DNA of 64,000 nt from Paracoccus sp. S3-43 (GTDB lineage Bacteria; Pseudomonadota; Alphaproteobacteria; Rhodobacterales; Rhodobacteraceae), in NCBI RefSeq assembly GCF_029027965.1, contig NZ_CP119082.1:1530001-1594000 (forward strand). The letters run 5' to 3'. The translations under genes and the position numbers were made by a program. This document shows positions 1 to 64,000 of this stretch, piece after piece. Positions within the stretch are counted from its first letter, which is position 1. Each line of letters opens with the position of its first letter. A model generated the notes under the pieces. It was not told the origin of the DNA. It worked only from the letters and a program-made list of their open reading frames with translations, and did not search any database.

Positions 1-2
1 AT

Positions 3-137
3 TTCATGACCGGTGATTCGGGAGAGCCGCTGTTTCTGGAACTGAACTCGCAGCCGATGTTCGCGGCCTTCGACCGCACGGCCGAAGGCCGGCTGTCCGA
101 CGCGATCATCGACTATCTGGAACAACGCGGCGCCTGA
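3..137 (+). CDS. ATP-grasp domain protein, C-terminal end (partial)
   Basis: Only the last 44 codons lie in the window; the gene begins to the left. The segment LELNSQPMFAAFDR resembles the C-terminal part of the ATP-grasp fold, where a Glu and an Asn bind the metal ions of ATP and are followed by a P-M-F/P-M segment, as in RimK-like and other ATP-grasp ligases. The substrate cannot be told from this fragment. It ends with a TGA and is followed by a sulfatase pseudogene on the opposite strand. Confidence 0.55.
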   Translation, partial: FMTGDSGEPLFLELNSQPMFAAFDRTAEGRLSDAIIDYLEQRGA

Positions 138-149
138 TCCTGTCGTTCA

Positions 150-540
150 CGGCCGATTCTGTCAAAGGCGGAGCAAGATCCGGCCAAGGCGGCGGCGTAA
201 AACCAGGCCAGTGGGAGAAACTGGCCCAAAGATGGTCGCAATGCGCCAGCGTGGCGCGATAGTTGGCGTGCAGTTCTTCGGCTTGGCCCGGATCGTCATT
301 GCCCCGCCATAGCTCGGCCAGTCCCGGATCGGTCCGTTCCAGCCGGTGCGGAAGGCGTCCTTGAACCGATCCGGCGCCTGGAAGGGTTCATGCGGATCGA
401 ACGTCTCAATCTGCAGCAGTCAGTGGTCGGCGGCATGATTGTGCGCGAGAAAGTCCAGCCCCCTGGCAAAAGTCCGATGCGACGGAAAGTCCTCTTCCGC
501 AATGATGAATTCGCGGTTGGTAATATAGAGCGTGTTGCGT
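150..540 (-). pseudogene. sulfatase (alkaline-phosphatase superfamily) remnant
   Basis: Reading the minus strand from about 540 gives a sulfatase-like internal region: TNREFIIAEEDFPSHRTF, then a stretch ending HAADH, a TGA stop, and then LLQIETFDPHEPF. The last motif is typical of choline-sulfatase-like and phosphonate-monoesterase-like hydrolases, where the position before LLQIE is normally Trp, so the TGA looks like a Trp codon turned to stop. A second lesion follows: the reading frame shifts near 260 (the continuation AEELHANYRATLAHCDHL is in another frame). The N-terminal part, including the formylglycine site, is missing because the IS630 remnant adjoins at about 541. This is a dead gene with at least three lesions. 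Confidence 0.6.
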
Positions 541-1275
541 CTAATCGGTTTCATGTCCTGCGGCGATGAAGAAGTTGTAGCCTTCGTCCTCGGTGAAGAG
601 GCCGCAGACATGGCCGACAGCACGCCAGAGGTCTTCGTAGGTCCGTGCCGCTGCCCTGCGAATCAGGGCCTTCAGTTTGGCGAAGGCCCTTTCGATCGGG
701 TTCAGATGGGGCTGCCGGGCGGCAGGAAGAGAAACCACGCGCCAACGGCCTTCATGGCCCCGGCCGCCTTGGGGCTTTTGTGGGATGACAGATTGTCGAG
801 GATGATCACGTCGCCGGGCAGCAAGGTCGGGGTCAGTTGGGTCTCGACATAAAGCTCGAACAACGCGCGGCTCGACGCGCCCTCGATCTCCCAGGGCGCG
901 TCGAGCCGGTCTTGGCGTAGGGCGGCGATGAAGGTCTGGGTAGTCCAGTGGCCGAAGGGCGCAGGGCCGATCAGACGCGCATCTCTGGGGGACCATCCCG
1001 TGGTCTTGGCCATGTTCGTCTTCAGCGAGGTCTCGTCGATGAAACCGATGCGTGGCGACAGGTTGCGCATGAAGGGCTGACGTCGTGTGATCCAGATATG
1101 GCGCGCCCGCCGGACCTCAGGCCGCTTTTGTTCGAGAGCTTGCAGGTCTTTTTTTATGTGTCAGCCTGAGACCGCGCAGGAATCGCCAGACCGAGACGCG
1201 GTGGATGGCGATGCCGTGGTGAGGCCCTCTTCTCGCATCTCGCGAGGCGATTTCAGCGGATGCCAGAAAAAGAAC
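541..1275 (-). mobile_element. IS630-family insertion sequence, remnant with transposase
   Basis: The minus strand encodes an IS630-type DDE transposase. Visible blocks are HRVSVWRFLRGLRLTHKK, then QALEQKRPEVRRARH, FIDETSLKTNMAKTTGW (first Asp), DVIILDNLSSHKSP (second Asp), PHLNPIERAFAKLK (Glu) and a C-terminus ending AAGHETD with stop at 541-543. The N-terminal block ends at a run of seven A (1149-1155, minus strand), where a -1 shift joins it to the catalytic part; IS630 elements are known to use such shifts. A further shift near 700, between LPPGSP and PHLNPIE, is a true lesion. The N-terminal DNA-binding domain is mostly lost, the right boundary is unclear and no terminal repeats were found. 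Confidence 0.75.
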
Positions 1276-1541
1276 AATGGGCTCGGCCCCTTTCTCATTG
1301 TCTGCCTGGCCGCCTCATACCGGGCGGCCTGCTCAATCATAGCGCGTGCGGCTTTCGGATCCAGCCGCGCTTCGGCGATGGCCTCGAAAGCGGACACGGA
1401 CGTCGCAGTGGCCGCCGCCGCTATGGCCCGGGCTCCGGTGGGCTGGTCCGTGTTGAGAGGGATTTGGATGGTGATTCCGCGGACCTCGCGCCGCCAAGAG
1501 TAGCGGCGGCCGCGGCGGATGAGGAATGGAGAAAGTCCCAA
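1276..1541 (-). pseudogene. site-specific integrase, N-terminal fragment (island 1)
   Basis: The minus strand from about 1541 reads LGLSPFLIRRGRRYSWRREV and continues through an Ala-rich helical region to YEAARQTM, where the IS630 remnant begins. The FLxRRGxxYxWRR pattern is the N-terminal arm (DUF6538 type) of tyrosine recombinases found in alphaproteobacterial islands, and it is shared with the second integrase fragment at 4.3-4.9 kb (FVFRRGAIYTWRRRV). The catalytic domain is absent. No ATG fits well; the TTG at 1541 is one possible start. The fragment starts about 100 bp from a copy of the tRNA-Gln 3' end, the usual place of an island integrase. Confidence 0.6.
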
Positions 1542-1636
1542 GATGTCGTGCTCCCGGCAGATCGGGGACGCGTCAGGTTCTGGACAATCTGTCCCTGGCT
1601 CCGAAAAGAGCCGCGTAAGTCCTTGAGAAGATTGAC

Positions 1637-1655
1637 TTGGCTGGGGCGGTAGGAT
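1637..1655. repeat. copy of tRNA-Gln 3' end (candidate att site)
   Basis: The 19 bases ttggctggggcggtaggat are identical to positions 5010-5028, which are the 3' end (with CCA) of the tRNA-Gln gene. A truncated integrase gene starts just to the left, as another does beside the tRNA. This fits an attachment site left by integration into the tRNA gene. Confidence 0.75.
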
Positions 1656-1799
1656 CCCCAGCGAAATCCGTAACATCTTGGCACTTCAGTAACTTCCGGC
1701 GCAGAAGACAAAGATTGCCGCGCTTTGGATGACTGTATCATTGCAGATAATTTCAGTCGCAACAACAAACGATGATCAGGAGTTTCGTCTAGATGAACG

Positions 1800-2090
1800 A
1801 TCTTCCTAACCACCGACGAGCAGATGACGCGGCTGCGCCCCTATTTTCCGAAATCAAACGGCGGTCCGCAGGTAGATGACCGCCGTGTGCTGAGCGGCAT
1901 AATCTTTATCAATCTCAATTGCTTGCAGCGCCGCGGGCGTATGGCCTGCCAGGATGCTCCACACTCACTGGAAACGAAGGAGCTATCTGGGGGTCTTTGC
2001 GCGGATCATGGAAGGACTTGCTGCTGAAGCGGCCGCACCCGAGACGATGGTGATAGATGCGAATTGCTTGAGGCACACCGCAGGTCACCA
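1800..2090 (+). pseudogene. IS5-family transposase remnant
   Basis: The plus strand carries scattered IS5-type transposase blocks in changing frames: DEQMTRLRPYFPKSNGGPQVDDRRVLSGIIFIN (starting about 1816), then LGVFARIMEGLAAEAAAPETM and VIDAN, corresponding to the N-terminal domain and the first catalytic Asp. The segment between them is shortened and shifted, and nothing of the second half is present. No terminal repeats are visible. It is a relic. Confidence 0.6.
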
Positions 2091-2134
2091 GCATGTGGGT
2101 AAAATAGGGGGCGTGGAAGACTCAGGAGGCCATC

Positions 2135-2345
2135 ATGCGTCATGACCCCGCTAGCGGCGCCATCGACATTATGCTGCGGAGCCTGAAGATGCACGGCATG
2201 GCGCAGGCGTTCGCGGACGAGATCGAGCAAGGGGCACCTGCTTTTTGAGGCGGTTATCCCCATCCTGTCCCGACTGATGAAGCCGGAAACTGACCGCGCG
2301 AGAGGTCCGCTCGATTGCCTATCACGCGAAGGCGGCGCTCCGCTT
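2135..2345 (+). pseudogene. IstB (IS21-family helper ATPase) N-terminal remnant
   Basis: After a good ribosome binding site (aggagg at 2123-2128) an ATG opens a frame reading MRHDPASGAIDIMLRSLK and HGMAQAFADEIEQGAPAF, the conserved start of IS21 IstB helper proteins. A TGA at 2246-2248 stops it after 37 residues; the following VIPILSRLMKPE and REVRSIAYHAKAA blocks lie in other frames. The ATPase core is missing. To its right, roughly 2345-2450, no product is recognisable. Confidence 0.6.
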
Positions 2346-2452
2346 AGAATTCGTCCGAAAGGTGCAGACCCATAAGAAAATCCGGCAGACACGAGCCGAT
2401 TGCGACCGGGCCAGCGGCAAGGTAAGCTGGTCGAAAAGCCTGAGGCCGAGTG

Positions 2453-3223
2453 ATGAGTGAAACCGCAATAGAATGGACGGATTCCACCTGGAACCCTGTC
2501 GCTGGCTGCACCATCATGTCGGCCGGATGCACCAATTGTTATGCCATGCAGATGGCACGTCGCCTCGAAGCGATGGGCGTCGACAAATACACAGGCTTGA
2601 CGCGGCAATCCGGAAGCCGGACGATCTGGAACGGCAAGATCATCGAAGACGAGCGCGCGCTGGATATCCCGCTCCGGTGGAAAAAGCCACGCAAGGTCTT
2701 CGTAAACTCTATGAGCGATCTCTTCCATAGCGATGTCTCACCTTCCTTCGTCTCCAAGGTTTGGGATGTGATGGCGCAAACCCCCCATCACAGTTATCAG
2801 ATCCTGACAAAGCGCCCGGACAGGATGGCAGAGTTCGCAGCGTTGGATGGATTCAGAACACTGCCGAATGTCTGGTTGGGGACGAGCGTTGAAAATGCCG
2901 CCGTGTTACATCGAATTGAATCGCTCCGTGAAGTAAGTGCAGCGATCCGCTTTATCTCCTTCGAACCTCTGATTGGCCCGGTGGGCGATGTCGATCTCTC
3001 GGGGATTGACTGGGCCATTGTTGGCGGAGAAAGTGGCCCCAAGGCTCGACCGATTTTGGAAGGCTGGATCGACGAAGTTCATGATGCCTGCCGACGATCT
3101 GGAACGGCGTTCTTCTTCAAGCAATGGGGAACGTGGGGCAAGGATAACAAGCGCCGCTCCAAGAAATTGAATGGCCGAACTTATCGTGGGCAAGTCTGGA
3201 ATGAAATGCCGGCTCCTATCTGA
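2453..3223 (+). CDS. DUF5131 (phage Gp37/Gp68) three-Cys-motif family protein
   Basis: The product has 256 residues if it starts at ATG 2453; a GTG directly in front (2450) is also in frame. It begins with the family signature TAIEWTDSTWNPVAGC and has three cysteines spaced CX6CX2C within the first 30 residues (GC, GC, NCYA), recalling an iron-sulfur cluster site. Later blocks FVNSMSDLFH, QILTKRP, WLGTSVEN, RFISFEPLIG, WAIVGGESG and FFFKQWG are those of the Gp37/Gp68 family. The biochemical function is not established; radical-SAM-like chemistry is a common guess from the cysteine pattern. The gene after it is a TcmP homologue, the usual partner. The pair sits in an island next to tRNA-Gln. 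Confidence 0.8.
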   Translation: MSETAIEWTDSTWNPVAGCTIMSAGCTNCYAMQMARRLEAMGVDKYTGLTRQSGSRTIWNGKIIEDERALDIPLRWKKPRKVFVNSMSDLFHSDVSPSFVSKVWDVMAQTPHHSYQILTKRPDRMAEFAALDGFRTLPNVWLGTSVENAAVLHRIESLREVSAAIRFISFEPLIGPVGDVDLSGIDWAIVGGESGPKARPILEGWIDEVHDACRRSGTAFFFKQWGTWGKDNKRRSKKLNGRTYRGQVWNEMPAPI

Positions 3224-3247
3224 TGTGAGTATGGCGGAGATTACGGC

Positions 3248-3437
3248 GTGGCGAGAACGGATGGTTATCGATGGCAGGAGGGCGCGGCTCTCGGGACGCA
3301 CTCGAAACGTAAGCACAAAATCCTCGAAGAATATTTTAGGCGCTACATTTATGAACGGTGTAAGAGCCCTCTCTCAGGTCAACTAAAACTGGTCGTCGTC
3401 GACGGCTTCTGCGGCGGGGTGTATGCTGGTAACGAAC
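3248..3437 (+). pseudogene. tcmP: TcmP (three-Cys-motif partner) N-terminal fragment, cut by IS
   Basis: A frame opening at GTG 3248, 24 bp after the DUF5131 stop, reads HSKRKHKILEEYFRRYIYE and then LVVVDGFCGGVYAGNEP. This resembles the start of TcmP proteins, where a helical region is followed by a Rossmann-like strand and glycine loop (V-D-G-F/A-G-x-G-x-Y). Reading is cut at 3438-3441 by the IS427-type element, so only about 63 residues remain and the second half does not reappear beyond the IS. The fragment's short spacing to its partner suggests translation coupling. Assignment rests on neighbourhood plus the short motif. Confidence 0.55.
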
Positions 3438-3441
3438 CTAG

Positions 3442-4290
3442 GTCATGTTGACAAATGGCGGAGCCAGATGCGGATCGAGGTGATGTCGATGAAGCCCAGG
3501 AAGCTCTCTGCGGTTTTGTCGTAGCGGGTGGCGACGCGGCGGGCATTCTTGAGCTTGTTGAAGCAGCGCTCGACGAGGTTGCGCAGCCGGTAAAGGGTTC
3601 GGTCCACGGCCACGCGCAGCTTGCGGGACTTTCGCATCGGGATCACCGGCACGACGTTGCGCGCCTCCATGGTTTCTCGAACCCTGTCAGAGTCATAGCC
3701 GCGATCCGCCAGCAGGACGGAGGGCTCTGGCAGGTTGTCGTCCATGATGAGGTCAAAGCCCAGATAGTCCGATGTCTGGCCCGGCGTGATGTCCGACCTC
3801 ATGGGCAGGCCTGCGCCATTGACGCGGAGGTGGATCTTTGTCGTGAAGCCACCTCGCGAACGGCCAAAACCCTGTCGCGGAGTCCCCCTTTAGCGCCCGC
3901 TGCCTGATGATGGGCGCGGACCACGGTGCTGTCGATCATCTGCAAGGCCGCTGGAACCACCCCGCTCTCGTTCAGGGCCTCCAGTATCCCTTCCCACAGC
4001 CCGGCCAGGGTCCAGCGCCGGAACTGGCGGTAGACCGACGACCACTTGCCGAACTCTTCCGGCAGGTCACGCCACGGCGAACCTGTGCGGGCTATCCAGA
4101 AAATCCCATCCAGAACAAGACGATGGTTCATGGGTTTGCGCCCGTTCGGTGCGCGGACGGCCAGAATGAAGCGTTCGTGAAACGCCCATTCCTCGTCAGA
4201 CATCAGGTCTCGTGCCAAGCTGGTCTCCATCGCAGATACCAGCTTGAATCACGTTCAGCACGTCCTGTGAATCCCTTTTGTCAACACGGC
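3442..4290 (-). mobile_element. IS5-family (IS427 group) insertion sequence, apparently complete
   Basis: An element of 849 bp. Its ends are imperfect inverted repeats sharing tgttgacaaa (left gtcatgttgacaaa, right gccgtgttgacaaa read inward). CTAG lies immediately outside both ends (3438-3441 and 4291-4294), matching the CTAG-type target preference of this group. One two-frame transposase gene fills the element. Insertion cut tcmP on the left and an integrase gene on the right; those two genes belong to different strands, so DNA between them was lost before or during insertion. Confidence 0.8.
3443..4230 (-). CDS. IS5/IS427-group transposase (two frames, -1 shift)
   Basis: Frame 1 starts at ATG 4230 and encodes the N-terminal domain (LARDLMSDEEWAFHERF, then GIFWIARTGSPWRDLPE) and the first catalytic Asp in QMIDSTVVRAHHQAAGAKGG. 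The second frame continues with TPRQGFGRSRGGFTTKIHL, then VLLADRGYDSD with the second Asp, and LVERCFNKLKNARRVATRYDK with the Glu, ending HLST. The frames join at an A3G5 run (3884-3891, minus strand) by a -1 shift, which is a known expression mode of the IS427 group. Both halves look intact, so the element may still be active. Confidence 0.8.
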
Positions 4291-4892
4291 CTAGCGGCAC
4301 GCCCCCGCAGATAGATGCGGCGTGCATCGAGGAACTGATGTGCGTCCAGATGAGTGAGATTGGCGGCCTCTGACGCGCCCTCGCGAATTTTGCGCTCGAC
4401 AGTTTCGCTGAGGACCTCGCCAGCGGCCTGCTGCATGTAAGCTTCGACTTTGGGCAAATCCCGGTCGGGCACACCTTCCGACGCGAGTTCAGCGCACTCT
4501 GCCTCGCTTAGATCGGCACCGATGCCGTCTCGCGCCAGAAGACGCAAGGCATGAGCCATGGCGCGATCTTCACCGGCATTGGCACGGGCGTAGCCACGCT
4601 CGGAACTGTCCGATTGGGCGCGGTTGCGGCGTTCGATACGCTGCAGTTCCTCCCGCACGACGCGCTCAAGCCATTTTCTCGCCGCGTCTCGCGGAAGACC
4701 GTCCAGAGCCATCGCTTCAAAAACCTCTTCGCTTTCCTGGGTCACAATGCCCGCCAAACGACGCGCCGTCCACGGGCACGCTGTGCCCAGGCTGACCTGC
4801 AGGTGAACCGCCTCGCACTGAACACGAGCGGGGACGCGGCGGCGCCAAGTATAAATCGCGCCGCGACGAAAGACGAAGTTGACGATGCCCAT
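4281..4892 (-). pseudogene. site-specific integrase, N-terminal half (island 2)
   Basis: The frame from ATG 4892 gives 203 residues: MGIVNFVFRRGAIYTWRRRV (N-terminal arm, DUF6538 type), followed by a helical core-binding region with QVSLGTACPWTARRLAG and DRAMAHALRLLARDG. The last four codons before the TGA at 4281-4283 are inside the IS427 terminal repeat, so the gene was truncated by that IS. The catalytic Arg-His-Arg-Tyr domain is missing. The start lies 118 bp from the tRNA-Gln gene, transcription running away from it, as for integrases of tRNA-targeted islands. It is a paralogue of the fragment at 1.3-1.5 kb. Confidence 0.75.
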
Positions 4893-5009
4893 TCGAAAGC
4901 CCCTTAAGGTTGGGGCGCGGCGCATCTGATGGACAGTCATGGAGGACATCAGTCCCCTCAACTGCCCGAAAGCAACGAAAGTTACGAAAAAACAAGGATG
5001 TCTGCGGAT

Positions 5010-5028
5010 TTGGCTGGGGCGGTAGGAT
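5010..5028. repeat. tRNA-Gln 3' end, second member of the att pair
   Basis: Identical over 19 bases to 1637-1655. It overlaps the T-arm and acceptor 3' side with the CCA of the tRNA-Gln gene, the typical crossover region used by tyrosine integrases. Confidence 0.75.
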
Positions 5029-5085
5029 TCGAACCTACGGTACACGGTACCAAAAACCGATGCCTTACCACTTGGCCACGCCCCA
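5011..5085 (-). tRNA. tRNA-Gln (anticodon TTG)
   Basis: The minus strand reads tggggcg at 5085 down (acceptor), a D-loop with ccaagtggtaagg, an anticodon loop ttttggt (anticodon TTG), the T-loop ggttcgaatcc and the closing cgccccagcca with an encoded CCA. Total 75 nt. The gene is intact and its 3' end serves as an integration target, see the 19-bp copies. Confidence 0.95.
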
Positions 5086-5178
5086 ACTGTGAGGGGGTGA
5101 ATAGCCAAGGCCGTGGGGGGGTGCAAGTCGAAAATCGCAAAACTTGTGCCCCGCGCCAGGCCGATTTATGCCGCCCGG

Positions 5179-6354
5179 ATGGAACAGGTGGATCTTCTGA
5201 TAGTGGGCGCGGGGGCGGCGGGATTGTTCTGCGCGGGCTCCGCCTTGCGGCCCGGACGGCGCGTGATGGTTCTGGATCATGCCGTCCATCCGGGCGAGAA
5301 AATCCGCATATCGGGCGGCGGTCGGTGCAATTTCACCAACCTCGCCACCGCCCCGGACCGGTTCCTGTCGCAGAACCCGCGCTTTGCGGCCAGTGCCCTC
5401 GCGCGCTTCACGGCGCCGGATTTCGTGCGGCTGGTGGATCGGGCCGGGATCGCCTGGCACGAAAAGACCCAGGGGCAGCTTTTCTGCGACGGCAAGGCCA
5501 CGCAGATCACCCGGATGCTGCTGGACCGGATGCGGGGCGCCGATTTGCGGATGCTATCCGCGCCGCAGTCGGTCCGCCATGACGGGACCGGGTTCGTGGT
5601 GGATACCGGGGGCGGAACGATCCGCGCGGCGCGGCTGGTCGTGGCGACGGGGGGCAAGTCGATCCCCAAGATCGGCGCGACGGGCATCGCCTATGACATC
5701 GCGGCGCAGTTCGGGCTGCGGCTGGTGGACAGGCGCGCGGGCCTGGTTCCGCTGACCTTCGCCGAACAGGAACTGGCGCTGTGCCGCCCGCTGGCCGGCG
5801 TCTCGGTCGAGGCCGAGATCCGCCACGATGGCGGGCGGTTCCGCGATGCGCTGCTGTTCACGCATCGCGGTCTCAGCGGGCCGGTGATCCTGCAAATCTC
5901 CAGCTTCTGGCAAGCCGGAGAGACCTTGCAGGTCGACCTTGCGCCGGGACGCGACATCGCCGCCCTTCTGAAGGCCCAGCGGACGCGGGCGGGGCGGGCC
6001 GGTGTTGCGTCCGTCCTTGGCAATGCCTTGCCCGCCCGCCTGGCGGCCGCGATCTGCGAGGAGATGGGCCTGGCGCAGGCGCGGCTGGCCGATCAGCCGA
6101 ACGCGCGGCTGGATGCCCTGGGGGCGCGGGTGAACCGCTGGCAGGTCCGCCCGGTGGGAACCGAGGGCTATCGCACGGCCGAGGTGACGCTGGGCGGGAT
6201 CGACACGCGCGACCTGGACGCGCGCACGATGCAGGCGCGCCAGGTGCCGGGGCTGTTCTTCATCGGCGAATGCGTCGATGTGACGGGCTGGCTGGGGGGA
6301 TACAATTTCCAGTGGGCTTGGGCCTCGGCCGATGCCGCGGGCCGCGCGGATTAG
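5179..6354 (+). CDS. BaiN/YhiN-type (HI0933 family) NAD(P)/FAD-dependent oxidoreductase
   Basis: A 391-residue flavoprotein starting at ATG 5179. The N-terminal dinucleotide fold is clear: DLLIVGAGAAGLFCAGSAL (residues about 4-22), followed by GEKIRISGGGRCNFTN, the family hallmark. A middle GGKSIPKIGATGIAYDIA block and the C-terminal GLFFIGECVDVTGWLGGYNF with a final FQWAWASA complete the FAD-binding core. Length is normal for the family. The physiological substrate is unknown for most members. The gene converges with kdsA and overlaps its stop by 4 bp. It starts about 94 bp after the tRNA-Gln gene and is the first intact chromosomal gene to the right of the islands. Confidence 0.88.
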   Translation: MEQVDLLIVGAGAAGLFCAGSALRPGRRVMVLDHAVHPGEKIRISGGGRCNFTNLATAPDRFLSQNPRFAASALARFTAPDFVRLVDRAGIAWHEKTQGQLFCDGKATQITRMLLDRMRGADLRMLSAPQSVRHDGTGFVVDTGGGTIRAARLVVATGGKSIPKIGATGIAYDIAAQFGLRLVDRRAGLVPLTFAEQELALCRPLAGVSVEAEIRHDGGRFRDALLFTHRGLSGPVILQISSFWQAGETLQVDLAPGRDIAALLKAQRTRAGRAGVASVLGNALPARLAAAICEEMGLAQARLADQPNARLDALGARVNRWQVRPVGTEGYRTAEVTLGGIDTRDLDARTMQARQVPGLFFIGECVDVTGWLGGYNFQWAWASADAAGRAD

Positions 6355-7193
6355 CCCATCACCGGGTCGGCCTTGGCCAGCCGGTCGAAACCCATCAGCG
6401 ATTCCACCAAGGCGGGCATCCGGTCCAGCGGGACCATGTTCGGCCCGTCCGACGGCGCGCAATCGGGATCCTCGTGCGTTTCGATGAACACCCCCGCCAC
6501 GCCCAGGGCCACCGCCGCCCGCGCCATCACCGGCGCGAATTCGCGCTGACCGCCCGACGATCCGCCCTGCCCGCCCGGCTGCTGCACCGAATGGGTGGCG
6601 TCCATGATCACCGGATAGCCGGTGCGCGCCATGATCGGCAGCGACCGCATGTCAGCCACCAGGGTGTTGTAGCCGAAGCTGACCCCGCGTTCGGTCAGCA
6701 GGATATTGCCGTTCCCGGTCGAGGCCACCTTGCCCGCGACATTCGCCATGTCCCAGGGCGCCAGGAACTGGCCCTTCTTGATATTGACGACCGCCCCGGT
6801 CCGGCCCGCCGCCAGCAGCAGGTCGGTCTGGCGCGACAGGAAGGCCGGGATCTGGATCACGTCCACGACCTTCGCCGCCCGCACCACCTGTTCGGCATCA
6901 TGCACATCGGTCAGCACCGGGCAGCCCAGCCGTTCGCGGACGGTGGCCAGAATCCTCAACCCTTCGTCGATGCCGACGCCCCGGCGCCCGGACAAAGAGG
7001 TGCGGTTGGCCTTGTCGTAGCTGGCCTTGAAGACATAGCCCGCCCCGGCGCGCGCGCATGCCTCGGCCATCCGTTCGCCGATCATCAGCGCATGGTCCAG
7101 CGCTTCCAGCTGGCAGGGACCGGCGATCACCATCAGCGGCAGATCGTTGCCGCAGGACAGGTCGCGGATGCGGATATGCTTGGCTTCGGTCAT
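6351..7193 (-). CDS. kdsA: 3-deoxy-8-phosphooctulonate synthase (KDO8P synthase)
   Basis: This cytosolic enzyme condenses phosphoenolpyruvate with arabinose 5-phosphate to give Kdo 8-phosphate for lipid A inner core or capsule. The 280-residue product shows VIAGPCQLE (residues 22-30), YVFKASYDKANRTS, GCPVLTDVHD, DVIQIPAFLSRQTDLL, KKGQFLAPWDM and IMDATHSVQQPGG. Cys27 in the GPC motif, the His of ATHS, and later Glu and Asp residues fit the metal-dependent class. Its start overlaps the end of a kps fragment by ATGA, so it was the downstream gene of a capsule export operon; a Kdo-containing capsule is a reasonable inference. Confidence 0.93.
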   Translation of the reverse strand: MTEAKHIRIRDLSCGNDLPLMVIAGPCQLEALDHALMIGERMAEACARAGAGYVFKASYDKANRTSLSGRRGVGIDEGLRILATVRERLGCPVLTDVHDAEQVVRAAKVVDVIQIPAFLSRQTDLLLAAGRTGAVVNIKKGQFLAPWDMANVAGKVASTGNGNILLTERGVSFGYNTLVADMRSLPIMARTGYPVIMDATHSVQQPGGQGGSSGGQREFAPVMARAAVALGVAGVFIETHEDPDCAPSDGPNMVPLDRMPALVESLMGFDRLAKADPVMG

Positions 7194-7435
7194 GTGGATA
7201 CCTGTTCGCGAAGGAAGGACGCCGTCAGCGACAGCATCAGATAGATACCCGAAAAGATCGGAAAGGCCAGCAGGGTATTCCGGAGCGTCTTGGGATAGGT
7301 CGCCTCATGCGGGGCGACGGGGGCGGCCGACAGCGACAGATAGCGGACCGGCTTGTTCGGCGCAAGGATGCCCAGGGAATTGCCCGGTTCGACCCGAAAG
7401 GATGCCCGGTCGAGGATCAGCTTGCGCCGCGTCAT
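7190..7435 (-). pseudogene. KpsT'-'KpsE in-frame deletion fusion (capsule export remnant)
   Basis: The 81-residue frame from ATG 7435 begins like a capsule ABC-transporter ATPase (KpsT): LILDRASFRVEPGNSLGILAPN, ending exactly where the Walker A loop GAGKST would follow. It then turns into KPVRYLSLSAAPVAPHEATYP and a terminal membrane helix NTLLAFPIFSGIYLMLSLTAS, the C-terminus of the inner-membrane partner KpsE. A single deletion appears to have removed most of kpsT and kpsE and left a frame intact. It overlaps kdsA by 4 bp. The product lacks the ATPase and periplasmic parts and should have no transport function, but it still provides translational coupling to kdsA. Confidence 0.65.
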
Positions 7436-7518
7436 GTCCGGTTTTCCCCTCTGGCGATGCTTGTTCAACAAAGATTTGTCGCTCTTCATTCGCGGCGTAT
7501 TTTCACTATCTGTTCGTC

Positions 7519-8106
7519 ATGTCGCCCTTGGAACGATCCATTCAGGACTGCCGCCTGTGCGCGCCCCGCTTTGCCGCGACCGCCACGGCGCATGAACCCC
7601 GGCCCGTCACCTGGTTCCGGCCCCAGGCGCGCGTCCTGGTGGTGGGACAGGCGCCCGGAATGCGCGTCCACCTCAGCGGGCGGCCCTTCACCGACCGGTC
7701 GGGCGACCGGCTGCGCGACTGGATGGGGGTGGGGGACTCCGTCTTCTACGACCGCGACCGGATCGCCATCGTGCCGATGGCCTTCTGCTTTCCAGGCTAT
7801 GACCAACGCGGGTCCGACCTGCCGCCGCCGCCGATCTGCGCGCGGACCTGGCGGGCCAGCGTGCTGGCGGCCCTGCGCCCGGGCCTGACGCTGCTGGTCG
7901 GCGGCCACGCGATCCGCTGGCATCTTGGACTGCGCGAGGTGACGGCCGCCGTGGCGTCCTGGCGGGATCACGCGCCGGGGGTCTTTCCCCTGCCCCATCC
8001 GTCCTGGCGCAACACCGGCTGGCTGCGCCGCAATCCCTGGTTCGAGGCCGATCTGCTGCCGGCCCTGCGCGCCGCCGTCCGGGCCGAACTGACCCGCAAC
8101 GACTGA
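7519..8106 (+). CDS. uracil-DNA glycosylase family protein
   Basis: A 195-residue protein starting at ATG 7519. Motif 1 is VVGQAPGMR (residues 41-49), followed by [18 protein letters not shown]; the C-terminal motif is [18 protein letters not shown] (159-176), where HPS contains the catalytic-loop His. Four cysteines (C11, C14, C90, C107) are placed as in family 4/5-like enzymes that hold a 4Fe-4S cluster. The gene is probably involved in base excision of uracil or a related lesion. It is divergent from the kps remnant and is followed by fhs. Confidence 0.82.
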
Positions 8107-8159
8107 CGCCGCCATCCTGCCTGTTGACAGGGGCTGCGGGCCGGGCCATCCGGGGCGGC

Positions 8160-9830
8160 ATGACGACCGACATCCAGATCGCCCGCGCCGCGCGCAAGCT
8201 GCCCATCGCCCAGATCGCCGGCCGGCTGGGCCTGGGCGAGGACGACATCCTGCGCCATGGCCCTGACAAGGCCAAGATTTCGCATGACACTCTGGCCCGG
8301 CTGGCAGATCGCCCGCGCGGCCATCTGGTGCTGGTGACGGCCATCAACCCCACCCCGGCGGGCGAGGGCAAGACCACCACCACCGTGGGCCTGGGCGACG
8401 GGCTGAACCGCATCGGCAAGCGCGCCACGATCTGCATCCGCGAGGCGAGCCTGGGGCCGAATTTCGGCATGAAGGGCGGCGCGGCGGGGGGCGGCCACGC
8501 CCAGATCGTCCCGATGGAGGAGATGAACCTTCACTTCACCGGCGATTTCCACGCCATCACGGCAGCCCATAACCTGCTGGCGGCGATGATTGACAACCAT
8601 ATCTATTGGGGCAATGCCTTGCAGATCGACACCCGCCGGATCACCTGGCGGCGGGTGATGGACATGAACGACCGCGCGCTGCGTGACATCGTGGTGGGGC
8701 TGGGCGGAGTGTCGAACGGCTTCGCGCGCCAGACCGGCTTCGACATCACCGTCGCGTCCGAGGTGATGGCGATCCTGTGTCTGGCGCGCGACCTGGACGA
8801 CCTGCACGCCCGGCTGGGCCGGATCGTCGTGGCCTATACCCACGACCGCCGCCCCGTCACCGCCCGCGACCTGAAAGCCGACGGGGCGATGACCGTCCTT
8901 CTGCGCGATGCCTTGCAGCCGAACCTGGTGCAGACGCTGGAAAACAACCCCGCCCTGGTCCATGGCGGACCCTTCGCCAACATCGCCCATGGCTGCAACA
9001 GCGTCATCGCCACCGACACCGCGCTGCGGCTGTCCGATTACGTCGTGACCGAGGCAGGCTTCGGCGCCGATCTGGGGGCCGAGAAGTTCCTGGACATCAA
9101 GTGCCGCCTGGCCGGATTGTCCCCCGCCGCCGTGGTTCTGGTCGCCACCATCCGCGCGCTCAAGATGAACGGCGGCGTGGCCAAGGACCGGCTGGGGTCC
9201 GAGGATGCGGGCGCCGTCACGCGCGGCTGCGCGAATCTGGGCCGCCATATCGAGAACCTGCGCGGCTTCGGCGTCCCGCTGGTCGTGGCCCTGAACCATT
9301 TCGACGGCGACACCCCCGCCGAGATCGCGGCCCTACAGGATTACTGCGCGCGCCATGGCGTCGACGCGATCCTGTGCCGACACTGGTCGCAGGGCGGCGC
9401 GGGGGCCGAGGATCTGGCGCGCCGCGTCGTGGAGCTGGTCGAAAGCGGGACGGCCGATTTCCACACCCTGTATCCCGATTCGATGCCCCTCTGGCAGAAG
9501 ATCGAAACGATCTGCACCCGCATCCACCGCGCCGCCCATGTCGAGGCCCTGCCCGGCGTTCGCCCGCAACTTGAGGCCTGGGAGGCCGAGGGTCATGGCG
9601 CCCTCCCCGTCTGCATCGCCAAGACGCAATATTCCTTTTCCACCGATCCTGACCTGCGCGGCGCCCCGGAGGACCATGTCATCCCGGTCCGCGAGGTTCG
9701 CCTGAACGCGGGCGCGGGCTTTGTCGTGGCGATCTGCGGGCAGATCATGACCATGCCCGGCCTGCCCCGCCATCCTGCCGCCGAAACCATCGGCCTGAAC
9801 GACCTGGGCCAGATCGAGGGGCTGTTCTAG
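8160..9830 (+). CDS. fhs: formate-tetrahydrofolate ligase
   Basis: Fhs makes 10-formyl-tetrahydrofolate from formate, THF and ATP in one-carbon metabolism. From ATG 8160 the product has 556 residues, the normal size. Seen are the ATP loop [13 protein letters not shown] (residues 63-75), [51 protein letters not shown] and [14 protein letters not shown], all family signatures. A start 36 bp upstream is in frame but less likely. The gene is monocistronic here, with its stop overlapping by 4 bp the end of a convergent gene. Confidence 0.96.
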
Positions 9831-10666
9831 GCCGCCATCGGTATGGTCGGTCGCGGCGCGCGCCAACGGCGATGGATCGCCATGTGCAGCGCGACAAGGA
9901 CCGCCAGCGTCGGCCGCAGCGCCGCGCCGTCCTGGTCGGCGGTTCCAAAACCGATCCGCGCGGGAAATGATCCGTCGGGCCGCTGGCTTGATATGGCCTC
10001 GGCCAGCATCGGCGTCACGTCATGGTCGGGGTCGATCAGGCACAGGCAGAAGATCATCTGCGCCAGCGGCACCAGCCTGCCCTTCCGCTGCGCCCAGTCG
10101 GCAAAGCGCAGGCAGTTCGCGAAGGCGTCGCCATAGGTCTGCGTACTGGCAAAGTGCGGCCGCTCGGCCCCGAAACGATAGGCAAGCGTCAGCACCCCGG
10201 CATAGGATTCGACGGCGCTGTCGTCCAGCCGCTCCTCGGGGATGGGGCGGCGCAGTTCGGCTTCGACCTCGGCCCACAGCGCCGGGTCGGGCGCGTCGCT
10301 TGCCGCAAGGCGATCCGCCAGGGACCGGGTCTCGGGCAGCGCGATCCCGCCGCGCTGATCGGCCGGCAGACAGCGCAGCAAGGCGCCGCCGCGATAGGTG
10401 CCTTCTGTCATATCGCTTTGAAATCTGGCGATAAACGAATCTGTAAACTCCGGGGTAAATCGGCTTTGGACAAAAGCCTGCAACGGCGCCGGCGTTCCCC
10501 TCAAGCCAGAGCAGATATGGGCCGCGGCCACCATGTCCGCCAGATCGTCGATCTGATCTTCGGGGATCGCGGTCCGAGGCATCAGGTCGATCCGATGACG
10601 CAGCCATTGCTGGCTGCGCGCGGCAATCAGGGTCAACAGCTGCCTATAGGCAAAATCGTAGGGCAT
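9827..10666 (-). CDS. unrecognised 279-residue protein, alpha-helical
   Basis: I do not recognise this family. The product is helical and soluble, without signal peptide or membrane segments. The C-terminus has [17 protein letters not shown] followed by [18 protein letters not shown], which recalls the QxxDGSF repeats of alpha/alpha-barrel proteins such as terpene cyclases and prenyltransferases, but only one such repeat is visible, so no function is inferred. It is convergent with fhs (4-bp overlap of stops). Codon use matches the chromosomal neighbours, so it is probably native. Confidence 0.7.
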
Positions 10667-11070
10667 GAGCGCACTCCTCCCGGAACTGGTTCATGGATTA
10701 GAAACCCCCATCAACGATTTGGCAATAATTCTGCACTTGGTGAGGCAAATTCCTTGCGGAAAATGCTCTGAAAACTTTGCCGATATTCTTTGCAGGAAGA
10801 CGCATAAAGAGACCGTCGCCCTCAACCGCCAACCCGCGAAAGGGTTCCACGCCCCACGGCTTGTCAAACAGGTCAAGGACCACGCCGTTGAGAACGGCAA
10901 TCGTGACTGGGGCAAGTAGCGGACAGTGAGAAGTCAGCAATCGCCCCCAACCGGGTATCATCCGACCTCATCATGGGCCATGGGCCCTCGCAGGCTCTCA
11001 TGGCTCGTTAGCCCAGCCCACCGCCGCCTGTTACCTTTTCCTGACCAGGGTAGCTCCTGAAAGGAAAGCC
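10667..11070. other. intergenic stretch, no convincing gene
   Basis: About 400 bp between the unknown minus-strand gene and the integrase remnant. A minus-strand frame (10698-10961) contains a plausible-looking stretch, TIAVLNGVVLDLFDKPW, but has no recognisable family and no ribosome binding site. The 20-mer ggcaagtagcggacagtgag at 10911-10930 recurs with one change at 12279-12298, so both may be relics of one mobile segment flanking the fragments between them. Confidence 0.4.
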
Positions 11071-11290
11071 ATGCCACTGACAGTAAAGCAGATCGAAGCC
11101 GCGACATTCGGCAGGAGCAAGGAACGCCTCGGCGATGGATCGGGCCTGTTTCTCAGGCTCTATCCCCGGGGAGCAAGATCTTCCAGGTTCTTCTTCTTGC
11201 GGAGGCCGGCATGCCGCGCCGGGTCTGGGTGTCCGTCGGAGATTTTCCTGCCACGAGCCTGAACGAGGCACGTGAACGCGCATCCTGGGC
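11071..11290 (+). pseudogene. DUF4102 (P4-type) integrase, N-terminal remnant
   Basis: Begins at ATG 11071 after gaaaggaaa with MPLTVKQIEAATFGRSKERLGDGSGLFLRLYPRG, the N-terminal DUF4102 arm of P4-type tyrosine integrases. A one-base shift near 11170 moves the continuation (SKIFQVLLL, then RRVWVSVGDFPATSLNEARERA) into another frame. After ERASWA the sequence changes abruptly into a transglycosylase signal peptide. The core-binding and catalytic domains are gone. Confidence 0.65.
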
Positions 11291-11590
11291 GCGGCTTCCG
11301 TCTGCGCCGGATCAGGCGTCGCTGTCGCGCAATCCGCGTCGGTCGAGCGCCCGGTCGCCGCAATCCTTATGCGGCTCACATCGCGGAGGCTTCGCAGCGT
11401 TTCGGCATCCCCGAGCACTGGATTCGCGCCGTGCTGCGCGCCGAAAGCACGGGCGATGTGCGCGCCATATCATCGGCCGGGGCGATGGGATTGATGCAGG
11501 TGATGCCCGACACATGGGCGGGCCTGCGCGTCCGTCATGGCCTCGGCCGCGATCCCCACGACGCGCGCGACAACATCGGCCTTGCCCTGG
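11291..11590 (+). pseudogene. lytic transglycosylase (VirB1/TrbN-like) fragment
   Basis: A hydrophobic signal-like stretch (LGAASVCAGSGVAVAQSAS) leads, after a one-base shift near 11360, into NPYAAHIAEASQRFGIPEHW and then LRAESTGDVRAISSAGAMGLMQVMPDTW. The Glu of RAES, the S-x-A-G-A-M-G-L-M-Q-V-M block and the P-x-T-W are those of soluble lytic transglycosylases of conjugation or secretion systems. It stops at RDPHDARDNI, where the next fragment is joined, so the Tyr-containing C-terminal part is missing. Such enzymes open peptidoglycan locally for DNA transfer machinery. Confidence 0.65.
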
Positions 11591-11616
11591 CGGCACTGGC
11601 GATTGGTGTCGGGGCC

Positions 11617-11999
11617 ATCTCCGACTGGTTCGCGACTATCTCGCCGCGATGACATATGTCGGCCCGCTGCGCGAAATTCCCAGCCGAAAGTATCGCGCGC
11701 GCCTGTCTCCGGATGAATCTCGCTGGGCACAGGGCCTTGCCGCGTGGGATTTGCTCTACACGGACCCCTCGGGCAAGCTACTGGAAGAGGTCAACGCCTG
11801 GCTTGGCGGCGAAGAGCGCCTGAAGACTGGCTATCGCCTTGAGAGATCCCAGTTCAAAGAGGTTCCTGTTCGGAGCCGATTCCATCAGCTGTTCGAGCGG
11901 GGCCTTTCCGAAGACGATCTGGGCGAGTTGCAGGACCTCTACGCCACGCTCAGGGGCCGTTCCGAAATCGCCCTGGCGTCACAGCATCCAACTTCATAG
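11617..11999 (+). pseudogene. AAA-family ATPase (DUF3696 type), internal fragment
   Basis: The frame that ends at 11999 contains VRDYLAAMTYVGPLREIPSRKY, then WAQGLAAWDLLY, VNAWLGGEERLKTGY and FERGLSEDDLGELQDLYATL. These resemble the middle of DUF3696-type AAA ATPases, where a I/Y-x-GPLR-x-x-P segment precedes the C-terminal half. Both the Walker A region and the Walker B/signature region are absent, so it is a fragment bounded by rearrangements. Full-length relatives occur in mobile elements and some defence loci; the role here is lost. Confidence 0.5.
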
Positions 12000-12425
12000 A
12001 CTTCGATCCAGAACTGGTGGAAGTTGGGTTTCTGTTCCTTCTCGAAACGTGCCCCTGAAATCGAAGTGTTCAGCTGACACGTGATTATCCAACGCATTCT
12101 CAACAGCTTGGTGGAAATTCACCAAATAGGAGCAGTCATGAGGTCCGGAGAATATCGGCCCAGACAGACCGCCTTTGCGCCTCCTGACGCTGGCGCCGGT
12201 GCTCAGCCGCTCCCGGATAACCCTCGAAAACAACGGAAAAATCCGGCCGCAGCCGGATGGGGAGAACGCTTTCGCGACGGCAAGTGGCGGACAGTGAGGG
12301 TCTGTCGGAGTCAAGCAAAATCAGTTGCTTGCTCTGTCAAACAGCCCGAAATGCCTCCGCTGAAATCCTTGAAAATTTTCCGCTAAGGTCAAACCGTTTG
12401 CGGGGCCTCACACCGAGGAACTGCA
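12000..12425. other. intergenic stretch before the primase gene
   Basis: No convincing gene on either strand. It contains the second copy of the near-20-bp repeat (12279-12298, one mismatch to 10911-10930). The last 100 bp are AT-richer (gaaaattttccgc) and probably hold the primase promoter; a weak ribosome site (gagga, 12415-12419) precedes ATG 12426. Confidence 0.4.
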
Positions 12426-14786
12426 ATGAACGATATGACAACGGACTTGGGCGACTTGCTGGGCTGGACCCCGCGCGCTGAAACGGAGAACGCCGCCCCG
12501 GCTGGTCCCCGGAACGGCGTTGAAACTTCGGCGGCTCACGAAAGCGCCTGCACTGAATATAGCGAATCGAGCAACCCGAATCAAGTATGGGCTGCGCTGA
12601 ACGCGGCGCGAAAATGGGTCGCGTGGCGCGAAGATGATCGCAAGGGCACCCCGACAAAGGTTCCCTATGTCACGCCGCAGCACATGGCGCGGGCTAATGA
12701 TCCGGCAACGTGGCTGACACGCCCGCAAGCAGAGGCTGTGGCCCGTGACCTGCTGGCGGGCGGGCGGAAGGGCGGCGTCGGGCTTATGCTGGGCGGCGAT
12801 GCTGCTGAACGGCTGGGCGGCGTCGATCTGGACTCCTGCATAGACCTGCTGACCGGACAGCTTGAACCGTGGGCGGCGGAGATCGCGGCGCGCTTTGCAT
12901 CCTATGCCGAGGTCAGCCCCAGCGGAACCGGCGTGAAGGTGTTTTTCTGCTATGCCGCCGCCGATCTGGACGCGGTTCGGGCGATCATGGGCACCCTATG
13001 GGGCAAGTCTTTCTCGCGGGGCAGCCACCATGAAATCGCCCTGCATCTGGGCAACCGCTACTTCACCGTGACCGGTGATCGCCTGGACCAAGCGCCCGCC
13101 ACCATTCAGCCAGTCGACCGCGCCGCGCTGACTTGGCTGATTGAAGACGCCGGGCCACGCTTCAAGAGTGACGCGCCCAAGGCAGCGCCGAAGGACGAAT
13201 CCCGTTCGGGCCGGGCCTTCCGCATCGCGGGCGAATGCCGCCGTGCGGGCATGGACCTGGACGGATTCCGGGCGGAACTGGCGAAAGACCCGGACCTTGC
13301 CGCTTGGGCGAAGGATGCCCGGCAGGTGCAGCGGGCCTGGGCCAACGCAGGCGGGTTGGAAGTTGACCTGTCCGATTTTGACGATGTGCCCGAAGACATC
13401 AACGGCTTCCCGATGACCGAGGACGGAGTCGCCCGCGCTTTCGCTGCGGCCCATGCCGACCGGCTGCGGTTCTGCCATTCGTCGGGCCGCTGGCATGTCT
13501 GGACCGGCACCCATTGGCGCAAGGAAGAAACCAAGCTGGCCTTCACCTGGGCACGGGAAATCTGCCGCGCCCGCGCTGCGTCCGATCCGCGTTCGTCGGC
13601 TGCCAAGGCGCTGGCGAAGGCTGCCACGGCCTCTGCGGTCGAACGCTTCGCACAAGCCGACCGGGCTTTTGCCGTGACTGCCGAGGCTTGGGACCGCGAT
13701 CACTGGCTTCTGGGGACGCCAGGCGGCACCGTGGACCTGCGCACCGGGGAACTGCGGCCTGCGCAGCAAACCGACATGATAACCAAGGTCACGGCTGCCG
13801 CGCCCGTGCCGCTGGATTCGTTCGATCCGGCCCGCGACTGCCCGCGCTGGCTGGCCTTCCTCGACCATGCCACGGGCGGCGATGCCGATGCGATCCGCTT
13901 CATTCAGCAATGGGCGGGCTACGGCCTGACCGGCGACACCCGCGAAGAAGCCCTGCTGTTCGTTCATGGGCCGGGCGGATCGGGCAAATCGACTGCGATG
14001 AACACCCTTGGCGCGCTGATGGCTGATTATGCAGTTGCTGTCGATACCGAGACGATCACCGCCCAGAAACACGCCCGCCATTCAACCGAGATAGCCCGGC
14101 TGCACGGCGCGCGAATGGCCTATGCCAACGAAACCGAAGCGGGCCGCGCCTGGGCGGAAAACCGGATCAAGCAATTGACAGGCGGCGACGTGATGACCGC
14201 GCGCTTCATGCGGCAGGATGACTTTTCGTTCAAGCCACAGTTGAAGCTGGTCATCGTCGGGAACAACAAACCGGCATTCAGCGACGTCGACGGCGCGATC
14301 AAGTGGCGGTTCAACGTGATGCCGTTCGACCGGAAGCCTGCCGCGCCTGACTTCGGCTTGAAAGGGGCACTGGAAGCCGAGTTTCCGGGCATCCTGTCCT
14401 GGGCGGTGCAAGGTTGCCTCGATTGGCAAAGGCATGGGCTGATCCGCCCTGCTGTCATGGTGGAAACGACAGAAGCCTATTTTGAGGAACAGGATACCTT
14501 CGCAAATTGGATCGCTGATCGCTGCATCATTGGTCAAGGTTTCGCTGCGACGACCGAAAGCCTGTTCGACTCCTGGTCATCTTATGCCCGGTCGAATGGT
14601 GACGAACCCGGCAATAAGCGCGGCGACTTCCCGCAGCGGATGAAGGATCGCGGCTTTGATCCGATCCAGAACACGGCTGGGATGCGCGGGCGTGGGTGGC
14701 GCGGGCTGAAACTCATGCCGCTTCGTGATCCGTTCGACGATCTGCCCGCCCGAGGTGATGAGGTGACGCAATGTCTTACCCACTGA
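12426..14786 (+). CDS. P4-type DNA primase-helicase of a mobile element
   Basis: A 786-residue replication protein. The N-terminal half has a primase-polymerase-like region with GVGLMLGGDAAERLGGVDLD near residues 118-137 (acidic metal-binding Asp pair) and SYAEVSPSGTGVKVF, as in bifunctional primases of plasmids and phages. The middle has a D5-N/poxvirus-like region with HWLLGTPGGTVDLRTGEL. The C-terminal SF3 helicase shows Walker A FVHGPGGSGKSTAMN (about 510-524), a Walker B-like region around MAYANETE, and KLVIVGNNKP (sensor). The length fits phage or plasmid P4-type primases that initiate and unwind at their own origin; a 13-bp repeat array lies 280 bp downstream. The start follows a short spacer after gagga. 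Confidence 0.88.
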   Translation: MNDMTTDLGDLLGWTPRAETENAAPAGPRNGVETSAAHESACTEYSESSNPNQVWAALNAARKWVAWREDDRKGTPTKVPYVTPQHMARANDPATWLTRPQAEAVARDLLAGGRKGGVGLMLGGDAAERLGGVDLDSCIDLLTGQLEPWAAEIAARFASYAEVSPSGTGVKVFFCYAAADLDAVRAIMGTLWGKSFSRGSHHEIALHLGNRYFTVTGDRLDQAPATIQPVDRAALTWLIEDAGPRFKSDAPKAAPKDESRSGRAFRIAGECRRAGMDLDGFRAELAKDPDLAAWAKDARQVQRAWANAGGLEVDLSDFDDVPEDINGFPMTEDGVARAFAAAHADRLRFCHSSGRWHVWTGTHWRKEETKLAFTWAREICRARAASDPRSSAAKALAKAATASAVERFAQADRAFAVTAEAWDRDHWLLGTPGGTVDLRTGELRPAQQTDMITKVTAAAPVPLDSFDPARDCPRWLAFLDHATGGDADAIRFIQQWAGYGLTGDTREEALLFVHGPGGSGKSTAMNTLGALMADYAVAVDTETITAQKHARHSTEIARLHGARMAYANETEAGRAWAENRIKQLTGGDVMTARFMRQDDFSFKPQLKLVIVGNNKPAFSDVDGAIKWRFNVMPFDRKPAAPDFGLKGALEAEFPGILSWAVQGCLDWQRHGLIRPAVMVETTEAYFEEQDTFANWIADRCIIGQGFAATTESLFDSWSSYARSNGDEPGNKRGDFPQRMKDRGFDPIQNTAGMRGRGWRGLKLMPLRDPFDDLPARGDEVTQCLTH

Positions 14787-15332
14787 GCAAATGCGCTGCG
14801 GTCCATCATAGGCCGCAGCCTATCATAGCGTCTATCGCATCGTTGATCGCTGTCCATCTTCACGGAAAAACGCCAGTCCCATCAGCACGGCGCTTGACCC
14901 AAGACAACCCATTGAAATGCAAAGGATTGGCTGAACGAGTCCCATCTGGTCCCATCCCTTCCGGTTCTCTCGCTCACGCGGGCGCGCGTATGCGCGTAAG
15001 GGCTTCATACGGAAAGCATGGGACTCCGGGACTCGTTCGCTTCTGCCGTATCATCGCTTCTGCCGCATTTCCCCGGTCTATTTCCCCGACCTATTTCCCC
15101 GGTCCATTCCCCCGGTCCATTTCCCCGACCTATTTCCCGGTGGGCGGAAGCGGGCGGCAGATGGATCATGGGCATCCGGGCTTCGTGGCCCTGGTCGCGG
15201 GGATGCAGCGCAGCCGATCATCGGTTTCTGCGATGCGGGGTCTAGGTTCTTCCCTATGGGGCCGGGCCGCGGGGACACGGAACCCCGACGCTTTTGTCTG
15301 CACAAAAATTTTCAATTCACGAGGCCGAGTAA
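14787..15332. other. non-coding region downstream of the primase, candidate origin
   Basis: About 545 bp without a credible gene. It holds a small hairpin (ataggc-cgca-gcctat, 14808-14823), a palindromic GC-rich patch near 14975-15000, the 13-bp tandem array at 15067-15140, and an AT-rich patch near 15300 (cacaaaaattttcaattc). Repeats next to an AT-rich segment and a P4-type primase gene are the usual composition of a replication origin, but no initiation has been shown. Confidence 0.45.
15067..15140 (+). repeat. 13-bp tandem repeats (iteron-like)
   Basis: Five full units plus a partial one: atttccccggtct, atttccccgacct, atttccccggtcc, attcccccggtcc, atttccccgacct, atttcccggt. Units start at 15067, 15080, 15093, 15106, 15119 and 15132. 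The spacing is strictly 13 bp and the variable part alternates between ggtct/ggtcc and gacct. Direct repeats of this kind bind replication or partition proteins in plasmids and P4-like elements. Confidence 0.8.
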
Positions 15333-15470
15333 ATGAACGACTGTTCAATTATCAACACTGATCTGAGCGATATTCTCGGGCCTGAACCGGCTACCCCCGC
15401 CCCGCTTTGTCAGCGGCCCGCTGATCGGCCTTCCCCAGTTCCGGCAATCACACCGGCAGCGGCGCGCTGA
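15333..15470 (+). CDS. small ORF of 45 residues, unknown
   Basis: ATG 15333 preceded by gaggccgag (15321-15329). The product MNDCSIINTDLSDILGPEP and a Pro/Ala-rich tail resemble, at its start, the first residues of the primase (MNDMTTDLGDLLGW). It may be a shared leader or a remnant of a duplicated primase N-terminus. No family recognised and coding is not certain. Confidence 0.35.
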   Translation: MNDCSIINTDLSDILGPEPATPAPLCQRPADRPSPVPAITPAAAR

Positions 15471-15515
15471 GCGGCACATTCGGAACAACAGCAACATGTT
15501 CCGAGGTGCTCCCGA

Positions 15516-16109
15516 ATGTTTCCGCCAATTTCCCCCGACGACCTTGCCACGCTGATCGACGAGGCGGCCGTTGCCGCGCGCCGCCTGCATCGCAAGCTGA
15601 TGCTGCCTGCCGCCGATCTCGACGATCTCCGCCAGGACCTGCTGGTCGACCTGATCTGCCGGCTGCCCGGTTTCGACGCCCGCCGTGGCAGCATCGGTGC
15701 CTTCGCCAACATCGTCCTTCGCAACCAGTCCTCGCGCATCGCCATCCGTCATCACCGCCAGCGCCGCGCGCAGGGTGGCGCCGTGCTTTCGCTGGATGCA
15801 TCTATCTCCGGCAGCACCGAGCCGCTGGGTTGCATGCTGGCAGAGGCCGACGGTCTGGCCGCTTGGCATGGTCAGGACCGCTCCGCCGTGGATGATGCCG
15901 AGACCCATCACGATCTCGCCCGGGCGCTGGGCGATCTGCCTGACGACATGCGTGGCCTCTGCGCAGCACTTGGCGCCTGTGCCGTTCCCGAGATCGTCAG
16001 CCGCACCGGCATCTCCCGTTCCGCCCTCTACCGCCACATCGCCCGCCTTCGGCTCGACCTCGCGATGCGCGGGTTCGGGGCCGGGTGGGACGGTTCCGAG
16101 GCGGCGTGA
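15516..16109 (+). CDS. sigma-70-like regulator (phage or mobile element type)
   Basis: The 197-residue product has an N-terminal region-2-like segment, DLDDLRQDLLVDLICRLPGF followed by RRGSIGAFANIVLRNQSSRI, matching the helix-rich core-binding region of ECF-type sigma factors, and a C-terminal helix-turn-helix (VPEIVSRTGISRSALYRHIARLR) matching region 4. Similar small sigma-like proteins occur in Rhodobacterales prophages and may drive element genes. It begins a plus-strand run of four short genes with close spacing (13 bp, then 1-bp overlaps), probably one operon. Confidence 0.7.
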   Translation: MFPPISPDDLATLIDEAAVAARRLHRKLMLPAADLDDLRQDLLVDLICRLPGFDARRGSIGAFANIVLRNQSSRIAIRHHRQRRAQGGAVLSLDASISGSTEPLGCMLAEADGLAAWHGQDRSAVDDAETHHDLARALGDLPDDMRGLCAALGACAVPEIVSRTGISRSALYRHIARLRLDLAMRGFGAGWDGSEAA

Positions 16110-16122
16110 GTAGAGGACCGAC

Positions 16123-16479
16123 ATGGAGATGTTCGTCATGCACCCCACCGCCTTCATCCCGGCCAAGCCCCGGCCGCTCACCGACATCGAGTTCTGCGCG
16201 TGGATCGGTCAGGCCATGTCGGGCGACCGCCTCGAGTATCATCGCGGGTTCCTCGGCATTGATGCCACGGCGGTGATCTCGACCCTTCCGGAACCGGATC
16301 GCCGCAGGCTGGGGGCACTGGCCAGTGCCGCTCACCGCGCCTTCGAGGCTGCGCTGGTGCATCTGGTGCAGGTCCGGGTCGGCCCCGACCGCTTCGCCTA
16401 TCTGGCCATCGCGCGGACCAAACCGCGCCATGCGCCGATCCCGCTTTCCCAAATCATCGCTACAGAGGAGGCCGCCTGA
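16123..16479 (+). CDS. hypothetical phage-type protein, 118 residues
   Basis: The ATG at 16123 has gagga 7 bp upstream; MHP at 16138 is an alternative. The protein has no recognisable family: an N-terminal DIEFCAWIGQAMSGDRLEYHRGFLGID resembles a short conserved segment in prophage hypothetical proteins, and the rest is helical. It is translated just after the sigma-like gene and overlaps the next gene by one base, so it belongs to the same early-type operon. Confidence 0.6.
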   Translation: MEMFVMHPTAFIPAKPRPLTDIEFCAWIGQAMSGDRLEYHRGFLGIDATAVISTLPEPDRRRLGALASAAHRAFEAALVHLVQVRVGPDRFAYLAIARTKPRHAPIPLSQIIATEEAA

Positions 16480-16871
16480 TGCGCGCCGTGCTTGCCTGGA
16501 TCGGGGATCGGCTCCCGCCGTCCCTCTACTTCGCCATCGCCGGAAAACCGGCCGAGACCGCCATAACGGAGCCGCACCCCGCCCGGCTGCCGAACCTGAT
16601 GACGCGGTTGCGCCGTGCCTTCCACAGCCTTGACGACTTGCCGGATGCGATCCCCGCGCCCTGGCGCGAGGGAAACGAGACCGAGCCGCTGCTGATCGAG
16701 ATGGCGACCATCGACGACATCGCCTTCGCCGTCGTGGCGGCGAATGCCGACGTGTCGGCCGCGATCCGCCGCTCCTCGGCGCTCGAACGGCTCCACCGCC
16801 TGGCCCGCGAGGCCGGGGCACTCGGCACGGACCGCGCCGTCAATGCGGCCCTGAAGCGGGAGGGGCGCTGA
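16479..16871 (+). CDS. hypothetical phage-type protein, 130 residues
   Basis: Starts with an ATG that shares its A with the previous TGA and ends sharing the same kind of junction with the next gene, which indicates translational coupling. The sequence is soluble and mixed helical; no motif identifies a function. Conserved features visible are MATIDDIAFAVVAANADVSAAIRRSSALERLHRLA. It is a member of the early-type operon. Confidence 0.6.
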   Translation: MRAVLAWIGDRLPPSLYFAIAGKPAETAITEPHPARLPNLMTRLRRAFHSLDDLPDAIPAPWREGNETEPLLIEMATIDDIAFAVVAANADVSAAIRRSSALERLHRLAREAGALGTDRAVNAALKREGR

Positions 16872-17410
16872 TGGCCATGCCGTTCCCAAGCACCGATGCG
16901 CCGACCGAGGGGCGCGCCGGCAACATGCCGACGTTCGATGACCTCGACCGGTTGTCGATCAGCGAGATCGCCGACATGCCGCCTGCGCTGCTGCTCGCGC
17001 TGCAGGACGAAGCAGCGGCCGAGACCGCCGGGGTCAAGCGCCTGAAGGACCGTTTCGAGGCGGCACTGGCGCAGCGCTATGGCGCGGCGACCGAGGCCGA
17101 GCGTTCCGCCCAAGGCAAGACCTCCGGCACCGTCCGGATCGAGGATGCGGGCGTGGTGGTGATCGCCGATCTGCCGAAGAAGGTCACGTGGGATCAGGAC
17201 CGGCTGGCCGCGATGGCGACCCGGATCCGCGAGGCGGGCGACGATCCGACCCAGTATCTCGAGATTGCCTACCGTGTGCCGGAACGCCGCTTCGGGGCCT
17301 GGCCCGACGCCATGCGCGGAGGCTTCGCCGCCGCCCGGTCCGAGACCACCGGCAAATCCGTTCTCGGCCAAGCTCAATGCCGCGCTCTGGACCGCCAGGA
17401 CCGTCGCTGA
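16871..17410 (+). CDS. hypothetical phage-type protein with an aberrant C-terminus
   Basis: The first 160 residues look natural: a helical N-terminus, then KRLKDRFEAALAQRYG and RIEDAGVVVIADLPKKVTWD, and RVPERRFGAWPDAMRGGFAAARSETTGK. At about 17354 the DNA changes to tail-fibre (DUF2793) sequence in a different frame, so the last 19 residues are read from the wrong frame and stop at 17410. The proper C-terminus has been replaced by recombination. The N-terminal part may still fold. Function is unknown. Confidence 0.55.
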   Translation: MAMPFPSTDAPTEGRAGNMPTFDDLDRLSISEIADMPPALLLALQDEAAAETAGVKRLKDRFEAALAQRYGAATEAERSAQGKTSGTVRIEDAGVVVIADLPKKVTWDQDRLAAMATRIREAGDDPTQYLEIAYRVPERRFGAWPDAMRGGFAAARSETTGKSVLGQAQCRALDRQDRR

Positions 17411-18035
17411 AGGGGGCAGCGGCGATCTCTTCTATACCATGAACAAGGAGGCCGCCGGCCGCGACCTCGGGCTCACCCTCCAGACCGGCTATGTCACCAA
17501 GGCACTGATGGGCTTATTTGGTTCGGACAGGTTCCGGCTGGCGGTCTCGGCCGACGGCAGCACCTTCTTCGACGGGCTGATCGTCGACAACGCCACCGGC
17601 ATTGTCGACCAGCCCCGGCTGCCGCGCTTCAAGGGCTACACCAATTACGACAACTACGCCGCCGTCGACACTTGGACGAAGATCGGCATCAACAACACCG
17701 ACTATAACGACCAAGGGGCGTTCGATGCCGGCAACAACCGGTTCGTTGCGCCGGTCGTCGGCACCTACCACTTCGGCGCGACGCTGCTCTTCAAGTTCAA
17801 TTCCAGCACCAATGCCCGCATGCGCGGGCGGCTGGTGTTAAACGGGTCAACCGAAATCCGGGGATCGCGGGGCGAGGTCTCCGGAGCGCATGCTTCCGAG
17901 GCCACGGCACTCTGGCTGCAGACAATGGTCCCGCTCGTCCAGGGCGACACGGTCGAGCTGCAGGGTACATTTCGCGCAGCAGACGGTTATTTCGCCGCCG
18001 ATCACACGTCCTTCTGGGGCGCGAAGGTGAGGGCC
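17354..18035 (+). pseudogene. DUF2793 tail-fibre protein, C-terminal two-thirds (displaced copy)
   Basis: From about 17354 the plus strand encodes SAKLNAALWTARTVAEGGSGD, FYTMNKEAAGRDLGLTLQTG, LFGSDRFRLAVSADGSTFFDG and so on to YFAADHTSFWGAKV. This is closely similar, residue by residue, to the last 230 residues of the DUF2793 gene at 48742-49818. The N-terminal third is missing, there is no start, and the stop is lost so the frame runs into the next gene. The piece is evidence of recombination between two related prophages or prophage parts. Confidence 0.75.
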
Positions 18036-18665
18036 ATGACGAACATGAACATCGACAGCATCCGCCGCGCGATGCAAGCAAAGAGCGACCAGCTCAACGC
18101 TGAAGATCTTGTCGCCGGCCCGCGCACCATCCGCATTTCCGGCGGCACCGAGGCGGACGGCCGGATCCGGCTCAACTACGACGGCGACCAAGGACGGCCG
18201 CGGGTGCTTTCCAAGACCGCGCTGCGCATTTTGGCGGCCTGCTGGGGCGATGACCCGTCGAAGTGGCTCGGCCTTTCCTGCACCGTCTTCTGCGACGAAA
18301 CGGTGGTGTATGGCGGCAAGGCGGTTGGCGGCATCCGTGTGTCCCACGTCGAGGGCATCGCTGGCCCGCGCAGCCTGAACCTCACCGTTTCGCGCGGGAA
18401 AAAGAAGGAGCACCGGATCCAACCGCTGGTGGTGGAGCGTAAAGGCCCTGCCGACGCGTGGCGCGAACGGTTGCTTGCTGTCACCCAGGACCCCGAGAAG
18501 ACCGTCGACTGGGCTTGGGCGCAGGTCAAGCCCGAGATCCGGAAAGAGCTCGGCGGGGACGCGTTCTACAAGCAGCTCATCGAACTGGAAAAAGCCGCCG
18601 CCGCACACGCAACGAGCGACGACGCTGTGCTGGGCGATCTGAACGCCCAGATCGCCGCCGAGTAA
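18036..18665 (+). CDS. hypothetical phage-type protein, 209 residues
   Basis: Starts at ATG 18036 (after gtgagg) with MTNMNIDSIRRAMQAKSDQL. The core ISGGTEADGRIRLNYDG, LRILAACWGDDPSKWLGLS and the Lys-rich RGKKKEH are typical of an uncharacterised protein seen in early regions of Rhodobacterales prophages, possibly involved in DNA metabolism; that is inference from location. The C-terminus is helical. The displaced DUF2793 piece reads through into it in frame, so a chimeric product is possible. A terminator follows directly. Confidence 0.6.
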   Translation: MTNMNIDSIRRAMQAKSDQLNAEDLVAGPRTIRISGGTEADGRIRLNYDGDQGRPRVLSKTALRILAACWGDDPSKWLGLSCTVFCDETVVYGGKAVGGIRVSHVEGIAGPRSLNLTVSRGKKKEHRIQPLVVERKGPADAWRERLLAVTQDPEKTVDWAWAQVKPEIRKELGGDAFYKQLIELEKAAAAHATSDDAVLGDLNAQIAAE

Positions 18666-18670
18666 AAAAA

Positions 18671-18691
18671 GCCCCACCCGTAAGGTGGGGC
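18671..18691. terminator. bidirectional hairpin terminator
   Basis: Stem gccccacc / ggtggggc with loop cgtaa, preceded by aaaaaaa (a T-run on the minus strand) and followed by ctttc. It closes the phage-early-type operon on the plus strand and would be a strong terminator for minus-strand transcripts. Confidence 0.8.
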
Positions 18692-18827
18692 CTTTCGCAG
18701 GGCTAGTCGCCGCTCGCGCAGCCTAGCCCCCCATCTCTGCTGGGAGTGTCGCTGGCGGTGATGGAGTGCCCCCACTGAAGTGGTCCGCCAACTGGGATAC
18801 AAATATCCTGTTCAGGAGGACCATCAG

Positions 18828-19106
18828 ATGGCAGGCAAGCGAGACAAACCGGAAGACATCGTTCTGAAGCTTCGACAGATCGAAGTGCTTCATGGACAGG
18901 GAATGGCGATTTCCGACGCGGTGCGGCAGATCGGCGTGACCGAGCCGACGTATTATCGCTGGCGCAAGCAGTATGGCGGCATGAACCGGGATCAGCTGAA
19001 GCGTCTCAAGGAGCTTGAGGCGGAGAACCAGCGGTTGCGGCGCGCGGTGTCAGATCTGACCTTGGACAAGATGATCCTGAGCGAGGCTGCACGGGGAAAC
19101 TTCTAA
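18828..19106 (+). CDS. IS3-family transposase OrfA
   Basis: 92 residues from ATG 18828, with caggagga 10 bp upstream. KPEDIVLKLRQIEVLHGQGM and GVTEPTYYRWRKQYGGM form the helix-turn-helix DNA-binding domain, followed by a leucine-zipper-like KRLKELEAENQRLRRAVSDL used for OrfA/OrfAB multimerisation. It ends EAARGNF. A -1 shift near the end joins it to OrfB (KLLSPSRRRKCIDHVRQALG), the standard way of making IS3 transposase. Confidence 0.88.
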   Translation: MAGKRDKPEDIVLKLRQIEVLHGQGMAISDAVRQIGVTEPTYYRWRKQYGGMNRDQLKRLKELEAENQRLRRAVSDLTLDKMILSEAARGNF

Positions 19107-19138
19107 GCCCTTCGCGCCGTCGCAAGTGCATCGATCAT

Positions 19139-19954
19139 GTGCGGCAGGCGCTTGGCATATCCGAGCGCCGCGCCTGCCGCACCCTCGGGCAGCACCGCTC
19201 AACGCAACGCAAGGTTCCTTGCGGCGCCCCGGACGAAGAACGGCTGACGGAGGACATCATCGCGCTCGCTCGCACCTACGGGCGATATGGCTATCGGATG
19301 ATCACCGGACTGCTGAACAACGCCGGTTGGCATGTAAATCATAAACGCGTGGAACGGATATGGCGGCGTGAAGGGCTGAAGATCCCACAAAAGCAGGCAA
19401 AGAAGGGTCGGCTCTGGTTGAACGACGGGTCCTGCGTCCGTCTCCGACCGGAGCACCCGAACCACGTCTGGTCCTATGATTTCGTTCAGGACCGGACACA
19501 TGACGGACGGCTGTTTCGGACGCTCAATATCATCGACGAATTCACGAAGGAGGCGCTGGTGATCCGTGCAAACCGCAAGCTCAATTCCACCGACGTAATC
19601 GACGCCCTGACGGAGCTGTTCATCTTGCGTGGCCCGCCTGCGTTCATAAGGTCCGACAATGGCGCGGAATTCATTGCCAAGAAGGTGCAGGGCTGGATCG
19701 GCGCAGTTGGTGCCAAGACCGCGTTCATCGAGCCGGGTTCACCCTGGGAGAACGGGTATTGCGAGAGCTTCAACGCTCGATTCCGCGACGAACTCCTGGA
19801 CGCAGAAGTCTTCTATTCGCTTAGGGAGGCCCAGATCCTCATCGAGCGATGGCGCCGCCACTACAACACTGTCAGGCCGCACAGCTCCCTGGGATACCGC
19901 CCGCCCGCACCGGAAGCCCTCATCCCAATAGACCAGCGGCCGACGATGCACTAA
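19139..19954 (+). CDS. IS3-family transposase OrfB (DDE integrase domain)
   Basis: 271 residues counted from the first ATG at 19139; in vivo it is probably only made as OrfAB fusion by -1 frameshift near 19100. HTH_21-like GRYGYRMITGLLNNAGWHVNHKRV is followed by the catalytic core: VWSYDFVQD (Asp), FIRSDNGAEFIA (Asp) and WENGYCESFNARFRDE (Glu). The end HYNTVRPHSSLGYRPPAP is typical. All three catalytic residues are present, so the element looks functional. Confidence 0.9.
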   Translation: MRQALGISERRACRTLGQHRSTQRKVPCGAPDEERLTEDIIALARTYGRYGYRMITGLLNNAGWHVNHKRVERIWRREGLKIPQKQAKKGRLWLNDGSCVRLRPEHPNHVWSYDFVQDRTHDGRLFRTLNIIDEFTKEALVIRANRKLNSTDVIDALTELFILRGPPAFIRSDNGAEFIAKKVQGWIGAVGAKTAFIEPGSPWENGYCESFNARFRDELLDAEVFYSLREAQILIERWRRHYNTVRPHSSLGYRPPAPEALIPIDQRPTMH

Positions 19955-19987
19955 CAATCAACCCGGACCACTCCGTGGGGGCAGTCC

Positions 19988-20618
19988 AGTCATCGCCGTA
20001 GACAATACCGTAGCCAGGCTGTGGGTTCTGTTTGCTGTCCGTGCAGACAATGAGCTGTGCGGTCTTTGCGCGCATCAGCAGCTCTTTTGGGATTTCCACC
20101 AGTTCATAGCGGTGGGCGACCACCACCTGATTGTCCTTCTTGCCTTCCTTCTTCGGCAGGTATCGGAAGACCAGGATGCGCTCGTACTTCTCCATATGGG
20201 CCAACATCTTGTCCCGCAGGTCTTCCAGGGTCCAGTCGCCCTTGCCCAGCTCCATGATTTTAGAGATGTGGATCACGTCCTCTTTCGACGCCGCGGCCGC
20301 CTCTGTCTTCAGCGAGAACCGTGCATTGTCGATGGTGATGTCGTGCCCGGCGTTGCCGCGCGGCGCGAGTTCTGCCCGCCTGTTGCTGACCTTGACCGCC
20401 CCTTCCAAGGCATATTCAAATCGGTCTTTCGAGAGCGCTTGCCGGCTGAATGCGTGATGGACCTTGATAAGATCGCTGATGCTTTCGAGGACCGTTTCGT
20501 CAATGATGTCGGAGTCGTCCTCGCGATGGTTGGTGGATTCGAGTTCAAACTGTCCGCACATCGCTTCAATCCATTTGATTTGGGATTCTGTCAATTTGCT
20601 TAAATCAGGCAACGGCAT
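19988..20618 (-). pseudogene. restriction-endonuclease-like protein, 3' end cut by IS3
   Basis: From ATG 20618 the native part covers about 210 residues and ends at YGDDW, where the IS3 right end begins; the frame then reads IS sequence to a stop at 19920. The segment HDITIDNARFSLKTEAAAASKED has the D-(about 9)-x-L-K layout of the PD-(D/E)XK catalytic core found in type II restriction enzymes, preceded by HAFSRQALSKDRFEYALEGA. Later WTLEDLRDKMLAHMEKYER and LVFRYLPKKEG are helical and strand elements. I do not recognise a specificity, and no methyltransferase gene is adjacent. It is divergent from the antirestriction gene ardC, 104 bp apart. Confidence 0.45.
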
Positions 20619-20849
20619 TCTTCTCTCCAGCAGTGCGTGCCGGATCGTATCCAGGTTGGAGTCCGTAAGTCTATAGGCCCCCAGTCGCCCCTGTTCCCCC
20701 TGATGAGGAACAGGAGGCCGACATGAGCACCTACGACGACATCACCGCGAAAATCGTTGCCGCAATCGAGTCCGGCTTGGCGACCGTGACCTGCCACGGG
20801 ATTTTTCCTCCACCGTCGATTAGAGTCCGGCCCAACCTGAGGACGGACA

Positions 20850-21116
20850 ATGAAGCGAACGAGATTCACGGACGAGCAGATCATCGGCATTCTGGCCGAG
20901 CACGACGCGGGCGCGAAGTGCGCCGATCTGTGTCGGAAGCACGGGATGTCGGAAGGCACCTTCTACAACTGGAAAGCCAAGCTCGGCGGCATGACGGTGC
21001 CTGAGGCGAAGCGGCTGAAGGCGCTCGAGGATGAGAATGCCAAGCTGAAGAGGCTCTTGGCCGAGCAGATGCTCGACATGGCCGCGATGAAGGATCTGCT
21101 GGCAAAAAAATGGTGA
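20850..21116 (+). CDS. IS3-family transposase OrfA
   Basis: 88 residues: [43 protein letters not shown] forms the helix-turn-helix, then the coiled [22 protein letters not shown]. It ends at LAKKW with a TGA. The run of seven A (21104-21110) at the end allows a -1 shift into orfB, which overlaps from ATG 21110. Confidence 0.9.
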
Positions 21117-22039
21117 CGCCCGTCGTGAAGCGCGAGGCGGTCGCGCATCTGCAGGCCCGGTTCGGGGTCTCGGAGCGGCGGGCGTGCCGGATCGCGGGCG
21201 CCGATCGCAGGATGGTCCGCTATCGGTCGCGGCGCCCGGCAGATGGGGCGCTGCGCGGACGATTGCGCGAGCTTGCCAACGAGCGGCGCAGGTTCGGATA
21301 CCGGCGGCTGTTCGTGCTGCTGCGGCGGGAAGGAGAGCCGTCTGGCATCAACCGGATCTATCGGCTCTACCGCGAAGAGGGGTTAACCGTCCGTAAACGC
21401 AGCGCCCGCCGCAAGGCGCTTGGCACCCGCGCGCCGATCCTGGTCGAGCCGCGGGCCAATGCACGCTGGTCCCTCGACTTCGTTCACGACCAGTTCGCCT
21501 GCGGGCGCCGGTTCCGGATCCTGAATGTGGTCGATGACGTGACCCGGGAATGCCTTGCCGCCATCCCCGACACGTCGATCTCGGGCCGCCGTGTCGCGCG
21601 GGAGCTGACGGCACTGATCGAACGGCGGGGGCGCCCGGGCATGATCGTCTCCGACAACAGCACGGAACTGACCTCGAATGCCATCCTGAAATGGTGCGGC
21701 GAGCATCGGATCGAGTGGCACTACATCGCGCCGGGAAAGCCCATGCAGAACGGCTTCGTCGAAAGCTTCAACGGCCGGATGCGCGACGAATTCCTCAACG
21801 AAACGCTGTTCCATAGCTTGGCCCATGCTCGCCATCTGATCGCGTCCTGGGTCCGGGACTACAACACAGAGCGGCCCCACTCGGCGCTCGGCTATCAGAC
21901 GCCGGCAGACTTTGCCCGGGCTCTGATCACCGCAATCGACCGCCCCGTTGCGCGAATGGAGGCCCATGCAAGCCGAGCCATTGCTTTTACATCGAAGACA
22001 CCCACAAATGATCACTGGGCTCCGGTCGCAACTGGATGA
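21110..22039 (+). CDS. IS3-family transposase OrfB
   Basis: 309 residues. [33 protein letters not shown] is the HTH_21 region; the catalytic core has [12 protein letters not shown] (Asp), [14 protein letters not shown] (Asp; Ser replaces the usual Gly after DN) and [15 protein letters not shown] (Glu), then [16 protein letters not shown]. The overlapping start and the A7 run indicate expression as an OrfAB fusion by -1 frameshift. IS407-group features. It lies inside ardC. Confidence 0.9.
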
Positions 22040-22892
22040 AAGACCAGTGGCAGGTCAACCGGCAAAGGGTATGGGATGCCGTGGCATTCCCAAGGCGGGT
22101 GGCCCGTCAATGTGGCTTCGGGCCGGGCGTATCGTGGCATCAATGTTTTAATGCTGTGGGGGGAGGCCCAGGATAAGGGCTTTTCCAGCCCGCTGTGGGG
22201 GACCTTCAAGCAATGGCAAGCCGCCGGCGCCAAGGTGCGCAAAGGGGAAAAAGCGAGCCTCATCGTCTTCTGGAAAGACCTTCCCGCGAAAGACCGGGCG
22301 GAAGGCGATGAGGAAGAGGCTGGCAAGCGGTTCGTCTTGAAGACCAGTTACGCTTTCAACCTGGCCCAAACAGAGGGCTACGAGGCCCCCGGCGCCGTGG
22401 ATGCCCCGCCGCACGAGCCAAGCGCGGCCGAGCGCCTGGTGGCCGCTGCCGGCGTGGATGTCCGCTTTGGTGGCGATCGGGCGTTCTACCATCCCCGGCT
22501 CGACTATGTGCAGAGGCCGCCGCTGGCCGACTTCGTGAGCGTGCCCGCGTTCCAGAGCGTGCTGCTGCACGAAGCCGCCCATTGGACAGGCCATGCCAGC
22601 CGCTTGGAAAGGGAGTTCGGCAAAAGGTTCGGGGACGCCGCATACGCCGTGGAAGAACTCGTCGCTGAACTGACCGCCGCGTTCCTCTGTGCTGACCTGG
22701 GGGTGTCGAACCAGCCCCGCATGGACCATGCCGAATATGTGGCGAATTGGCTGCAGGTCCTGAAATCGGACTCCCGCGCGATATTCACTGCCGCTTCGGC
22801 AGCGACAAAAGCGGCGGATTTCCTGCTGGCCTCCCAAGCCGTCGAGGAAAAGGTCGATCTGGCCGCTTAATTTTTTGGATCGGCCAGAACGA

Positions 22893-22904
22893 ACCTATTT
22901 CCCT
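22893..22904. promoter_or_regulatory. 12-bp motif upstream of ssb
   Basis: acctatttccct, 20 bp before the ssb start, recurs exactly at 24448-24459 before another gene and, with one change in the last position, twice in the 13-bp repeat array (15089-15100, 15128-15139). It could be a protein-binding site shared by the element's promoters and origin. Confidence 0.4.
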
Positions 22905-22924
22905 ATCAAGCAAGGAGAGAGAGC

Positions 22925-23350
22925 ATGTCTGCAACCATCACCGCCATGGGCCGTGTCGCCCGCATGGGAGAAGTCCGCGCCGCCGGCAACACCGAAGTGC
23001 TGAATGTCCGCGTGGCCGTCGATAACGGCTGGGGCGACCGTAAGAAGACCGACTTTTTCAACCTCGGCATATGGGGCAAGCAAGCCCGGACGATGGAGGG
23101 CCTGCTGCAAAAGGGAGGCCTGATCTTCTTCACCGGCGAGTTCAGCACACGCGAATACGAATACCAGGGCGAAAAGCGGCAGGATCTCGAAATCCGCGTC
23201 GATCGCCTCGACCTCGGGCCTCGTGGCGCAGCGACGGCCGATGACCGCCGCGCCACCGAGCCCGGGCCCACACAAAACACAGGCCGTCAGGCCGGTTTCA
23301 ACGGGGCGGCGGTCACCGATCCATACGACCGGGACGAAATCCCGTTCTAA
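22925..23350 (+). CDS. ssb: single-stranded DNA-binding protein (plasmid/ICE type)
   Basis: 141 residues with a strong ribosome site (aaggagagag, 22911-22920). The OB fold covers roughly residues 1-100 (ITAMGRVARMGEVRAAGNTEVL, FFNLGIWGKQARTMEGLLQKGGLIFFTGE, RQDLEIRVDRLDL), then a flexible linker and the acidic tip DPYDRDEIPF, which recruits repair and replication proteins. The protein differs from chromosomal SSB in length and linker and lies in a typical leading-region arrangement with ardC just upstream (54 bp), where both help incoming single-stranded DNA survive. Confidence 0.9.
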   Translation: MSATITAMGRVARMGEVRAAGNTEVLNVRVAVDNGWGDRKKTDFFNLGIWGKQARTMEGLLQKGGLIFFTGEFSTREYEYQGEKRQDLEIRVDRLDLGPRGAATADDRRATEPGPTQNTGRQAGFNGAAVTDPYDRDEIPF

Positions 23351-23620
23351 CCAATGCATGGGGCACCTTTCTGGCCGGGAAACAGCGCCTGGCTCAACCA
23401 GCATCACTGAAGTCCGCGCCCCAAGCGCACCATGTTAGCGGCAAGTGATGAAAGCGCGAGTAGCTCACGAGACGAGTAGCCCGGTTCCCGCCGGGTGTCA
23501 TACCAACCGTCGGGTTTGCGGCGGACATGCTGGCGCGAACGCATGAGTGAAGTGTCGCGCGAGAGGGCGGTTCCGATGGAGTCGCACTTCTTATTTCACC
23601 CATATCATAGGAGGGCCGCC

Positions 23621-24073
23621 ATGTTTTGGTGGGGTCGTATCAACGCGTTGCTGGCAATTTTCGCGTTTGGCGGTTCGTTTATCGCCATCATTTCTCAAAC
23701 CTGGGAGCTTCTGGCGCTGGTTTGGATTCTGGTGATTCTGCTGCGCATCGCCCTGAAAATCGTGAATCTGCTCTACACCGCGATCACCGGTCGTGCGCTC
23801 ATCTACGATGTCCAGGTCCAGGGACACGCGCCCCGCCGCCGCCGGCACAATGACGAGGGGTCCTGGACGATGAGTAGCCTCGCACCGTGGCGCCGCCTGG
23901 GTGCCGCTCTGGAGTGCCGGCTGGATGTGCGTTTCGCCCTCCGGCGTGTTTCGCGCGCGGCGGTGGAAGAAACGCCCCCGGTCATGCGTATGCCTAGCGC
24001 AGAGGCGCTTGCCCTATTCGACAGGGAGGTGCCAAAAATAGTAGATATTGCAAAGGAATTTTCGGATGGCTGA
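23621..24073 (+). CDS. small membrane protein, unknown
   Basis: The start at ATG 23621 is set by taggaggg at 23608-23615; upstream in-frame starts lack such a site. 150 residues with a membrane pair: LLAIFAFGGSFIAII (about 9-23) and ELLALVWILVILLRIAL (about 28-44), followed by a basic cytoplasmic region (RRRRHN) and a helical C-terminus. No family recognised. It overlaps the next gene by 8 bp and is likely part of a plasmid-type operon. Confidence 0.55.
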   Translation: MFWWGRINALLAIFAFGGSFIAIISQTWELLALVWILVILLRIALKIVNLLYTAITGRALIYDVQVQGHAPRRRRHNDEGSWTMSSLAPWRRLGAALECRLDVRFALRRVSRAAVEETPPVMRMPSAEALALFDREVPKIVDIAKEFSDG

Positions 24074-24364
24074 TTTGATGCTGCTTTGGCGGACGTGGGA
24101 GCACACAGGCGGGGCTTTGACGGCGGCGTGTCGGCAGGACATGCACGACCGGGTGCTGGCGTTCGACCGCGGGGCCACTTACGCCGAAAAATCGCAGATG
24201 ATGCGGCAGTGCCCGGTCTACCCCCAAGCCGCTTGCCTACCGTTTTGGGCATCGAGGATCCGCGCACCGTAGCGGCGTTCAAGGACGCCAAGTCGCATGA
24301 ACGGCAGATGATCGTCTGTCTGCGGGTTGCATTGGAGCAATGGCAGGCGGCGCAGGGTGTTTAA
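24066..24364 (+). pseudogene. hypothetical protein, probably frameshifted
   Basis: The frame from ATG 24066 reads MADLMLLWRTWEHTGGALT and AFDRGATYAEKSQMMRQCPVYPQ, then turns into low-likelihood sequence and stops at 24272. The natural continuation (PTVLGIEDPRTVAAFKDAKSHERQ to WQAAQGV, stop 24364) lies in another frame; the shift falls in or near the C5 run at 24220-24224. Either a lesion or a sequence error. No family recognised. A terminator follows 8 bp after the stop. Confidence 0.45.
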
Positions 24365-24371
24365 CGAGTAT

Positions 24372-24399
24372 GGGGCGCCTTCGGGCGCCCCTTTTTTTT
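24372..24399 (+). terminator. rho-independent terminator
   Basis: Stem ggggcgcc / gggcgcccc with loop ttc, followed by eight T (24392-24399). Ends the ssb-side operon. Confidence 0.92.
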
Positions 24400-24447
24400 A
24401 TGGCGTGGCGCCTAATTGACACCCGATTTTTGCATGGCTGTTTTTGG

Positions 24448-24459
24448 ACCTATTTCCCT
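24448..24459. promoter_or_regulatory. 12-bp motif, second exact copy
   Basis: acctatttccct, identical to 22893-22904, located 24 bp before the ATG at 24483 and after a terminator, thus in a promoter or leader position. Confidence 0.4.
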
Positions 24460-24482
24460 CTGCGAAGGAAAAACAATGGCCG

Positions 24483-24743
24483 ATGGGCCGCAGGGAGGAA
24501 GACATCGACGACAAAACCAAAGAGCAGCGCATTGCGGAAATCCGCGCGCGCATCAACCAATCCCCCATCAAGGATGAAGATGGGCGAGAGGGCGTTCTGG
24601 TGTCTTGCACCCTGGCCGATGGGCGCCAGGTCGGCACTCGGGCCTGGGGCGACGCTACCGATTGGTTTGTGGATCTGGCTATAAACCACGTCGCGCACAC
24701 TGTTCTGCATCGGGAAGAGGTGCTGGAAGGGGGTGCGGCATGA
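24483..24743 (+). CDS. hypothetical protein, 86 residues
   Basis: Starts at ATG 24483 (MGRREEDIDDKTKEQRIAEIRARINQ) with gaagga about 20 bp upstream, a rather weak position. The charged helical N-terminus is followed by EDGREGVLVSCTLADGRQVGTRAWGDATDWFVDLAIN. No family recognised. It overlaps the next gene by ATGA, so the two are coupled. The gene follows a terminator and has the 12-bp motif in its leader. Confidence 0.55.
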   Translation: MGRREEDIDDKTKEQRIAEIRARINQSPIKDEDGREGVLVSCTLADGRQVGTRAWGDATDWFVDLAINHVAHTVLHREEVLEGGAA

Positions 24744-24907
24744 GCACGCCCACGAGCAAAACCCTCCCGCCGCAGCCCCCAGCCCAGGGTGGGCGGCCTT
24801 GCGTCAGCCTGGTGGGCTTTGACGCCGATCGGTGGGCGCGAATGGAGGAGCTCTTGCGGGATATCGATTGCGACTCAGCCGATGCAGAGGGCGATCTGAT
24901 TTTTTAG
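24740..24907 (+). CDS. hypothetical protein, 55 residues
   Basis: A short coupled gene (ATGA overlap with the previous one). The N-terminus is Pro-rich (TSKTLPPQPPAQGGRP) and the rest is VSLVGFDADRWARMEELLRDIDCDSADAEGDLIF. No family recognised. Coupling supports coding. Confidence 0.5.
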   Translation: MSTPTSKTLPPQPPAQGGRPCVSLVGFDADRWARMEELLRDIDCDSADAEGDLIF

Positions 24908-24911
24908 CGGC

Positions 24912-24939
24912 CCGAGCAAAAACCGAGCAAAAACCGAGC
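24912..24939 (+). repeat. 11-bp direct repeats
   Basis: ccgagcaaaaa twice (24912-24922, 24923-24933) and a third partial ccgagc. The period of 11 bp is close to one DNA turn. It lies just behind the last plasmid-type gene and before the boundary to the metal-resistance block. Confidence 0.7.
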
Positions 24940-25064
24940 GATTTTCCGCCTACCGCGGCCCCGCCTTCCACCTAACCCTTTGATGCAGATCGCTATTCCA
25001 TCCAACCCATTAGGGAAAAATGGCGGAGGGGAAGGGCCTGAAAGACAACCTTCTCCACCTCAAG

Positions 25065-25673
25065 CTACTGATTTGTTTGAGCCCTCCTGCCTTCGCCATG
25101 CGCGTCGCGCAGGATTCCGATGCCGCCCCAAGCGGCGACGCCGGCGACCGCGACACCGACCACGAGATCGGGCCAATTGCTGCCCAGCCACCAGACGAGA
25201 CCGCCCGCGACGAGAATACCGCCGTTCGAAATGAAGTCGTTCAGACTGAAGGTGTTGGCCGCTCTGACGTTCACGTCCGGGTCCTCGAGCCGACCAAGGA
25301 GCCAGATGCAGATGCCGTTCACAACCGCGGCAATGAGGGCCATGGAAATCATGAGTGGGCCGAGCGGCTCGGAGCCTGTGTAGTAGCGGCGAACAGCGTC
25401 GATCAGGATGCCAGCCGCGAAGAGCAGCAGCAGCCCTCCTGACACGTTGGCGGCTCCGCGCTTCCATTTGTCCGAACGAGACAGGGCAAAAAGGCTGATG
25501 GCGTAGACGAAGCTGTCGGAGGTGTTGTCCAGACCGTTGGCAATCAACGCGCTGGAGTCGCCCAATGCGCCTGTCGCAAAAAAGCCGATGGCGATCGCCG
25601 CATTCAGCAGCAGAACCGTCCAGAGCGTACGGCGCTGACGTTCATCCGGATTCTTTGGCAGTTCTTTGGTCAT
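25065..25673 (-). CDS. cation diffusion facilitator family transporter
   Basis: 202 residues from ATG 25673, chosen because ggagg lies 8 bp upstream (the in-frame ATG at 25688 has none). Five to six membrane helices, beginning LLLNAAIAIGFFATG. The CDF metal site is visible as NGLDNTSDSFVYAISL in the second helix and SLNDFISNGGILVAGG in the fifth. The usual C-terminal cytoplasmic domain is very short, as in the small CDF-like exporters of cadmium or zinc. It is on the minus strand downstream of the MerR-ynfA pair. Export of Zn, Cd or Pb is inferred from the neighbours. Confidence 0.8.
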   Translation of the reverse strand: MTKELPKNPDERQRRTLWTVLLLNAAIAIGFFATGALGDSSALIANGLDNTSDSFVYAISLFALSRSDKWKRGAANVSGGLLLLFAAGILIDAVRRYYTGSEPLGPLMISMALIAAVVNGICIWLLGRLEDPDVNVRAANTFSLNDFISNGGILVAGGLVWWLGSNWPDLVVGVAVAGVAAWGGIGILRDAHGEGRRAQTNQ

Positions 25674-25849
25674 CAGGTTCGCCTCCATTTGTGCTGCCCG
25701 TCGGATCAAGGCGGCCTCATCTGCCCTGCATGCGAAAGGCACTCGATCCTCGCCAGAAAAGAAGCAGCCTGCTGCCTCAAGAATCGGCCGAGACATAATC
25801 TTAGTCGCTGTAGTCGCTAGAGGTTCAAGGGCTGCGCGCTGATTAACGT

Positions 25850-26185
25850 CTAGACGCTGCGCGGGGCGAGCAGGATCAGGGCCGCCCCCGCAAGGCAAAC
25901 GACGCCGCCTATGAGATCCCAGCGATCGGGTCGCTCGCCTTCGGCCAGCCACATCCAGAGGACGGACGCCACGATGTAGACGCCCCCGTAGGCTGCGTAG
26001 GCGCGCCCGGCGAAGGCCGAGTCGATCTGCGCCAGGAGCCAGCCAAAGGCGATCAGGCTCGCAACGCCTGGAACGAGCCAAACCGCTGAGGCGCCGAGGC
26101 GCCACCACGCCCAGATGGCGAAACAGCCCGCGATTTCGGCCAGAGCCGCGGCGGCATAGACTGCCAGGGTCGGCAGCGCTGTCAT
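25850..26185 (-). CDS. ynfA: YnfA/UPF0060 family small membrane protein
   Basis: 111 residues with four membrane helices ([84 protein letters not shown]). The YAAYGGVYI and EGxRPDRWD motifs identify the family, which is related to small multidrug transporters. It overlaps the MerR gene by ATGA, so it is co-transcribed with the regulator. The substrate here is unknown; YnfA genes are frequent companions of metal-resistance regulators. Confidence 0.9.
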
Positions 26186-26616
26186 CCGGCGGCCTCGGAC
26201 GCCCCGTGGTTCTGCGCGCAATGGGAATGGTCGCTCAGCACCTCGATCACGCGGCAGTCGGCCACGGTACCCTGTGCGCACTGCGTGATCATGCGCTCGA
26301 GCTCTGCCTTCAGCGCCGTGAGACGCGCGATCCGGGCCTTGACCGCGGTGAGCTGCTTCTTCGCGATGACGTCGGCGGCTGCGCAGGATTGATCCGGCTT
26401 ATCGGAGAGGCTCAGAAGGTCGCGTATGGCGTCCAGCGGAAACCCAAGCTCGCGCGCGTGGCGGATGAACGCCAGCCGATCCAGCGCCGAGCCCCCGTAG
26501 AGCCGCTGGTTCCCGGCGCTGCGCTCTGGCTCCGGCAGGAGGCCGATCTGCTCGTAATAGCGGATCGTCGGAACCTTCACGCCGGCCGCTTCACCCAATT
26601 TTCCGATGGTGAGCAT
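26182..26616 (-). CDS. MerR-family metal-responsive regulator (PbrR/CadR/ZntR-like)
   Basis: 144 residues from ATG 26616. N-terminal winged helix: [27 protein letters not shown] and [26 protein letters not shown] dimerisation helix follows, with Cys in DQSCAAADV (about residue 78), and a C-terminal metal loop with [21 protein letters not shown]. Cys residues near 78, 113 and 119 are the positions used for Pb, Cd or Zn binding in this group; which metal is preferred cannot be seen. The gene is divergent from the P-type ATPase gene and the shared promoter has MerR layout. Confidence 0.88.
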
Positions 26617-26627
26617 CAGATTCCCTC

Positions 26628-26658
26628 TTGAAGCTATAGTTACTAGAGACACTACGTT
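26628..26658 (+). promoter_or_regulatory. MerR-type promoter of the P-type ATPase gene
   Basis: -35 TTGAAG (26628-26633), -10 TACGTT (26653-26658), separated by 19 bp, longer than the usual 17 as in MerR-regulated promoters. The spacer holds a partly symmetrical CTATAGTTACTAG where the regulator would bind and untwist DNA. Confidence 0.6.
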
Positions 26659-26708
26659 CCCGGCTGAGCGAATACAACGTTGCCCGCTGAGCGGGGTGGA
26701 AGGGCGTG

Positions 26709-28937
26709 ATGACGGCGAACGGCAGTGCAACCTACGAGTGGACGGTTTCCGGGATGGACTGTGCGTCGTGCGCCGGCAAGGTGCGAGGCGCCGTCCAACA
26801 CCTGCCGGGCGTGAGCGACGTCGACGTGGCGCTGATGACCGAGCGGCTTCGGCTGACCCTCGACGAAGGGCAGACCCAGCGCGACCAGGTTGAGGCGATC
26901 GTCAAACGGCTCGGCTACGGGATCGCGGCGAAAGGATTGAGCCCGGATTGGAAACCCTTCGTGCTGCCGGACGGCCAGCAAGAATCCCGTACGGACGGCT
27001 CGCGGGATGCCGCAGGAGTCGCGCCCGACACTGGATCGACAAGGCCTGACAGCGGCCCAGCGCCCGGTTCGCGTTGGTATCGGACCGCGAAGGGCAGTCT
27101 GGTGATCGGCACCGGGCTCCTCCTCGCGGCGGCATGGGCCGTGAATCTGTTCGCCTCCGAGGACGTAGCGAACTGGGCCTTCATCCTCGCCACGATTATC
27201 GGTGTTGCGCCAATCGCGCGGCGCGCCGTGGCGTCCGCCCGATCGGGCATGCCATTCACGATTGAGATGCTGATGACTATCGCCGCCACCGGCGCGCTTG
27301 TCATCAATGCCGCGGAAGAAGCGGCGCTGGTGGTCTTCCTCTTCGCAGTCGGGGAGGTTCTCGAGGGCGTCGCGGCGAACAAGGCCCGCGACGGGATCCG
27401 TGCGCTCGCGCGCCTCGTGCCGAAGACGGCTCTACTGGAAGTGGATGGCAGGACGCGAGTGATCCCGGCCGACCGGCTGCAGGTGGGCCAGATCGTTCTG
27501 GTGCGCCCCGGAGACCGGGTCCCGGCAGACGGCGAGGTCATCGAGGGCACCTCCGGCGTCGATGAGAGCGCGGTCACGGGCGAGAGCATGCCGAAGCTGA
27601 AGGTGCCCGAAGCGCCAGTCTTTGCTGGCTCAATCAATTCTGAAGCGGCGCTGCGAGTCCGGGTCACCAAGTCGGCCAAGGACAACACCATCGCCCGCAT
27701 CATTCGTCTGGTCGAGGAAGCGGAGAGCGCCCGCGCGCCGACGGAGCGCTTCATCGACCGGTTCAGCCGCATCTACATGCCCGCCGTGGTCGGAGTTGCG
27801 GTGCTGGTGGCGATCATCCCGCCCCTCGCATTCGGTCAAGCCTGGGACACGTGGATCTACCGCGCGCTCGCGCTGCTCTTGATCGGATGCCCCTGCGCGC
27901 TGGTGATATCCGTACCGGCTTCCATCGCTTCCGCGCTTTCCTCCGGTTCGCGACGTGGCCTCCTGATGAAGGGAGGCGCCGTGATCGAGGCCGCAGCGGC
28001 GACCACGCATGTTGCATTCGACAAGACGGGGACCCTGACCCATGGGAGGCCGCGCATCACGGATGTGGTGTCGGTCTCAGGATCGGAGACGGAGGTGCTG
28101 GCGCTAGCTGCGGCCGTTGAAGCGGGATCGAGCCATCCACTGGCGGAGGCGATCCTGTCGCGCGCAGAAGCTGCGGGAATCACGTCCTTGGCCGCATCGG
28201 CCGCCAAGGCGCTCCCCGGCCGGGGGGTCGAAGGGGTCATCGAGGGCGAGCCCGCCTGGGTGGGCTCTCCTCGGTTCGCGGAGGAGCGCGGCGTGTTTGA
28301 CGATGGCGCGCGGCAGAGGGCGGCCAGCCTCGAGAAAGAGGGTAAGACGGTCGTAGCGGTCTTCGGTCTGAGCAAGCTTGTCGGGCTCATCGCGCTCCGG
28401 GATGAGCCCCGAGAGGATGCCGCCCGCGCAGTGAAGCAGCTGAAGGCGCTCGGCGTCAGTTCGGTAATGCTGACCGGAGACAACGGACGCACGGCGGCAG
28501 CCATTTCCGACGGTCTCGGCATTGACTATCGCGCCGAGCTGATGCCCGAAGACAAGGTTGCAGCGATCCGCGAGATGACCTCGAGGGGTCACGTGATGAT
28601 GGTGGGTGACGGCATCAACGACGCCCCCGCGCTCGCCTCCGCCCATGTGGGCGTCGCGATGGGCTCCGGAACCGACGTTGCGCTCGAGACCGCCGACGCC
28701 GCAATTCTGCGCAATCGGGTAACTGATGTCGCCAGCAAAATACGACTTTCCCGGGCGACCATGGCGAACATTCGGCAGAACGTGGCGATCGCGCTCGGCC
28801 TCAAAGCGGTGTTTCTTGTTACCACCATCCTTGGCATCACCGGGCTCTGGATTGCCATTCTCGCCGACACGGGCGCGACTGTACTCGTCACGCTTAACGC
28901 ACTGCGGCTTCTCGCTTTCGATCCGGAGGAGACCTGA
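26709..28937 (+). CDS. zntA: Zn/Cd/Pb-exporting P1B-type ATPase
   Basis: 742 residues from ATG 26709 (a GTG is directly in front). An N-terminal heavy-metal-associated domain carries GMDCASC (Cys18, Cys21). Membrane helices precede the actuator motif VTGES (SAVTGESMPK); the transmembrane metal site is CPC in LIGCPCALVISVPASI (about residue 393); the phosphorylated Asp is in FDKTGTLTHG (about 437); MLTGDNGRTA and MVGDGINDAPALASA form the nucleotide and hinge regions. The CPC-ALVISVP sequence is of the ZntA/CadA/PbrA group rather than the copper group. It heads an operon with an ICMT-like gene and lspA, and is controlled by the divergent MerR protein. Confidence 0.9.
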   Translation: MTANGSATYEWTVSGMDCASCAGKVRGAVQHLPGVSDVDVALMTERLRLTLDEGQTQRDQVEAIVKRLGYGIAAKGLSPDWKPFVLPDGQQESRTDGSRDAAGVAPDTGSTRPDSGPAPGSRWYRTAKGSLVIGTGLLLAAAWAVNLFASEDVANWAFILATIIGVAPIARRAVASARSGMPFTIEMLMTIAATGALVINAAEEAALVVFLFAVGEVLEGVAANKARDGIRALARLVPKTALLEVDGRTRVIPADRLQVGQIVLVRPGDRVPADGEVIEGTSGVDESAVTGESMPKLKVPEAPVFAGSINSEAALRVRVTKSAKDNTIARIIRLVEEAESARAPTERFIDRFSRIYMPAVVGVAVLVAIIPPLAFGQAWDTWIYRALALLLIGCPCALVISVPASIASALSSGSRRGLLMKGGAVIEAAAATTHVAFDKTGTLTHGRPRITDVVSVSGSETEVLALAAAVEAGSSHPLAEAILSRAEAAGITSLAASAAKALPGRGVEGVIEGEPAWVGSPRFAEERGVFDDGARQRAASLEKEGKTVVAVFGLSKLVGLIALRDEPREDAARAVKQLKALGVSSVMLTGDNGRTAAAISDGLGIDYRAELMPEDKVAAIREMTSRGHVMMVGDGINDAPALASAHVGVAMGSGTDVALETADAAILRNRVTDVASKIRLSRATMANIRQNVAIALGLKAVFLVTTILGITGLWIAILADTGATVLVTLNALRLLAFDPEET

Positions 28938-28938
28938 G

Positions 28939-29562
28939 ATGCTGTCTCCGTTCGGCTGGTCGGCGCTCGCCGTCCTTTTCGGCTATCTCGCGCTTTTTTT
29001 CTGGGGCAGCGCCGTCGCGGCACAGGCGGCAGGGAAACCGGTCTGGCTGTTTGCCCGCGCCTCAGGACGCGACCGCGCGGCCGCTTTCGGGTTCCGCGCC
29101 GCGTTCATCCTCGCTTTTTTCGGACCCCTCCTCTGGATAGTTTGGCCGATGTTGCACAAGGTCGATCCCTTCTGGACCGAAGGAAGAGCCGTTGCGCTTG
29201 GCATCATCGGTATCTTCATCGCGGGCCTTGGCGCGATGGTGGCCTTTGCAGCTCAGATGTCGATGGGCTCATCCTGGCGCGTCGGTGTGGTGAGCGGTGC
29301 AACGGGAAGCCTCGTCTCAGGTGGGCTATATCAGTTCAGCCGGAACCCGACCTTCGTCGGGCAATTCGCGCTGCTGGCCGGTGTCGCCCTGGCGGTGCCT
29401 GCCGTCCCGACGATCCTTGCGCCGATCCTGTTCCTCTGGTCGGCAGCCACGCAGGTCCGGTCGGAGGAAGCTGTGCTGCGCGAAGCCCTGGGGCCAGACT
29501 ATGACCGCTATGTCGCATCGGTTCCGCGCTGGATCGGCATCCCGAGGAAGGCCGCGCCATGA
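28939..29562 (+). CDS. isoprenylcysteine carboxyl methyltransferase-like membrane protein
   Basis: 207 residues from ATG 28939 (ggagga 11 bp upstream). Five helices; the C-terminal part GLYQFSRNPTFVGQFALLAGVALAVP and ILFLWSAATQVRSEEAVLREALGPDYDRYVASVPRW is the PEMT/ICMT signature, with the SAM-binding RNP and the E-E-x-x-L motif. The family methylates prenyl-cysteine, phospholipid head groups or unknown partners in bacteria. Its place between a metal-ATPase gene and lspA is common in lead and zinc clusters; a role in envelope adaptation is inference. Confidence 0.82.
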   Translation: MLSPFGWSALAVLFGYLALFFWGSAVAAQAAGKPVWLFARASGRDRAAAFGFRAAFILAFFGPLLWIVWPMLHKVDPFWTEGRAVALGIIGIFIAGLGAMVAFAAQMSMGSSWRVGVVSGATGSLVSGGLYQFSRNPTFVGQFALLAGVALAVPAVPTILAPILFLWSAATQVRSEEAVLREALGPDYDRYVASVPRWIGIPRKAAP

Positions 29563-30044
29563 CCAATCCCATGATGCTTCTCTTGGTCGCCGCCACGGTG
29601 CTGGCCGACCAGCTGACCAAGGCGGCCGCCCTCTCGCTGCTTTCGCTGGGTGACGCGGTTCCAGTTCTTCCCGGCTTCGGGCTTGCGCTTGGCTTCAACG
29701 AAGGGTCGAGCTTCGGCATGCTGTCCGGCGTTATGGCAGGTAAGCCGCTGCTGATGGCCGCCTTGACCGGGGCACTGACCCTGATCTTCGCCGTCATGGC
29801 AGTTCGGGCGCGCCATCCGCTGGAGCGCGCAGGCTTCGTCCTGGTGGTAGGCGGTGCGCTTGGCAACATCATCGACCGGCTGCGGCAGGGCGCCGTGACC
29901 GACTTCCTCGACCTCTACTGGCGCAACTGGCACTGGCCCACGTTCAATGTCGCGGATATCGCGATCACTCTGGGCGCGGTGTGCATCCTCGCAACCTCTC
30001 TTTCCTCACGCCGCCGAAAGGAGCCTGTTCTTGACCGACACTGA
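29559..30044 (+). CDS. lspA: lipoprotein signal peptidase (LspA/PbrC-like)
   Basis: 161 residues, overlapping the previous gene by ATGA. Four helices; the aspartic protease motifs are GNIIDRLRQGAVTDFLDLY (first Asp) and FNVADIAITLG (second Asp), and the N-terminal DQLTKAAAL and NEGSSFGML blocks are conserved. It cleaves prolipoprotein signal peptides, but in metal clusters (PbrBC type) this paralogue is linked to lead resistance. It is a second copy beyond the housekeeping gene, which is expected elsewhere. Confidence 0.92.
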   Translation: MTNPMMLLLVAATVLADQLTKAAALSLLSLGDAVPVLPGFGLALGFNEGSSFGMLSGVMAGKPLLMAALTGALTLIFAVMAVRARHPLERAGFVLVVGGALGNIIDRLRQGAVTDFLDLYWRNWHWPTFNVADIAITLGAVCILATSLSSRRRKEPVLDRH

Positions 30045-30231
30045 CGCACAGGCCCTGTCCCGCGACGATCTGCCCCTCACGGTCGCGTTCTTGATCACGC
30101 TGGCGGCAACGCTCGGCGCGCTCTTCGTCGGCGAGGTGCTCAGGCATATGCCCAAGCTTCCATGGCTATGCCCAGTGTCCGATCGAAACGGGGGCCAGCA
30201 TCCACCCCCATCTCCGGGCATTATTCTTTGA
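30031..30231 (+). pseudogene. DsbB-like disulfide oxidoreductase, truncated N-terminus
   Basis: A TTG start (30031) after aaaggag opens LTDTDAQALSRDDLPLTVAF then LAATLGALFVGEVLRHMP. This is the first helix of DsbB-type quinone oxidoreductases, where the sequence normally continues to a C-x-x-C loop with WYQR. Instead it turns into unrelated sequence and stops after about 67 codons. The arsenic operon is joined tail-on just beyond, so the gene was cut at this module boundary. Confidence 0.5.
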
Positions 30232-30248
30232 ATGCTCCGTCTGATCTT

Positions 30249-31436
30249 CTAGACAGCGGGTATTCTTCGTTGCCGATGAACCGAGGCCGCGAGGACCAGA
30301 GCGGCAACGCAGGGTACGGCCGCCATGGCGGAAAGTATCGCGAGGGTGCCATCCGCTCCGAATGCCTCGATCAGAAACGCACCGATCATCGGCGCGGCGG
30401 CGGCGGCGAAAAGCATCGGCATGGCGAGGCGCCCCATCGTCTGCGCGTAGCGGTCAGACCCGAAGAGAGTGAGCGGCAAAGCGCCGCGAGCGATCGACCA
30501 AAGACCATTTCCCGCCCCATAGGCGACCAGCGCCGCGGAGGCAGGAGCTCCGAGCTGCAGACCCAGAAAACCGAGAAGCACCAGACCGACCGCCGAACCC
30601 ATTGTCCAGATCGGATGATGGCGCCCGCGGCCCAGCATCTCGAGGACGCGGGCGCCGACCTGTGCCGGCCCGATCAAGGTGCCGAGCGCAATCGCAGTGG
30701 CCAATGCGTATCCCTCGGCGGTCAGGATCCTGATCAGATGGATCGACCAGATGGTCGCCAGCATCGACAGGCTCACGCCAGCCGCAACGATGCACAGGAA
30801 GCGCAAATCGAGAAGACCCGGCAGGTCGGGCAGCATTGCTCCGGTCGACTGCGCCTTCTCTTCCGCGGGCGGTCTCCGCGGCAGGAGACAGAGGCTGATC
30901 GGCAGCGTCACCGTCAGATGTAGCGCCGCATAGGCGAAACATGTCCCTCGCCAGCCGACGATCTCGACCAGCCATGCCGAGATCGGCCAACAAACCGTGC
31001 TGGCGAAACCGCCCCACAGGGTGAGCTGGGTGATCGCCGCCCGCGCGTCTCGCCCGAAGAGCCGCCCGAGCGTCGAGAAAGCCGCATCATACAGGCCCGC
31101 CGACATGCCGAGACCGAGAATGGCCCAGGCGGCGAAATACACCGGCAGGCTTCGGGCGCTGCCAAGCAAAACCAGGCCCGTTGCAATCAGCGCCATCCCG
31201 GTCGCCAGCACTCGCCGGCCGCCGGTAATTTGGATCAGCCGGCCCACGGTCGGCGCGGCGAAGCCCGCCACCAAGAGACCGCCGGATACGCCGGCGGATA
31301 GCATGCCGACGCTCCAACCCGTGTCAGCGGCAATCGGACCCGCCAGAACCGCCATCAGGTAATAAGTGCTGCCCCAAGCGAAGATCTCAATCACACCGAG
31401 GGCAGAGACGGTACGGGTCCTTGCAGGAAGGGTCAT
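30249..31436 (-). CDS. MFS transporter of the arsenic operon
   Basis: 395 residues, 12 membrane helices. VIEIFAWGSTYYLMAVLAGP starts helix 1; GGRRVLATGMALIATG is the loop 2-3 region; LFGRDARAAITQLTLWGGFASTVCWP follows in the middle. The substrate is unknown. It is the last gene of the minus-strand arsenic cluster, overlapping the flavoprotein gene by ATGA. Together the two may modify and export an arsenical, but that is inference. It is a different branch from ArsJ, which is present separately. Confidence 0.75.
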   Translation of the reverse strand: MTLPARTRTVSALGVIEIFAWGSTYYLMAVLAGPIAADTGWSVGMLSAGVSGGLLVAGFAAPTVGRLIQITGGRRVLATGMALIATGLVLLGSARSLPVYFAAWAILGLGMSAGLYDAAFSTLGRLFGRDARAAITQLTLWGGFASTVCWPISAWLVEIVGWRGTCFAYAALHLTVTLPISLCLLPRRPPAEEKAQSTGAMLPDLPGLLDLRFLCIVAAGVSLSMLATIWSIHLIRILTAEGYALATAIALGTLIGPAQVGARVLEMLGRGRHHPIWTMGSAVGLVLLGFLGLQLGAPASAALVAYGAGNGLWSIARGALPLTLFGSDRYAQTMGRLAMPMLFAAAAAPMIGAFLIEAFGADGTLAILSAMAAVPCVAALVLAASVHRQRRIPAV

Positions 31437-32872
31437 GCCGGGAGGCTGGCCCGCGCAGCCGTATTGCAGCCACAGCCACTTTCCCCCTCGGCCTTGGCGA
31501 GCTCGTCGGCGACGCAGCACGCGGCGGCATTCGCCTTGGGCGGGCCGCCGCAGCAGGTCGCCTCCTTCGCCGGCGCTTTCGGAGGTGCGCAGCAAGCATC
31601 CGCCGTTGCGTCGATTGTGGACCTGGTCCTGCAAACGCCCGTCTCGGGAAGCTTCAGGTGCACCTGCCGAGCAGCGACGGCGTCGCCGGCCAGTTCGGCG
31701 ACGACCGAGCGAACCTGCTCATACCCTGTGGTCATCAGGAAGGTCGGGGCGCGGCCGTAGCTCTTCATCCCGACGATGTAGAAGTCGCGCTCGGGATGTG
31801 CGAGTTCGACCACCCCGTGAGGCCGGACGGTTCCGCAGGAGTGGAGGTTAGGGTCGATCAGCGGCGCCAGCGCCGGCGTAGCTTCGACCGACGGGTCGAG
31901 CGACAGGCGCAACTCGGACAGCGGCGTCAGATCGGGGCGGAAGCCAGTGGCGACAACGATGCGGTCCACCGTCAGTTCTGCCGGACGCCCGTCCTCTGTG
32001 CCGAGGACCCGCAGGGCCTCGCCTTCGGCCGCAATCCGCTCGACGGAGAAAGGCGAATGGAAGCTGACCCGTCGCGACTGCACTGCCTCGGCCGCCCGCA
32101 GTCCGAGCCTGCCGCGGCCGGGAAGCTGGTCGTTGAGGCCGCCGCCTAGCACGCGCTCGATGCCGCCCGAGCGCGTGGCCCAGGTGATCCGCGTGCCCGG
32201 CTCCTGCTCCTGCAGATCCATCAGGTCGAGGGCGGCGTTGATCGCCGAATGGCCCGCGCCGATCACGAGCGTATGCCTGCCGGCATAGTCCTCGCGCGTT
32301 GCGCCGAGTACGTCGGGAATGCCGTAGTGGATGCGGTCGCGGTTCTCGATCTCCCCCTCGACGGGCAGCCCGTCAAGTCCGATCGGATTCGGCTTCACCC
32401 ACGTGCCGGAGGCGTCGATGACCGCCCTTGCCAGCGCACGGCGCCGCTCTCCCGCAGCATCCCGCCAGAGAACGACGAAGGGCGCCGCGTCGCGGCCCTC
32501 GCCCGAAAGCTTCGAATGCCCTTTCCGGGTGACCGCCAGAACCTCGGCGTCAAGCCGCAGGTTCGGGGCGATCGCCGGATGTGCGGCGAGTGGAGCGAGA
32601 TAGTCGCGGATCAGCTCCGCGCCAGTCGGCATGTAATCGGGTACTGGCGCGATCCAGTCGTTCTCTTCGAGCAACACGCGCGCCTCTGCGTCGACGTTGT
32701 ATTCCCAAGGCGAAAACACGCGGACATGCGCCCACTGGGCCACCGTCGCGCCAGCCGAGGTGCCTCGTTCGAAGATCAGAGGCTGGAGCCCGCGCCGAAG
32801 CAGATGGGCGGCTGCCGCGAGCCCCACAGGACCTGCGCCGATCACGGCCACTGGAAGTTCGGAAATCAGCAT
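31433..32872 (-). CDS. ArsO-like FAD/NAD(P)-binding protein with Cys-rich tail
   Basis: 479 residues. PVAVIGAGPVGLAAAAHLLRRG (about 7-28) is the FAD fold, HTLVIGAGHSAINAALDL the NAD(P) fold, and DRIVVATGFRPDL plus FYIVGMKSYGRAPTFLM complete the flavin monooxygenase-like core. The last 60 residues are an added tail with five groups of cysteines (CRT, CCAPP, CCGGP, CCVAD, CGCN; nine Cys), well placed to bind As(III) or another thiophilic metal. ArsO-type flavoproteins are known from arsenic operons but their reaction is unsettled. It overlaps the MFS gene and follows arsR by 56 bp. Confidence 0.75.
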   Translation of the reverse strand: MLISELPVAVIGAGPVGLAAAAHLLRRGLQPLIFERGTSAGATVAQWAHVRVFSPWEYNVDAEARVLLEENDWIAPVPDYMPTGAELIRDYLAPLAAHPAIAPNLRLDAEVLAVTRKGHSKLSGEGRDAAPFVVLWRDAAGERRRALARAVIDASGTWVKPNPIGLDGLPVEGEIENRDRIHYGIPDVLGATREDYAGRHTLVIGAGHSAINAALDLMDLQEQEPGTRITWATRSGGIERVLGGGLNDQLPGRGRLGLRAAEAVQSRRVSFHSPFSVERIAAEGEALRVLGTEDGRPAELTVDRIVVATGFRPDLTPLSELRLSLDPSVEATPALAPLIDPNLHSCGTVRPHGVVELAHPERDFYIVGMKSYGRAPTFLMTTGYEQVRSVVAELAGDAVAARQVHLKLPETGVCRTRSTIDATADACCAPPKAPAKEATCCGGPPKANAAACCVADELAKAEGESGCGCNTAARASLPA

Positions 32873-32928
32873 ATCGCCACCTCATTCCATTGTTCTAGAT
32901 TCGTGGGAGGGCAAGGCAAAAAGAGAGA

Positions 32929-33261
32929 TCACCCCGCCACCTTCTCGGGCGCGCGATCCGAAGACGGTCCACACGTTTCATCGGCGCAGCATTCGTCGGC
33001 CAGAAACCCCAGCAGCGCGCTCATGGCCGGATACTCGGCGTGGCAGATGAGGCTGTTGCCCGCCCTATCCTGTCGCACAAGTCCACGGTCGATCAATCGC
33101 TTCAGATGGTGCGACAGCGTCGAGGCGGGCAGTCCGACCTGTTCCTGAACCTGACCGACCGCCAGACCGGCTCGCCCGGCACGCACCAGCGTCCGGTAGA
33201 TCTGCAGGCGGTTCGGATTGCCGAGCGCCTCGAGCTGATGAGCTGCTGTTTCGAGTTCCAT
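32929..33261 (-). CDS. arsR: ArsR-family As(III)-responsive repressor
   Basis: 110 residues. Winged-helix region: AHQLEALGNPNRLQIYRTLV, then VQEQVGLPASTLSHHLKRLIDRGLVRQ. Metal ligands differ from the classical ELCVCDL site: Cys73 (SLICHAE) and a C-terminal CCADETC (Cys91, 92, 97) suggest a C-terminal As(III) site as in other alphaproteobacterial ArsR groups. It lies 31 bp after acr3 and 56 bp before the flavoprotein gene, so it can be co-transcribed with the upstream operon or govern the last two genes. Confidence 0.88.
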   Translation of the reverse strand: MELETAAHQLEALGNPNRLQIYRTLVRAGRAGLAVGQVQEQVGLPASTLSHHLKRLIDRGLVRQDRAGNSLICHAEYPAMSALLGFLADECCADETCGPSSDRAPEKVAG

Positions 33262-33292
33262 GGAAATAGATTGACGCCGAACAGCCTTCCTG

Positions 33293-34351
33293 TCAATCTA
33301 ATTCCACAATTCTCGAACTGGAATGCACGACGTCTTCTTCGGACTGCGGGAAGCGCTTGCGGGTGCGGTTCGCAAACGCGACCAGCGTCAGCATCACCGG
33401 CACCTCGACCAGCACCCCCACCACCGTGGCAAGCGCCGCGCCCGAGCCCAGGCCGAAGAGGCTGATCGCCACCGCGACCGCGAGTTCGAAGAAGTTGGAG
33501 GTGCCGATCATGGCGCAGGGTGCGGCGATCCGGTGTGGGACCTTCATCGTCCAGGCGGCGGCATAGGCCAGCGCGAAGATGCCATAGCTCTGGATCAGGA
33601 TCGGCACCGCGATCATGGCGATCACCACGGGGTTCGCGAGGATCTTCTCTCCCTGCAGGCCGAAGAGGATCACCACGGTCGTGATCAGGCCCATCATCGA
33701 CCACGGCTTGATCCGGGCCGAGAACGCGTCGATCGCCTCGGGCGAGCCAAGCCGGCGCCGGGTCAGCAGGCCCGCGATCAACGGCAGGACGATGTAGAGC
33801 ACCGTCGCCAGCACCAGCGTTTCCCAAGGCACGGCGATATCGGTCACGCCGAGAAGAAAGGCCACGAGCGGCGCGTAGGCGACCACCATGACGAGATCGT
33901 TGACCGAGACCTGCACCAGCGTGTAGGTCGCGTCGCCGCGGGTCAGCTGAGACCATACGAAGACCATCGCCGTGCAGGGCGCAGCACCAAGCAGGATCAG
34001 CCCGGCGGTATACTGAGCGGCATCCTCCGGCTCGATCCAGGGCGCGAACACGTAATCGAAGAACAGAACCGCCAGAAACGCCATAGTGAACGGCTTGATC
34101 AGCCAGTTCACCGCCAGCGTGATCAAAAGGCCCTTCGGCTGGCGGGCGACGCCAGCAACAGCCTGAAGGTCGACGCCGACCATCATCGGATAGACCATGG
34201 CCCAGATCAGCACCGCCACCACCAGATTGACGCTGGCCACTTCTGCTGCTGCCACGGCCTCGACGAGCCCGGGCGCCGTGGCCCCGATTCCGATACCCAA
34301 GGCGATCGCAAGTGCAATCCAGAGGGTGAGATAACGTTCGAAGACACTCAT
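33293..34351 (-). CDS. acr3: Acr3-type arsenite efflux permease
   Basis: 352 residues with ten helices. Acr3 features are [45 protein letters not shown] (with the conserved Cys in the P-C-T-A-M helix break), and [23 protein letters not shown] (second Pro-Cys/Asn-helix region). It exports arsenite, driven by proton motive force. The start overlaps the arsJ stop by ATGA. It pairs with ArsC, which makes arsenite from arsenate. Confidence 0.95.
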
Positions 34352-35625
34352 GCCAGGCTCTCCTGCGGGCGGTCCGGGCTGAGGCGGCCGACAGCGAGCG
34401 CAGACGCCGCCACCATCGCCGCCGCCGTTCCCAGCATCAGCACCAGCCCGCCGATCTGATAGGTCAGGCCCGAAAGCAGCGTGCCGAGGAGGCGCCCGCC
34501 CGCATTGGCCATGTAGTAGAAACCCACATCCATCGTCACCCGTTCGGCCTTGGTAAAGGCGAGGATCAGATAGGAATGCAGGGATGAGTTCACCGCGAAG
34601 ACCGCGCCGAAGACCAGCAGCCCCAGGACCAGCGTTGCCGTCAGCCATGGCTGCGGCCCGGGCGAGATCAGGGCGGCGGCGGTCAACCCGGCCGGAATGG
34701 CGGCCAGCGACCACGCCCAGCCACGCGCCGCGTCGATCAAATCGCCGTCGGATCTTTGCGCCGCACGCAGGAGCCGGGGTGCTGCCGCCTGCACCGCTCC
34801 ATAAAGGACGGTCCAGACCGCCATGAAGCTACCGATCATGAAGAAGGCGGCCCGGTTGCCCTCGACGGTGCCGTCCGACAGCACAGCGTAGAAATAGATC
34901 GGAATGCCGACGACGAACCAAACGTCGCGTGCACCGAACAGAAATACCCGCGCTACCGACAGCCAGTTCACGTTCGCGGACTTCGAAAAGACCTCGGAGA
35001 ACTTCGTTCCTTTGCGTCCCTTGGGCAGTCCTTGCGGCATGGCGATCAGGACGGCTAGCAGAATGACCGCAAGCTCCGCTGCCATCGCAAGGACCGCCGG
35101 GACAAAGCCCAGCGTGGCGAGCAGCACCGCACCCAGCAGGAAGCCCAGCCCCTTCACCGCGTTCTTCGATCCGGTCAGCAGCGCGACCCAGCGGAAGAGC
35201 CCGCCATTTTCCCGTGGCGCCAGCAGCTTCACGGCAGATTTTGAGGACATCTTGGCCAGATCCTTTGCTACGCCGCTCCCGCCCTGCACGATCATGACAT
35301 AGGCGACCGAGAACCCGATGGCCCAGCCGGGATCCAGTTGCGCCAGCGCCACCAGCGCGATGACCTGCAAGCCCAGTCCAGCATAAAGGGTCGAGGTCAG
35401 CCCGAACCGAGCCGCGATCCATCCAGCCGACAGGTTCGTGACCATGCCCGCGATTTCGTAAAGGATGAACAGATAGGCCAGCTGCACCGGGCTGAACCCC
35501 AGCCTGTGGAAATGCAGCAGGACCAGCATCCGCAGGGCGCCGTCGGTCAGCATGAAGGCCCAATATGCGGCAGTGACTGCAATATAGGCTGACAGGCCCT
35601 CCGGGCGCGGTCGGGCAACGGTCAC
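34348..35625 (-). CDS. arsJ: ArsJ, organoarsenical (1-arseno-3-phosphoglycerate) efflux MFS
   Basis: 425 residues with 12 helices. [29 protein letters not shown] (helix 1) and the [43 protein letters not shown] loop are the hallmarks of ArsJ. Known role: exporting 1-arseno-3-phosphoglycerate made by a GAPDH from arsenate, which then falls apart outside to arsenate. The partner GAPDH gene is immediately upstream with an ATGA overlap, so production and export are coupled. Confidence 0.93.
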
Positions 35626-36620
35626 AGCGAGGCCCCGACCATCAGCGCCACGTCCACCAGACGGTGCGCGTAGCCCATCTCGTTGTCGTACCAGGCGTAG
35701 ATCTTCACCTGGGTGCCATTCACGACCATGGTCGAGGGCGCGTCAATGATGCCCGATCGTGTGTCGTTGGTGTAATCGGCGGAGACAAGCGGGCGCTCTT
35801 CATAGCCGAGGATGCCCTTGAGCGGACCTCTCGCGGCGGCCTTGAACAGTTCGTTGACCTCCTCCGGCGTCGTCGGTCGCTCCACCTCGAACACGCAATC
35901 GGTGATCGAGGCGTTCAGCAGGGGCACGCGGATGGCATGGCCGTTCAGTCTGCCCTTCAGTTCCGGATAGATCAGCGTGATCGCGGTGGCGCTCCCCGTG
36001 GTGGTCGGGATCAGCGAATTGAGCGCCGAACGCGCTCGTCGCAGATCCTTGGCGGGGCGGTCCACGATGGTCTGCGTATTGGTCACGTCATGGATCGTGG
36101 TGATCGATCCATGCCGGATGCCGATGGCTTCGTGGATCACCTTCACGACCGGGGCGAGGCAGTTGGTCGTGCAGCTTGCCGCCGTGATGATCCGGTGTTC
36201 GGCCGGATCGTAGATGTCGTGATTGACGCCATAGACGATGTTTGCCGCGCCACCGTCCTTGACCGGGGCCGAGACAACCACCTTCTTCACCCCCGCCTCG
36301 AAATACGGAGCCAATTTCGCTTCGGATTTGAAGACGCCGGTGCAGTCGATGACCACATCAACTCCCGCGAGCGGCAACTCGGACAGGTCTTTCCTTCCGA
36401 TGAAAGGCAGCCGCGTGCCGTCGATGGTGACGCTCTCCGCGTCGTGCGAGAACGCCGCATCCCACCGCCCATGCACGGTGTCGAACTCGAATAGATGCGC
36501 ATGCATGGCTGGGTCGCCCACCGCGTCATTGATCCAGGCGATCTCCGCTTCGCGTTCAAGAAGCGGCTTGAGGGCAAGCTTTCCCATGCGGCCGAGGCCG
36601 TTCAGAGCATAGACGGTCAT
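35622..36620 (-). CDS. gap: ArsJ-associated glyceraldehyde-3-phosphate dehydrogenase
   Basis: 332 residues. NAD-binding start [18 protein letters not shown], catalytic ASCTTNC (the first Cys forms the thioester), [28 protein letters not shown] and [15 protein letters not shown]. The first residues lack the standard INGFGRIGR form, which is usual for the arsenic-linked subgroup. It accepts arsenate in place of phosphate to make 1-arseno-3-phosphoglycerate for ArsJ. It overlaps arsJ and the ArsR-ArsC gene by 4 bp on either side. Confidence 0.94.
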
Positions 36621-37462
36621 GCGGGCGCTCCGGCATCCTTACGGCCGAGGTCGTCCACGGCCTTTTGCAGCGAGATGCGGTCCAGCGAGGCGACGGGCAG
36701 CGCCGAAAATGCCTTGATGCGGTTGTGCAGCGCCCCATAGGTCTGTTGGAACGCGAGGCTCTTTTCTGCGTGAGTACCTTCGGCCTTCACCGGATCGGGC
36801 ATGCCCCAATGCGCGCTGACGGGCTGGCCGCTCCATGCCGGACACTCCTCGTTCGCGGCCTGATTGCAGACCGTAAAGACAAAATCGAACCTCGCTGCGG
36901 CCGGCCCTTGAAACTCACCCACATTCTTCGATCGCAGGACCGAGACATCGTGCCCCTTCTGCTCCAGCACCTCGAGGGCAAACGGGTTCAGCTCCGAGTG
37001 GGGCCGGGTACCGGCGGAATATGCCTCGAACCGATCGCCTGCCTCCTTGCGGAGGATGGCTTCGGCGAAGATCGAGCGGGCGGAGTTTCCGGTGCAGATG
37101 AACAGCACCTTGTACTTGCGGTCGGACATGCCGGTGGTTCCTGATATCGTTGGCAGGGAGACGGGCGCGCAGAGATCGGGTCGACCGCGGCAGCAGTCGA
37201 GGATGAGATAGTCGAAGGTGCGGCGCACCTCGGCCATGGCGATGGAATAGCGGAGCGAGGTTCCCACCCGCTCCTGCGTCACCAGCCCCGCCTGCATCAG
37301 CGCGGAGAGATAGGCCGACAGTGTCGACGCCTTGAGGTCCAGCGCATCGGCGATCTCACCCGCTGGCACCCTGTCCGGATAGCGCCGCATGAGCAGCCGG
37401 AAGAGGGCGAGACGCTGCGGGTGGCCCAAGGTCGACAGGCGGGAGGGAATCATTTCTTCCAT
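36617..37462 (-). CDS. arsC: ArsR-ArsC fusion: repressor joined to arsenate reductase
   Basis: 281 residues. N-terminal winged helix ([48 protein letters not shown]) with possible As(III) thiols Cys90, Cys91 and Cys98 ([12 protein letters not shown]). A short linker leads at about residue 112 to a low-molecular-weight phosphatase-type arsenate reductase: [18 protein letters not shown] (Cys123 in the P-loop), [31 protein letters not shown] and [12 protein letters not shown] (Asp). It is the first gene of the operon, so it likely represses its own promoter and reduces arsenate to arsenite. Start at ATG 37462 or 37453. The fusion is known in alphaproteobacteria. Confidence 0.93.
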
Positions 37463-37527
37463 ATTTCGTGGATATCAGAAATAAAGGACACGACGCAATC
37501 CTCCTTCGGTGCTGTTGAAGGCTTCTC

Positions 37528-37590
37528 ACCCGCGAGCCCGTGCCTGATCCCGCATGACGCTGTGGTCGGCAAGCATCTCGGCGATGGCCG
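37528..37590 (-). pseudogene. 3' end of an Rz1-like lysis gene (fragment)
   Basis: Minus-strand reading gives AIAEMLADHSVMRDQARARG and a stop, closely similar to the end of the Rz1-like gene at 47260-47523 (IIAEMLSDYAVMREQARACS). It is joined directly to a CopA fragment on the plus strand. It marks a recombination junction and has no function. Confidence 0.55.
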
Positions 37591-37700
37591 ACACTCCTGT
37601 TCGGCGGGGTGCCGCGCGAAGTTCCTGGCCGAGCCGGAGCGTCATCTCGATCCGGCGGTGACGGTGGCATCGGCCGAGCCGGCGCCCGAAGGAACGATCT
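37591..37700 (+). pseudogene. copper ATPase YHS-domain fragment
   Basis: Plus-strand reading [25 protein letters not shown] then AEPAPEGTIW matches CopA at 41218-41330 ([27 protein letters not shown]). The start and everything after the YHS domain are missing; sequence beyond 37700 to 37818 holds nothing recognisable. A remnant of another copper ATPase gene. Confidence 0.6.
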
Positions 37701-37818
37701 GGAGATGGGCGGGCAGTTCCTCGGCCTGGACGGCTACATGAACCAGCTGCCGACCTTATCGGCGGTTCCCCCGTGCGGATACGAATGCCAGTTGCCTGCG
37801 CCCGAGGGCGCCTCCCTC

Positions 37819-38259
37819 TCAGCGCGTTGCTGTGATCTTCTCCTGATAGCTCCGCTCGCGTTCCGGCCACGTGCTCTTGATGTAGGCGAGCACGGCCCGG
37901 ACCTCGGCGTCGCTGAGGACATCGGCAAACCCGGGCATGTCGCTCTCGTATCCGCCTCCCACGATGGCGGCGGTGCCTTCCTTGACGATCCGGAACAGCA
38001 TGTCGTCCGGATGATGCCATGTGTGGCCGGTGGCGTCGTGCGGGGGAGCCGGCAGGCGCCCGGAGGGCAGAGGCATTTGCCAGTCCGGCTGCCCTTCGAG
38101 CTCCGCGCCATGACATGCGGCGCACTGGGCCTCGTAAATACTGCGGCCCAGCGCCATCGTCTCGGCATTCTCGGCGTGCGCCCGCAACTCGACAAGGATC
38201 CAGGTGGCGATGAGCGCGGAGGCGGTGAGGCCGATGATGGTTGGTATCCGGAGCATCAT
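37819..38259 (-). CDS. periplasmic c-type cytochrome
   Basis: 146 residues. An N-terminal signal anchor (IPTIIGLTASALIATWILVEL), then one heme site CAACH in SIYEAQCAACHGAELEG, and a distal Met in GGYESDMPGFADVLSDAEVRAVLAYIKSTW, the class I cytochrome c layout. Electron-transfer role; substrate unknown. In copper clusters such cytochromes accompany periplasmic oxidation or detoxification systems. It is divergent from the His/Cys-rich protein gene and overlaps the end of a 34-codon frame. Confidence 0.88.
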   Translation of the reverse strand: MMLRIPTIIGLTASALIATWILVELRAHAENAETMALGRSIYEAQCAACHGAELEGQPDWQMPLPSGRLPAPPHDATGHTWHHPDDMLFRIVKEGTAAIVGGGYESDMPGFADVLSDAEVRAVLAYIKSTWPERERSYQEKITATR

Positions 38260-38360
38260 TTGGCATGCTGGGCGAGCCAGTCCTGCAGGAACACGATCCG
38301 CGCGCGCAGTTCGTCGCCGGTGACTTTGGCAAACTGGAGGCAGAAACGGTCTGAACGCAT
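38256..38360 (-). CDS. small ORF of 34 residues upstream of the cytochrome gene
   Basis: ATG 38360 to TGA at 38256; product MRSDRFCLQFAKVTGDELRA plus a short amphipathic end. It overlaps the cytochrome start by 4 bp, which suggests a translational leader. No clear ribosome site. Family unknown and coding uncertain. Confidence 0.3.
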   Translation of the reverse strand: MRSDRFCLQFAKVTGDELRARIVFLQDWLAQHAK

Positions 38361-38372
38361 GTCGGCAGCACC

Positions 38373-38834
38373 ATGATCAGCGGAACACTTCGCCCTCTCG
38401 GCCGTTCCCACAGGATGCAACGGTGGACTCCCCGGACGAAAGCCGGATTCGTCTGGCAGAAGCTTGCGAGTGCACTGGCGCTTCTCGCAACTGCCATGCT
38501 CATCGCCCATGGAGCGGCGGCCGGAAGTCTGGTGCCCCACAGTCATGCCCACATCTCCGTCCACGCCGAATCTTCGCCGACCGCGACGAACGTGGCGGAC
38601 CCCGTCCCGCATCACGCTCCTTCGATGGCTGTGGGGGAGGAGCCCAGCAATGACAACCATGACACGCTCGCCTGTTGCGGAGATGCGTGCCTGGCAGCGC
38701 TGATCCCCGGCCGAACGCCTGATCTGAAAGAGCCGCGCAGGAACGATCAGAAGTTTGTGATGCCGGTCTCGCTGCTCAGCGGGCTTGCCCCGGATGGGCC
38801 GCGCCGTCCCCCGCGGGACGTCCATCTGATCTGA
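38373..38834 (+). CDS. secreted His/Cys-containing protein of the copper module
   Basis: 153 residues from ATG 38373 (ATG 38415 possible). A hydrophobic signal segment (ASALALLATAMLIAHGAAAG) is followed by a His-rich stretch (VPHSHAHISVHAES), PHHAPSM and CCGDACLAALIP. The layout of signal peptide, His cluster and CC-x-x-x-C resembles the second such protein at 44161 (HHLPGDHG, DCCQTCLIAAVP), so the two are paralogues. Binding of Cu(I)/Cu(II) in the periplasm is inferred; family possibly CopL/DUF2946-like. Confidence 0.6.
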   Translation: MISGTLRPLGRSHRMQRWTPRTKAGFVWQKLASALALLATAMLIAHGAAAGSLVPHSHAHISVHAESSPTATNVADPVPHHAPSMAVGEEPSNDNHDTLACCGDACLAALIPGRTPDLKEPRRNDQKFVMPVSLLSGLAPDGPRRPPRDVHLI

Positions 38835-39011
38835 TCGTTACCCATCGAGAGCGCGTGTCGCGCCTTGCTGCCTGGCGTCGCTCGCGCCGAGGGATGGGAA
38901 GACGGTCTGTGGACGCGAGGAAAGTCGTCTCGTGTCATCGCTGGCTGCGAGTGCCGAGCGCCATGCTCGCTGCTTCTCTTCCCGGCGCCTTTCCGAAGAT
39001 GGAGAATCCAG

Positions 39012-39344
39012 ATGCACCAGATGTCCCCTGAAATGCAGGGCTGCATCGACGAATGCCTGCGCTGCCACAGCACTTGCCTCAGCATGGCCATGAACCATTG
39101 TCTTGAGGCAGGTGGCCGGCATGTCGAGCCGGAGCACTTCCGGCTCATGATCGCCTGCGCCGAAATTTGCCAGACCGCGGCAAATTTCATGCTGATCGGC
39201 ACCAGTCATCACAAGCATCTCTGCCGTGAGTGTGCCGAGATCTGTGAGGAATGCGCCCGGAGCTGCGAGCAGATCGGCGACATGCAGGAATGCGTGGATG
39301 CTTGCCGCCGGTGCGCCGAGAGCTGCCGGAAGATGGCCGCGTGA
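39012..39344 (+). CDS. four-helix-bundle copper storage protein (Csp-like)
   Basis: 110 residues with 15 cysteines arranged along helices, e.g. CIDECLRCHSTC near the start, CRECAEICEECARSC and CVDACRRCAESC near the end, with HHKH in the loop. This Cys-lined four-helix bundle is the layout of Csp copper-storage proteins (DUF326), which load many Cu(I) ions. There is no signal peptide if ATG 39012 is the start, so it would be the cytosolic type. It lies in the copper module upstream of DUF305 and CDF genes. Confidence 0.9.
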   Translation: MHQMSPEMQGCIDECLRCHSTCLSMAMNHCLEAGGRHVEPEHFRLMIACAEICQTAANFMLIGTSHHKHLCRECAEICEECARSCEQIGDMQECVDACRRCAESCRKMAA

Positions 39345-39381
39345 CCGCGACCGAAACCAGTTACATCAAAGGAGAACCCTT

Positions 39382-39879
39382 ATGCGCAAGTTTGAACTCG
39401 CCGCCGTCGTTGCTGCCCTTCTCGCCGCGCCCGCGGCTTTCGCCCAGGAGAGCGCGACAGGCGGGCAGGCAGGCCACATGGCGGGACAGGGAGGTCCCAT
39501 GACCGACCTGTCGATCCTGCCGCAGGGCTGCCAGGACGCGATCCAGCAGTCCGGGATGCCGGGGATGACGCAGGGCATGGACATGTCCGCCATGATGGGC
39601 GGCATGGAGGGCATGGATGAGGCCCAGCAGGCCTCCATGCGGGCCATGATGGAGATGAACGGCCCGATGATGGCCACCCACACCATCAAAGACCCCGATC
39701 TCGCCTTCCACTGCGGGATGATCGCGCATCATGCGGGCGCCATCGCCATGGCAGAGGTCGAACTCCAGTACGGCGATGACGAGCAGTCGAAGGCGATGGC
39801 TCAGAAGATCATCGACGCCCAAGGCCCGGAAATCGAGGAGATGACCGCCTGGGTCGAGGAGAACGCGGGCCAGCAGTAA
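39382..39879 (+). CDS. DUF305 periplasmic protein
   Basis: 165 residues from ATG 39382 (aaaggagaa upstream). Signal peptide FELAAVVAALLAAPAAFAQ; a Met/Gly-rich linker (MPGMTQGMDMSAMMGGMEGM) typical of copper-handling proteins; then DUF305: DPDLAFHCGMIAHHAGAIAM with MIxHHxxAI, and EIEEMTAWVEENAGQQ. Function of DUF305 is not settled; Met and His residues suggest copper or silver binding. The next gene is a cation exporter. Confidence 0.85.
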   Translation: MRKFELAAVVAALLAAPAAFAQESATGGQAGHMAGQGGPMTDLSILPQGCQDAIQQSGMPGMTQGMDMSAMMGGMEGMDEAQQASMRAMMEMNGPMMATHTIKDPDLAFHCGMIAHHAGAIAMAEVELQYGDDEQSKAMAQKIIDAQGPEIEEMTAWVEENAGQQ

Positions 39880-39965
39880 GGACTCGGGCCGCCGGAGCTT
39901 GAAGCTGCGGCGGCCCTCAACGACCGCAACGATGCATGGTGCGCGGTCAGCAGGAGACTGAACCC

Positions 39966-40937
39966 ATGTCGATGTCTCACGGCGGCCATACGGGCCACAT
40001 GCCCGCGAGCGGTGATCGCAAGGCGCTCGTCATCTCGGGCTGGCTCACCGGTCTCTACTTCATCGTGGAACTCGGGATCGGCATCTGGACGGGCTCGGTC
40101 GCCGTCATCTCCGATGCCTTCCACACCTTCTCGGCCGTGGGCGGCGTGCTCATCGCGCTGGTCGCGCTCCGCTTGACCGAGCGGAAATCCAGCCCGGCGC
40201 GCACCTTCGGTTATGTCCGGGCCGAGATCCTCGGCGCCCTTTTCAACGGCCTGTTTCTTGTCGCGATGGCCCTTTTCGTGCTGTGGATGGGTGCGATGCG
40301 TCTCGTGGAGCCGATCGAGCTGGCCACGACGCCGATGCTGTTTGCCGCTGCGGGCGGGATCGCCACCGAGCTTGTCGCGCTCTGGCTGCTCTACGAGCGC
40401 CAGAAGGGCAACCTGAACATGCGGGGGGCCTACTGGCACATCCTGCAGACCTTCGTCGGCAGCTTCCTCATCATCATTTCGGCACTAGTGATCCGGTTTA
40501 CGGGCTTTCTGGCCATCGACCCGCTGCTTGGCATGGCCTTCGGGCTGGTGCTGCTCTGGGCCTCCTGGGGCATTCTGCGCGAGGCATTGCACATCCTGTT
40601 GCAAGGCACGCCGGAAGACCTCGACCTGGAAGCCGCCATCGAGGCCATCCGACAGCTCGAGGGAGTTACGGATGTGCATCACGTCCATGCCTGGAGCCTG
40701 ACATCCGGGCGCAATGTCTTCTCGAGCCACATCTGCGTTCGAAACTGGCAGGACGGCGAGCGGGTGCTGCGGCAGGCGAACAATCTCCTGCGCGAGCGAT
40801 TCAACATCTACTTCTCGACGATCCAGATCGAGGAATACTGTCTCGACGGTGAGGAGGCCGCCGTCGACATCGACATCATGCGGTCACATGCCGAGCCAGG
40901 ACAGGCCAGCGTCGGAAAGGTCCATGGCAATCCCTGA
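39966..40937 (+). CDS. cation diffusion facilitator transporter
   Basis: 323 residues. His-rich start (MSMSHGGHTGHMPASGD), six helices, metal sites in AVISDAFHTFSAVGG (helix 2) and GAYWHILQTFVGSFLIII (helix 5), and a C-terminal ferredoxin-like domain with GVTDVHHVHAWSLTSGRNVFSSHI. The HxxxD form in place of the usual two aspartates in one site occurs in zinc and related CDFs. It probably exports Zn or Co/Ni in addition to the copper pump next to it. It is separated by 102 bp from copA. Confidence 0.9.
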   Translation: MSMSHGGHTGHMPASGDRKALVISGWLTGLYFIVELGIGIWTGSVAVISDAFHTFSAVGGVLIALVALRLTERKSSPARTFGYVRAEILGALFNGLFLVAMALFVLWMGAMRLVEPIELATTPMLFAAAGGIATELVALWLLYERQKGNLNMRGAYWHILQTFVGSFLIIISALVIRFTGFLAIDPLLGMAFGLVLLWASWGILREALHILLQGTPEDLDLEAAIEAIRQLEGVTDVHHVHAWSLTSGRNVFSSHICVRNWQDGERVLRQANNLLRERFNIYFSTIQIEEYCLDGEEAAVDIDIMRSHAEPGQASVGKVHGNP

Positions 40938-41039
40938 CGGGCCGGAACTCCGGTTTCCGATCACCCCCTGACCTTCCAGCGATTGGAAAGTGCAGAACGG
41001 ATAAAACACGAACTCAGGAAGCGCCGAGGAGGCGTGAAC

Positions 41040-43433
<2,394 letters not shown>

Positions 43434-43579
43434 TGACCGGGTGGCATCGCCGGCCGATCCCGCGAGCGCATCGGACAGGCGACATCATGCCGCGGCACGC
43501 AGGCGCATTCTCAACCGTTCGTGGGTCGCGTTCCGAACGGGCCGGTGAGATCATGGAGCCCACGAAGAAAGGTTTGACG

Positions 43580-44065
43580 ATGCGGAACGATCACACCATC
43601 GGCCGGCGCGCCGTTCTCGCGGCGGCTGCCGCACTACCGGTCCTGCTGTCGATGCCGGCCTGGGCGCGGCCCGAGGCCCTGCCGCTCGTGACCGTCACCA
43701 AGGATCCGTCCTGCGGCTGCTGCGGTGGCTGGATCGAGCATATCGAAGCCGCGGGCTTCCCGGTCCGGGTGGTGGACTCGGACGACGTGTTCAGTCTCAA
43801 GGAGCGGCTCGGCGTGCCGGCCGAGCTGAGCTCCTGCCATACGGCCGAGGTGGAGGGCTATGTGGTGGAGGGTCATGTGCCAGCTGCCGCGATCCGCCGC
43901 CTGCTGGCCGAGCGGCCCTCCGGGACGGGACTTGCCGTTCCCGGAATGCCTGCCGGCTCGCCGGGCATGGATTTTTCCGGCGCCGACCCCGGAGCCTATG
44001 AAGTGCTCCTGTTCGGCCCGACCACTCAGACCTTCGGGCGCTACCTCGGCGCGCAGGAAATCTGA
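43580..44065 (+). CDS. DUF411 metal-binding protein (CopG-like), periplasmic
   Basis: 161 residues from ATG 43580 (aaagg upstream); upstream in-frame starts give no signal peptide. Signal VLAAAAALPVLLSMPAWA; then VTVTKDPSCGCCGGWIEHIEAAGF, a thioredoxin-like start with CGCCGGW; DDVFSLKERLGVPAELSSCHTAEVEGYVVEGHVP; and LAVPGMPAGSPGMD. The Cys and Met residues are the copper ligands proposed for DUF411/CopG proteins. It follows copA in the same direction. Confidence 0.9.
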   Translation: MRNDHTIGRRAVLAAAAALPVLLSMPAWARPEALPLVTVTKDPSCGCCGGWIEHIEAAGFPVRVVDSDDVFSLKERLGVPAELSSCHTAEVEGYVVEGHVPAAAIRRLLAERPSGTGLAVPGMPAGSPGMDFSGADPGAYEVLLFGPTTQTFGRYLGAQEI

Positions 44066-44160
44066 GCCAGGCGCCTCCAGATGACCGGCCACCTTGCCAC
44101 CGAACCGACCCGCGTCAGCGGCGCATTGCCCCGGCTCGATACCGAGAAGGCAGGTGGCTC

Positions 44161-44565
44161 ATGAGCGGGCGCTCGAGAGTTGCGTTCGCGAAGAGGTGCG
44201 GCCGATTGCGGCAGTTCGCGGTCGGCCTCCTGTTGCTTGCCATCAGCTCCCTCGTTCTGCAGGGCATGGCGCATGCCAGCCCGACCGGACACGCTCTCCA
44301 CCAGAGCGCTGCTACGGCGAGCCAATGCGCTCAACATCACCTGCCCGGCGATCACGGGGCAGAGACATCTGCAGGCTGCGAGAGTGATGACGGCGGCGAG
44401 ATGCTGGCGGACTGCTGTCAGACCTGTCTGATCGCTGCCGTTCCCGCCCAACCGCCGACGTTCGGGCCGTCCGTGAATGGCGAACCGTTCAGGGTCATGC
44501 ACCGTGCCCCCTGGGAACGATCCCCCGAAGGAATCCTGAGGCCGCCTCGTCTGATCGCTGCGTGA
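44161..44565 (+). CDS. secreted His/Cys-containing protein, paralogue of the one at 38.4 kb
   Basis: 134 residues. Hydrophobic signal (QFAVGLLLLAISSLVLQGMAHA), then a His-containing region (HALHQS, CAQHHLPGDHG), an acidic stretch and MLADCCQTCLIAAVP. The CC-x-x-C-L-I-A-A-V-P block matches CCGDACLAALIP of the other copy. Likely periplasmic copper binding; the family is not certain. The gene begins 95 bp after the DUF411 gene and precedes the DUF305-YVTN fusion. Confidence 0.6.
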   Translation: MSGRSRVAFAKRCGRLRQFAVGLLLLAISSLVLQGMAHASPTGHALHQSAATASQCAQHHLPGDHGAETSAGCESDDGGEMLADCCQTCLIAAVPAQPPTFGPSVNGEPFRVMHRAPWERSPEGILRPPRLIAA

Positions 44566-44677
44566 CGGCCGCTCCGGCGCAATCGCCGGAAAGTGCGCAT
44601 CTCGATCTCAGACGAACTTTCGGAGGCCGCGTCCGCGAATGGGACGCCGGCGCTCCGGTGCCAAAGGATGAAAACCC

Positions 44678-46195
44678 ATGAACCGAACTGCAATTGTTCT
44701 TTCCGTCAGCCTGCTGGCGGGCCTGCCAGGCGCTGCTCTCGCCCAGGCCGAACATGACACCCACCACCCGGGAACCCCGCCCGCCCAGGCGGAACCGGCT
44801 CCCGTGCCCAGACCTCAGATGCCGGGCATGCAGGGGATGCCCGAGCATGGCCAAGCCATGATGCAGGCGATGCAGCAGATGATGCAGGGGGGCATGCACG
44901 GCGGAATGGCCGCACCCGGCACTGACGGCGCCGCAACGAGCCTTTCCGGCGCTCCCGACTTCACGCAGGCCTACGTCGCCTCGATGAATGAAATGCACGG
45001 ACCGATGATGGAAGGCGTCATGGCCGACGATCCGGACGTCGCCTTCGTGCGGGGCATGATCCCGCATCATCAGGGTGCGATCGACATGGCGAAGATCGTC
45101 CAGCAATACGGCGACGATCCGCAGACCAAGGCATGGGCGGACCAGATCATCGCGGCGCAGGAAGGCGAGATCGCCGAAATGCAGGCATGGCTGGAGACGA
45201 ACGCCGGCGAGGCGCCGGCAGTGCTGGGTCAGACCGGCTGGATCGTCTATTCCGCCAATGAAGGCGGCAATTCGATCAGCGCCATCGATCTCGGCACCGG
45301 AGCGATCGACACGGTTTCGATCCCAGTCGCGCCCCACAACGTCGATCTGACGCCCGACGGCAAGCTGCTGCTGGCAGTCGGAGATCCTGCCACGGAAGGG
45401 GATCACGGATCGGACGGCCACGGGCACGGCGCGGAAGACGCGGCCGAAGGTCTGCTGGTCATTCTCGATCCGCAGAACATCTCCACGCCGAAGGCGACCG
45501 TGGCGGTGGGCTCCCACCCGGCCCACGTTGTCGCTGACCGGCTTGGCCGCGCCTATGTCTCGCTGGCTGGCGGAGACGAGATCGCCGTGGTTGACCTCGA
45601 ACAAGCCGAGGTCATCGGGCGCATCGCGACGGGGGATTATCCGCACGGCCTTCGCCTCAGCCCGGATGAGAGCGAGCTCTACGTGGCCAATGTCGAGGAC
45701 GGCTCGGTTTCCGTTATCGATACGCAGGCGCTGACGGAAGTTGCGCGCATTCCGGTGGGCGCAGCCCCCGTTCAGGTCGGGTTCACGCCGTCTGGCGATC
45801 AGGTCTACGTCTCGCTGCGGGACGAGAACCGGGTGGACGTCATCGACACCGCCTCCCGCGAGGTGACGAACGGGATCGACGTCGGGCCGAACCCGATTCA
45901 GATGTTCGCGACCCCCGATGGAGCCTACGTCTACGTGGCCAACCAGGGCACTGACGCGGAGCCGAACGACACGGTGTCCGTGATCGACACGGCGACCGGA
46001 GCGGTCGTGAAAACGATCACCACCGGAGGGGGCGCCCATGGCGTGTCGGCGTCGGCGGACGGGGCTAACGTGTTCGTGACCAACATCGCGGACGACACAG
46101 TGTCGATCATCGACGTCGAGAGCCAGAACGTGGTCAGGACGGTGCCGGTCGGCGATCGGCCCAATGGCATCGTCTACGGAGGATCGAGCCGCTAA
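44678..46195 (+). CDS. DUF305 fused to a YVTN beta-propeller, periplasmic
   Basis: 505 residues. Signal peptide VLSVSLLAGLPGAALAQ; Met-rich stretch (MPGMQGMPEHGQAMMQAMQQ); DUF305 domain at about 95-175 with GMIPHHQGAIDMAKIVQQYG; then at about 185-505 a seven-bladed type YVTN propeller with repeats such as RAYVSLAGGDEIAVVDL, ELYVANVEDGSVSVIDTQ and NVFVTNIADDTVSIID. A His-rich insert GDHGSDGHGHGAED sits in the propeller. The fusion of a presumed copper-binding module with a propeller is uncommon. It may present metal to a surface partner; that is inference. Confidence 0.85.
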   Translation: MNRTAIVLSVSLLAGLPGAALAQAEHDTHHPGTPPAQAEPAPVPRPQMPGMQGMPEHGQAMMQAMQQMMQGGMHGGMAAPGTDGAATSLSGAPDFTQAYVASMNEMHGPMMEGVMADDPDVAFVRGMIPHHQGAIDMAKIVQQYGDDPQTKAWADQIIAAQEGEIAEMQAWLETNAGEAPAVLGQTGWIVYSANEGGNSISAIDLGTGAIDTVSIPVAPHNVDLTPDGKLLLAVGDPATEGDHGSDGHGHGAEDAAEGLLVILDPQNISTPKATVAVGSHPAHVVADRLGRAYVSLAGGDEIAVVDLEQAEVIGRIATGDYPHGLRLSPDESELYVANVEDGSVSVIDTQALTEVARIPVGAAPVQVGFTPSGDQVYVSLRDENRVDVIDTASREVTNGIDVGPNPIQMFATPDGAYVYVANQGTDAEPNDTVSVIDTATGAVVKTITTGGGAHGVSASADGANVFVTNIADDTVSIIDVESQNVVRTVPVGDRPNGIVYGGSSR

Positions 46196-46374
46196 GGAGT
46201 TCGGCGCCGGAGCGGTCCCGCTCCGGCGTCAGACCTGAAGGCAGGGATATCATGTTCGCCTACACGGCCAGCGGCGGTCTGCGCGCAAGTGCAGGGCTTC
46301 TCCGAACGGTACTGGGTGCATCGGAATTGCCGCCGCCATCGCCCTCGTGGCGATCCAAGAGGTGAGAAGAGACA

Positions 46375-46977
46375 ATGAGACTGATAGTGTTCGGACCACC
46401 GGGAGCAGGGAAGGGAACGCAGGCGCAGCGTCTGGCGGAACGCCACTCGATCCCGCAGCTTTCTACAGGAGATATGCTGCGCGCTGCTGTGACCAAAGGC
46501 ACCGAAACCGGGCGGCGGGTCAAGACGATCATGGATGGCGGCGAACTCGTACCCGACGATGTGGTCAACCAGATGGTATCCGACCGGATCGATCAAGAGG
46601 ATTGCCGCAAGGGGTTCGTTCTCGACGGCTTTCCCCGGACAGTCGCGCAGGCGGAGTCCCTGACAGCCATGCTGGAGCAAAGGGGTGTCAGGCTTGACGC
46701 AGTCATCGAACTGAAGGTCGATGAGACCTCGCTGGTCGAGCGAATGGAAAAGCGCGTCGCCGATACGGTGGCCGCTGGCGGCACCGCTCGCAGCGACGAC
46801 AATCGGGATACCTTTGTCAGACGTCTCGACGCATACCGGAACAAGACGGAGCCGCTACTGGACTACTATCGCCGAAGGAATGAGCTCATTACGGTTGATG
46901 GAATGCAGGGCATCGACGACGTGGCGCGCGAGATTGAGGACGTACTGACCCGGCGATCCTCGGGATCACGACGCTGA
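46375..46977 (+). CDS. adk: adenylate kinase, short-LID type
   Basis: 200 residues. P-loop [17 protein letters not shown] (residues 6-22), [12 protein letters not shown] (AMP binding), [17 protein letters not shown] and [17 protein letters not shown]. The LID is short ([20 protein letters not shown]), without the Cys4 zinc finger. It interconverts 2 ADP with ATP and AMP. An extra adk copy at the end of metal-resistance modules is frequent; a role in ATP economy during metal pumping is guessed. The start is ATG 46375 after gaga. Confidence 0.93.
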
Positions 46978-47259
46978 TCCTGGCGACAAGGAACGGGATC
47001 AGCAAGAAGGCGAGAAGCCAGAGGAGCGCCGGCGATTACAAGGGCTCGGCCGCGCAGCTCGGGGCGGCGGAGCCCGCCAGCGGTCCAGCAGAATGGCGCG
47101 ATGCGGTCGATCACGGTGCCGGACCTGCCTGGAGGCGGGTGCATCGTCCTGGTTCGTTCGGTGAGGGACACCACCTGGCCGCTGCGTCCAGCGATCGATC
47201 GGCATGCTGCCTGCCGCCATATTGGTGCGGATTGCAGACCGCAGGCGCTCAGGCTCTTG
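46978..47259. other. junction between copper module and prophage, no intact gene
   Basis: The minus strand contains a hydrophobic stretch, [20 protein letters not shown] (about 46965-47025), that could be the remnant of a small membrane protein. Otherwise no gene, terminator or repeat was found. Confidence 0.35.
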
Positions 47260-47523
47260 CTAGCTTGTCTCAAGAGAGCAGGCCCGAGCCTGCTCTCTCA
47301 TCACTGCGTAGTCGCTCAGCATTTCCGCGATGATCGAGCCTTCCGGCAACCACGCCAGTTCGTCGGCGGCCCGCCCCTGAAGCTCACGGCTGTACTCCAC
47401 AGCCGGCGGGCACATCGCGAGGCCGCCGTTTTCAGAACCGACCGTTGCGCAGCCGCTCAGTAAGCTCGTCACGAGACCGAGGACGACGAGCGGCAGCCTC
47501 CAGCATCCGGCGATGCACGTCAT
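47260..47523 (-). CDS. Rz1-like outer-membrane spanin lipoprotein
   Basis: 87 residues from ATG 47523. The signal peptide ends in a lipobox LLSGC (VLGLVTSLLSGCATVG), so the mature protein would be an outer-membrane lipoprotein. The following short periplasmic part ends SIIAEMLSDYAVMREQARA. It overlaps the preceding Rz-like gene by 92 bp in another frame, the usual Rz/Rz1 arrangement. With Rz it disrupts the outer membrane at the end of phage lysis. It is the last late gene. Confidence 0.75.
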   Translation of the reverse strand: MTCIAGCWRLPLVVLGLVTSLLSGCATVGSENGGLAMCPPAVEYSRELQGRAADELAWLPEGSIIAEMLSDYAVMREQARACSLETS

Positions 47524-47689
47524 TGGTCTTCTCCGTGGTCTCATAGCGTTCGGCGAGGCGGCCGGCTCGCTCGCCGGACCGCCGGAGCGCGAGCAGGAAG
47601 AAAAGCACGCTGAAGCCAACGGCGCCGTAGCGCAGCGCGGCCCGCATCCATGGGCTGGCGGCAATGCCGCCTAGCAGCGCGGCGATCAT
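47432..47689 (-). CDS. Rz-like inner-membrane spanin
   Basis: 85 residues. One N-terminal membrane helix (AALRYGAVGFSVLFFLLAL) followed by a charged coiled region (ERAGRLAERYETTEKTNDVHRRMLEAAAR). The layout is that of type II i-spanins. It overlaps the endolysin stop by 4 bp and the Rz1 gene by 92 bp. Assignment rests on position, topology and overlap rather than family recognition. Confidence 0.65.
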   Translation of the reverse strand: MIAALLGGIAASPWMRAALRYGAVGFSVLFFLLALRRSGERAGRLAERYETTEKTNDVHRRMLEAAARRPRSRDELTERLRNGRF

Positions 47690-48360
47690 CGACGCCCCCG
47701 CTTCCAGTCATCGAGCCGCGCGTAGATCGTGACCGCGATGCCCCCGAGCGCCACGGCGATGAACACCCAGCGCAGCGTTCCGAGATAGGGTACGAGCGGC
47801 AGGATAGCGGATTGGGTCTCGGCCAGAACGTTCTGTGCCACCTCGACGCCCGCCGCGCCCAGCGTCGCCACACCGGCCGCTCCGCCACCCTTCATGGTGC
47901 GGCTCTGCGCCAGCACTTCGCGCGCCGGCGGGGTTTCGGCAGCGAAGGGAGTCGGCCGGACCGGGAAGCGCTCGCCCCACTGCCGTGCCGGGCCGAGATC
48001 GACATGGATGAAGCCCGAGCGCGGGTAGAAGCCAAAGCCGAGGAATCCGACCGCCCGCGCCGCGGCCTCGAAGGCCACCGGGTCGTGGTTCGCCATGGCG
48101 ATGTCGAAGGCGGCGCCGCCGAGATGTTTCGACCGCTGTGCACCGCCAACGGCGCGGTTGTGCTCGGGGCTGCGATAGGCCGAGCGCACGATCAGCGGTT
48201 TTTCCAGCCGGTCGCGCAGCGCCTGCAGCCTGTCGAGCGCGGGTTCGTTGATCAGCAGCTTGCCGGTGCCGCGGCAGGCGATCTCGGCGGGCGAGAAGTT
48301 CGGCCAGCGCCAGGCATTCTTCGGCACGTCGCGCCAGTGGCGGTGGAAGGTCGTGGTCAT
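47686..48360 (-). CDS. M15-type peptidase endolysin with C-terminal membrane segment
   Basis: 224 residues. The peptidase M15A domain (residues 1-140) shows PNFSPAEIACRG, LIVRSAYRSPEHNRAVGGAQRSKHLGGAAFDIAM (zinc His and Asp) and FGFYPRSGFIHVDLGP (zinc His). The C-terminal 75 residues end in a membrane helix (GTLRWVFIAVALGGIAVTIYARL). A peptidoglycan carboxypeptidase for lysis. The tail may anchor or export the enzyme without a separate holin; that is inference. Starts at ATG 48360 with ggagg in cctcc form upstream. Confidence 0.85.
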   Translation of the reverse strand: MTTTFHRHWRDVPKNAWRWPNFSPAEIACRGTGKLLINEPALDRLQALRDRLEKPLIVRSAYRSPEHNRAVGGAQRSKHLGGAAFDIAMANHDPVAFEAAARAVGFLGFGFYPRSGFIHVDLGPARQWGERFPVRPTPFAAETPPAREVLAQSRTMKGGGAAGVATLGAAGVEVAQNVLAETQSAILPLVPYLGTLRWVFIAVALGGIAVTIYARLDDWKRGRR

Positions 48361-48382
48361 GGGGGGCCTCCAGAAATGAAGA

Positions 48383-48401
48383 ACCCGCCTCGAGGGCGGG
48401 T
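48383..48401 (-). terminator. hairpin between tail-fibre-side genes and endolysin
   Basis: Stem acccgcc / ggcgggt with loop tcgag; on the minus strand it is followed by a T-rich tail (ttcttcatttc). It may attenuate transcription from the tail operon into the lysis genes. Confidence 0.4.
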
Positions 48402-48434
48402 GTGGCTGAGCTGATGGTTCGGGGTGTTGTGCAG

Positions 48435-48722
48435 CTACGGGCTGCCGCCGAAGATCCTGAGCTTGATGGCGATGCCCGCCAGCAGCGCCAGCATGACGCC
48501 GGTGGTGATCATGCGGACGGCGGTCTGCATCGCCGTGCGGCGCACCAGCCGGATGCAGTCCACCAGGGAGCGCAGATCGCGGATGTCGAGCGCGGCCTCG
48601 TCGCCGTCGAGACCGACATCGGCGAGCGCGCGCTTGGCGCCTTCCTCGGCGGCCCGCGTCAGGATCGCCTCGAACTCGGCGTCGGGCATACGCACGAAGC
48701 CCTCGGATCGGGGTGGGTTCAT
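48435..48722 (-). CDS. DUF6127-like membrane protein (candidate holin)
   Basis: 95 residues. A helical N-terminus (MPDAEFEAILTRAAEEGAKRAL) leads to one membrane helix near the C-terminus (MQTAVRMITTGVMLALLAGIAIKLRIF). Such proteins lie just before the endolysin in GTA-like and prophage clusters of this group. A holin-like role is inferred from position. 19 bp after the DUF2793 stop. Confidence 0.6.
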   Translation of the reverse strand: MNPPRSEGFVRMPDAEFEAILTRAAEEGAKRALADVGLDGDEAALDIRDLRSLVDCIRLVRRTAMQTAVRMITTGVMLALLAGIAIKLRIFGGSP

Positions 48723-48741
48723 CGGATCCTCCTTCCGCCGC

Positions 48742-49818
48742 TCAGCCGATTTTGCAGCCCCAGAAGGACGTGTGATCGGCCGCGAAGTAGCCGTCCGCGA
48801 CCCGGAAATACCCCTGCAGCTCGACGGTATCGCCCGCGGTCAGCGGGACCATGGTCTGCAGCCAGATCGCGGTGGCGAGCGAGACATGGGTGGCGGAGAT
48901 TTCACCGAGGGAGCCGCGGATTTCCGTCGTGCCGTTCAGGACGAGCCGCCCGCGCATGCGGGCCGTGGCGCTGGCGTTGATCTTGTAGAGCAGCGTCGCG
49001 CCGAAGAGGTAGGTGCCGTCAACCGGGGCCACGAAATGGTTGTTCGCGGCGTCGAACGCGCCCTGATCGTTGGTGTCGGTGTTGTTCAGGCCGATCTTCG
49101 TCCAGGTCCCGACGCCGACGTAATTGTCGTAGTTGGTGTAAGCCTTGAACCGGGGCAGACGGGGCTGGTCGACGATGCCGTTGGCGTTGTCGACGCTCAG
49201 CCCGTCGAAGAAGGTGCTGCCGTCGGCCGAGACCGCGAGGCGGAACCTATCCGAGCCGAAGAGGCCGACCAGCGCCTTGGTCACGAAGCCGGTCTGCAGG
49301 GTCAGCCCGAGATCGTCGCCGGCCGCCTCCTTGTTCATGGTGTAGAACAGATCGCCGGTGCCGCCCTCGGCCACGGTCTTCGCGGACCAGAGCGCGGCGT
49401 TGAGCTTGGCCGAGAACGGGTTCGACGCATCCGCCGTCGTGCCGACCCCGAGCAGCGCCATGTTCTGCAGCGCCGTGGGTGTTGTGCCGACCCAGCCCGC
49501 GCCGTCATAGACCAGCAGCAGGCCCTCATCCTCGACCCATGCACGCCACCCGGTCCGTGGCGGCAGGCGCAGCCAGGCGCCGTCCGTCCAGAGCGCGACG
49601 TTCAGGTCCCAGCCCGCCCAGTCGCCGGTTGCGCCCGAGCCGACGATGTAGCGGTCGCCATCCGCAGGGCTGCCGGGCGGGGCCGTCAGATCCCGGTCGA
49701 GGACGGAAAGCTGGACGAGCCCGTCGAGGAGCCGCAGCGCCTCGTTGTGGGTGACGTGCTTCTGGGCCTGCGCCGCCATGATGTAGGGCAGCAGGAGATG
49801 GGTCGTGGCGTCGGACAT
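48742..49818 (-). CDS. DUF2793 phage tail fibre or tip protein
   Basis: 358 residues. The N-terminal DUF2793 domain (HLLLPYIMAAQAQKHVTHNEALRLLDGLVQ, GDRYIVGSG, WRAWVEDEGLLLVYDGAGW) is followed by a C-terminal beta-rich domain (LGLTLQTGFVTKALVGLFGS to HTSFWGCKIG), which probably contacts the receptor. The second domain is nearly duplicated at 17354-18035. Located after the TIM-barrel tail protein in the late operon. Confidence 0.85.
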   Translation of the reverse strand: MSDATTHLLLPYIMAAQAQKHVTHNEALRLLDGLVQLSVLDRDLTAPPGSPADGDRYIVGSGATGDWAGWDLNVALWTDGAWLRLPPRTGWRAWVEDEGLLLVYDGAGWVGTTPTALQNMALLGVGTTADASNPFSAKLNAALWSAKTVAEGGTGDLFYTMNKEAAGDDLGLTLQTGFVTKALVGLFGSDRFRLAVSADGSTFFDGLSVDNANGIVDQPRLPRFKAYTNYDNYVGVGTWTKIGLNNTDTNDQGAFDAANNHFVAPVDGTYLFGATLLYKINASATARMRGRLVLNGTTEIRGSLGEISATHVSLATAIWLQTMVPLTAGDTVELQGYFRVADGYFAADHTSFWGCKIG

Positions 49819-49828
49819 GGGATGGCCT

Positions 49829-52800
49829 TCAAAGTATCAGCGTGACGGTCTTGGGCGCCCCCCGCCCCACGAGGGCGGAGAGCTGGTAGATGCGGATGTC
49901 GAGCGTGTCGCCGAGGCCGAGCGGCGCGCCCCAGTCGGCGGTCTGGGCGGCAGCGTTGTAGACCACGTTGGCCGTGGCCGTGCTCAGCACCCGCTTCACT
50001 ATGGGGCCGTCGAGGATCTCGACCTCGTAGGCTTCCAGTTCCTCGACCAGCGGCACCTCCAACCCGCCCCAGCTGTCGGCCGCGAGTGCCCGGGACCGGC
50101 GGGTCCAGCGGATCGTCAGATCGCCGGGACTGCGCGCCTTGCGCCACGGCTGCTCGACGTGGGCGACCGAGAACGGCCGAAGCCCGACGCCCGTGGGCGT
50201 GAACGCCTGCGCCACATAGGTCTCGTCGCTGATTGGGCGGCTCGCCGGACCAATGCGCCAGTTCCACGGGATGCCGAGATCGGCCTCGGCGATTGGTAGG
50301 GACGCCAGCGCCGTGTCCAGGACCACGACCCGCGCGCCCGCAGGCGCCGGGTTGCCCATGGCGCCTTCCGTGCCGCGCTGGCCGCGCAGGAGACGTGTCA
50401 GCCGATACCTGCCCGGCGCCAGCAATTTGGCCGCACCCGCCTGCACAATCTCCCAGACGCCGGGCGCGCTCTCGATGGCGAGCGCGTTGGCCCCGCCGAA
50501 CAGCGTCAAGTCGGTCACGCTCTCCAGCGTTCCGGTCAGCAGATCGACCACTAGCGCATTACCGAGGTCGAAGCGCGACGTCGGCCCCGTGTAGAAGTCC
50601 GAGACCAGTGCCCCGATCCGGGCGCGGCTGCCGAACGTGGTCAGCAGCTCGAAGCCATCGGTCGCGGGGCTGCGGAACACTGCAATCTCGCCCGGCCACG
50701 GCACGGCGTGTGCCGCGACCAGCGGCCGATGCGCGAGCTGGTCCTCGGTCAGCTGCGGCAGGTCCATCAGCACCGCATCCGGTGCGCCGAACACCACCGC
50801 CCGCGTCAGCGATGCCGCGCAGGGATCGCCGGGCGGCAGATCGTAGGTCGCGCGGTCCTGGCGGACCGCCTCGATGCCGCGCGCCTCGGCGTCGGCGATG
50901 GAGACGAGCCGCAGATCGACCAGCCGTCCGTCATGCTCCAGCCGGATCGCGTCGGCCGGATCGAGCGCGAGACGCGAGGGCGGCAGACGGAACGCCGCCG
51001 TCTCCCGGCCCACCCACGCCTCCATCAGCGCGCGGCGGCAGCGGCGCTCAGCTTCCTCGGGCGGCACGGCCATCGGGAAGGACTCGGACGCGATCCGCGT
51101 CGTGTCCACGGTGATGCGCCGCGCCTCGACGAGGGCCGCGCCGTAATCCTCGTCGGCGCGCGCGACCTGCCATTTCAGCGCCTGCGGCAGTTCGGTCTCC
51201 TGGCCGCGCGTCAGCTCGAGGACGTCGCCCTCGCGGGCCGCTACCAGATCGTCGGGCGTCACGCTCGCCACCGCGGCCCGGCCGCGCATGACGAAGCGGA
51301 TCACGCCCTCGGACTCGACGGCGTCGAAGCCGAAATGCCGCGACAGCGTGGTGATGGAGGCGCGCGGGCTTTCGAGCGCGGTGATGGCGTAGCCCTCGAC
51401 CGCGCCCCAGAGGCCGGTGACGTCGATCCTCGACCCGGGCATCCCGGCCCGCAGGCAGAGGTGCCGCACGAGCGCCGCCAGTGACACCGCGCCGAGCCGC
51501 CCCGTCAGCCAGTGGCCGAGCCGCCAGTTCGCACCGTCCGTCCAGACGTCGGTCAGCGCCGGGAAGAACGGATACGGTCGCGCGTCCCAGGTCCAGGCGG
51601 CGCATTCGGGCACATGCACCATCCGGCCGCCGTAGACCGAGGACACCGGGTTGTTCGCCGGAACGCCCCACCAGAGATAGGTCGCCTCGAGATAGGCGCG
51701 CTGGATCGCATCGTCGCGCCAGCCCCGCGAGAAATACGGCGTGAAGCTCTCGGAGGACTTCGGATCGAAGAACACGTTCGGCTGGTTGGTGCCGCGGTCG
51801 ATGGCCGGGCAGCCGAGTTCGGTGAACCGGATCGGCTTCGACTGCGGCACCCATTCCGTCGGCGTCGCGCTCTGCACCCCGCCCGGGCGGTTGTAATGCT
51901 GGTTCGACCACCAGGCGCGCAGATCCTTGTAGCGGAAGACCCACGGCTTGCCGGCGGCACCGTCGGTGATCGGGGTCCGCAGCTGCGCGGTGCGGTCGGC
52001 GGCGCTGGCGTAGAACCAGTCGAAGCCTTCGCCACCCGCGATGTTCGCCTGCAGATATGCCCGATCGTAGATCGCGGGCCAGCCATCGGCGGCGTCAGCA
52101 TGCTCGAACCCGTCGCGCCAGTCGGAGAGCGGCATGTAGTTGTCGATGCCGACGAAATCGATCTCCGGGTCCGCCCAGAGCGGATCGAGGTGGAAGAACA
52201 CGTCGCCGCTGCCGTCCCCCGGCTGGTGGCCGAAGTACTCGGACCAGTCGGCGGCATAGCCGATCTTCGTGCCTGTCCCGAGGATCGTCCGGACATCCGC
52301 CACCAGTTCGCGACAGGCCTGCACCGCGGGATAACTCGCGGCGCCGCTGCGGATGGTGGTCAGACCGCGCATCTCCGACCCGATCAGAAAGGCATCGACG
52401 CCGCCGGCAGCTTTGCAAAGATGGGCATAGTGCAGGATCATCCGGCGCAGGCCCCAGTCGCCGGCCCGGCCGGTCCACGAAACCGACTGACCCGAGACGC
52501 TGAAGCTCGCGGGCGTGGCCGTGCCGAACAGTGACGCCACCTGCGTGGCGGCCGTGGCGGTCTTGTCCACGGTCCCGGCGAAACCTGCGGCAGGCGAACA
52601 GGTGATCCGCCCGCGCCAGGGGAAGACCGGCTGGCCGGTCTCTGCGGCGTTGTCGCTGTAAGGGTTCGGCAGCGTGTTGCTAGGCGGCACGTCCATCAGG
52701 ATGAAGGGGTAGAATGTCACGCGCAACCCGCGCGCCTTCATCTCCTGGATCGCCTGCACCACGGCGAAGTCGGCCGGCGTACCGCCATAGACGGGGCGGT

Positions 52801-53794
52801 CCTCGTCGTCGCGGCTGACGAAGAAGGCATCGGCGCGGCTGACGCCGTTCGCCGACCAACTGGCGGGCGTGGTCGACTTGGCCGAGACCTCGACGCCCGG
52901 CCGCACCTTGCACGATCCCGCGCGCAGATCGTCGCCGAACCAGGCCACGACGAGACTAACGCTCTCGACCGCGGGCGCCATCGCCTTCAGCCGGTCCAGC
53001 GCCTCCACCATGTCTGTGGAATCGGCCAGCGCGTTCAGGTTCTCCGCCTGCGTCGCGCCGCCATCGGTCTTGCGGATCGCCTGCGTGGCGTAGGTGAACT
53101 CTCCCGAGGCCGGGATCATGGTGACGGCGCGGGTCAGCCCCTCGGCGGTGTCGGGATCGGCGAGCGGCCGGAACACCTCGAAGGAGAGCTGCGGCAGGCG
53201 GTTGCCGTAGGTCGAGAGCGCCAGTTCCTCGAAGACGACATACGCGGTGCCGCGATAGGCGGGCGTGTTGACCGCCCCCATCTTCGCGGCGATGAACGGA
53301 TCGGCGGTCTGCGCTTCGTCGCCGGGATGCCAGCGCCACGTGACGCCGGAGAGGTCCATCGGCTTGCCGTCGGCCCAGATGCGGCCGATGCCGGTGATCG
53401 GGCCTTCGCACAAGGCGACAGCGAAGCTCGCGTAGTAGAGATACTCGGTCGTCTTGACCTTGCCGCCCCCGCCGCCCTTGCCGCCGCCTTGGGTGGTGGT
53501 CTTCGTCTCCTCGCGGAAATCGGTCGCCCAGATGATGTTGCCGCCCATCCGCATCCGGCCGTAGAGCCGAGGGATCACCGCGCCCTCGGTGGCCGAGGTG
53601 ATGCGCAGCGTGTCGAGCCGCGCGCCCTCGATGCGCTGGGTGGGCGCCAGCGACGAGATGATCCAGCTGTCGACGACCGAGCCGATGGTCGAGCCGATGA
53701 AGCCGCCGATGGTCGCGGCGCTGACGCCGAGGATCGCACCGCCGATGCTGCCGCCAATGGCGGCGCCAGCGGCACCGAGAACGAGGGTGGCCAT
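49829..53794 (-). CDS. GTA-type TIM-barrel tail tip/host specificity protein
   Basis: 1321 residues. The glycine/alanine-rich membrane-like N-terminus (VLGAAGAAIGGSIGGAILG) and AVIPRLYGRMRMGGNIIWATDFRE start the tail-hub region, as in gp15 of the gene transfer agent and phage J proteins. A TIM-barrel-like glycosidase domain lies in the middle (EYFGHQPGDGSGDVFFHLDP, FVGIDNYMPLSDWRDG, KPIRFTELGCPAIDRGTNQPN), then beta-sandwich domains and ARRITVDTTRIASESFPM. Known members bind host surface polysaccharide. The largest gene of the late operon. Confidence 0.9.
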   Translation of the reverse strand: MATLVLGAAGAAIGGSIGGAILGVSAATIGGFIGSTIGSVVDSWIISSLAPTQRIEGARLDTLRITSATEGAVIPRLYGRMRMGGNIIWATDFREETKTTTQGGGKGGGGGKVKTTEYLYYASFAVALCEGPITGIGRIWADGKPMDLSGVTWRWHPGDEAQTADPFIAAKMGAVNTPAYRGTAYVVFEELALSTYGNRLPQLSFEVFRPLADPDTAEGLTRAVTMIPASGEFTYATQAIRKTDGGATQAENLNALADSTDMVEALDRLKAMAPAVESVSLVVAWFGDDLRAGSCKVRPGVEVSAKSTTPASWSANGVSRADAFFVSRDDEDRPVYGGTPADFAVVQAIQEMKARGLRVTFYPFILMDVPPSNTLPNPYSDNAAETGQPVFPWRGRITCSPAAGFAGTVDKTATAATQVASLFGTATPASFSVSGQSVSWTGRAGDWGLRRMILHYAHLCKAAGGVDAFLIGSEMRGLTTIRSGAASYPAVQACRELVADVRTILGTGTKIGYAADWSEYFGHQPGDGSGDVFFHLDPLWADPEIDFVGIDNYMPLSDWRDGFEHADAADGWPAIYDRAYLQANIAGGEGFDWFYASAADRTAQLRTPITDGAAGKPWVFRYKDLRAWWSNQHYNRPGGVQSATPTEWVPQSKPIRFTELGCPAIDRGTNQPNVFFDPKSSESFTPYFSRGWRDDAIQRAYLEATYLWWGVPANNPVSSVYGGRMVHVPECAAWTWDARPYPFFPALTDVWTDGANWRLGHWLTGRLGAVSLAALVRHLCLRAGMPGSRIDVTGLWGAVEGYAITALESPRASITTLSRHFGFDAVESEGVIRFVMRGRAAVASVTPDDLVAAREGDVLELTRGQETELPQALKWQVARADEDYGAALVEARRITVDTTRIASESFPMAVPPEEAERRCRRALMEAWVGRETAAFRLPPSRLALDPADAIRLEHDGRLVDLRLVSIADAEARGIEAVRQDRATYDLPPGDPCAASLTRAVVFGAPDAVLMDLPQLTEDQLAHRPLVAAHAVPWPGEIAVFRSPATDGFELLTTFGSRARIGALVSDFYTGPTSRFDLGNALVVDLLTGTLESVTDLTLFGGANALAIESAPGVWEIVQAGAAKLLAPGRYRLTRLLRGQRGTEGAMGNPAPAGARVVVLDTALASLPIAEADLGIPWNWRIGPASRPISDETYVAQAFTPTGVGLRPFSVAHVEQPWRKARSPGDLTIRWTRRSRALAADSWGGLEVPLVEELEAYEVEILDGPIVKRVLSTATANVVYNAAAQTADWGAPLGLGDTLDIRIYQLSALVGRGAPKTVTLIL

Positions 53795-53803
53795 GGGTGG
53801 GTC

Positions 53804-54238
53804 TCAGGTTTGCGGAAACAGGAAGGCGAAGGCGATGCGCCGCCGCCAGGGTTGCGTGAGCGGTTCCTCGATCACGCCGAGCCGCTCATAGGCGTGGAGG
53901 AAGGTGCCGGGCCCTGTGAGGATCCCGACATGCTTGGCGATGGCGCGCGGCTTCATGCGGAAGAGCACCAGCCCGCCGGGACCGGCCGCCGCGGGTTCCA
54001 CTTCGATCATCATGCGCCGTGCGCCCTCGGCCAGAACCTCGCGCGGCCCGGTCTCGCCCCAATCCCGGCTGTAGGGCGGGATCGGGAACGGCTCTGGACC
54101 CACGACCTCGCGCCAGACGCCGCGCGCGAGACCAAGGCAGTCGCAGCCAACACCGCGCAGGCTGGCCTGGTCGTGATACGGCGTGCCGAGCCAAGACCGC
54201 CCGATGATGATGACGCGGGTGGGATCAGCGGAGGTCAC
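53804..54238 (-). CDS. NlpC/P60-type tail-associated peptidase (GTA gp14-like)
   Basis: 144 residues. IIIGRSWLGTPYHDQASLRGVGCDCLGLARGVWRE contains the catalytic Cys (GCDCLGL), then GGLVLFRMKPRAIAKHVGILTG holds the His. These enzymes cut peptidoglycan peptides during DNA entry. Gene 3 of the four-gene GTA-like tail tip set (gp12-gp15). Overlaps DUF2163 by ATGA. Confidence 0.88.
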   Translation of the reverse strand: MTSADPTRVIIIGRSWLGTPYHDQASLRGVGCDCLGLARGVWREVVGPEPFPIPPYSRDWGETGPREVLAEGARRMMIEVEPAAAGPGGLVLFRMKPRAIAKHVGILTGPGTFLHAYERLGVIEEPLTQPWRRRIAFAFLFPQT

Positions 54239-55119
54239 AGCACGGACCCTTCGTGGCCGCCATCCTTCGTGGCGTAGCGCAGCACGGCATCCTGGCCGGG
54301 GATGTGTGGGAAGCCTCGGAAGTTGGCGGTGTTGGCGAACTTCGCGCCACAGGTCTCCATCCGTTTGTCGCAGCCCGCACGGATGGTGAAGGCATCATCC
54401 TCGGCGATCGCGCGCACCGGCGCCTCGAGCAGGGTCAGGATCGCCACGCCGTCCGTGACGTCATGGCCCAGCACCTCGGTGCGCCGGCCCGCATTCGCGC
54501 CGCTCGTCCATTCCAGCGTGCCGAAGGTGAACCAGCCGGAGGTGAACCCACCGAGGCCCGAGGCGGTGAAGGCCCGATCGCGCAGGAGATCGATGACGCT
54601 GCCAGTGCCCTTGAAGGCGGGATCCTCCAGATTGACCTCGCAGCGCGCATCTCCGAGCGCGGCGTCGCAGCTCGCCTGGAATGTCCGCCCGACCGTCTGG
54701 CCCAGCACATGGGCGAGCGATCGGACCTCCGCGACGAAGGCCAGCCGGCCGCGCCGGATCTGGCCGATGGCCCCGCGGCGCATCAGCACGCGCTGGCTGG
54801 GGTCGGCCCAGTTCGCCCGCCAGACCTCGACCTCGGCGTTGTCCCAGCGGCCGTCGAGGATGTCGGTCTCTGTGATGCGGTCGGAGGTCAGCACGCCCTC
54901 GGCGTCCTGCGCATCGACCGACAGGTCCGAGCCCGACCGCACCTCGGAGGCCGTCAATCCGCTCTCGGGCTCGAAGTCGGTCCCATCGAAGGCGAGCGTC
55001 CGGTCGTGGTCGGTGAAGCCGAAGGTGACGGCGTCGGCGCGGCTGATGCGCCAGCACCAAGCGAGCGTCGTCGTGCCGTCGTCGAGATGGGCCTGCAGTG
55101 AGGGGTCGAGTATCTTCAT
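54235..55119 (-). CDS. DUF2163 tail protein (GTA gp13-like)
   Basis: 294 residues from ATG 55119. LAWCWRISRADAVTFGFTDHDRTLAFDG and EPESGLTASEVRSGSDLSVDAQDAEGVL are the DUF2163 signature; the C-terminal DAFTIRAGCDKRMETCGAKFANTANFRGFPHIPG holds conserved cysteines reported to bind an iron-sulfur cluster in GTA gp13. Tail hub component. Overlaps DUF2460 and NlpC/P60 genes by 4 bp. Confidence 0.92.
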   Translation of the reverse strand: MKILDPSLQAHLDDGTTTLAWCWRISRADAVTFGFTDHDRTLAFDGTDFEPESGLTASEVRSGSDLSVDAQDAEGVLTSDRITETDILDGRWDNAEVEVWRANWADPSQRVLMRRGAIGQIRRGRLAFVAEVRSLAHVLGQTVGRTFQASCDAALGDARCEVNLEDPAFKGTGSVIDLLRDRAFTASGLGGFTSGWFTFGTLEWTSGANAGRRTEVLGHDVTDGVAILTLLEAPVRAIAEDDAFTIRAGCDKRMETCGAKFANTANFRGFPHIPGQDAVLRYATKDGGHEGSVL

Positions 55120-55742
55120 CGGCGCAGTTCCAGAAGCGGGATGGAGGTGATCGAGCCGAACCGCTCGAGGTCGAGCGTCACGTCGAGCGCATCGGTGTCG
55201 AAACGAACGGGCACGTCGAACGCGAAGCTGGCGGTGATGGCGACGCCCGCGGCTGGGGGCGCAGCGAAGGTGACGAGACCGGTCGTGGTATCGGCCGACC
55301 AGCCCGAGGGCTGCTCGACACCGGCGAGCGCGATGCGCACGCTGCCTGCCACCGGCTTGGTGATCGCACGCGTCCAGGATTGCGCGCCGGAGGCGTAGCG
55401 CTTCAGCAGCTGGAAGGCGGTCGTCGTGCCGTCGCCGGTGCCGATTGGCTGGTCGGTCGGCGTAGGCGTCTGCGAGGGCAGGCAGGACTTGTGGTCGCCC
55501 CAGTCCTTGAAGCGGAAGCCGTGCAGCCGCCCGTTCCGCGCCTCGAAGAAGGCCACGACGGCGGCGAGATCGTCGGCGCGGCGGATGCCATAGGCCACAT
55601 CGTAGCGGCGGCGCGAGTTGGCCCAGCTGGCGTTGCGCTCCTCGTCGCCAGAGGCGAGCTCGACGATCTGGGTGCGCCGCTCCGGTCCGCCGCGCGCACC
55701 GCGGCTGATATCGTCCGGAAACCGGACCTCGTGAAACGCCAT
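55116..55742 (-). CDS. DUF2460 distal tail protein (GTA gp12-like)
   Basis: 208 residues. MAFHEVRFPDDISRGARGGP, ERNASWANSRRRYDVAYGIR and GFRFKDWGDHKS are typical of DUF2460 distal-tail proteins, which form the ring between the tail tube and hub. Coupled to the next gene by ATGA. Confidence 0.93.
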   Translation of the reverse strand: MAFHEVRFPDDISRGARGGPERRTQIVELASGDEERNASWANSRRRYDVAYGIRRADDLAAVVAFFEARNGRLHGFRFKDWGDHKSCLPSQTPTPTDQPIGTGDGTTTAFQLLKRYASGAQSWTRAITKPVAGSVRIALAGVEQPSGWSADTTTGLVTFAAPPAAGVAITASFAFDVPVRFDTDALDVTLDLERFGSITSIPLLELRR

Positions 55743-55751
55743 GACTGCTCC

Positions 55752-58175
55752 TCACATCCCCCTTCGCCCGAGCGAAACTGCCCGGGCGATATCGGCCGCG
55801 ATCTGTGTGCGGGATTGGCGGAAGCTCTCGGCATCCCGCGCGTTGATCGTGACGTGGACCGTAGGCGCGCTTGCCCCGCCGTAGCCCGCGGCTTCGCGGC
55901 GCGAGAGCACGCGCTCGCCGCGCTGCAGGATCGCGGGCACCTCGTCGGGTCTGAGGCCCGCCCAGCCGCCGGAATGCATGCGGGGCGCTCCGGCAAAGGC
56001 GAGTGCCGGGACCATGCGGCCGGAACCCGGTGCGCCCACCACACCGCCCGCATGCAGGACGTCGGCGAAGATCCCGCCCGCACCGCTCAGCGCACCGGAG
56101 AGCGCATTGGCGATGGGACCGAGGATAAATCGCCGCGCCGCGAGCTTCGCCAGATCGGCGATGAGCGAGGTCACGAGGTCGCGGAAGCTCAGCTTGCCGG
56201 TCTTCACGAACTCGCCGACGGCGTTCTCGGCACCCTGAAATGCGCCGACCAGCGCATTGCCGATATCGCCGCCGATCTCGCGCGCCTTGGCGGCATAATC
56301 GGCGAGCGTGGCGCTGACGGCGGCCCAGCCGGTGACGGCCGTTTCCGCCCCCGCAGCCGCCTCCGCCCCGGCCTGCCGACCGGCGGCGCCGGCGCGACCC
56401 GCGGCACCGGTCGCGCCGTCCAGCGCATCGCCCAACTCAAGGGCGCTGCCCGTCGCATCCTCGAGCGCATCCCCGGCTTCGTCACCGGTGCCGGTCACCG
56501 CATCCTTCAGCGCCTGCCAGCTGGCCATCGGCCGCGAGGCCGCGTCAGAGAGTATGCCCGCCGCCTCGCGATAAGCATCGGCACGTCCGCGCGCGGCCTC
56601 GGCCATCGCGCCCAGTCCGGTGTCGGGCGCGGTGACATAGGTTTGGCCCATGGCGGCGGTGAAAGCATCGGCCGCCGCAGTGCCGGCCGCTGTCGCCGCC
56701 CCTTCGAACGGGTTCGCGACCCGCCCCAGCGCCACCGGATCGAGCGTGCCGATCCGCACCCCGCCGTCGCCGACCGCCCAGTCAGGCAGCAGCTCCAGCG
56801 CGGCATTGAGCCCGCGGATGAAGCTGTTGATCCGGCTGACAACGCCGTTCAGCATTGCCTCGACGCCCGAGATCAGGCCGTTCGCGGCCTGGAAGGCGAA
56901 GTCGCCGATGGCGCCGGGCAGGCTGCCCCAGATCGCCACGGCACCGTCATAGGCACCCTGAAACACTGCGATGCTGCGGTCGCCGAAGCTCACCACGCCG
57001 CTGACGGTTTCGTCGAGCAGGGTGAAGATGGTCGCCTTCAGCCCCTCCCAGGCGGCGCCGATGCGGGCCATCACCGCGTCGAGGCGCAGTCCCATGCGGT
57101 TCCATGCCTCGGCCGCGAACTCGGCAACGAGGCGGAAGGCCTCGGCCAAACCGCCCACCTTCTGCACGACATTCATCAGCTGGTAGATCAGTTCGCCCGC
57201 CAGCACGATCAGGGCGCCGATGCCGGTGCGCACGATGGCGCCCCGCAGCACGGTCAATGCGCCGGAAAGCGTCAGCGTGGCGACACGGGCGGCGAGGAAC
57301 GCCGCGACCCAGCGCCCGGCCATGAAGCCGGCGAAGGCGATGCCGATGGCGGCGAGGCGTTCCATGTTGTCGGCCACCGCGATCAGCGCCGTGGCCACCA
57401 GCGACGAGGCCCCGAACACCTGATCCCACGTCCCGACAAGCTGCATCGCGGCATTGCCGATCAGCGTGAAGGCGTCGCCGATGGTGGCGGGCATGCCGTC
57501 GGCTTCCTCGCGCAGCCGCTCGAGATTGCCGATCAGCGCCGTCTGGATCACCGCGCCGGTGATGCGGCCCTCGGCGCCCGCCTGCCGCAACCCAGTGACG
57601 GTGGTGCCGAGGTCCGCTGCGAGGAGCTGCGCGACGCGCCCGCCCTGCGCGATCACGGTGTTGAGGTTGTCGCCCGAGAGCTTTCCCAGTGCCATGGCGC
57701 GGGCCAGCGCGGTCTGCACCGAGACGGCACGCTCGCCCTTGGCGCCCGAGACCACCATGGCGTTGTTCAGCGCCTCGGTGAAATCGAGGCTCTCGCGGGT
57801 GGAAAGGCCGAGTTCGCGCAGTGCGGTGGCGTTGGCCAGCCAGGACTCGGTCGTCTGCTCGATCCCGGAATAGGTCCGCCGCGCCATGGCGGCGAGGCGC
57901 TCCATCACCGCCGCACCACGCTCCTGCGACCCGGTGGCGAGATCGACACGCGAGCGCAGATCGGTCCAGCTGTCGGCATAGGCCACGATCTGCCGAACCG
58001 ACAGTGCCCCGGCGACGATGCCGGCAAGGCGGCGCAGCACCGCGCCGGTGACATCAGCCTGCCGCTCGATGCGCCTGAAGCTTGCCTCGCCGGCGTCGCC
58101 GATCCCCTGGAACTCGGCCTTCACCTGGCGCCCGCCCTCGGCGACGAGGCGGACGGAGACCTTCTTCTGGGGCAT
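55752..58175 (-). CDS. tail tape measure protein
   Basis: 807 residues. The N-terminal SVRLVAEGGRQVKAEFQGIGDAGEASFRRIERQ is the tape-measure start, followed by a DUF-like TMP domain (LSVRQIVAYADSWTDLRSRVDLATGSQE, ALNNAMVVSGAKGERAVSVQTALARAMALGKLSGDNLNTVIAQGG). Central hydrophobic helices (NMERLAAIGIAFAGFMAGRWVAAFLAARVATL, GIGALIVLAGELIYQL) and Ala/Gly-rich repeats precede a C-terminal region HAGGVVGAPGSGRMVPALAF, RMHSGGWAGLRPDEVPAILQRGERVLSRRE. It sets tail length, is chaperoned by the G/GT proteins, and inserts during DNA injection. Confidence 0.92.
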   Translation of the reverse strand: MPQKKVSVRLVAEGGRQVKAEFQGIGDAGEASFRRIERQADVTGAVLRRLAGIVAGALSVRQIVAYADSWTDLRSRVDLATGSQERGAAVMERLAAMARRTYSGIEQTTESWLANATALRELGLSTRESLDFTEALNNAMVVSGAKGERAVSVQTALARAMALGKLSGDNLNTVIAQGGRVAQLLAADLGTTVTGLRQAGAEGRITGAVIQTALIGNLERLREEADGMPATIGDAFTLIGNAAMQLVGTWDQVFGASSLVATALIAVADNMERLAAIGIAFAGFMAGRWVAAFLAARVATLTLSGALTVLRGAIVRTGIGALIVLAGELIYQLMNVVQKVGGLAEAFRLVAEFAAEAWNRMGLRLDAVMARIGAAWEGLKATIFTLLDETVSGVVSFGDRSIAVFQGAYDGAVAIWGSLPGAIGDFAFQAANGLISGVEAMLNGVVSRINSFIRGLNAALELLPDWAVGDGGVRIGTLDPVALGRVANPFEGAATAAGTAAADAFTAAMGQTYVTAPDTGLGAMAEAARGRADAYREAAGILSDAASRPMASWQALKDAVTGTGDEAGDALEDATGSALELGDALDGATGAAGRAGAAGRQAGAEAAAGAETAVTGWAAVSATLADYAAKAREIGGDIGNALVGAFQGAENAVGEFVKTGKLSFRDLVTSLIADLAKLAARRFILGPIANALSGALSGAGGIFADVLHAGGVVGAPGSGRMVPALAFAGAPRMHSGGWAGLRPDEVPAILQRGERVLSRREAAGYGGASAPTVHVTINARDAESFRQSRTQIAADIARAVSLGRRGM

Positions 58176-58219
58176 GGATCAGTGTTCCTGACGAAGGGAT
58201 CGAGGCTTGTGGGCCCGGT

Positions 58220-58935
58220 TCATCGCTCCGGCCCCGGCGAGGACCGGTCGCCTGACGCCATCTGTTCGTTGAGCTTGCGGACCATCACGGCCTCGATCTC
58301 GGGCAGGCATTCGGCAGCGATCAGCGGATCCATCCCGAGCGCCCGCGCCATGGCGATCGCCGCCGTCATGTCCCAGCCAAGCACCGTGGCGCCGCCCATG
58401 CCGCTCGCGAGGCGAAGCTGTCCGGTCAGGCGCTGCGCCAGATCCCAGACCTGCCAGCCCTCAAACGTCAGGGGCCGGTTCAGCCGCGCCGGGCAGTCCG
58501 GGCACGCTTGTTCGCGGCCCTCGCAGGGCTCGCAGGCTTTGCAGTAGGCGTCGCCCCCGCCAAAGTGCCAGTCGGCGAGAGCGTGGAGGCGTTTTTTTCC
58601 GCTTCCAGCATCAGATGCGGCGCGAGGCAGTGGGCCTGGAAGGCTTCGAACACCGGCCAGATGTCCAGAAGGGCGTCGATGCCTTCCGGCGTGATGGGAA
58701 CGGGCCTGCCGTCGGCATCGCCGACGCCCTCCCAGCCGGTGACCACGCGGCGGGCGACGGCCTTGGCCATTGCCAGCGCCATGTCCTCCTGCCGGGCCCC
58801 TTCGGGTAGCGCCTCGATGGCCGGGTCGTTGCGCGCGGCGACCATGATCGCGGTGGTGACGGGCAGGACGTGCAGACGCAGGCCGGCCCCAAGATCGAGC
58901 CATTTTGGGTCGCCGGAAAGCTCGAGACGGATCAT
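58220..58935 (-). CDS. tail assembly chaperone GT (made by -1 frameshift)
   Basis: Joined product: frame of the shorter protein from ATG 58935 to the slippery site (58592-58598), then -1 frame, KKRLHALADWHFGGGDAYCKACEPCEGREQACPDCP to PGPER, stop at 58220. The extension has a Cys-rich section (CKACEPCEG, CPDCPA) and a helical end (TGQLRLASGMGG, GWDMTAAIAMARALGMDPLIAAECLPEIEAV), with no start of its own that fits. The layout (short protein, 3' frame without start, slippery heptamer, next to the tape-measure gene) is that of lambda G/GT. Confidence 0.75.
58480..58935 (-). CDS. tail assembly chaperone G (unshifted product)
   Basis: 151 residues from ATG 58935: MIRLELSGDPKWLDLGAGLRLHVLPVTTAIMVAARND and a helical region ending AANKRARTARRG. 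It lies between tail tube and tape-measure genes, the place of the chaperone in siphophages. The reading frame passes GAA AAA AAC (58592-58598 region) where -1 slippage yields the longer GT form. Confidence 0.8.
   Translation of the reverse strand: MIRLELSGDPKWLDLGAGLRLHVLPVTTAIMVAARNDPAIEALPEGARQEDMALAMAKAVARRVVTGWEGVGDADGRPVPITPEGIDALLDIWPVFEAFQAHCLAPHLMLEAEKNASTLSPTGTLAGATPTAKPASPARAANKRARTARRG
58592..58598 (-). promoter_or_regulatory. -1 programmed frameshift slippery site
   Basis: On the minus strand the run of seven A followed by C reads, in frame, GAA AAA AAC, i.e. the heptamer A AAA AAC of the X XXY YYZ type. Slipping back one base joins the G frame to the T-like frame. Confidence 0.75.
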
Positions 58936-58937
58936 GG

Positions 58938-59882
58938 TCAGTATTCCTCGATGTCGTTGACGAGAGTGACGGTGCACATCCGCCCGAGCGTGGCGTCGCG
59001 GGCGGCCTGCCAGTCGAAGCTGGCCTGAATGCCCTGCGGCCCGCCGATCTCGATGCGCGGGCGGGGCAGATATACGGCGTGGACGGCGAGGGTCAGGCTT
59101 TCGCCGGAGACGAGCGTGTAGGAAAATTCCAGTTCACAGGGCGTGCCGCTGATCGCCTGCGTCACCAGCGTGCTGTCGGCGAAGCGCACCTCTGTCCGGC
59201 CGGTCAGCGCGGCAATCGAGGGATCGGCGCCGTCGATCATGCCGTCGGCGCGGATGGTCTCGATCCGGTCGAGATTGTTGGCATAGGTGATCTCGGTCGA
59301 GATCACGTTGCCCAAGGCGGTGCCGTTGCGTTTGATCGCGCCGTTGAAATGCCCGAAACGGATCAGGTCCAGTTCGGCCGGTGTGCCGGCGCTGCTGGTC
59401 GTGGCAACCGTCTCGCCCTGCGCCACCAGTAGCGCGGTCGCGGTCAGCAGGCCCGAGCGCTGCATCTGCCAGCTGAGCTGGTCCAGCACCACACCGGAAT
59501 ACATGGCGTAGCGCGGCACCTCGGGCATTCCAGTCTCGATGGAGAGGCTCGGCAGCGTCCAGGCGCCGGACTGGAAGGTATGGGTGAACGGGCCCGGCGC
59601 GCTTCCCGTCGTGGTCGGCGCGCCGAACGCCGCCTTCAGCCAGAAGCCGAACGCTTCTGCGTCGAGCGGCACCACGACGTCGCCATCGGCTGTCACCGCA
59701 TCCTTGACCGGCGCCAGCGGATCGCGGCCGTAGCCCAGAAGCTCCGAGTTCAGCAGCGGCTGTTCTGCTCCAAGCGAGGTGCTGGCGAACGGCATCCGAG
59801 TGAAACCGCCGGCTGGCCGCGTTCCATAGGTCGTCTCGAACGCGAGCGCCATCCGCGCCCGCGCCCCTTGGGCACGTGCCAT
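58938..59882 (-). CDS. major tail tube protein
   Basis: 314 residues. MALAFETTYGTRPAGGFTRMPFASTSLG at the start; SGSAPGPFTHTFQSGAWTLPSLSIETG and YAMYSGVVLDQLSWQM in the middle; NRDRIETIR-like LDRIETIRADGMIDGADPSIAALTGRTEVRFADS near the end. The beta-rich phage tail tube fold of HK97/GTA type. 2 bp before the chaperone gene. Confidence 0.88.
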   Translation of the reverse strand: MARAQGARARMALAFETTYGTRPAGGFTRMPFASTSLGAEQPLLNSELLGYGRDPLAPVKDAVTADGDVVVPLDAEAFGFWLKAAFGAPTTTGSAPGPFTHTFQSGAWTLPSLSIETGMPEVPRYAMYSGVVLDQLSWQMQRSGLLTATALLVAQGETVATTSSAGTPAELDLIRFGHFNGAIKRNGTALGNVISTEITYANNLDRIETIRADGMIDGADPSIAALTGRTEVRFADSTLVTQAISGTPCELEFSYTLVSGESLTLAVHAVYLPRPRIEIGGPQGIQASFDWQAARDATLGRMCTVTLVNDIEEY

Positions 59883-59905
59883 GTCGGTCTCCTTGTCGAA
59901 GTGGA

Positions 59906-60322
59906 TCAGCCGAGCGGGTCGGCTGTGGAATAATGCAGGACGACCGGGATCACGGCCGCCTTCAGGCTGGCCGCCCCGGCGACGGGCAGATCGACCGGCT
60001 GCGGTGCCTCAGCCTCGACCCAGTCGCAAAGCCCGCCCAGCGTGCGGTCGGCGGCAAGCGCCGCGCCGATGCCGGCGCAGAGCGTGTCGAAGGCCGTGTC
60101 CCGGGCCGCGCCCTGCACGACCGCCTCGATCTCGGCGCGGTGCTGGTAGTGATAGCGGAGCGGCGACAGCGTGACCTCCGGCTCCCCCGGCTCCCCGTCG
60201 CGCAGGATCAGGAGACCTGCGGCCGGCACGCGTTCGGGCAGCACCTCGCCGCGCAGGGCGGTGGCGGACAGCGCCGAGAGCCGCGCGTGCAGCGCGGCAA
60301 CGATGGTTTCGCGGGGGGACAT
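59906..60322 (-). CDS. tail terminator/completion-type protein
   Basis: 138 residues from ATG 60322 (ATG 60334 also in frame). SPRETIVAALHARLSALSATALRGEVLPERVPAAGLLILRDGEPGEPEVTLSPLRYHYQHRAEIEAVVQG is typical of phage tail-completion proteins placed just before the tube gene. Its 5' end lies next to the inserted RES gene on the other strand, which separates it from the head-side operon. Confidence 0.65.
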   Translation of the reverse strand: MSPRETIVAALHARLSALSATALRGEVLPERVPAAGLLILRDGEPGEPEVTLSPLRYHYQHRAEIEAVVQGAARDTAFDTLCAGIGAALAADRTLGGLCDWVEAEAPQPVDLPVAGAASLKAAVIPVVLHYSTADPLG

Positions 60323-60342
60323 GGGATAAATCATCGGCTAAT

Positions 60343-61263
60343 TTGACTGACGAAACGCTCGGACAGCGAGGTCTTAGGCGTGCTCAACTCGATTTAGGGA
60401 AGCGCTGCTTGGCACCGAGCAACCAAGAGGTCGATGAGCTGCGGCGCCGATTTGGCGCGAACGTTCCGATTATTAACCGTATCCCGAGTGCCGAAGAGGT
60501 AGTCGAAAGAGAGTCGTGGCTTGAGAGGATTGCTGGCACAGTGGGGCTCGAAAAGTGGATGTGGAAATCGCGTCGCGGCCTTCTGATCGCAATCATTGTT
60601 GTGCCTCCGGGCATAAGCGGGCTCATTGATTTTTGGTCACCACCAATTAGAGCCGGTATTGAATATGCACGGCCGTACATTGGTGTGATTGAGAACACTG
60701 CCATTGCGCTCGGCCAGAGGATGGTTGTATTTCTTCCAGAGCGAGGTCCCGAAAGGCTTGACCCAATCTACCCACATGCGATTCTAGCCCCAGCCGTTGG
60801 ACAGATGATTACTGTCGCAGCAGGCATCACGAACATTGACGTCAGGGTCTATCGTCTTGCGCACCCCCGATACGATCCTTTAGATGGTCTTGGGCCTTCT
60901 CGCTTCGGTGGTAGATGGAACTCTCCCGGTCCACGCCTTCTCTACACATCGGACAGCATTCTCACGGCCATCGAAGAGCTTCGTCCGCATTTACCACTCA
61001 ACTCTCTTAAAAACTTTGTTCTTCATGAAATTAGGGTCTCAGCGCTTGCAGAGATCCTTCCGAGGGATCGTTCGAAAATCCTGATTGATGATTCTTATGA
61101 GGCTTCAAGACAAGTAGGAGACGACTGGATTAGGCGTGGTCAGTCGGATGTCTTGGTCGCGCCGAGCAGTGTCGATCCATTCGGCCATACGGTCGTTATC
61201 AACTTGGCGCACGCTGAGCGGATGGACATCAAGCTTGCCAGGAGCACCCCCATCAGTCTGTAA
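60343..61263 (+). CDS. RES-domain protein with a membrane segment (phage cargo)
   Basis: 306 residues if read from TTG 60343; no earlier ATG fits and the start is uncertain. The N-terminal 75 residues are helical; one membrane segment GLLIAIIVVPPGISGLI lies at about 79-95. The C-terminal RES domain (about 165-295) shows VYRLAHPRYDPLDGLGPSRFGGRWNSPG, LLYTSDSILTAIEELRPHL, DDWIRRGQSDVLVAPSSVD. The Arg191, Tyr201, Glu212 spacing matches the core reported for RES toxins, which destroy NAD+. No Xre-type antitoxin gene is adjacent. The gene has lower GC and runs opposite to the surrounding tail genes, as cargo genes in phages do. Possible roles: superinfection exclusion or abortive defence; both are inference. 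Confidence 0.8.
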   Translation: MTDETLGQRGLRRAQLDLGKRCLAPSNQEVDELRRRFGANVPIINRIPSAEEVVERESWLERIAGTVGLEKWMWKSRRGLLIAIIVVPPGISGLIDFWSPPIRAGIEYARPYIGVIENTAIALGQRMVVFLPERGPERLDPIYPHAILAPAVGQMITVAAGITNIDVRVYRLAHPRYDPLDGLGPSRFGGRWNSPGPRLLYTSDSILTAIEELRPHLPLNSLKNFVLHEIRVSALAEILPRDRSKILIDDSYEASRQVGDDWIRRGQSDVLVAPSSVDPFGHTVVINLAHAERMDIKLARSTPISL

Positions 61264-61290
61264 GGGTGATGGGGACTTGGCCAGCCAAGT

Positions 61291-61926
61291 TCATTCCGGA
61301 AACCCGCCCCCAGCCCAATTCGTCACGATCAGCCCCGGCACGGCATCTCGCGCCCGCTCCGCATCCCGCGCGAGGTCCAGCCGCTTCTTCAGCCTGACCT
61401 GCGGGACCAGCAGGAAGATCGGCACGGTGGTGAGCCCCCGGCCGGTCTTCGAGCGCGACGCCACTGCGCGCCCTTTCGTGTTCAGCCGCCCCTCGGCCAC
61501 GAGCAGGCTCGGTCCGGTGCGCCGATAGACGAAGCGCAGGCGCAGGCCGGTGCGACGCTCCCATTCGCCGGGGGTGATCCGGCCACCCCGGAGGGACTTG
61601 CCGGCTGCGGCTGTGGGGATCGCCAGCCAAAACCCGTCCTTGGAGCGGATCAGCGGGCCGGTGTCGTGAGCGCCGACGATGACCGGAGCCTTCGACCAGA
61701 CCAGCGCGGCGGCGTTCAGGCTGTCCCGGCCTTTCGGGAACTGCTCCGAGCGGATGGTGCGGGCGAGCCGCGCCCCGAGACCCGCGCCGGTGATCTGCGC
61801 GCGCCAGGCGGTCTTGAGGCCGCTCCCGGCGTCGCGCATCGCCGTGGTGACGGCTTTCTCGCCGGCACGGGTCTCAGTCTCCATGATCCGGGCGATGTCG
61901 CCGATGATGTTGACGCCGAGCTTCAT
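61291..61926 (-). CDS. DUF6441/HK97-gp10-like tail protein
   Basis: 211 residues from ATG 61926. MKLGVNIIGDIARIMETETRAGEKAVTTAMRDAGSGLKTAWRAQI and LARTIRSEQFPKGRDSLNAAALVWSKAPVIVGAHD; the C-terminal half is rich in beta strands (FVYRRTGPSLLVAEG). The set of residues resembles the head-tail connector/gp10 group. Its start overlaps the stop of the 61923 gene by 4 bp. Confidence 0.7.
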   Translation of the reverse strand: MKLGVNIIGDIARIMETETRAGEKAVTTAMRDAGSGLKTAWRAQITGAGLGARLARTIRSEQFPKGRDSLNAAALVWSKAPVIVGAHDTGPLIRSKDGFWLAIPTAAAGKSLRGGRITPGEWERRTGLRLRFVYRRTGPSLLVAEGRLNTKGRAVASRSKTGRGLTTVPIFLLVPQVRLKKRLDLARDAERARDAVPGLIVTNWAGGGFPE

Positions 61927-62234
61927 GCAGGCCTCAGATCGACGGTCCAGACGAGCCGTTCGCGGTCGCGGACCGGCTCGCCCTCGATGAGGAAGGCCTC
62001 GTGGCAAATCTCGACGCGGTCACCGGGGCGTGGGTCCGCCACCTCGACGACGCGCAGGTCGATCCGGGTGGTCTCGGACCAGAGCCTCGCATCGCCGAGG
62101 TCGGTGACGGCATCGGCCCGCCGGGCGACGACGCGCACCAGCAGGGGCGCGCCGCCGTCGGCGATATAGACCGCATCCCGGCCGATGTTCGGGTCGGCGA
62201 AGAACGTGTCGACAGCAGCGGCAAAGGCGGACAT
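61923..62234 (-). CDS. head-tail joining protein
   Basis: 103 residues from ATG 62234. FAAAVDTFFADPNIGRDAVYIADGGAPLLVRVVARRADAV and DPRPGDRVEICHEAFLIEGEPVRDRERLVWTVDLR. This small beta-rich protein closes the head side in lambda-like and related siphophages. The start shares a base with the capsid gene stop. Confidence 0.7.
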   Translation of the reverse strand: MSAFAAAVDTFFADPNIGRDAVYIADGGAPLLVRVVARRADAVTDLGDARLWSETTRIDLRVVEVADPRPGDRVEICHEAFLIEGEPVRDRERLVWTVDLRPA

Positions 62235-63247
62235 CACGTGCGCCGGGCCGAGCGCAGCACCTGCGGCCGGGTGCAGATCGGCAGTGGATTGCTCTCGATC
62301 TCCAGCCGCACCCATTCGTCACGATCCCGATCGGGGATGGTGCGGGCGTAGAGCGGCAGACCCAGCGTGTTCACCGTCTCGAAGGTGTCCGCAGGGGCGT
62401 GGTAGATCTCGAACAGCCCCTCGACGCCTTCGGGATAGAAGAATGCCTTGTCGGTCGGCACGCCGAAGCCCGCGCCACCGCGGTAGCGCCGGAAGGTGAT
62501 GCCGCCGAAGCTGACCTCGTCGGCCACCCGGCCGCGCAGATCGGCTGCGGCAGCGGTGTTGAGATAGGTCTCGCGCACCTCCTTGTGGGCCACCAGATCG
62601 GCGAAGAAGGCCGAGCCGCATTCCGCGCGCACCTGCACCGCACCTGCCGCAAGCCCGCCCATCGACGCCTCGACGTCCTCGATCAGCGCCTGGCAGCGCT
62701 TCCGGAGCGCACCCGAGGTCGGGCTCGCATTGTCGAGGTCGAAGTCGATCTCGGGGCTGGGCGTGATGCCGAACTCGGTGAAGTAGCTGATCACCGTCGC
62801 ACCGTCCTTCGGATCCCTCACGATGCCCTGAATGCCGTTCAGCAGGTGGTACTCGAAGGTGGCCTCGGCATCCTGGCGCAGGCGGCCGAGCTTGCGCGCG
62901 ACCTCGCTCTGCACCTGCTGGGCCGCAGTTTCCGAGCCGAAGTCGCGGATGCCCTGGATCTCGGAGGCCCAGAGCACGTCCTGCTTCTTGAACTGGCGGC
63001 AGACGAAAGCGCGCATCTCGCGCCGCTCGGGTACCTGCTGTTCATACGCCGAGCCGCGTTCGGAGAACGGGATCAGCGAGAGGGTGCCGTCGCGGCTCTC
63101 GATCACGACGGTGCGGGACCGCACCCCACGCGGCGAGAACAGGCCAGCGCCCGACAGGATCGCGGGCCGGAAGGGGATGTTTTCCAGCGCGCGGGTGAGT
63201 TCGATGATGGTGAAGGCATCGCCTTCGAAGATGTCCATGGTGGCCAT
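62234..63247 (-). CDS. major capsid protein, lambda gpE family
   Basis: 337 residues. MDIFEGDAFTIIELTRALENIPFRPAILSGAGLF and RGVRSRTVVIESRDGTLSLIPFSERGS, then VARKLGRLRQDAEATFEYHLLNGIQGIV and GITFRRYRGGAGFGVPTDKAFFYPEGVEGLFEIYHAPADTFETVNTLGLP. This is the phage-E capsid family and differs from the HK97-type GTA capsid. It assembles the procapsid with the S49 protease and gpD decoration protein upstream. Confidence 0.9.
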   Translation of the reverse strand: MATMDIFEGDAFTIIELTRALENIPFRPAILSGAGLFSPRGVRSRTVVIESRDGTLSLIPFSERGSAYEQQVPERREMRAFVCRQFKKQDVLWASEIQGIRDFGSETAAQQVQSEVARKLGRLRQDAEATFEYHLLNGIQGIVRDPKDGATVISYFTEFGITPSPEIDFDLDNASPTSGALRKRCQALIEDVEASMGGLAAGAVQVRAECGSAFFADLVAHKEVRETYLNTAAAADLRGRVADEVSFGGITFRRYRGGAGFGVPTDKAFFYPEGVEGLFEIYHAPADTFETVNTLGLPLYARTIPDRDRDEWVRLEIESNPLPICTRPQVLRSARRT

Positions 63248-63292
63248 GGGAATGCCTCCGGTGCATGGATTTTGTGGGACCGCTGGCGGAGA

Positions 63293-63658
63293 TCAGCGGA
63301 CGAGGATGCCCGCGGCGAGGAGCGCCACATGGGCGGCCGCGATCTCGGCTGCGCTGAGGGTGCCCGCGAAGACGAGGTCATGGCGGTTGACGATCGCGGG
63401 GCCGCGGACCACGGCGACGGCAGGCGCATCGCCCGCGCTCGCATCCGCCTTGCCCCAGAGCACCGCGACGGCGGTCTCGGTGCCGTCGACGGCCGCGGGA
63501 TCGTGGGCGGCGTATTTGCCGGAGGCGGTGATCCTGCCCAGCACGGTGCCGGGATCGAGCGTGCCGGTTGCAATGGTGATGGTCTCGCGGGTGTAGTCGC
63601 GGAACGCCTCCCAGACGAGGAAGCCGCCCGCGTGCGGGGTTTCGGTGAGCGTGGTCAT
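63293..63658 (-). CDS. head decoration protein, lambda gpD-like
   Basis: 121 residues. GGFLVWEAFRDYTRETITIATGTLDPGTVLGRITASGKYAAHDPAAVDGTETAVAVLWGKADAS, HDLVFAGTLSAAEIAAAHVALLAAGILVR. The repeat-like fold with conserved G-T-x-D-P-G-T-V-L-G is typical of gpD proteins that lock the expanded shell. 45 bp upstream of the capsid gene. Confidence 0.88.
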   Translation of the reverse strand: MTTLTETPHAGGFLVWEAFRDYTRETITIATGTLDPGTVLGRITASGKYAAHDPAAVDGTETAVAVLWGKADASAGDAPAVAVVRGPAIVNRHDLVFAGTLSAAEIAAAHVALLAAGILVR

Positions 63659-63661
63659 GAG

Positions 63662-64000
63662 TCATCCTTTCAGCCTGAAGGTGCGGGCGACGATCTCGCT
63701 CCAGGGGCGGGTGCCCGATGGGCGGCCCGGTTGCGCGTGATGGCCGGCGATCTCGGGCTCAGCCTCGGCTTTCGCGGCCAGGAGCGCCGCGCGGACGTGG
63801 TCGAGGCCGGCGTCCTCATCGAGGAAGCGGCCGGCCATCCGCGGCTGTCCGGCAAGGCGGCAGAGGTCGACGACGGCGCGGGCGTGCGAGATGGCCTCGG
63901 CGCGGATCGCCGCGGGATCGGGCGGTGCGCCGCCGGGTGGTGGCGTCCCGACCGGCGGCTGCTCGGCGTCGGTGTCGCCGATCTCTTCTTCCCCGGCGCC
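63662..64000 (-). CDS. S49-type prohead protease, C-terminal part (partial)
   Basis: The minus strand from 64000 reads 112 residues: an acidic linker (GAGEEEIGDTDAEQPPVGTPPPGG) and AAIRAEAISHARAVVDLCRLAGQ, RMAGRFLDEDAGLDHVRAALLAAKAE and WSEIVARTFRLKG, stop at 63662. The C-terminal end of S49/ClpP-like prohead proteases or of the portal-protease fusions of lambda type. The protease domain would be beyond the window. Confidence 0.65.
   Translation of the reverse strand, partial: GAGEEEIGDTDAEQPPVGTPPPGGAPPDPAAIRAEAISHARAVVDLCRLAGQPRMAGRFLDEDAGLDHVRAALLAAKAEAEPEIAGHHAQPGRPSGTRPWSEIVARTFRLKG

Follow-up and report, generated by a model that had tools for sequence, protein, structure and literature searches.

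A lone RES-domain gene in a cargo slot between the DUF6441 and tail terminator genes of a Paracoccus prophage

The window analysed here is a stretch of 64,000 nucleotides from Paracoccus sp. S3-43 and contains a large part of a prophage. Among its structural genes, an open reading frame (ORF) encoding a RES-domain protein is placed between a DUF6441 gene and a tail terminator gene. The elements of the locus are the following.

60323..61290, no strand: cargo cassette, from the stop of the DUF6441 gene to the probable start codon of the tail terminator gene (ATG, 60322)
60343..61263, plus strand: RES-domain cargo gene, 306 amino acids, start TTG 60343, alternatives TTG 60409 and ATG 60559
61291..62007, minus strand: DUF6441 gene, left anchor of the slot (PF20039, phrog_6367)
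59906..60334, minus strand: tail terminator gene, right anchor of the slot (phrog_4204), start probably 60322
58938..59882, minus strand: tail tube gene (Phage_tube_2)
61923..62315, minus strand: head-tail attachment gene (Phage_attach)
62234..63247, minus strand: major capsid gene (Phage_cap_E)
63293..63658, minus strand: head decoration gene (HDPD)
49829..53794, minus strand: tail protein gene (phrog_4271)
47686..48360, minus strand: peptidase/endolysin-like gene (phrog_17373, phrog_894)

The RES ORF is read from the plus strand and the flanking DUF6441, terminator, tube and capsid genes from the minus strand, as an earlier sequence-only reading had stated in describing a gene opposite to the late operon. 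The position of the DUF6441 gene is like that of lambda Z. For the terminator gene the likely start is Met5 at 60322, because tblastn matches mostly begin at residue 5-8. Beyond the window, the same prophage contains portal, both terminase, primase/helicase, resolvase and Sak4-like genes, so that its set of structural and replication genes looks complete. The start site of the RES gene itself is uncertain: the ribosome-binding context is better at TTG 60409 (GGGAAG) than at TTG 60343, and ATG 60559 is likewise in frame. The frame is unbroken over 306 codons, for which the probability by chance is 1.5e-6, and no promoter was predicted for the gene in a promoter scan. Within the protein and its gene, the following parts can be distinguished, all on the plus strand.

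60343..60837, plus strand: N-terminal 165 residues, no relative found
60577..60633, plus strand: hydrophobic stretch, residues 79-97, possible weak membrane segment (Kyte-Doolittle hydropathy, KD, 2.01)
60844..61230, plus strand: RES domain, residues 168-296 (PF08808, E 6.3e-21; MbcT/ParT fold)
60913..60915, plus strand: Arg191 codon, invariant in 43/43 relatives
60943..60945, plus strand: Tyr201 codon, 41/43 relatives
60976..60978, plus strand: Glu212 codon, 43/43 relatives
61165..61167, plus strand: Ser275 codon, 43/43 relatives

A putative RES triad of arginine, glutamate and serine has been described (PMC12457610). In the alignment with 43 relatives all four RES core residues (Arg, Tyr, Glu and Ser) are present in the cargo protein, and the Arg-Tyr-Glu core on which the domain had originally been recognised is kept among the homologues. 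By structure comparison (VIA-align, where folds absent from the listing were not counted as excluded) the predicted fold of the RES part is that of MbcT/ParT and is not placed outside the RES fold. Alignment and model together show the predicted protein to have an intact RES-type ADP-ribosyltransferase-fold domain. By analogy with its family, it is most likely an NAD+ phosphorylase, as are NatT and other RES toxins. Some positions differ from those of the relatives: Glu is found at the Asp229 position (Asp in 42/43; ParT also has Glu here), Arg at the Gln256 position (Gln in 39/43), and Thr at the Cys/Asn283 position (Cys or Asn in 42/43). The score against the NCBIfam model Res_ParT_toxin is 70.1 bits, below the curated cut-off of 110. 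A Pfam scan of the protein detected RES only, with no MuF (Phage Mu F) domain and no other phage domain, and none of the PADLOC 2.0.0 families matched at E values of 1 or below.

RES toxins are usually accompanied by an Xre-type antitoxin, whose absence had been claimed for this locus. The families Xre_MbcA_ParS_C (PF09722) and Xre-like-HTH (PF20432) gave zero matches across the whole single-contig genome. As a control, PF09722 was found in 43 of the 43 genomes that supplied the comparison RES genes, and within 1.5 kb of the RES gene in 40 of 43 cases. The claim is therefore supported at the level of the genome, and by its partner the cargo protein falls outside the RES-Xre type II toxin-antitoxin systems. 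No antitoxin domain was detected by Pfam in the N-terminal part of the protein. The RES ORF takes up 921 bp of the 968-bp cassette and thus leaves no space for a partner gene beside it.

Relatives of the protein are confined to its RES part. No close relative of the whole protein was found by tblastn in 50,697 phage records, nor by a short-pattern search of viral_contigs and genome_contigs, which detects close relatives only. Among plasmids no place covered 80% of the query, and matches started at residue 124 or later among the 20 of 1491 records listed. The 295 genomes of the family gave 13 matches besides the protein's own, all restricted to the RES part. The N-terminal region obtained five weak matches besides its own in 385 genomes of the class and two weak matches in 299 genomes of the phylum. 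The five (L017-L021) were taken as chance and rejected as relatives; three of them (L017, L019, L021) are presumably gamma-glutamyl phosphate reductase. As the N-terminal region is without relatives, a sensor or inhibitor role for it is unsupported.

A membrane tether for the enzyme, part of the sequence-only reading, turned out to be weak at best. Residues 79-97 have a mean hydropathy of 2.01, which is equalled by 300 of 2000 shuffles of the same protein, and on the octanol scale the protein's best window (-6.9) is equalled by 543 of 2000 shuffles. The stretch contains two prolines and is not helical in the structure model. The contrast with the RES family is mixed, since an octanol window below -3 occurs in 17 of 43 other RES ORFs, while a hydropathy of 1.6 is reached by 1 of 43. 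In view of the shuffle test, a membrane anchor was no longer put forward as a firm claim. The octanol windows by themselves would allow two crossings, at 79-97 and at about 141-160. A single crossing with a positively charged N-side would place the RES domain outside the cytoplasm, where it would be separated from NAD.

The position of the gene was examined by comparison of the DUF6441-terminator junction in viral contigs, family genomes and named genomes. The loci comprised the best 80 of at least 596 and the best 80 of at least 594 candidate stretches from viral contigs, and the best 80 of 455 from named genomes; being best matches to the anchor proteins of this prophage, they are near relatives by design. 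Some prophages were sampled repeatedly, so that 226 loci contain 180 distinct slot sequences. Of these 226 best-matching loci with both genes, 220 have a gap of more than 400 bp between DUF6441 and terminator, and 4 have a gap of at most 50 bp. Without the named genomes, the gap exceeded 400 bp in 146 of 151 loci, and in 124 of 128 once identical gaps were removed. The claim that a prophage late operon holds this gene as cargo is thereby strongly supported and extends to a family-wide slot. At the neighbouring junctions the same size is reached in 1/251 loci (attachment-DUF6441), 5/169 (tube-next gene), 14/228 (terminator-tube) and 15/85 (capsid-attachment). The last two junctions are minor extra insertion places.

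Loaded slots measure 381 to 4263 bp, with a median of 1041 bp (221 loci above 300 bp), and in all 177 unique slots above 300 bp the cargo has a lower GC content than its flanks (mean difference -0.119). The longest cargo ORFs of these 177 slots fall into 105 clusters, of which 73 are singletons and the largest has 13 members. Where both flanks share at least 90% DNA identity, 60 of 244 locus pairs contain cargo that is unrelated by blastn on both strands and by tblastx. When identical loci are dropped, this is the case for 49 of 144 near-identical-flank pairs, with 45 loci involved; in the remaining loaded pairs there is at least a partial match between the cargos. For example, the flanks of L248 and L250 are 95% and 94% identical and their cargo is unrelated. 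In the ends viewed (25 left, 40 right), the DUF6441 stop immediately precedes the cargo, which mostly ends at the terminator ATG. In the relatives viewed, the terminator gene starts mostly with ATGCCCACC, and variable sequence fills the space from the DUF6441 stop to this start. In these ends the apparent exchange points are sharp. Comparison among loci thus identifies the DUF6441-terminator junction as a cassette slot of a lambda-like prophage family, evidently refilled by exchange.

Hosts of the slot-bearing prophages include Paracoccus, Rhodobacter, Devosia and Ancylobacter. Nine loci (L295-L303) share one identical DUF6441 match (78%, residues 5-234, E 6e-109) and belong to Rhodovulum, Tropicimonas, Hoeflea, Paracoccus, a Zavarzinia metagenome-assembled genome, Jiella and Amaricoccus, which suggests that one prophage has recently spread across genera and orders. 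The cargo is antisense to the late genes in 102 of 177 unique slots, a slight bias, as judged by the longest cargo ORF, which may be spurious in GC-rich cargo such as that of L132; a strict antisense rule was accordingly rejected. All 15 sequenced phage records that contain both anchors have an empty slot (extrapolated gap -6 to -28). Eleven of these are Rhodobacter capsulatus phages, whose anchors are about 47-54% identical to those of this prophage. For the RcC-cluster members in the Table 3 excerpt of PMC8601537, the lifestyle is given as not determined and plaques are generally turbid. A contrast between virulent and temperate phages was therefore not drawn from these records, eleven of which are distant.

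The contents of the slot are diverse. Among 81 cargo representatives, the 25 commonest of 71 Pfam families include ParE, HEPN, HipA, RES, Schlafen, RelA/SpoT and ParD, together with sulfate permease, cation efflux, LysR and integrase core, and the 25 of 38 PADLOC families listed include QueC and DrmC. Non-defence matches include SulP, LysR and IS3. In 40 further cargo ORFs, the 25 of 28 Pfam families listed comprise cation efflux, MuF, ParE, decarboxylase, MFS, NYN and HEPN, with MuF matched by two members of this second set. Ten cargo proteins, our own picks from the 81 representatives, were scanned singly. An in-slot gene of L033 (6433-7323) contains a SIR2_2 (SIR2-like) domain and is presumably another NAD-targeting kind. 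Schlafen AlbA_2 was found in L068, RelA_SpoT in L086, and a PLD-like domain in L087. The cargo of L099 (3394-4578) has both a MuF domain and a bacterial RNase A toxin domain, and its longest ORF forms a blastp cluster of 7 loci with those of L049, L080, L139, L176, L194 and L197. The proteins of L053, L094 and L118 gave no Pfam match, and those of L078 and L100 sub-threshold matches only. One of the 81 cargo proteins matches acyl carrier protein models. The gene acpP has been reported as a cargo gene in prophages of high-latitude Rhodobacteraceae (PMC8224337), where it is possibly a resident of the same slot.

The source genome has three further prophages with the same anchors. In L132 (G000:C1:1135000-1144000) the slot is occupied by MerA (TIGR02053, 524.5 bits, above cut-off) and also by a MerT-like gene below the curated cut-off. 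In L134 (G000:C1:1893000-1903000) there is a cation diffusion facilitator-like gene, below the NCBIfam cut-off, beside what we read as an ArsR-like regulator. In L133 (G000:C1:1958000-1968000) there is an 805-bp stretch of 50% GC with no recognised gene, in which a 110-aa ORF has no Pfam match. A genome of the same genus (G023) contains ORFs resembling the mercury cargo of L132 (L138) and cargo resembling that of L134 (L137). Given this mixture of conflict, metal-resistance and metabolic cargo, the junction is a slot for cargo in general, and conflict genes make up one class of its contents. A second RES gene was not found in the 226 slots examined, and by phmmer the cargo protein matched none but itself among 1578 ORFs from these slots, so that recurrence gives the RES function no support.

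What the RES gene does for the prophage can be proposed by analogy. RES enzymes break NAD+ with phosphate, and NatT depletes NAD+ (PMC11535050). The single reading that we consider most likely, with somewhat less than even confidence, is a trigger-controlled, NAD-depleting growth arrest that would serve phage defence. The RES gene is the current resident of the cassette slot. As neither usual antitoxin family is present in the genome, the enzyme would probably be restrained by its own N-terminal region of 165 residues, and an infection or stress cue might free it. The loss of NAD+ would then stop the growth of the lysogen and protect its kin and the resident prophage. On prophage induction, since the gene is placed against the late operon, late transcription could run antisense through it and spare the resident phage. 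A role in defence or superinfection exclusion, as first proposed for this gene, is plausible but unproven. In its favour are the SIR2-like, Schlafen, RelA/SpoT, HEPN and toxin-type genes that occupy the same slot elsewhere. On the other side stand the mercury reductase, cation efflux, sulfate permease and LysR regulator genes in the same slot, the lack of a PADLOC match, the single occurrence of RES among the slots and the slightness of the antisense bias. Phage-borne RES has been suggested to hit superinfecting phages or to induce host dormancy (PMC9503650), whereas PMC11535050 states that immunity has not been linked to any RES system and that natT had no effect on more than 50 phages. The boldest form of this proposal is doubtful. 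It holds that a one-gene, antitoxin-free RES effector with an N-terminal sensor, released by infection and acting by NAD+ depletion, would be the first RES-based anti-phage defence, lodged in an undescribed rotating-armoury slot of temperate phages of Alphaproteobacteria.

Other explanations have been considered. The gene could be general lysogenic-conversion cargo that serves the host under stress and not against phages; its RES product would brake growth on a stress trigger, in the manner of NatT or GndR, and its place in a general slot would be incidental. This is unlikely, yet it agrees with the mercury and cation resistance genes that fill the same slot in the same genome, and with the action of NatT in drug tolerance (PMC11535050) and of GndRX in genotoxic stress (PMC12457610). 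As described in these sources, NatT and GndR adjoin an Xre-type antitoxin, whereas here neither tested family occurs in the genome. It is improbable that the gene is decaying or inactive, a toxin captured without its antitoxin and surviving because it is silent or weakened. The weak start signals, the lack of a predicted promoter and the changes at the usually conserved positions 229, 256 and 283 would fit such a history, as would the lack of close relatives on which selection could be measured; the intact frame of 306 codons and the four retained core residues argue against it. Quite improbable is an addiction or stabilisation module, in which the RES toxin would be paired with an unrecognised antitoxin elsewhere in the prophage or within the same ORF. 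An adjoining antitoxin is indeed the habit of the comparison RES genes, but the cassette has no room for one beside this ORF, the two tested families are absent from the genome, and the N-terminal part is free of antitoxin domains by Pfam. A virion-delivered effector like the MuF-linked toxins is highly improbable, for although MuF effectors are packaged in phage heads (PMC9503650) and a MuF protein occupies the slot in L099, a member of the seven-locus cluster, with two MuF matches in the second cargo set, the cargo protein has no MuF or other phage domain and is read against the late genes.

The growth-arrest reading can be approached directly, in that a lone prophage RES gene makes the question of RES immunity testable without the usual antitoxin. 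In related viruses, the slot contains unrelated toxin, defence and metal-resistance genes and is thus a place to look for the weapons of phages and bacteria. With its sharp edges and easily found anchors, many unrelated cargos of one to a few genes can be collected by one search. In a literature search conducted mostly outside subscription journals, no paper describing the DUF6441-terminator slot was found among the titles and abstract openings listed, nor any mention of DUF6441.

Among known systems, the RES-Xre modules (MbcT-MbcA, ParT-ParS, NatT-NatR and the RES-Xre of Pseudomonas putida) share with the cargo protein the RES fold and the Arg, Tyr, Glu and Ser residues. The cargo protein differs from them by its length, 306 amino acids as compared to 144-182 in the MbcT, ParT, VPA0770 and P. 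putida RES chains and 250 in NatT, by the 165 extra N-terminal residues without relatives, by the lack of the usual antitoxin gene in the genome and by its score under the Res_ParT_toxin cut-off. In Paracoccus prophages, toxin-antitoxin genes opposite to the surrounding genes, arsB opposite to the structural genes and metal-resistance genes in 10 phages have been reported (PMC6536676). No definition of a shared slot was seen in that study, whose main text uses the words cargo, moron and hot spot 0 times; its oppositely oriented toxin-antitoxin and arsB genes may be residents of the DUF6441-terminator slot. The P2/P4 hotspots, as described in PMC9122126, belong to another phage family and other hosts. 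The present slot is located inside the head-tail connector genes and not next to cos, it also contains metal-resistance and metabolic genes, and its defence content is predicted from domains. It resembles the P2/P4 hotspots in its small size, 0.4-4.3 kb as compared to about 1-5 kb in the hotspots, and in that two conserved phage genes flank fast-changing unrelated genes, defence types included (PMC9122126).
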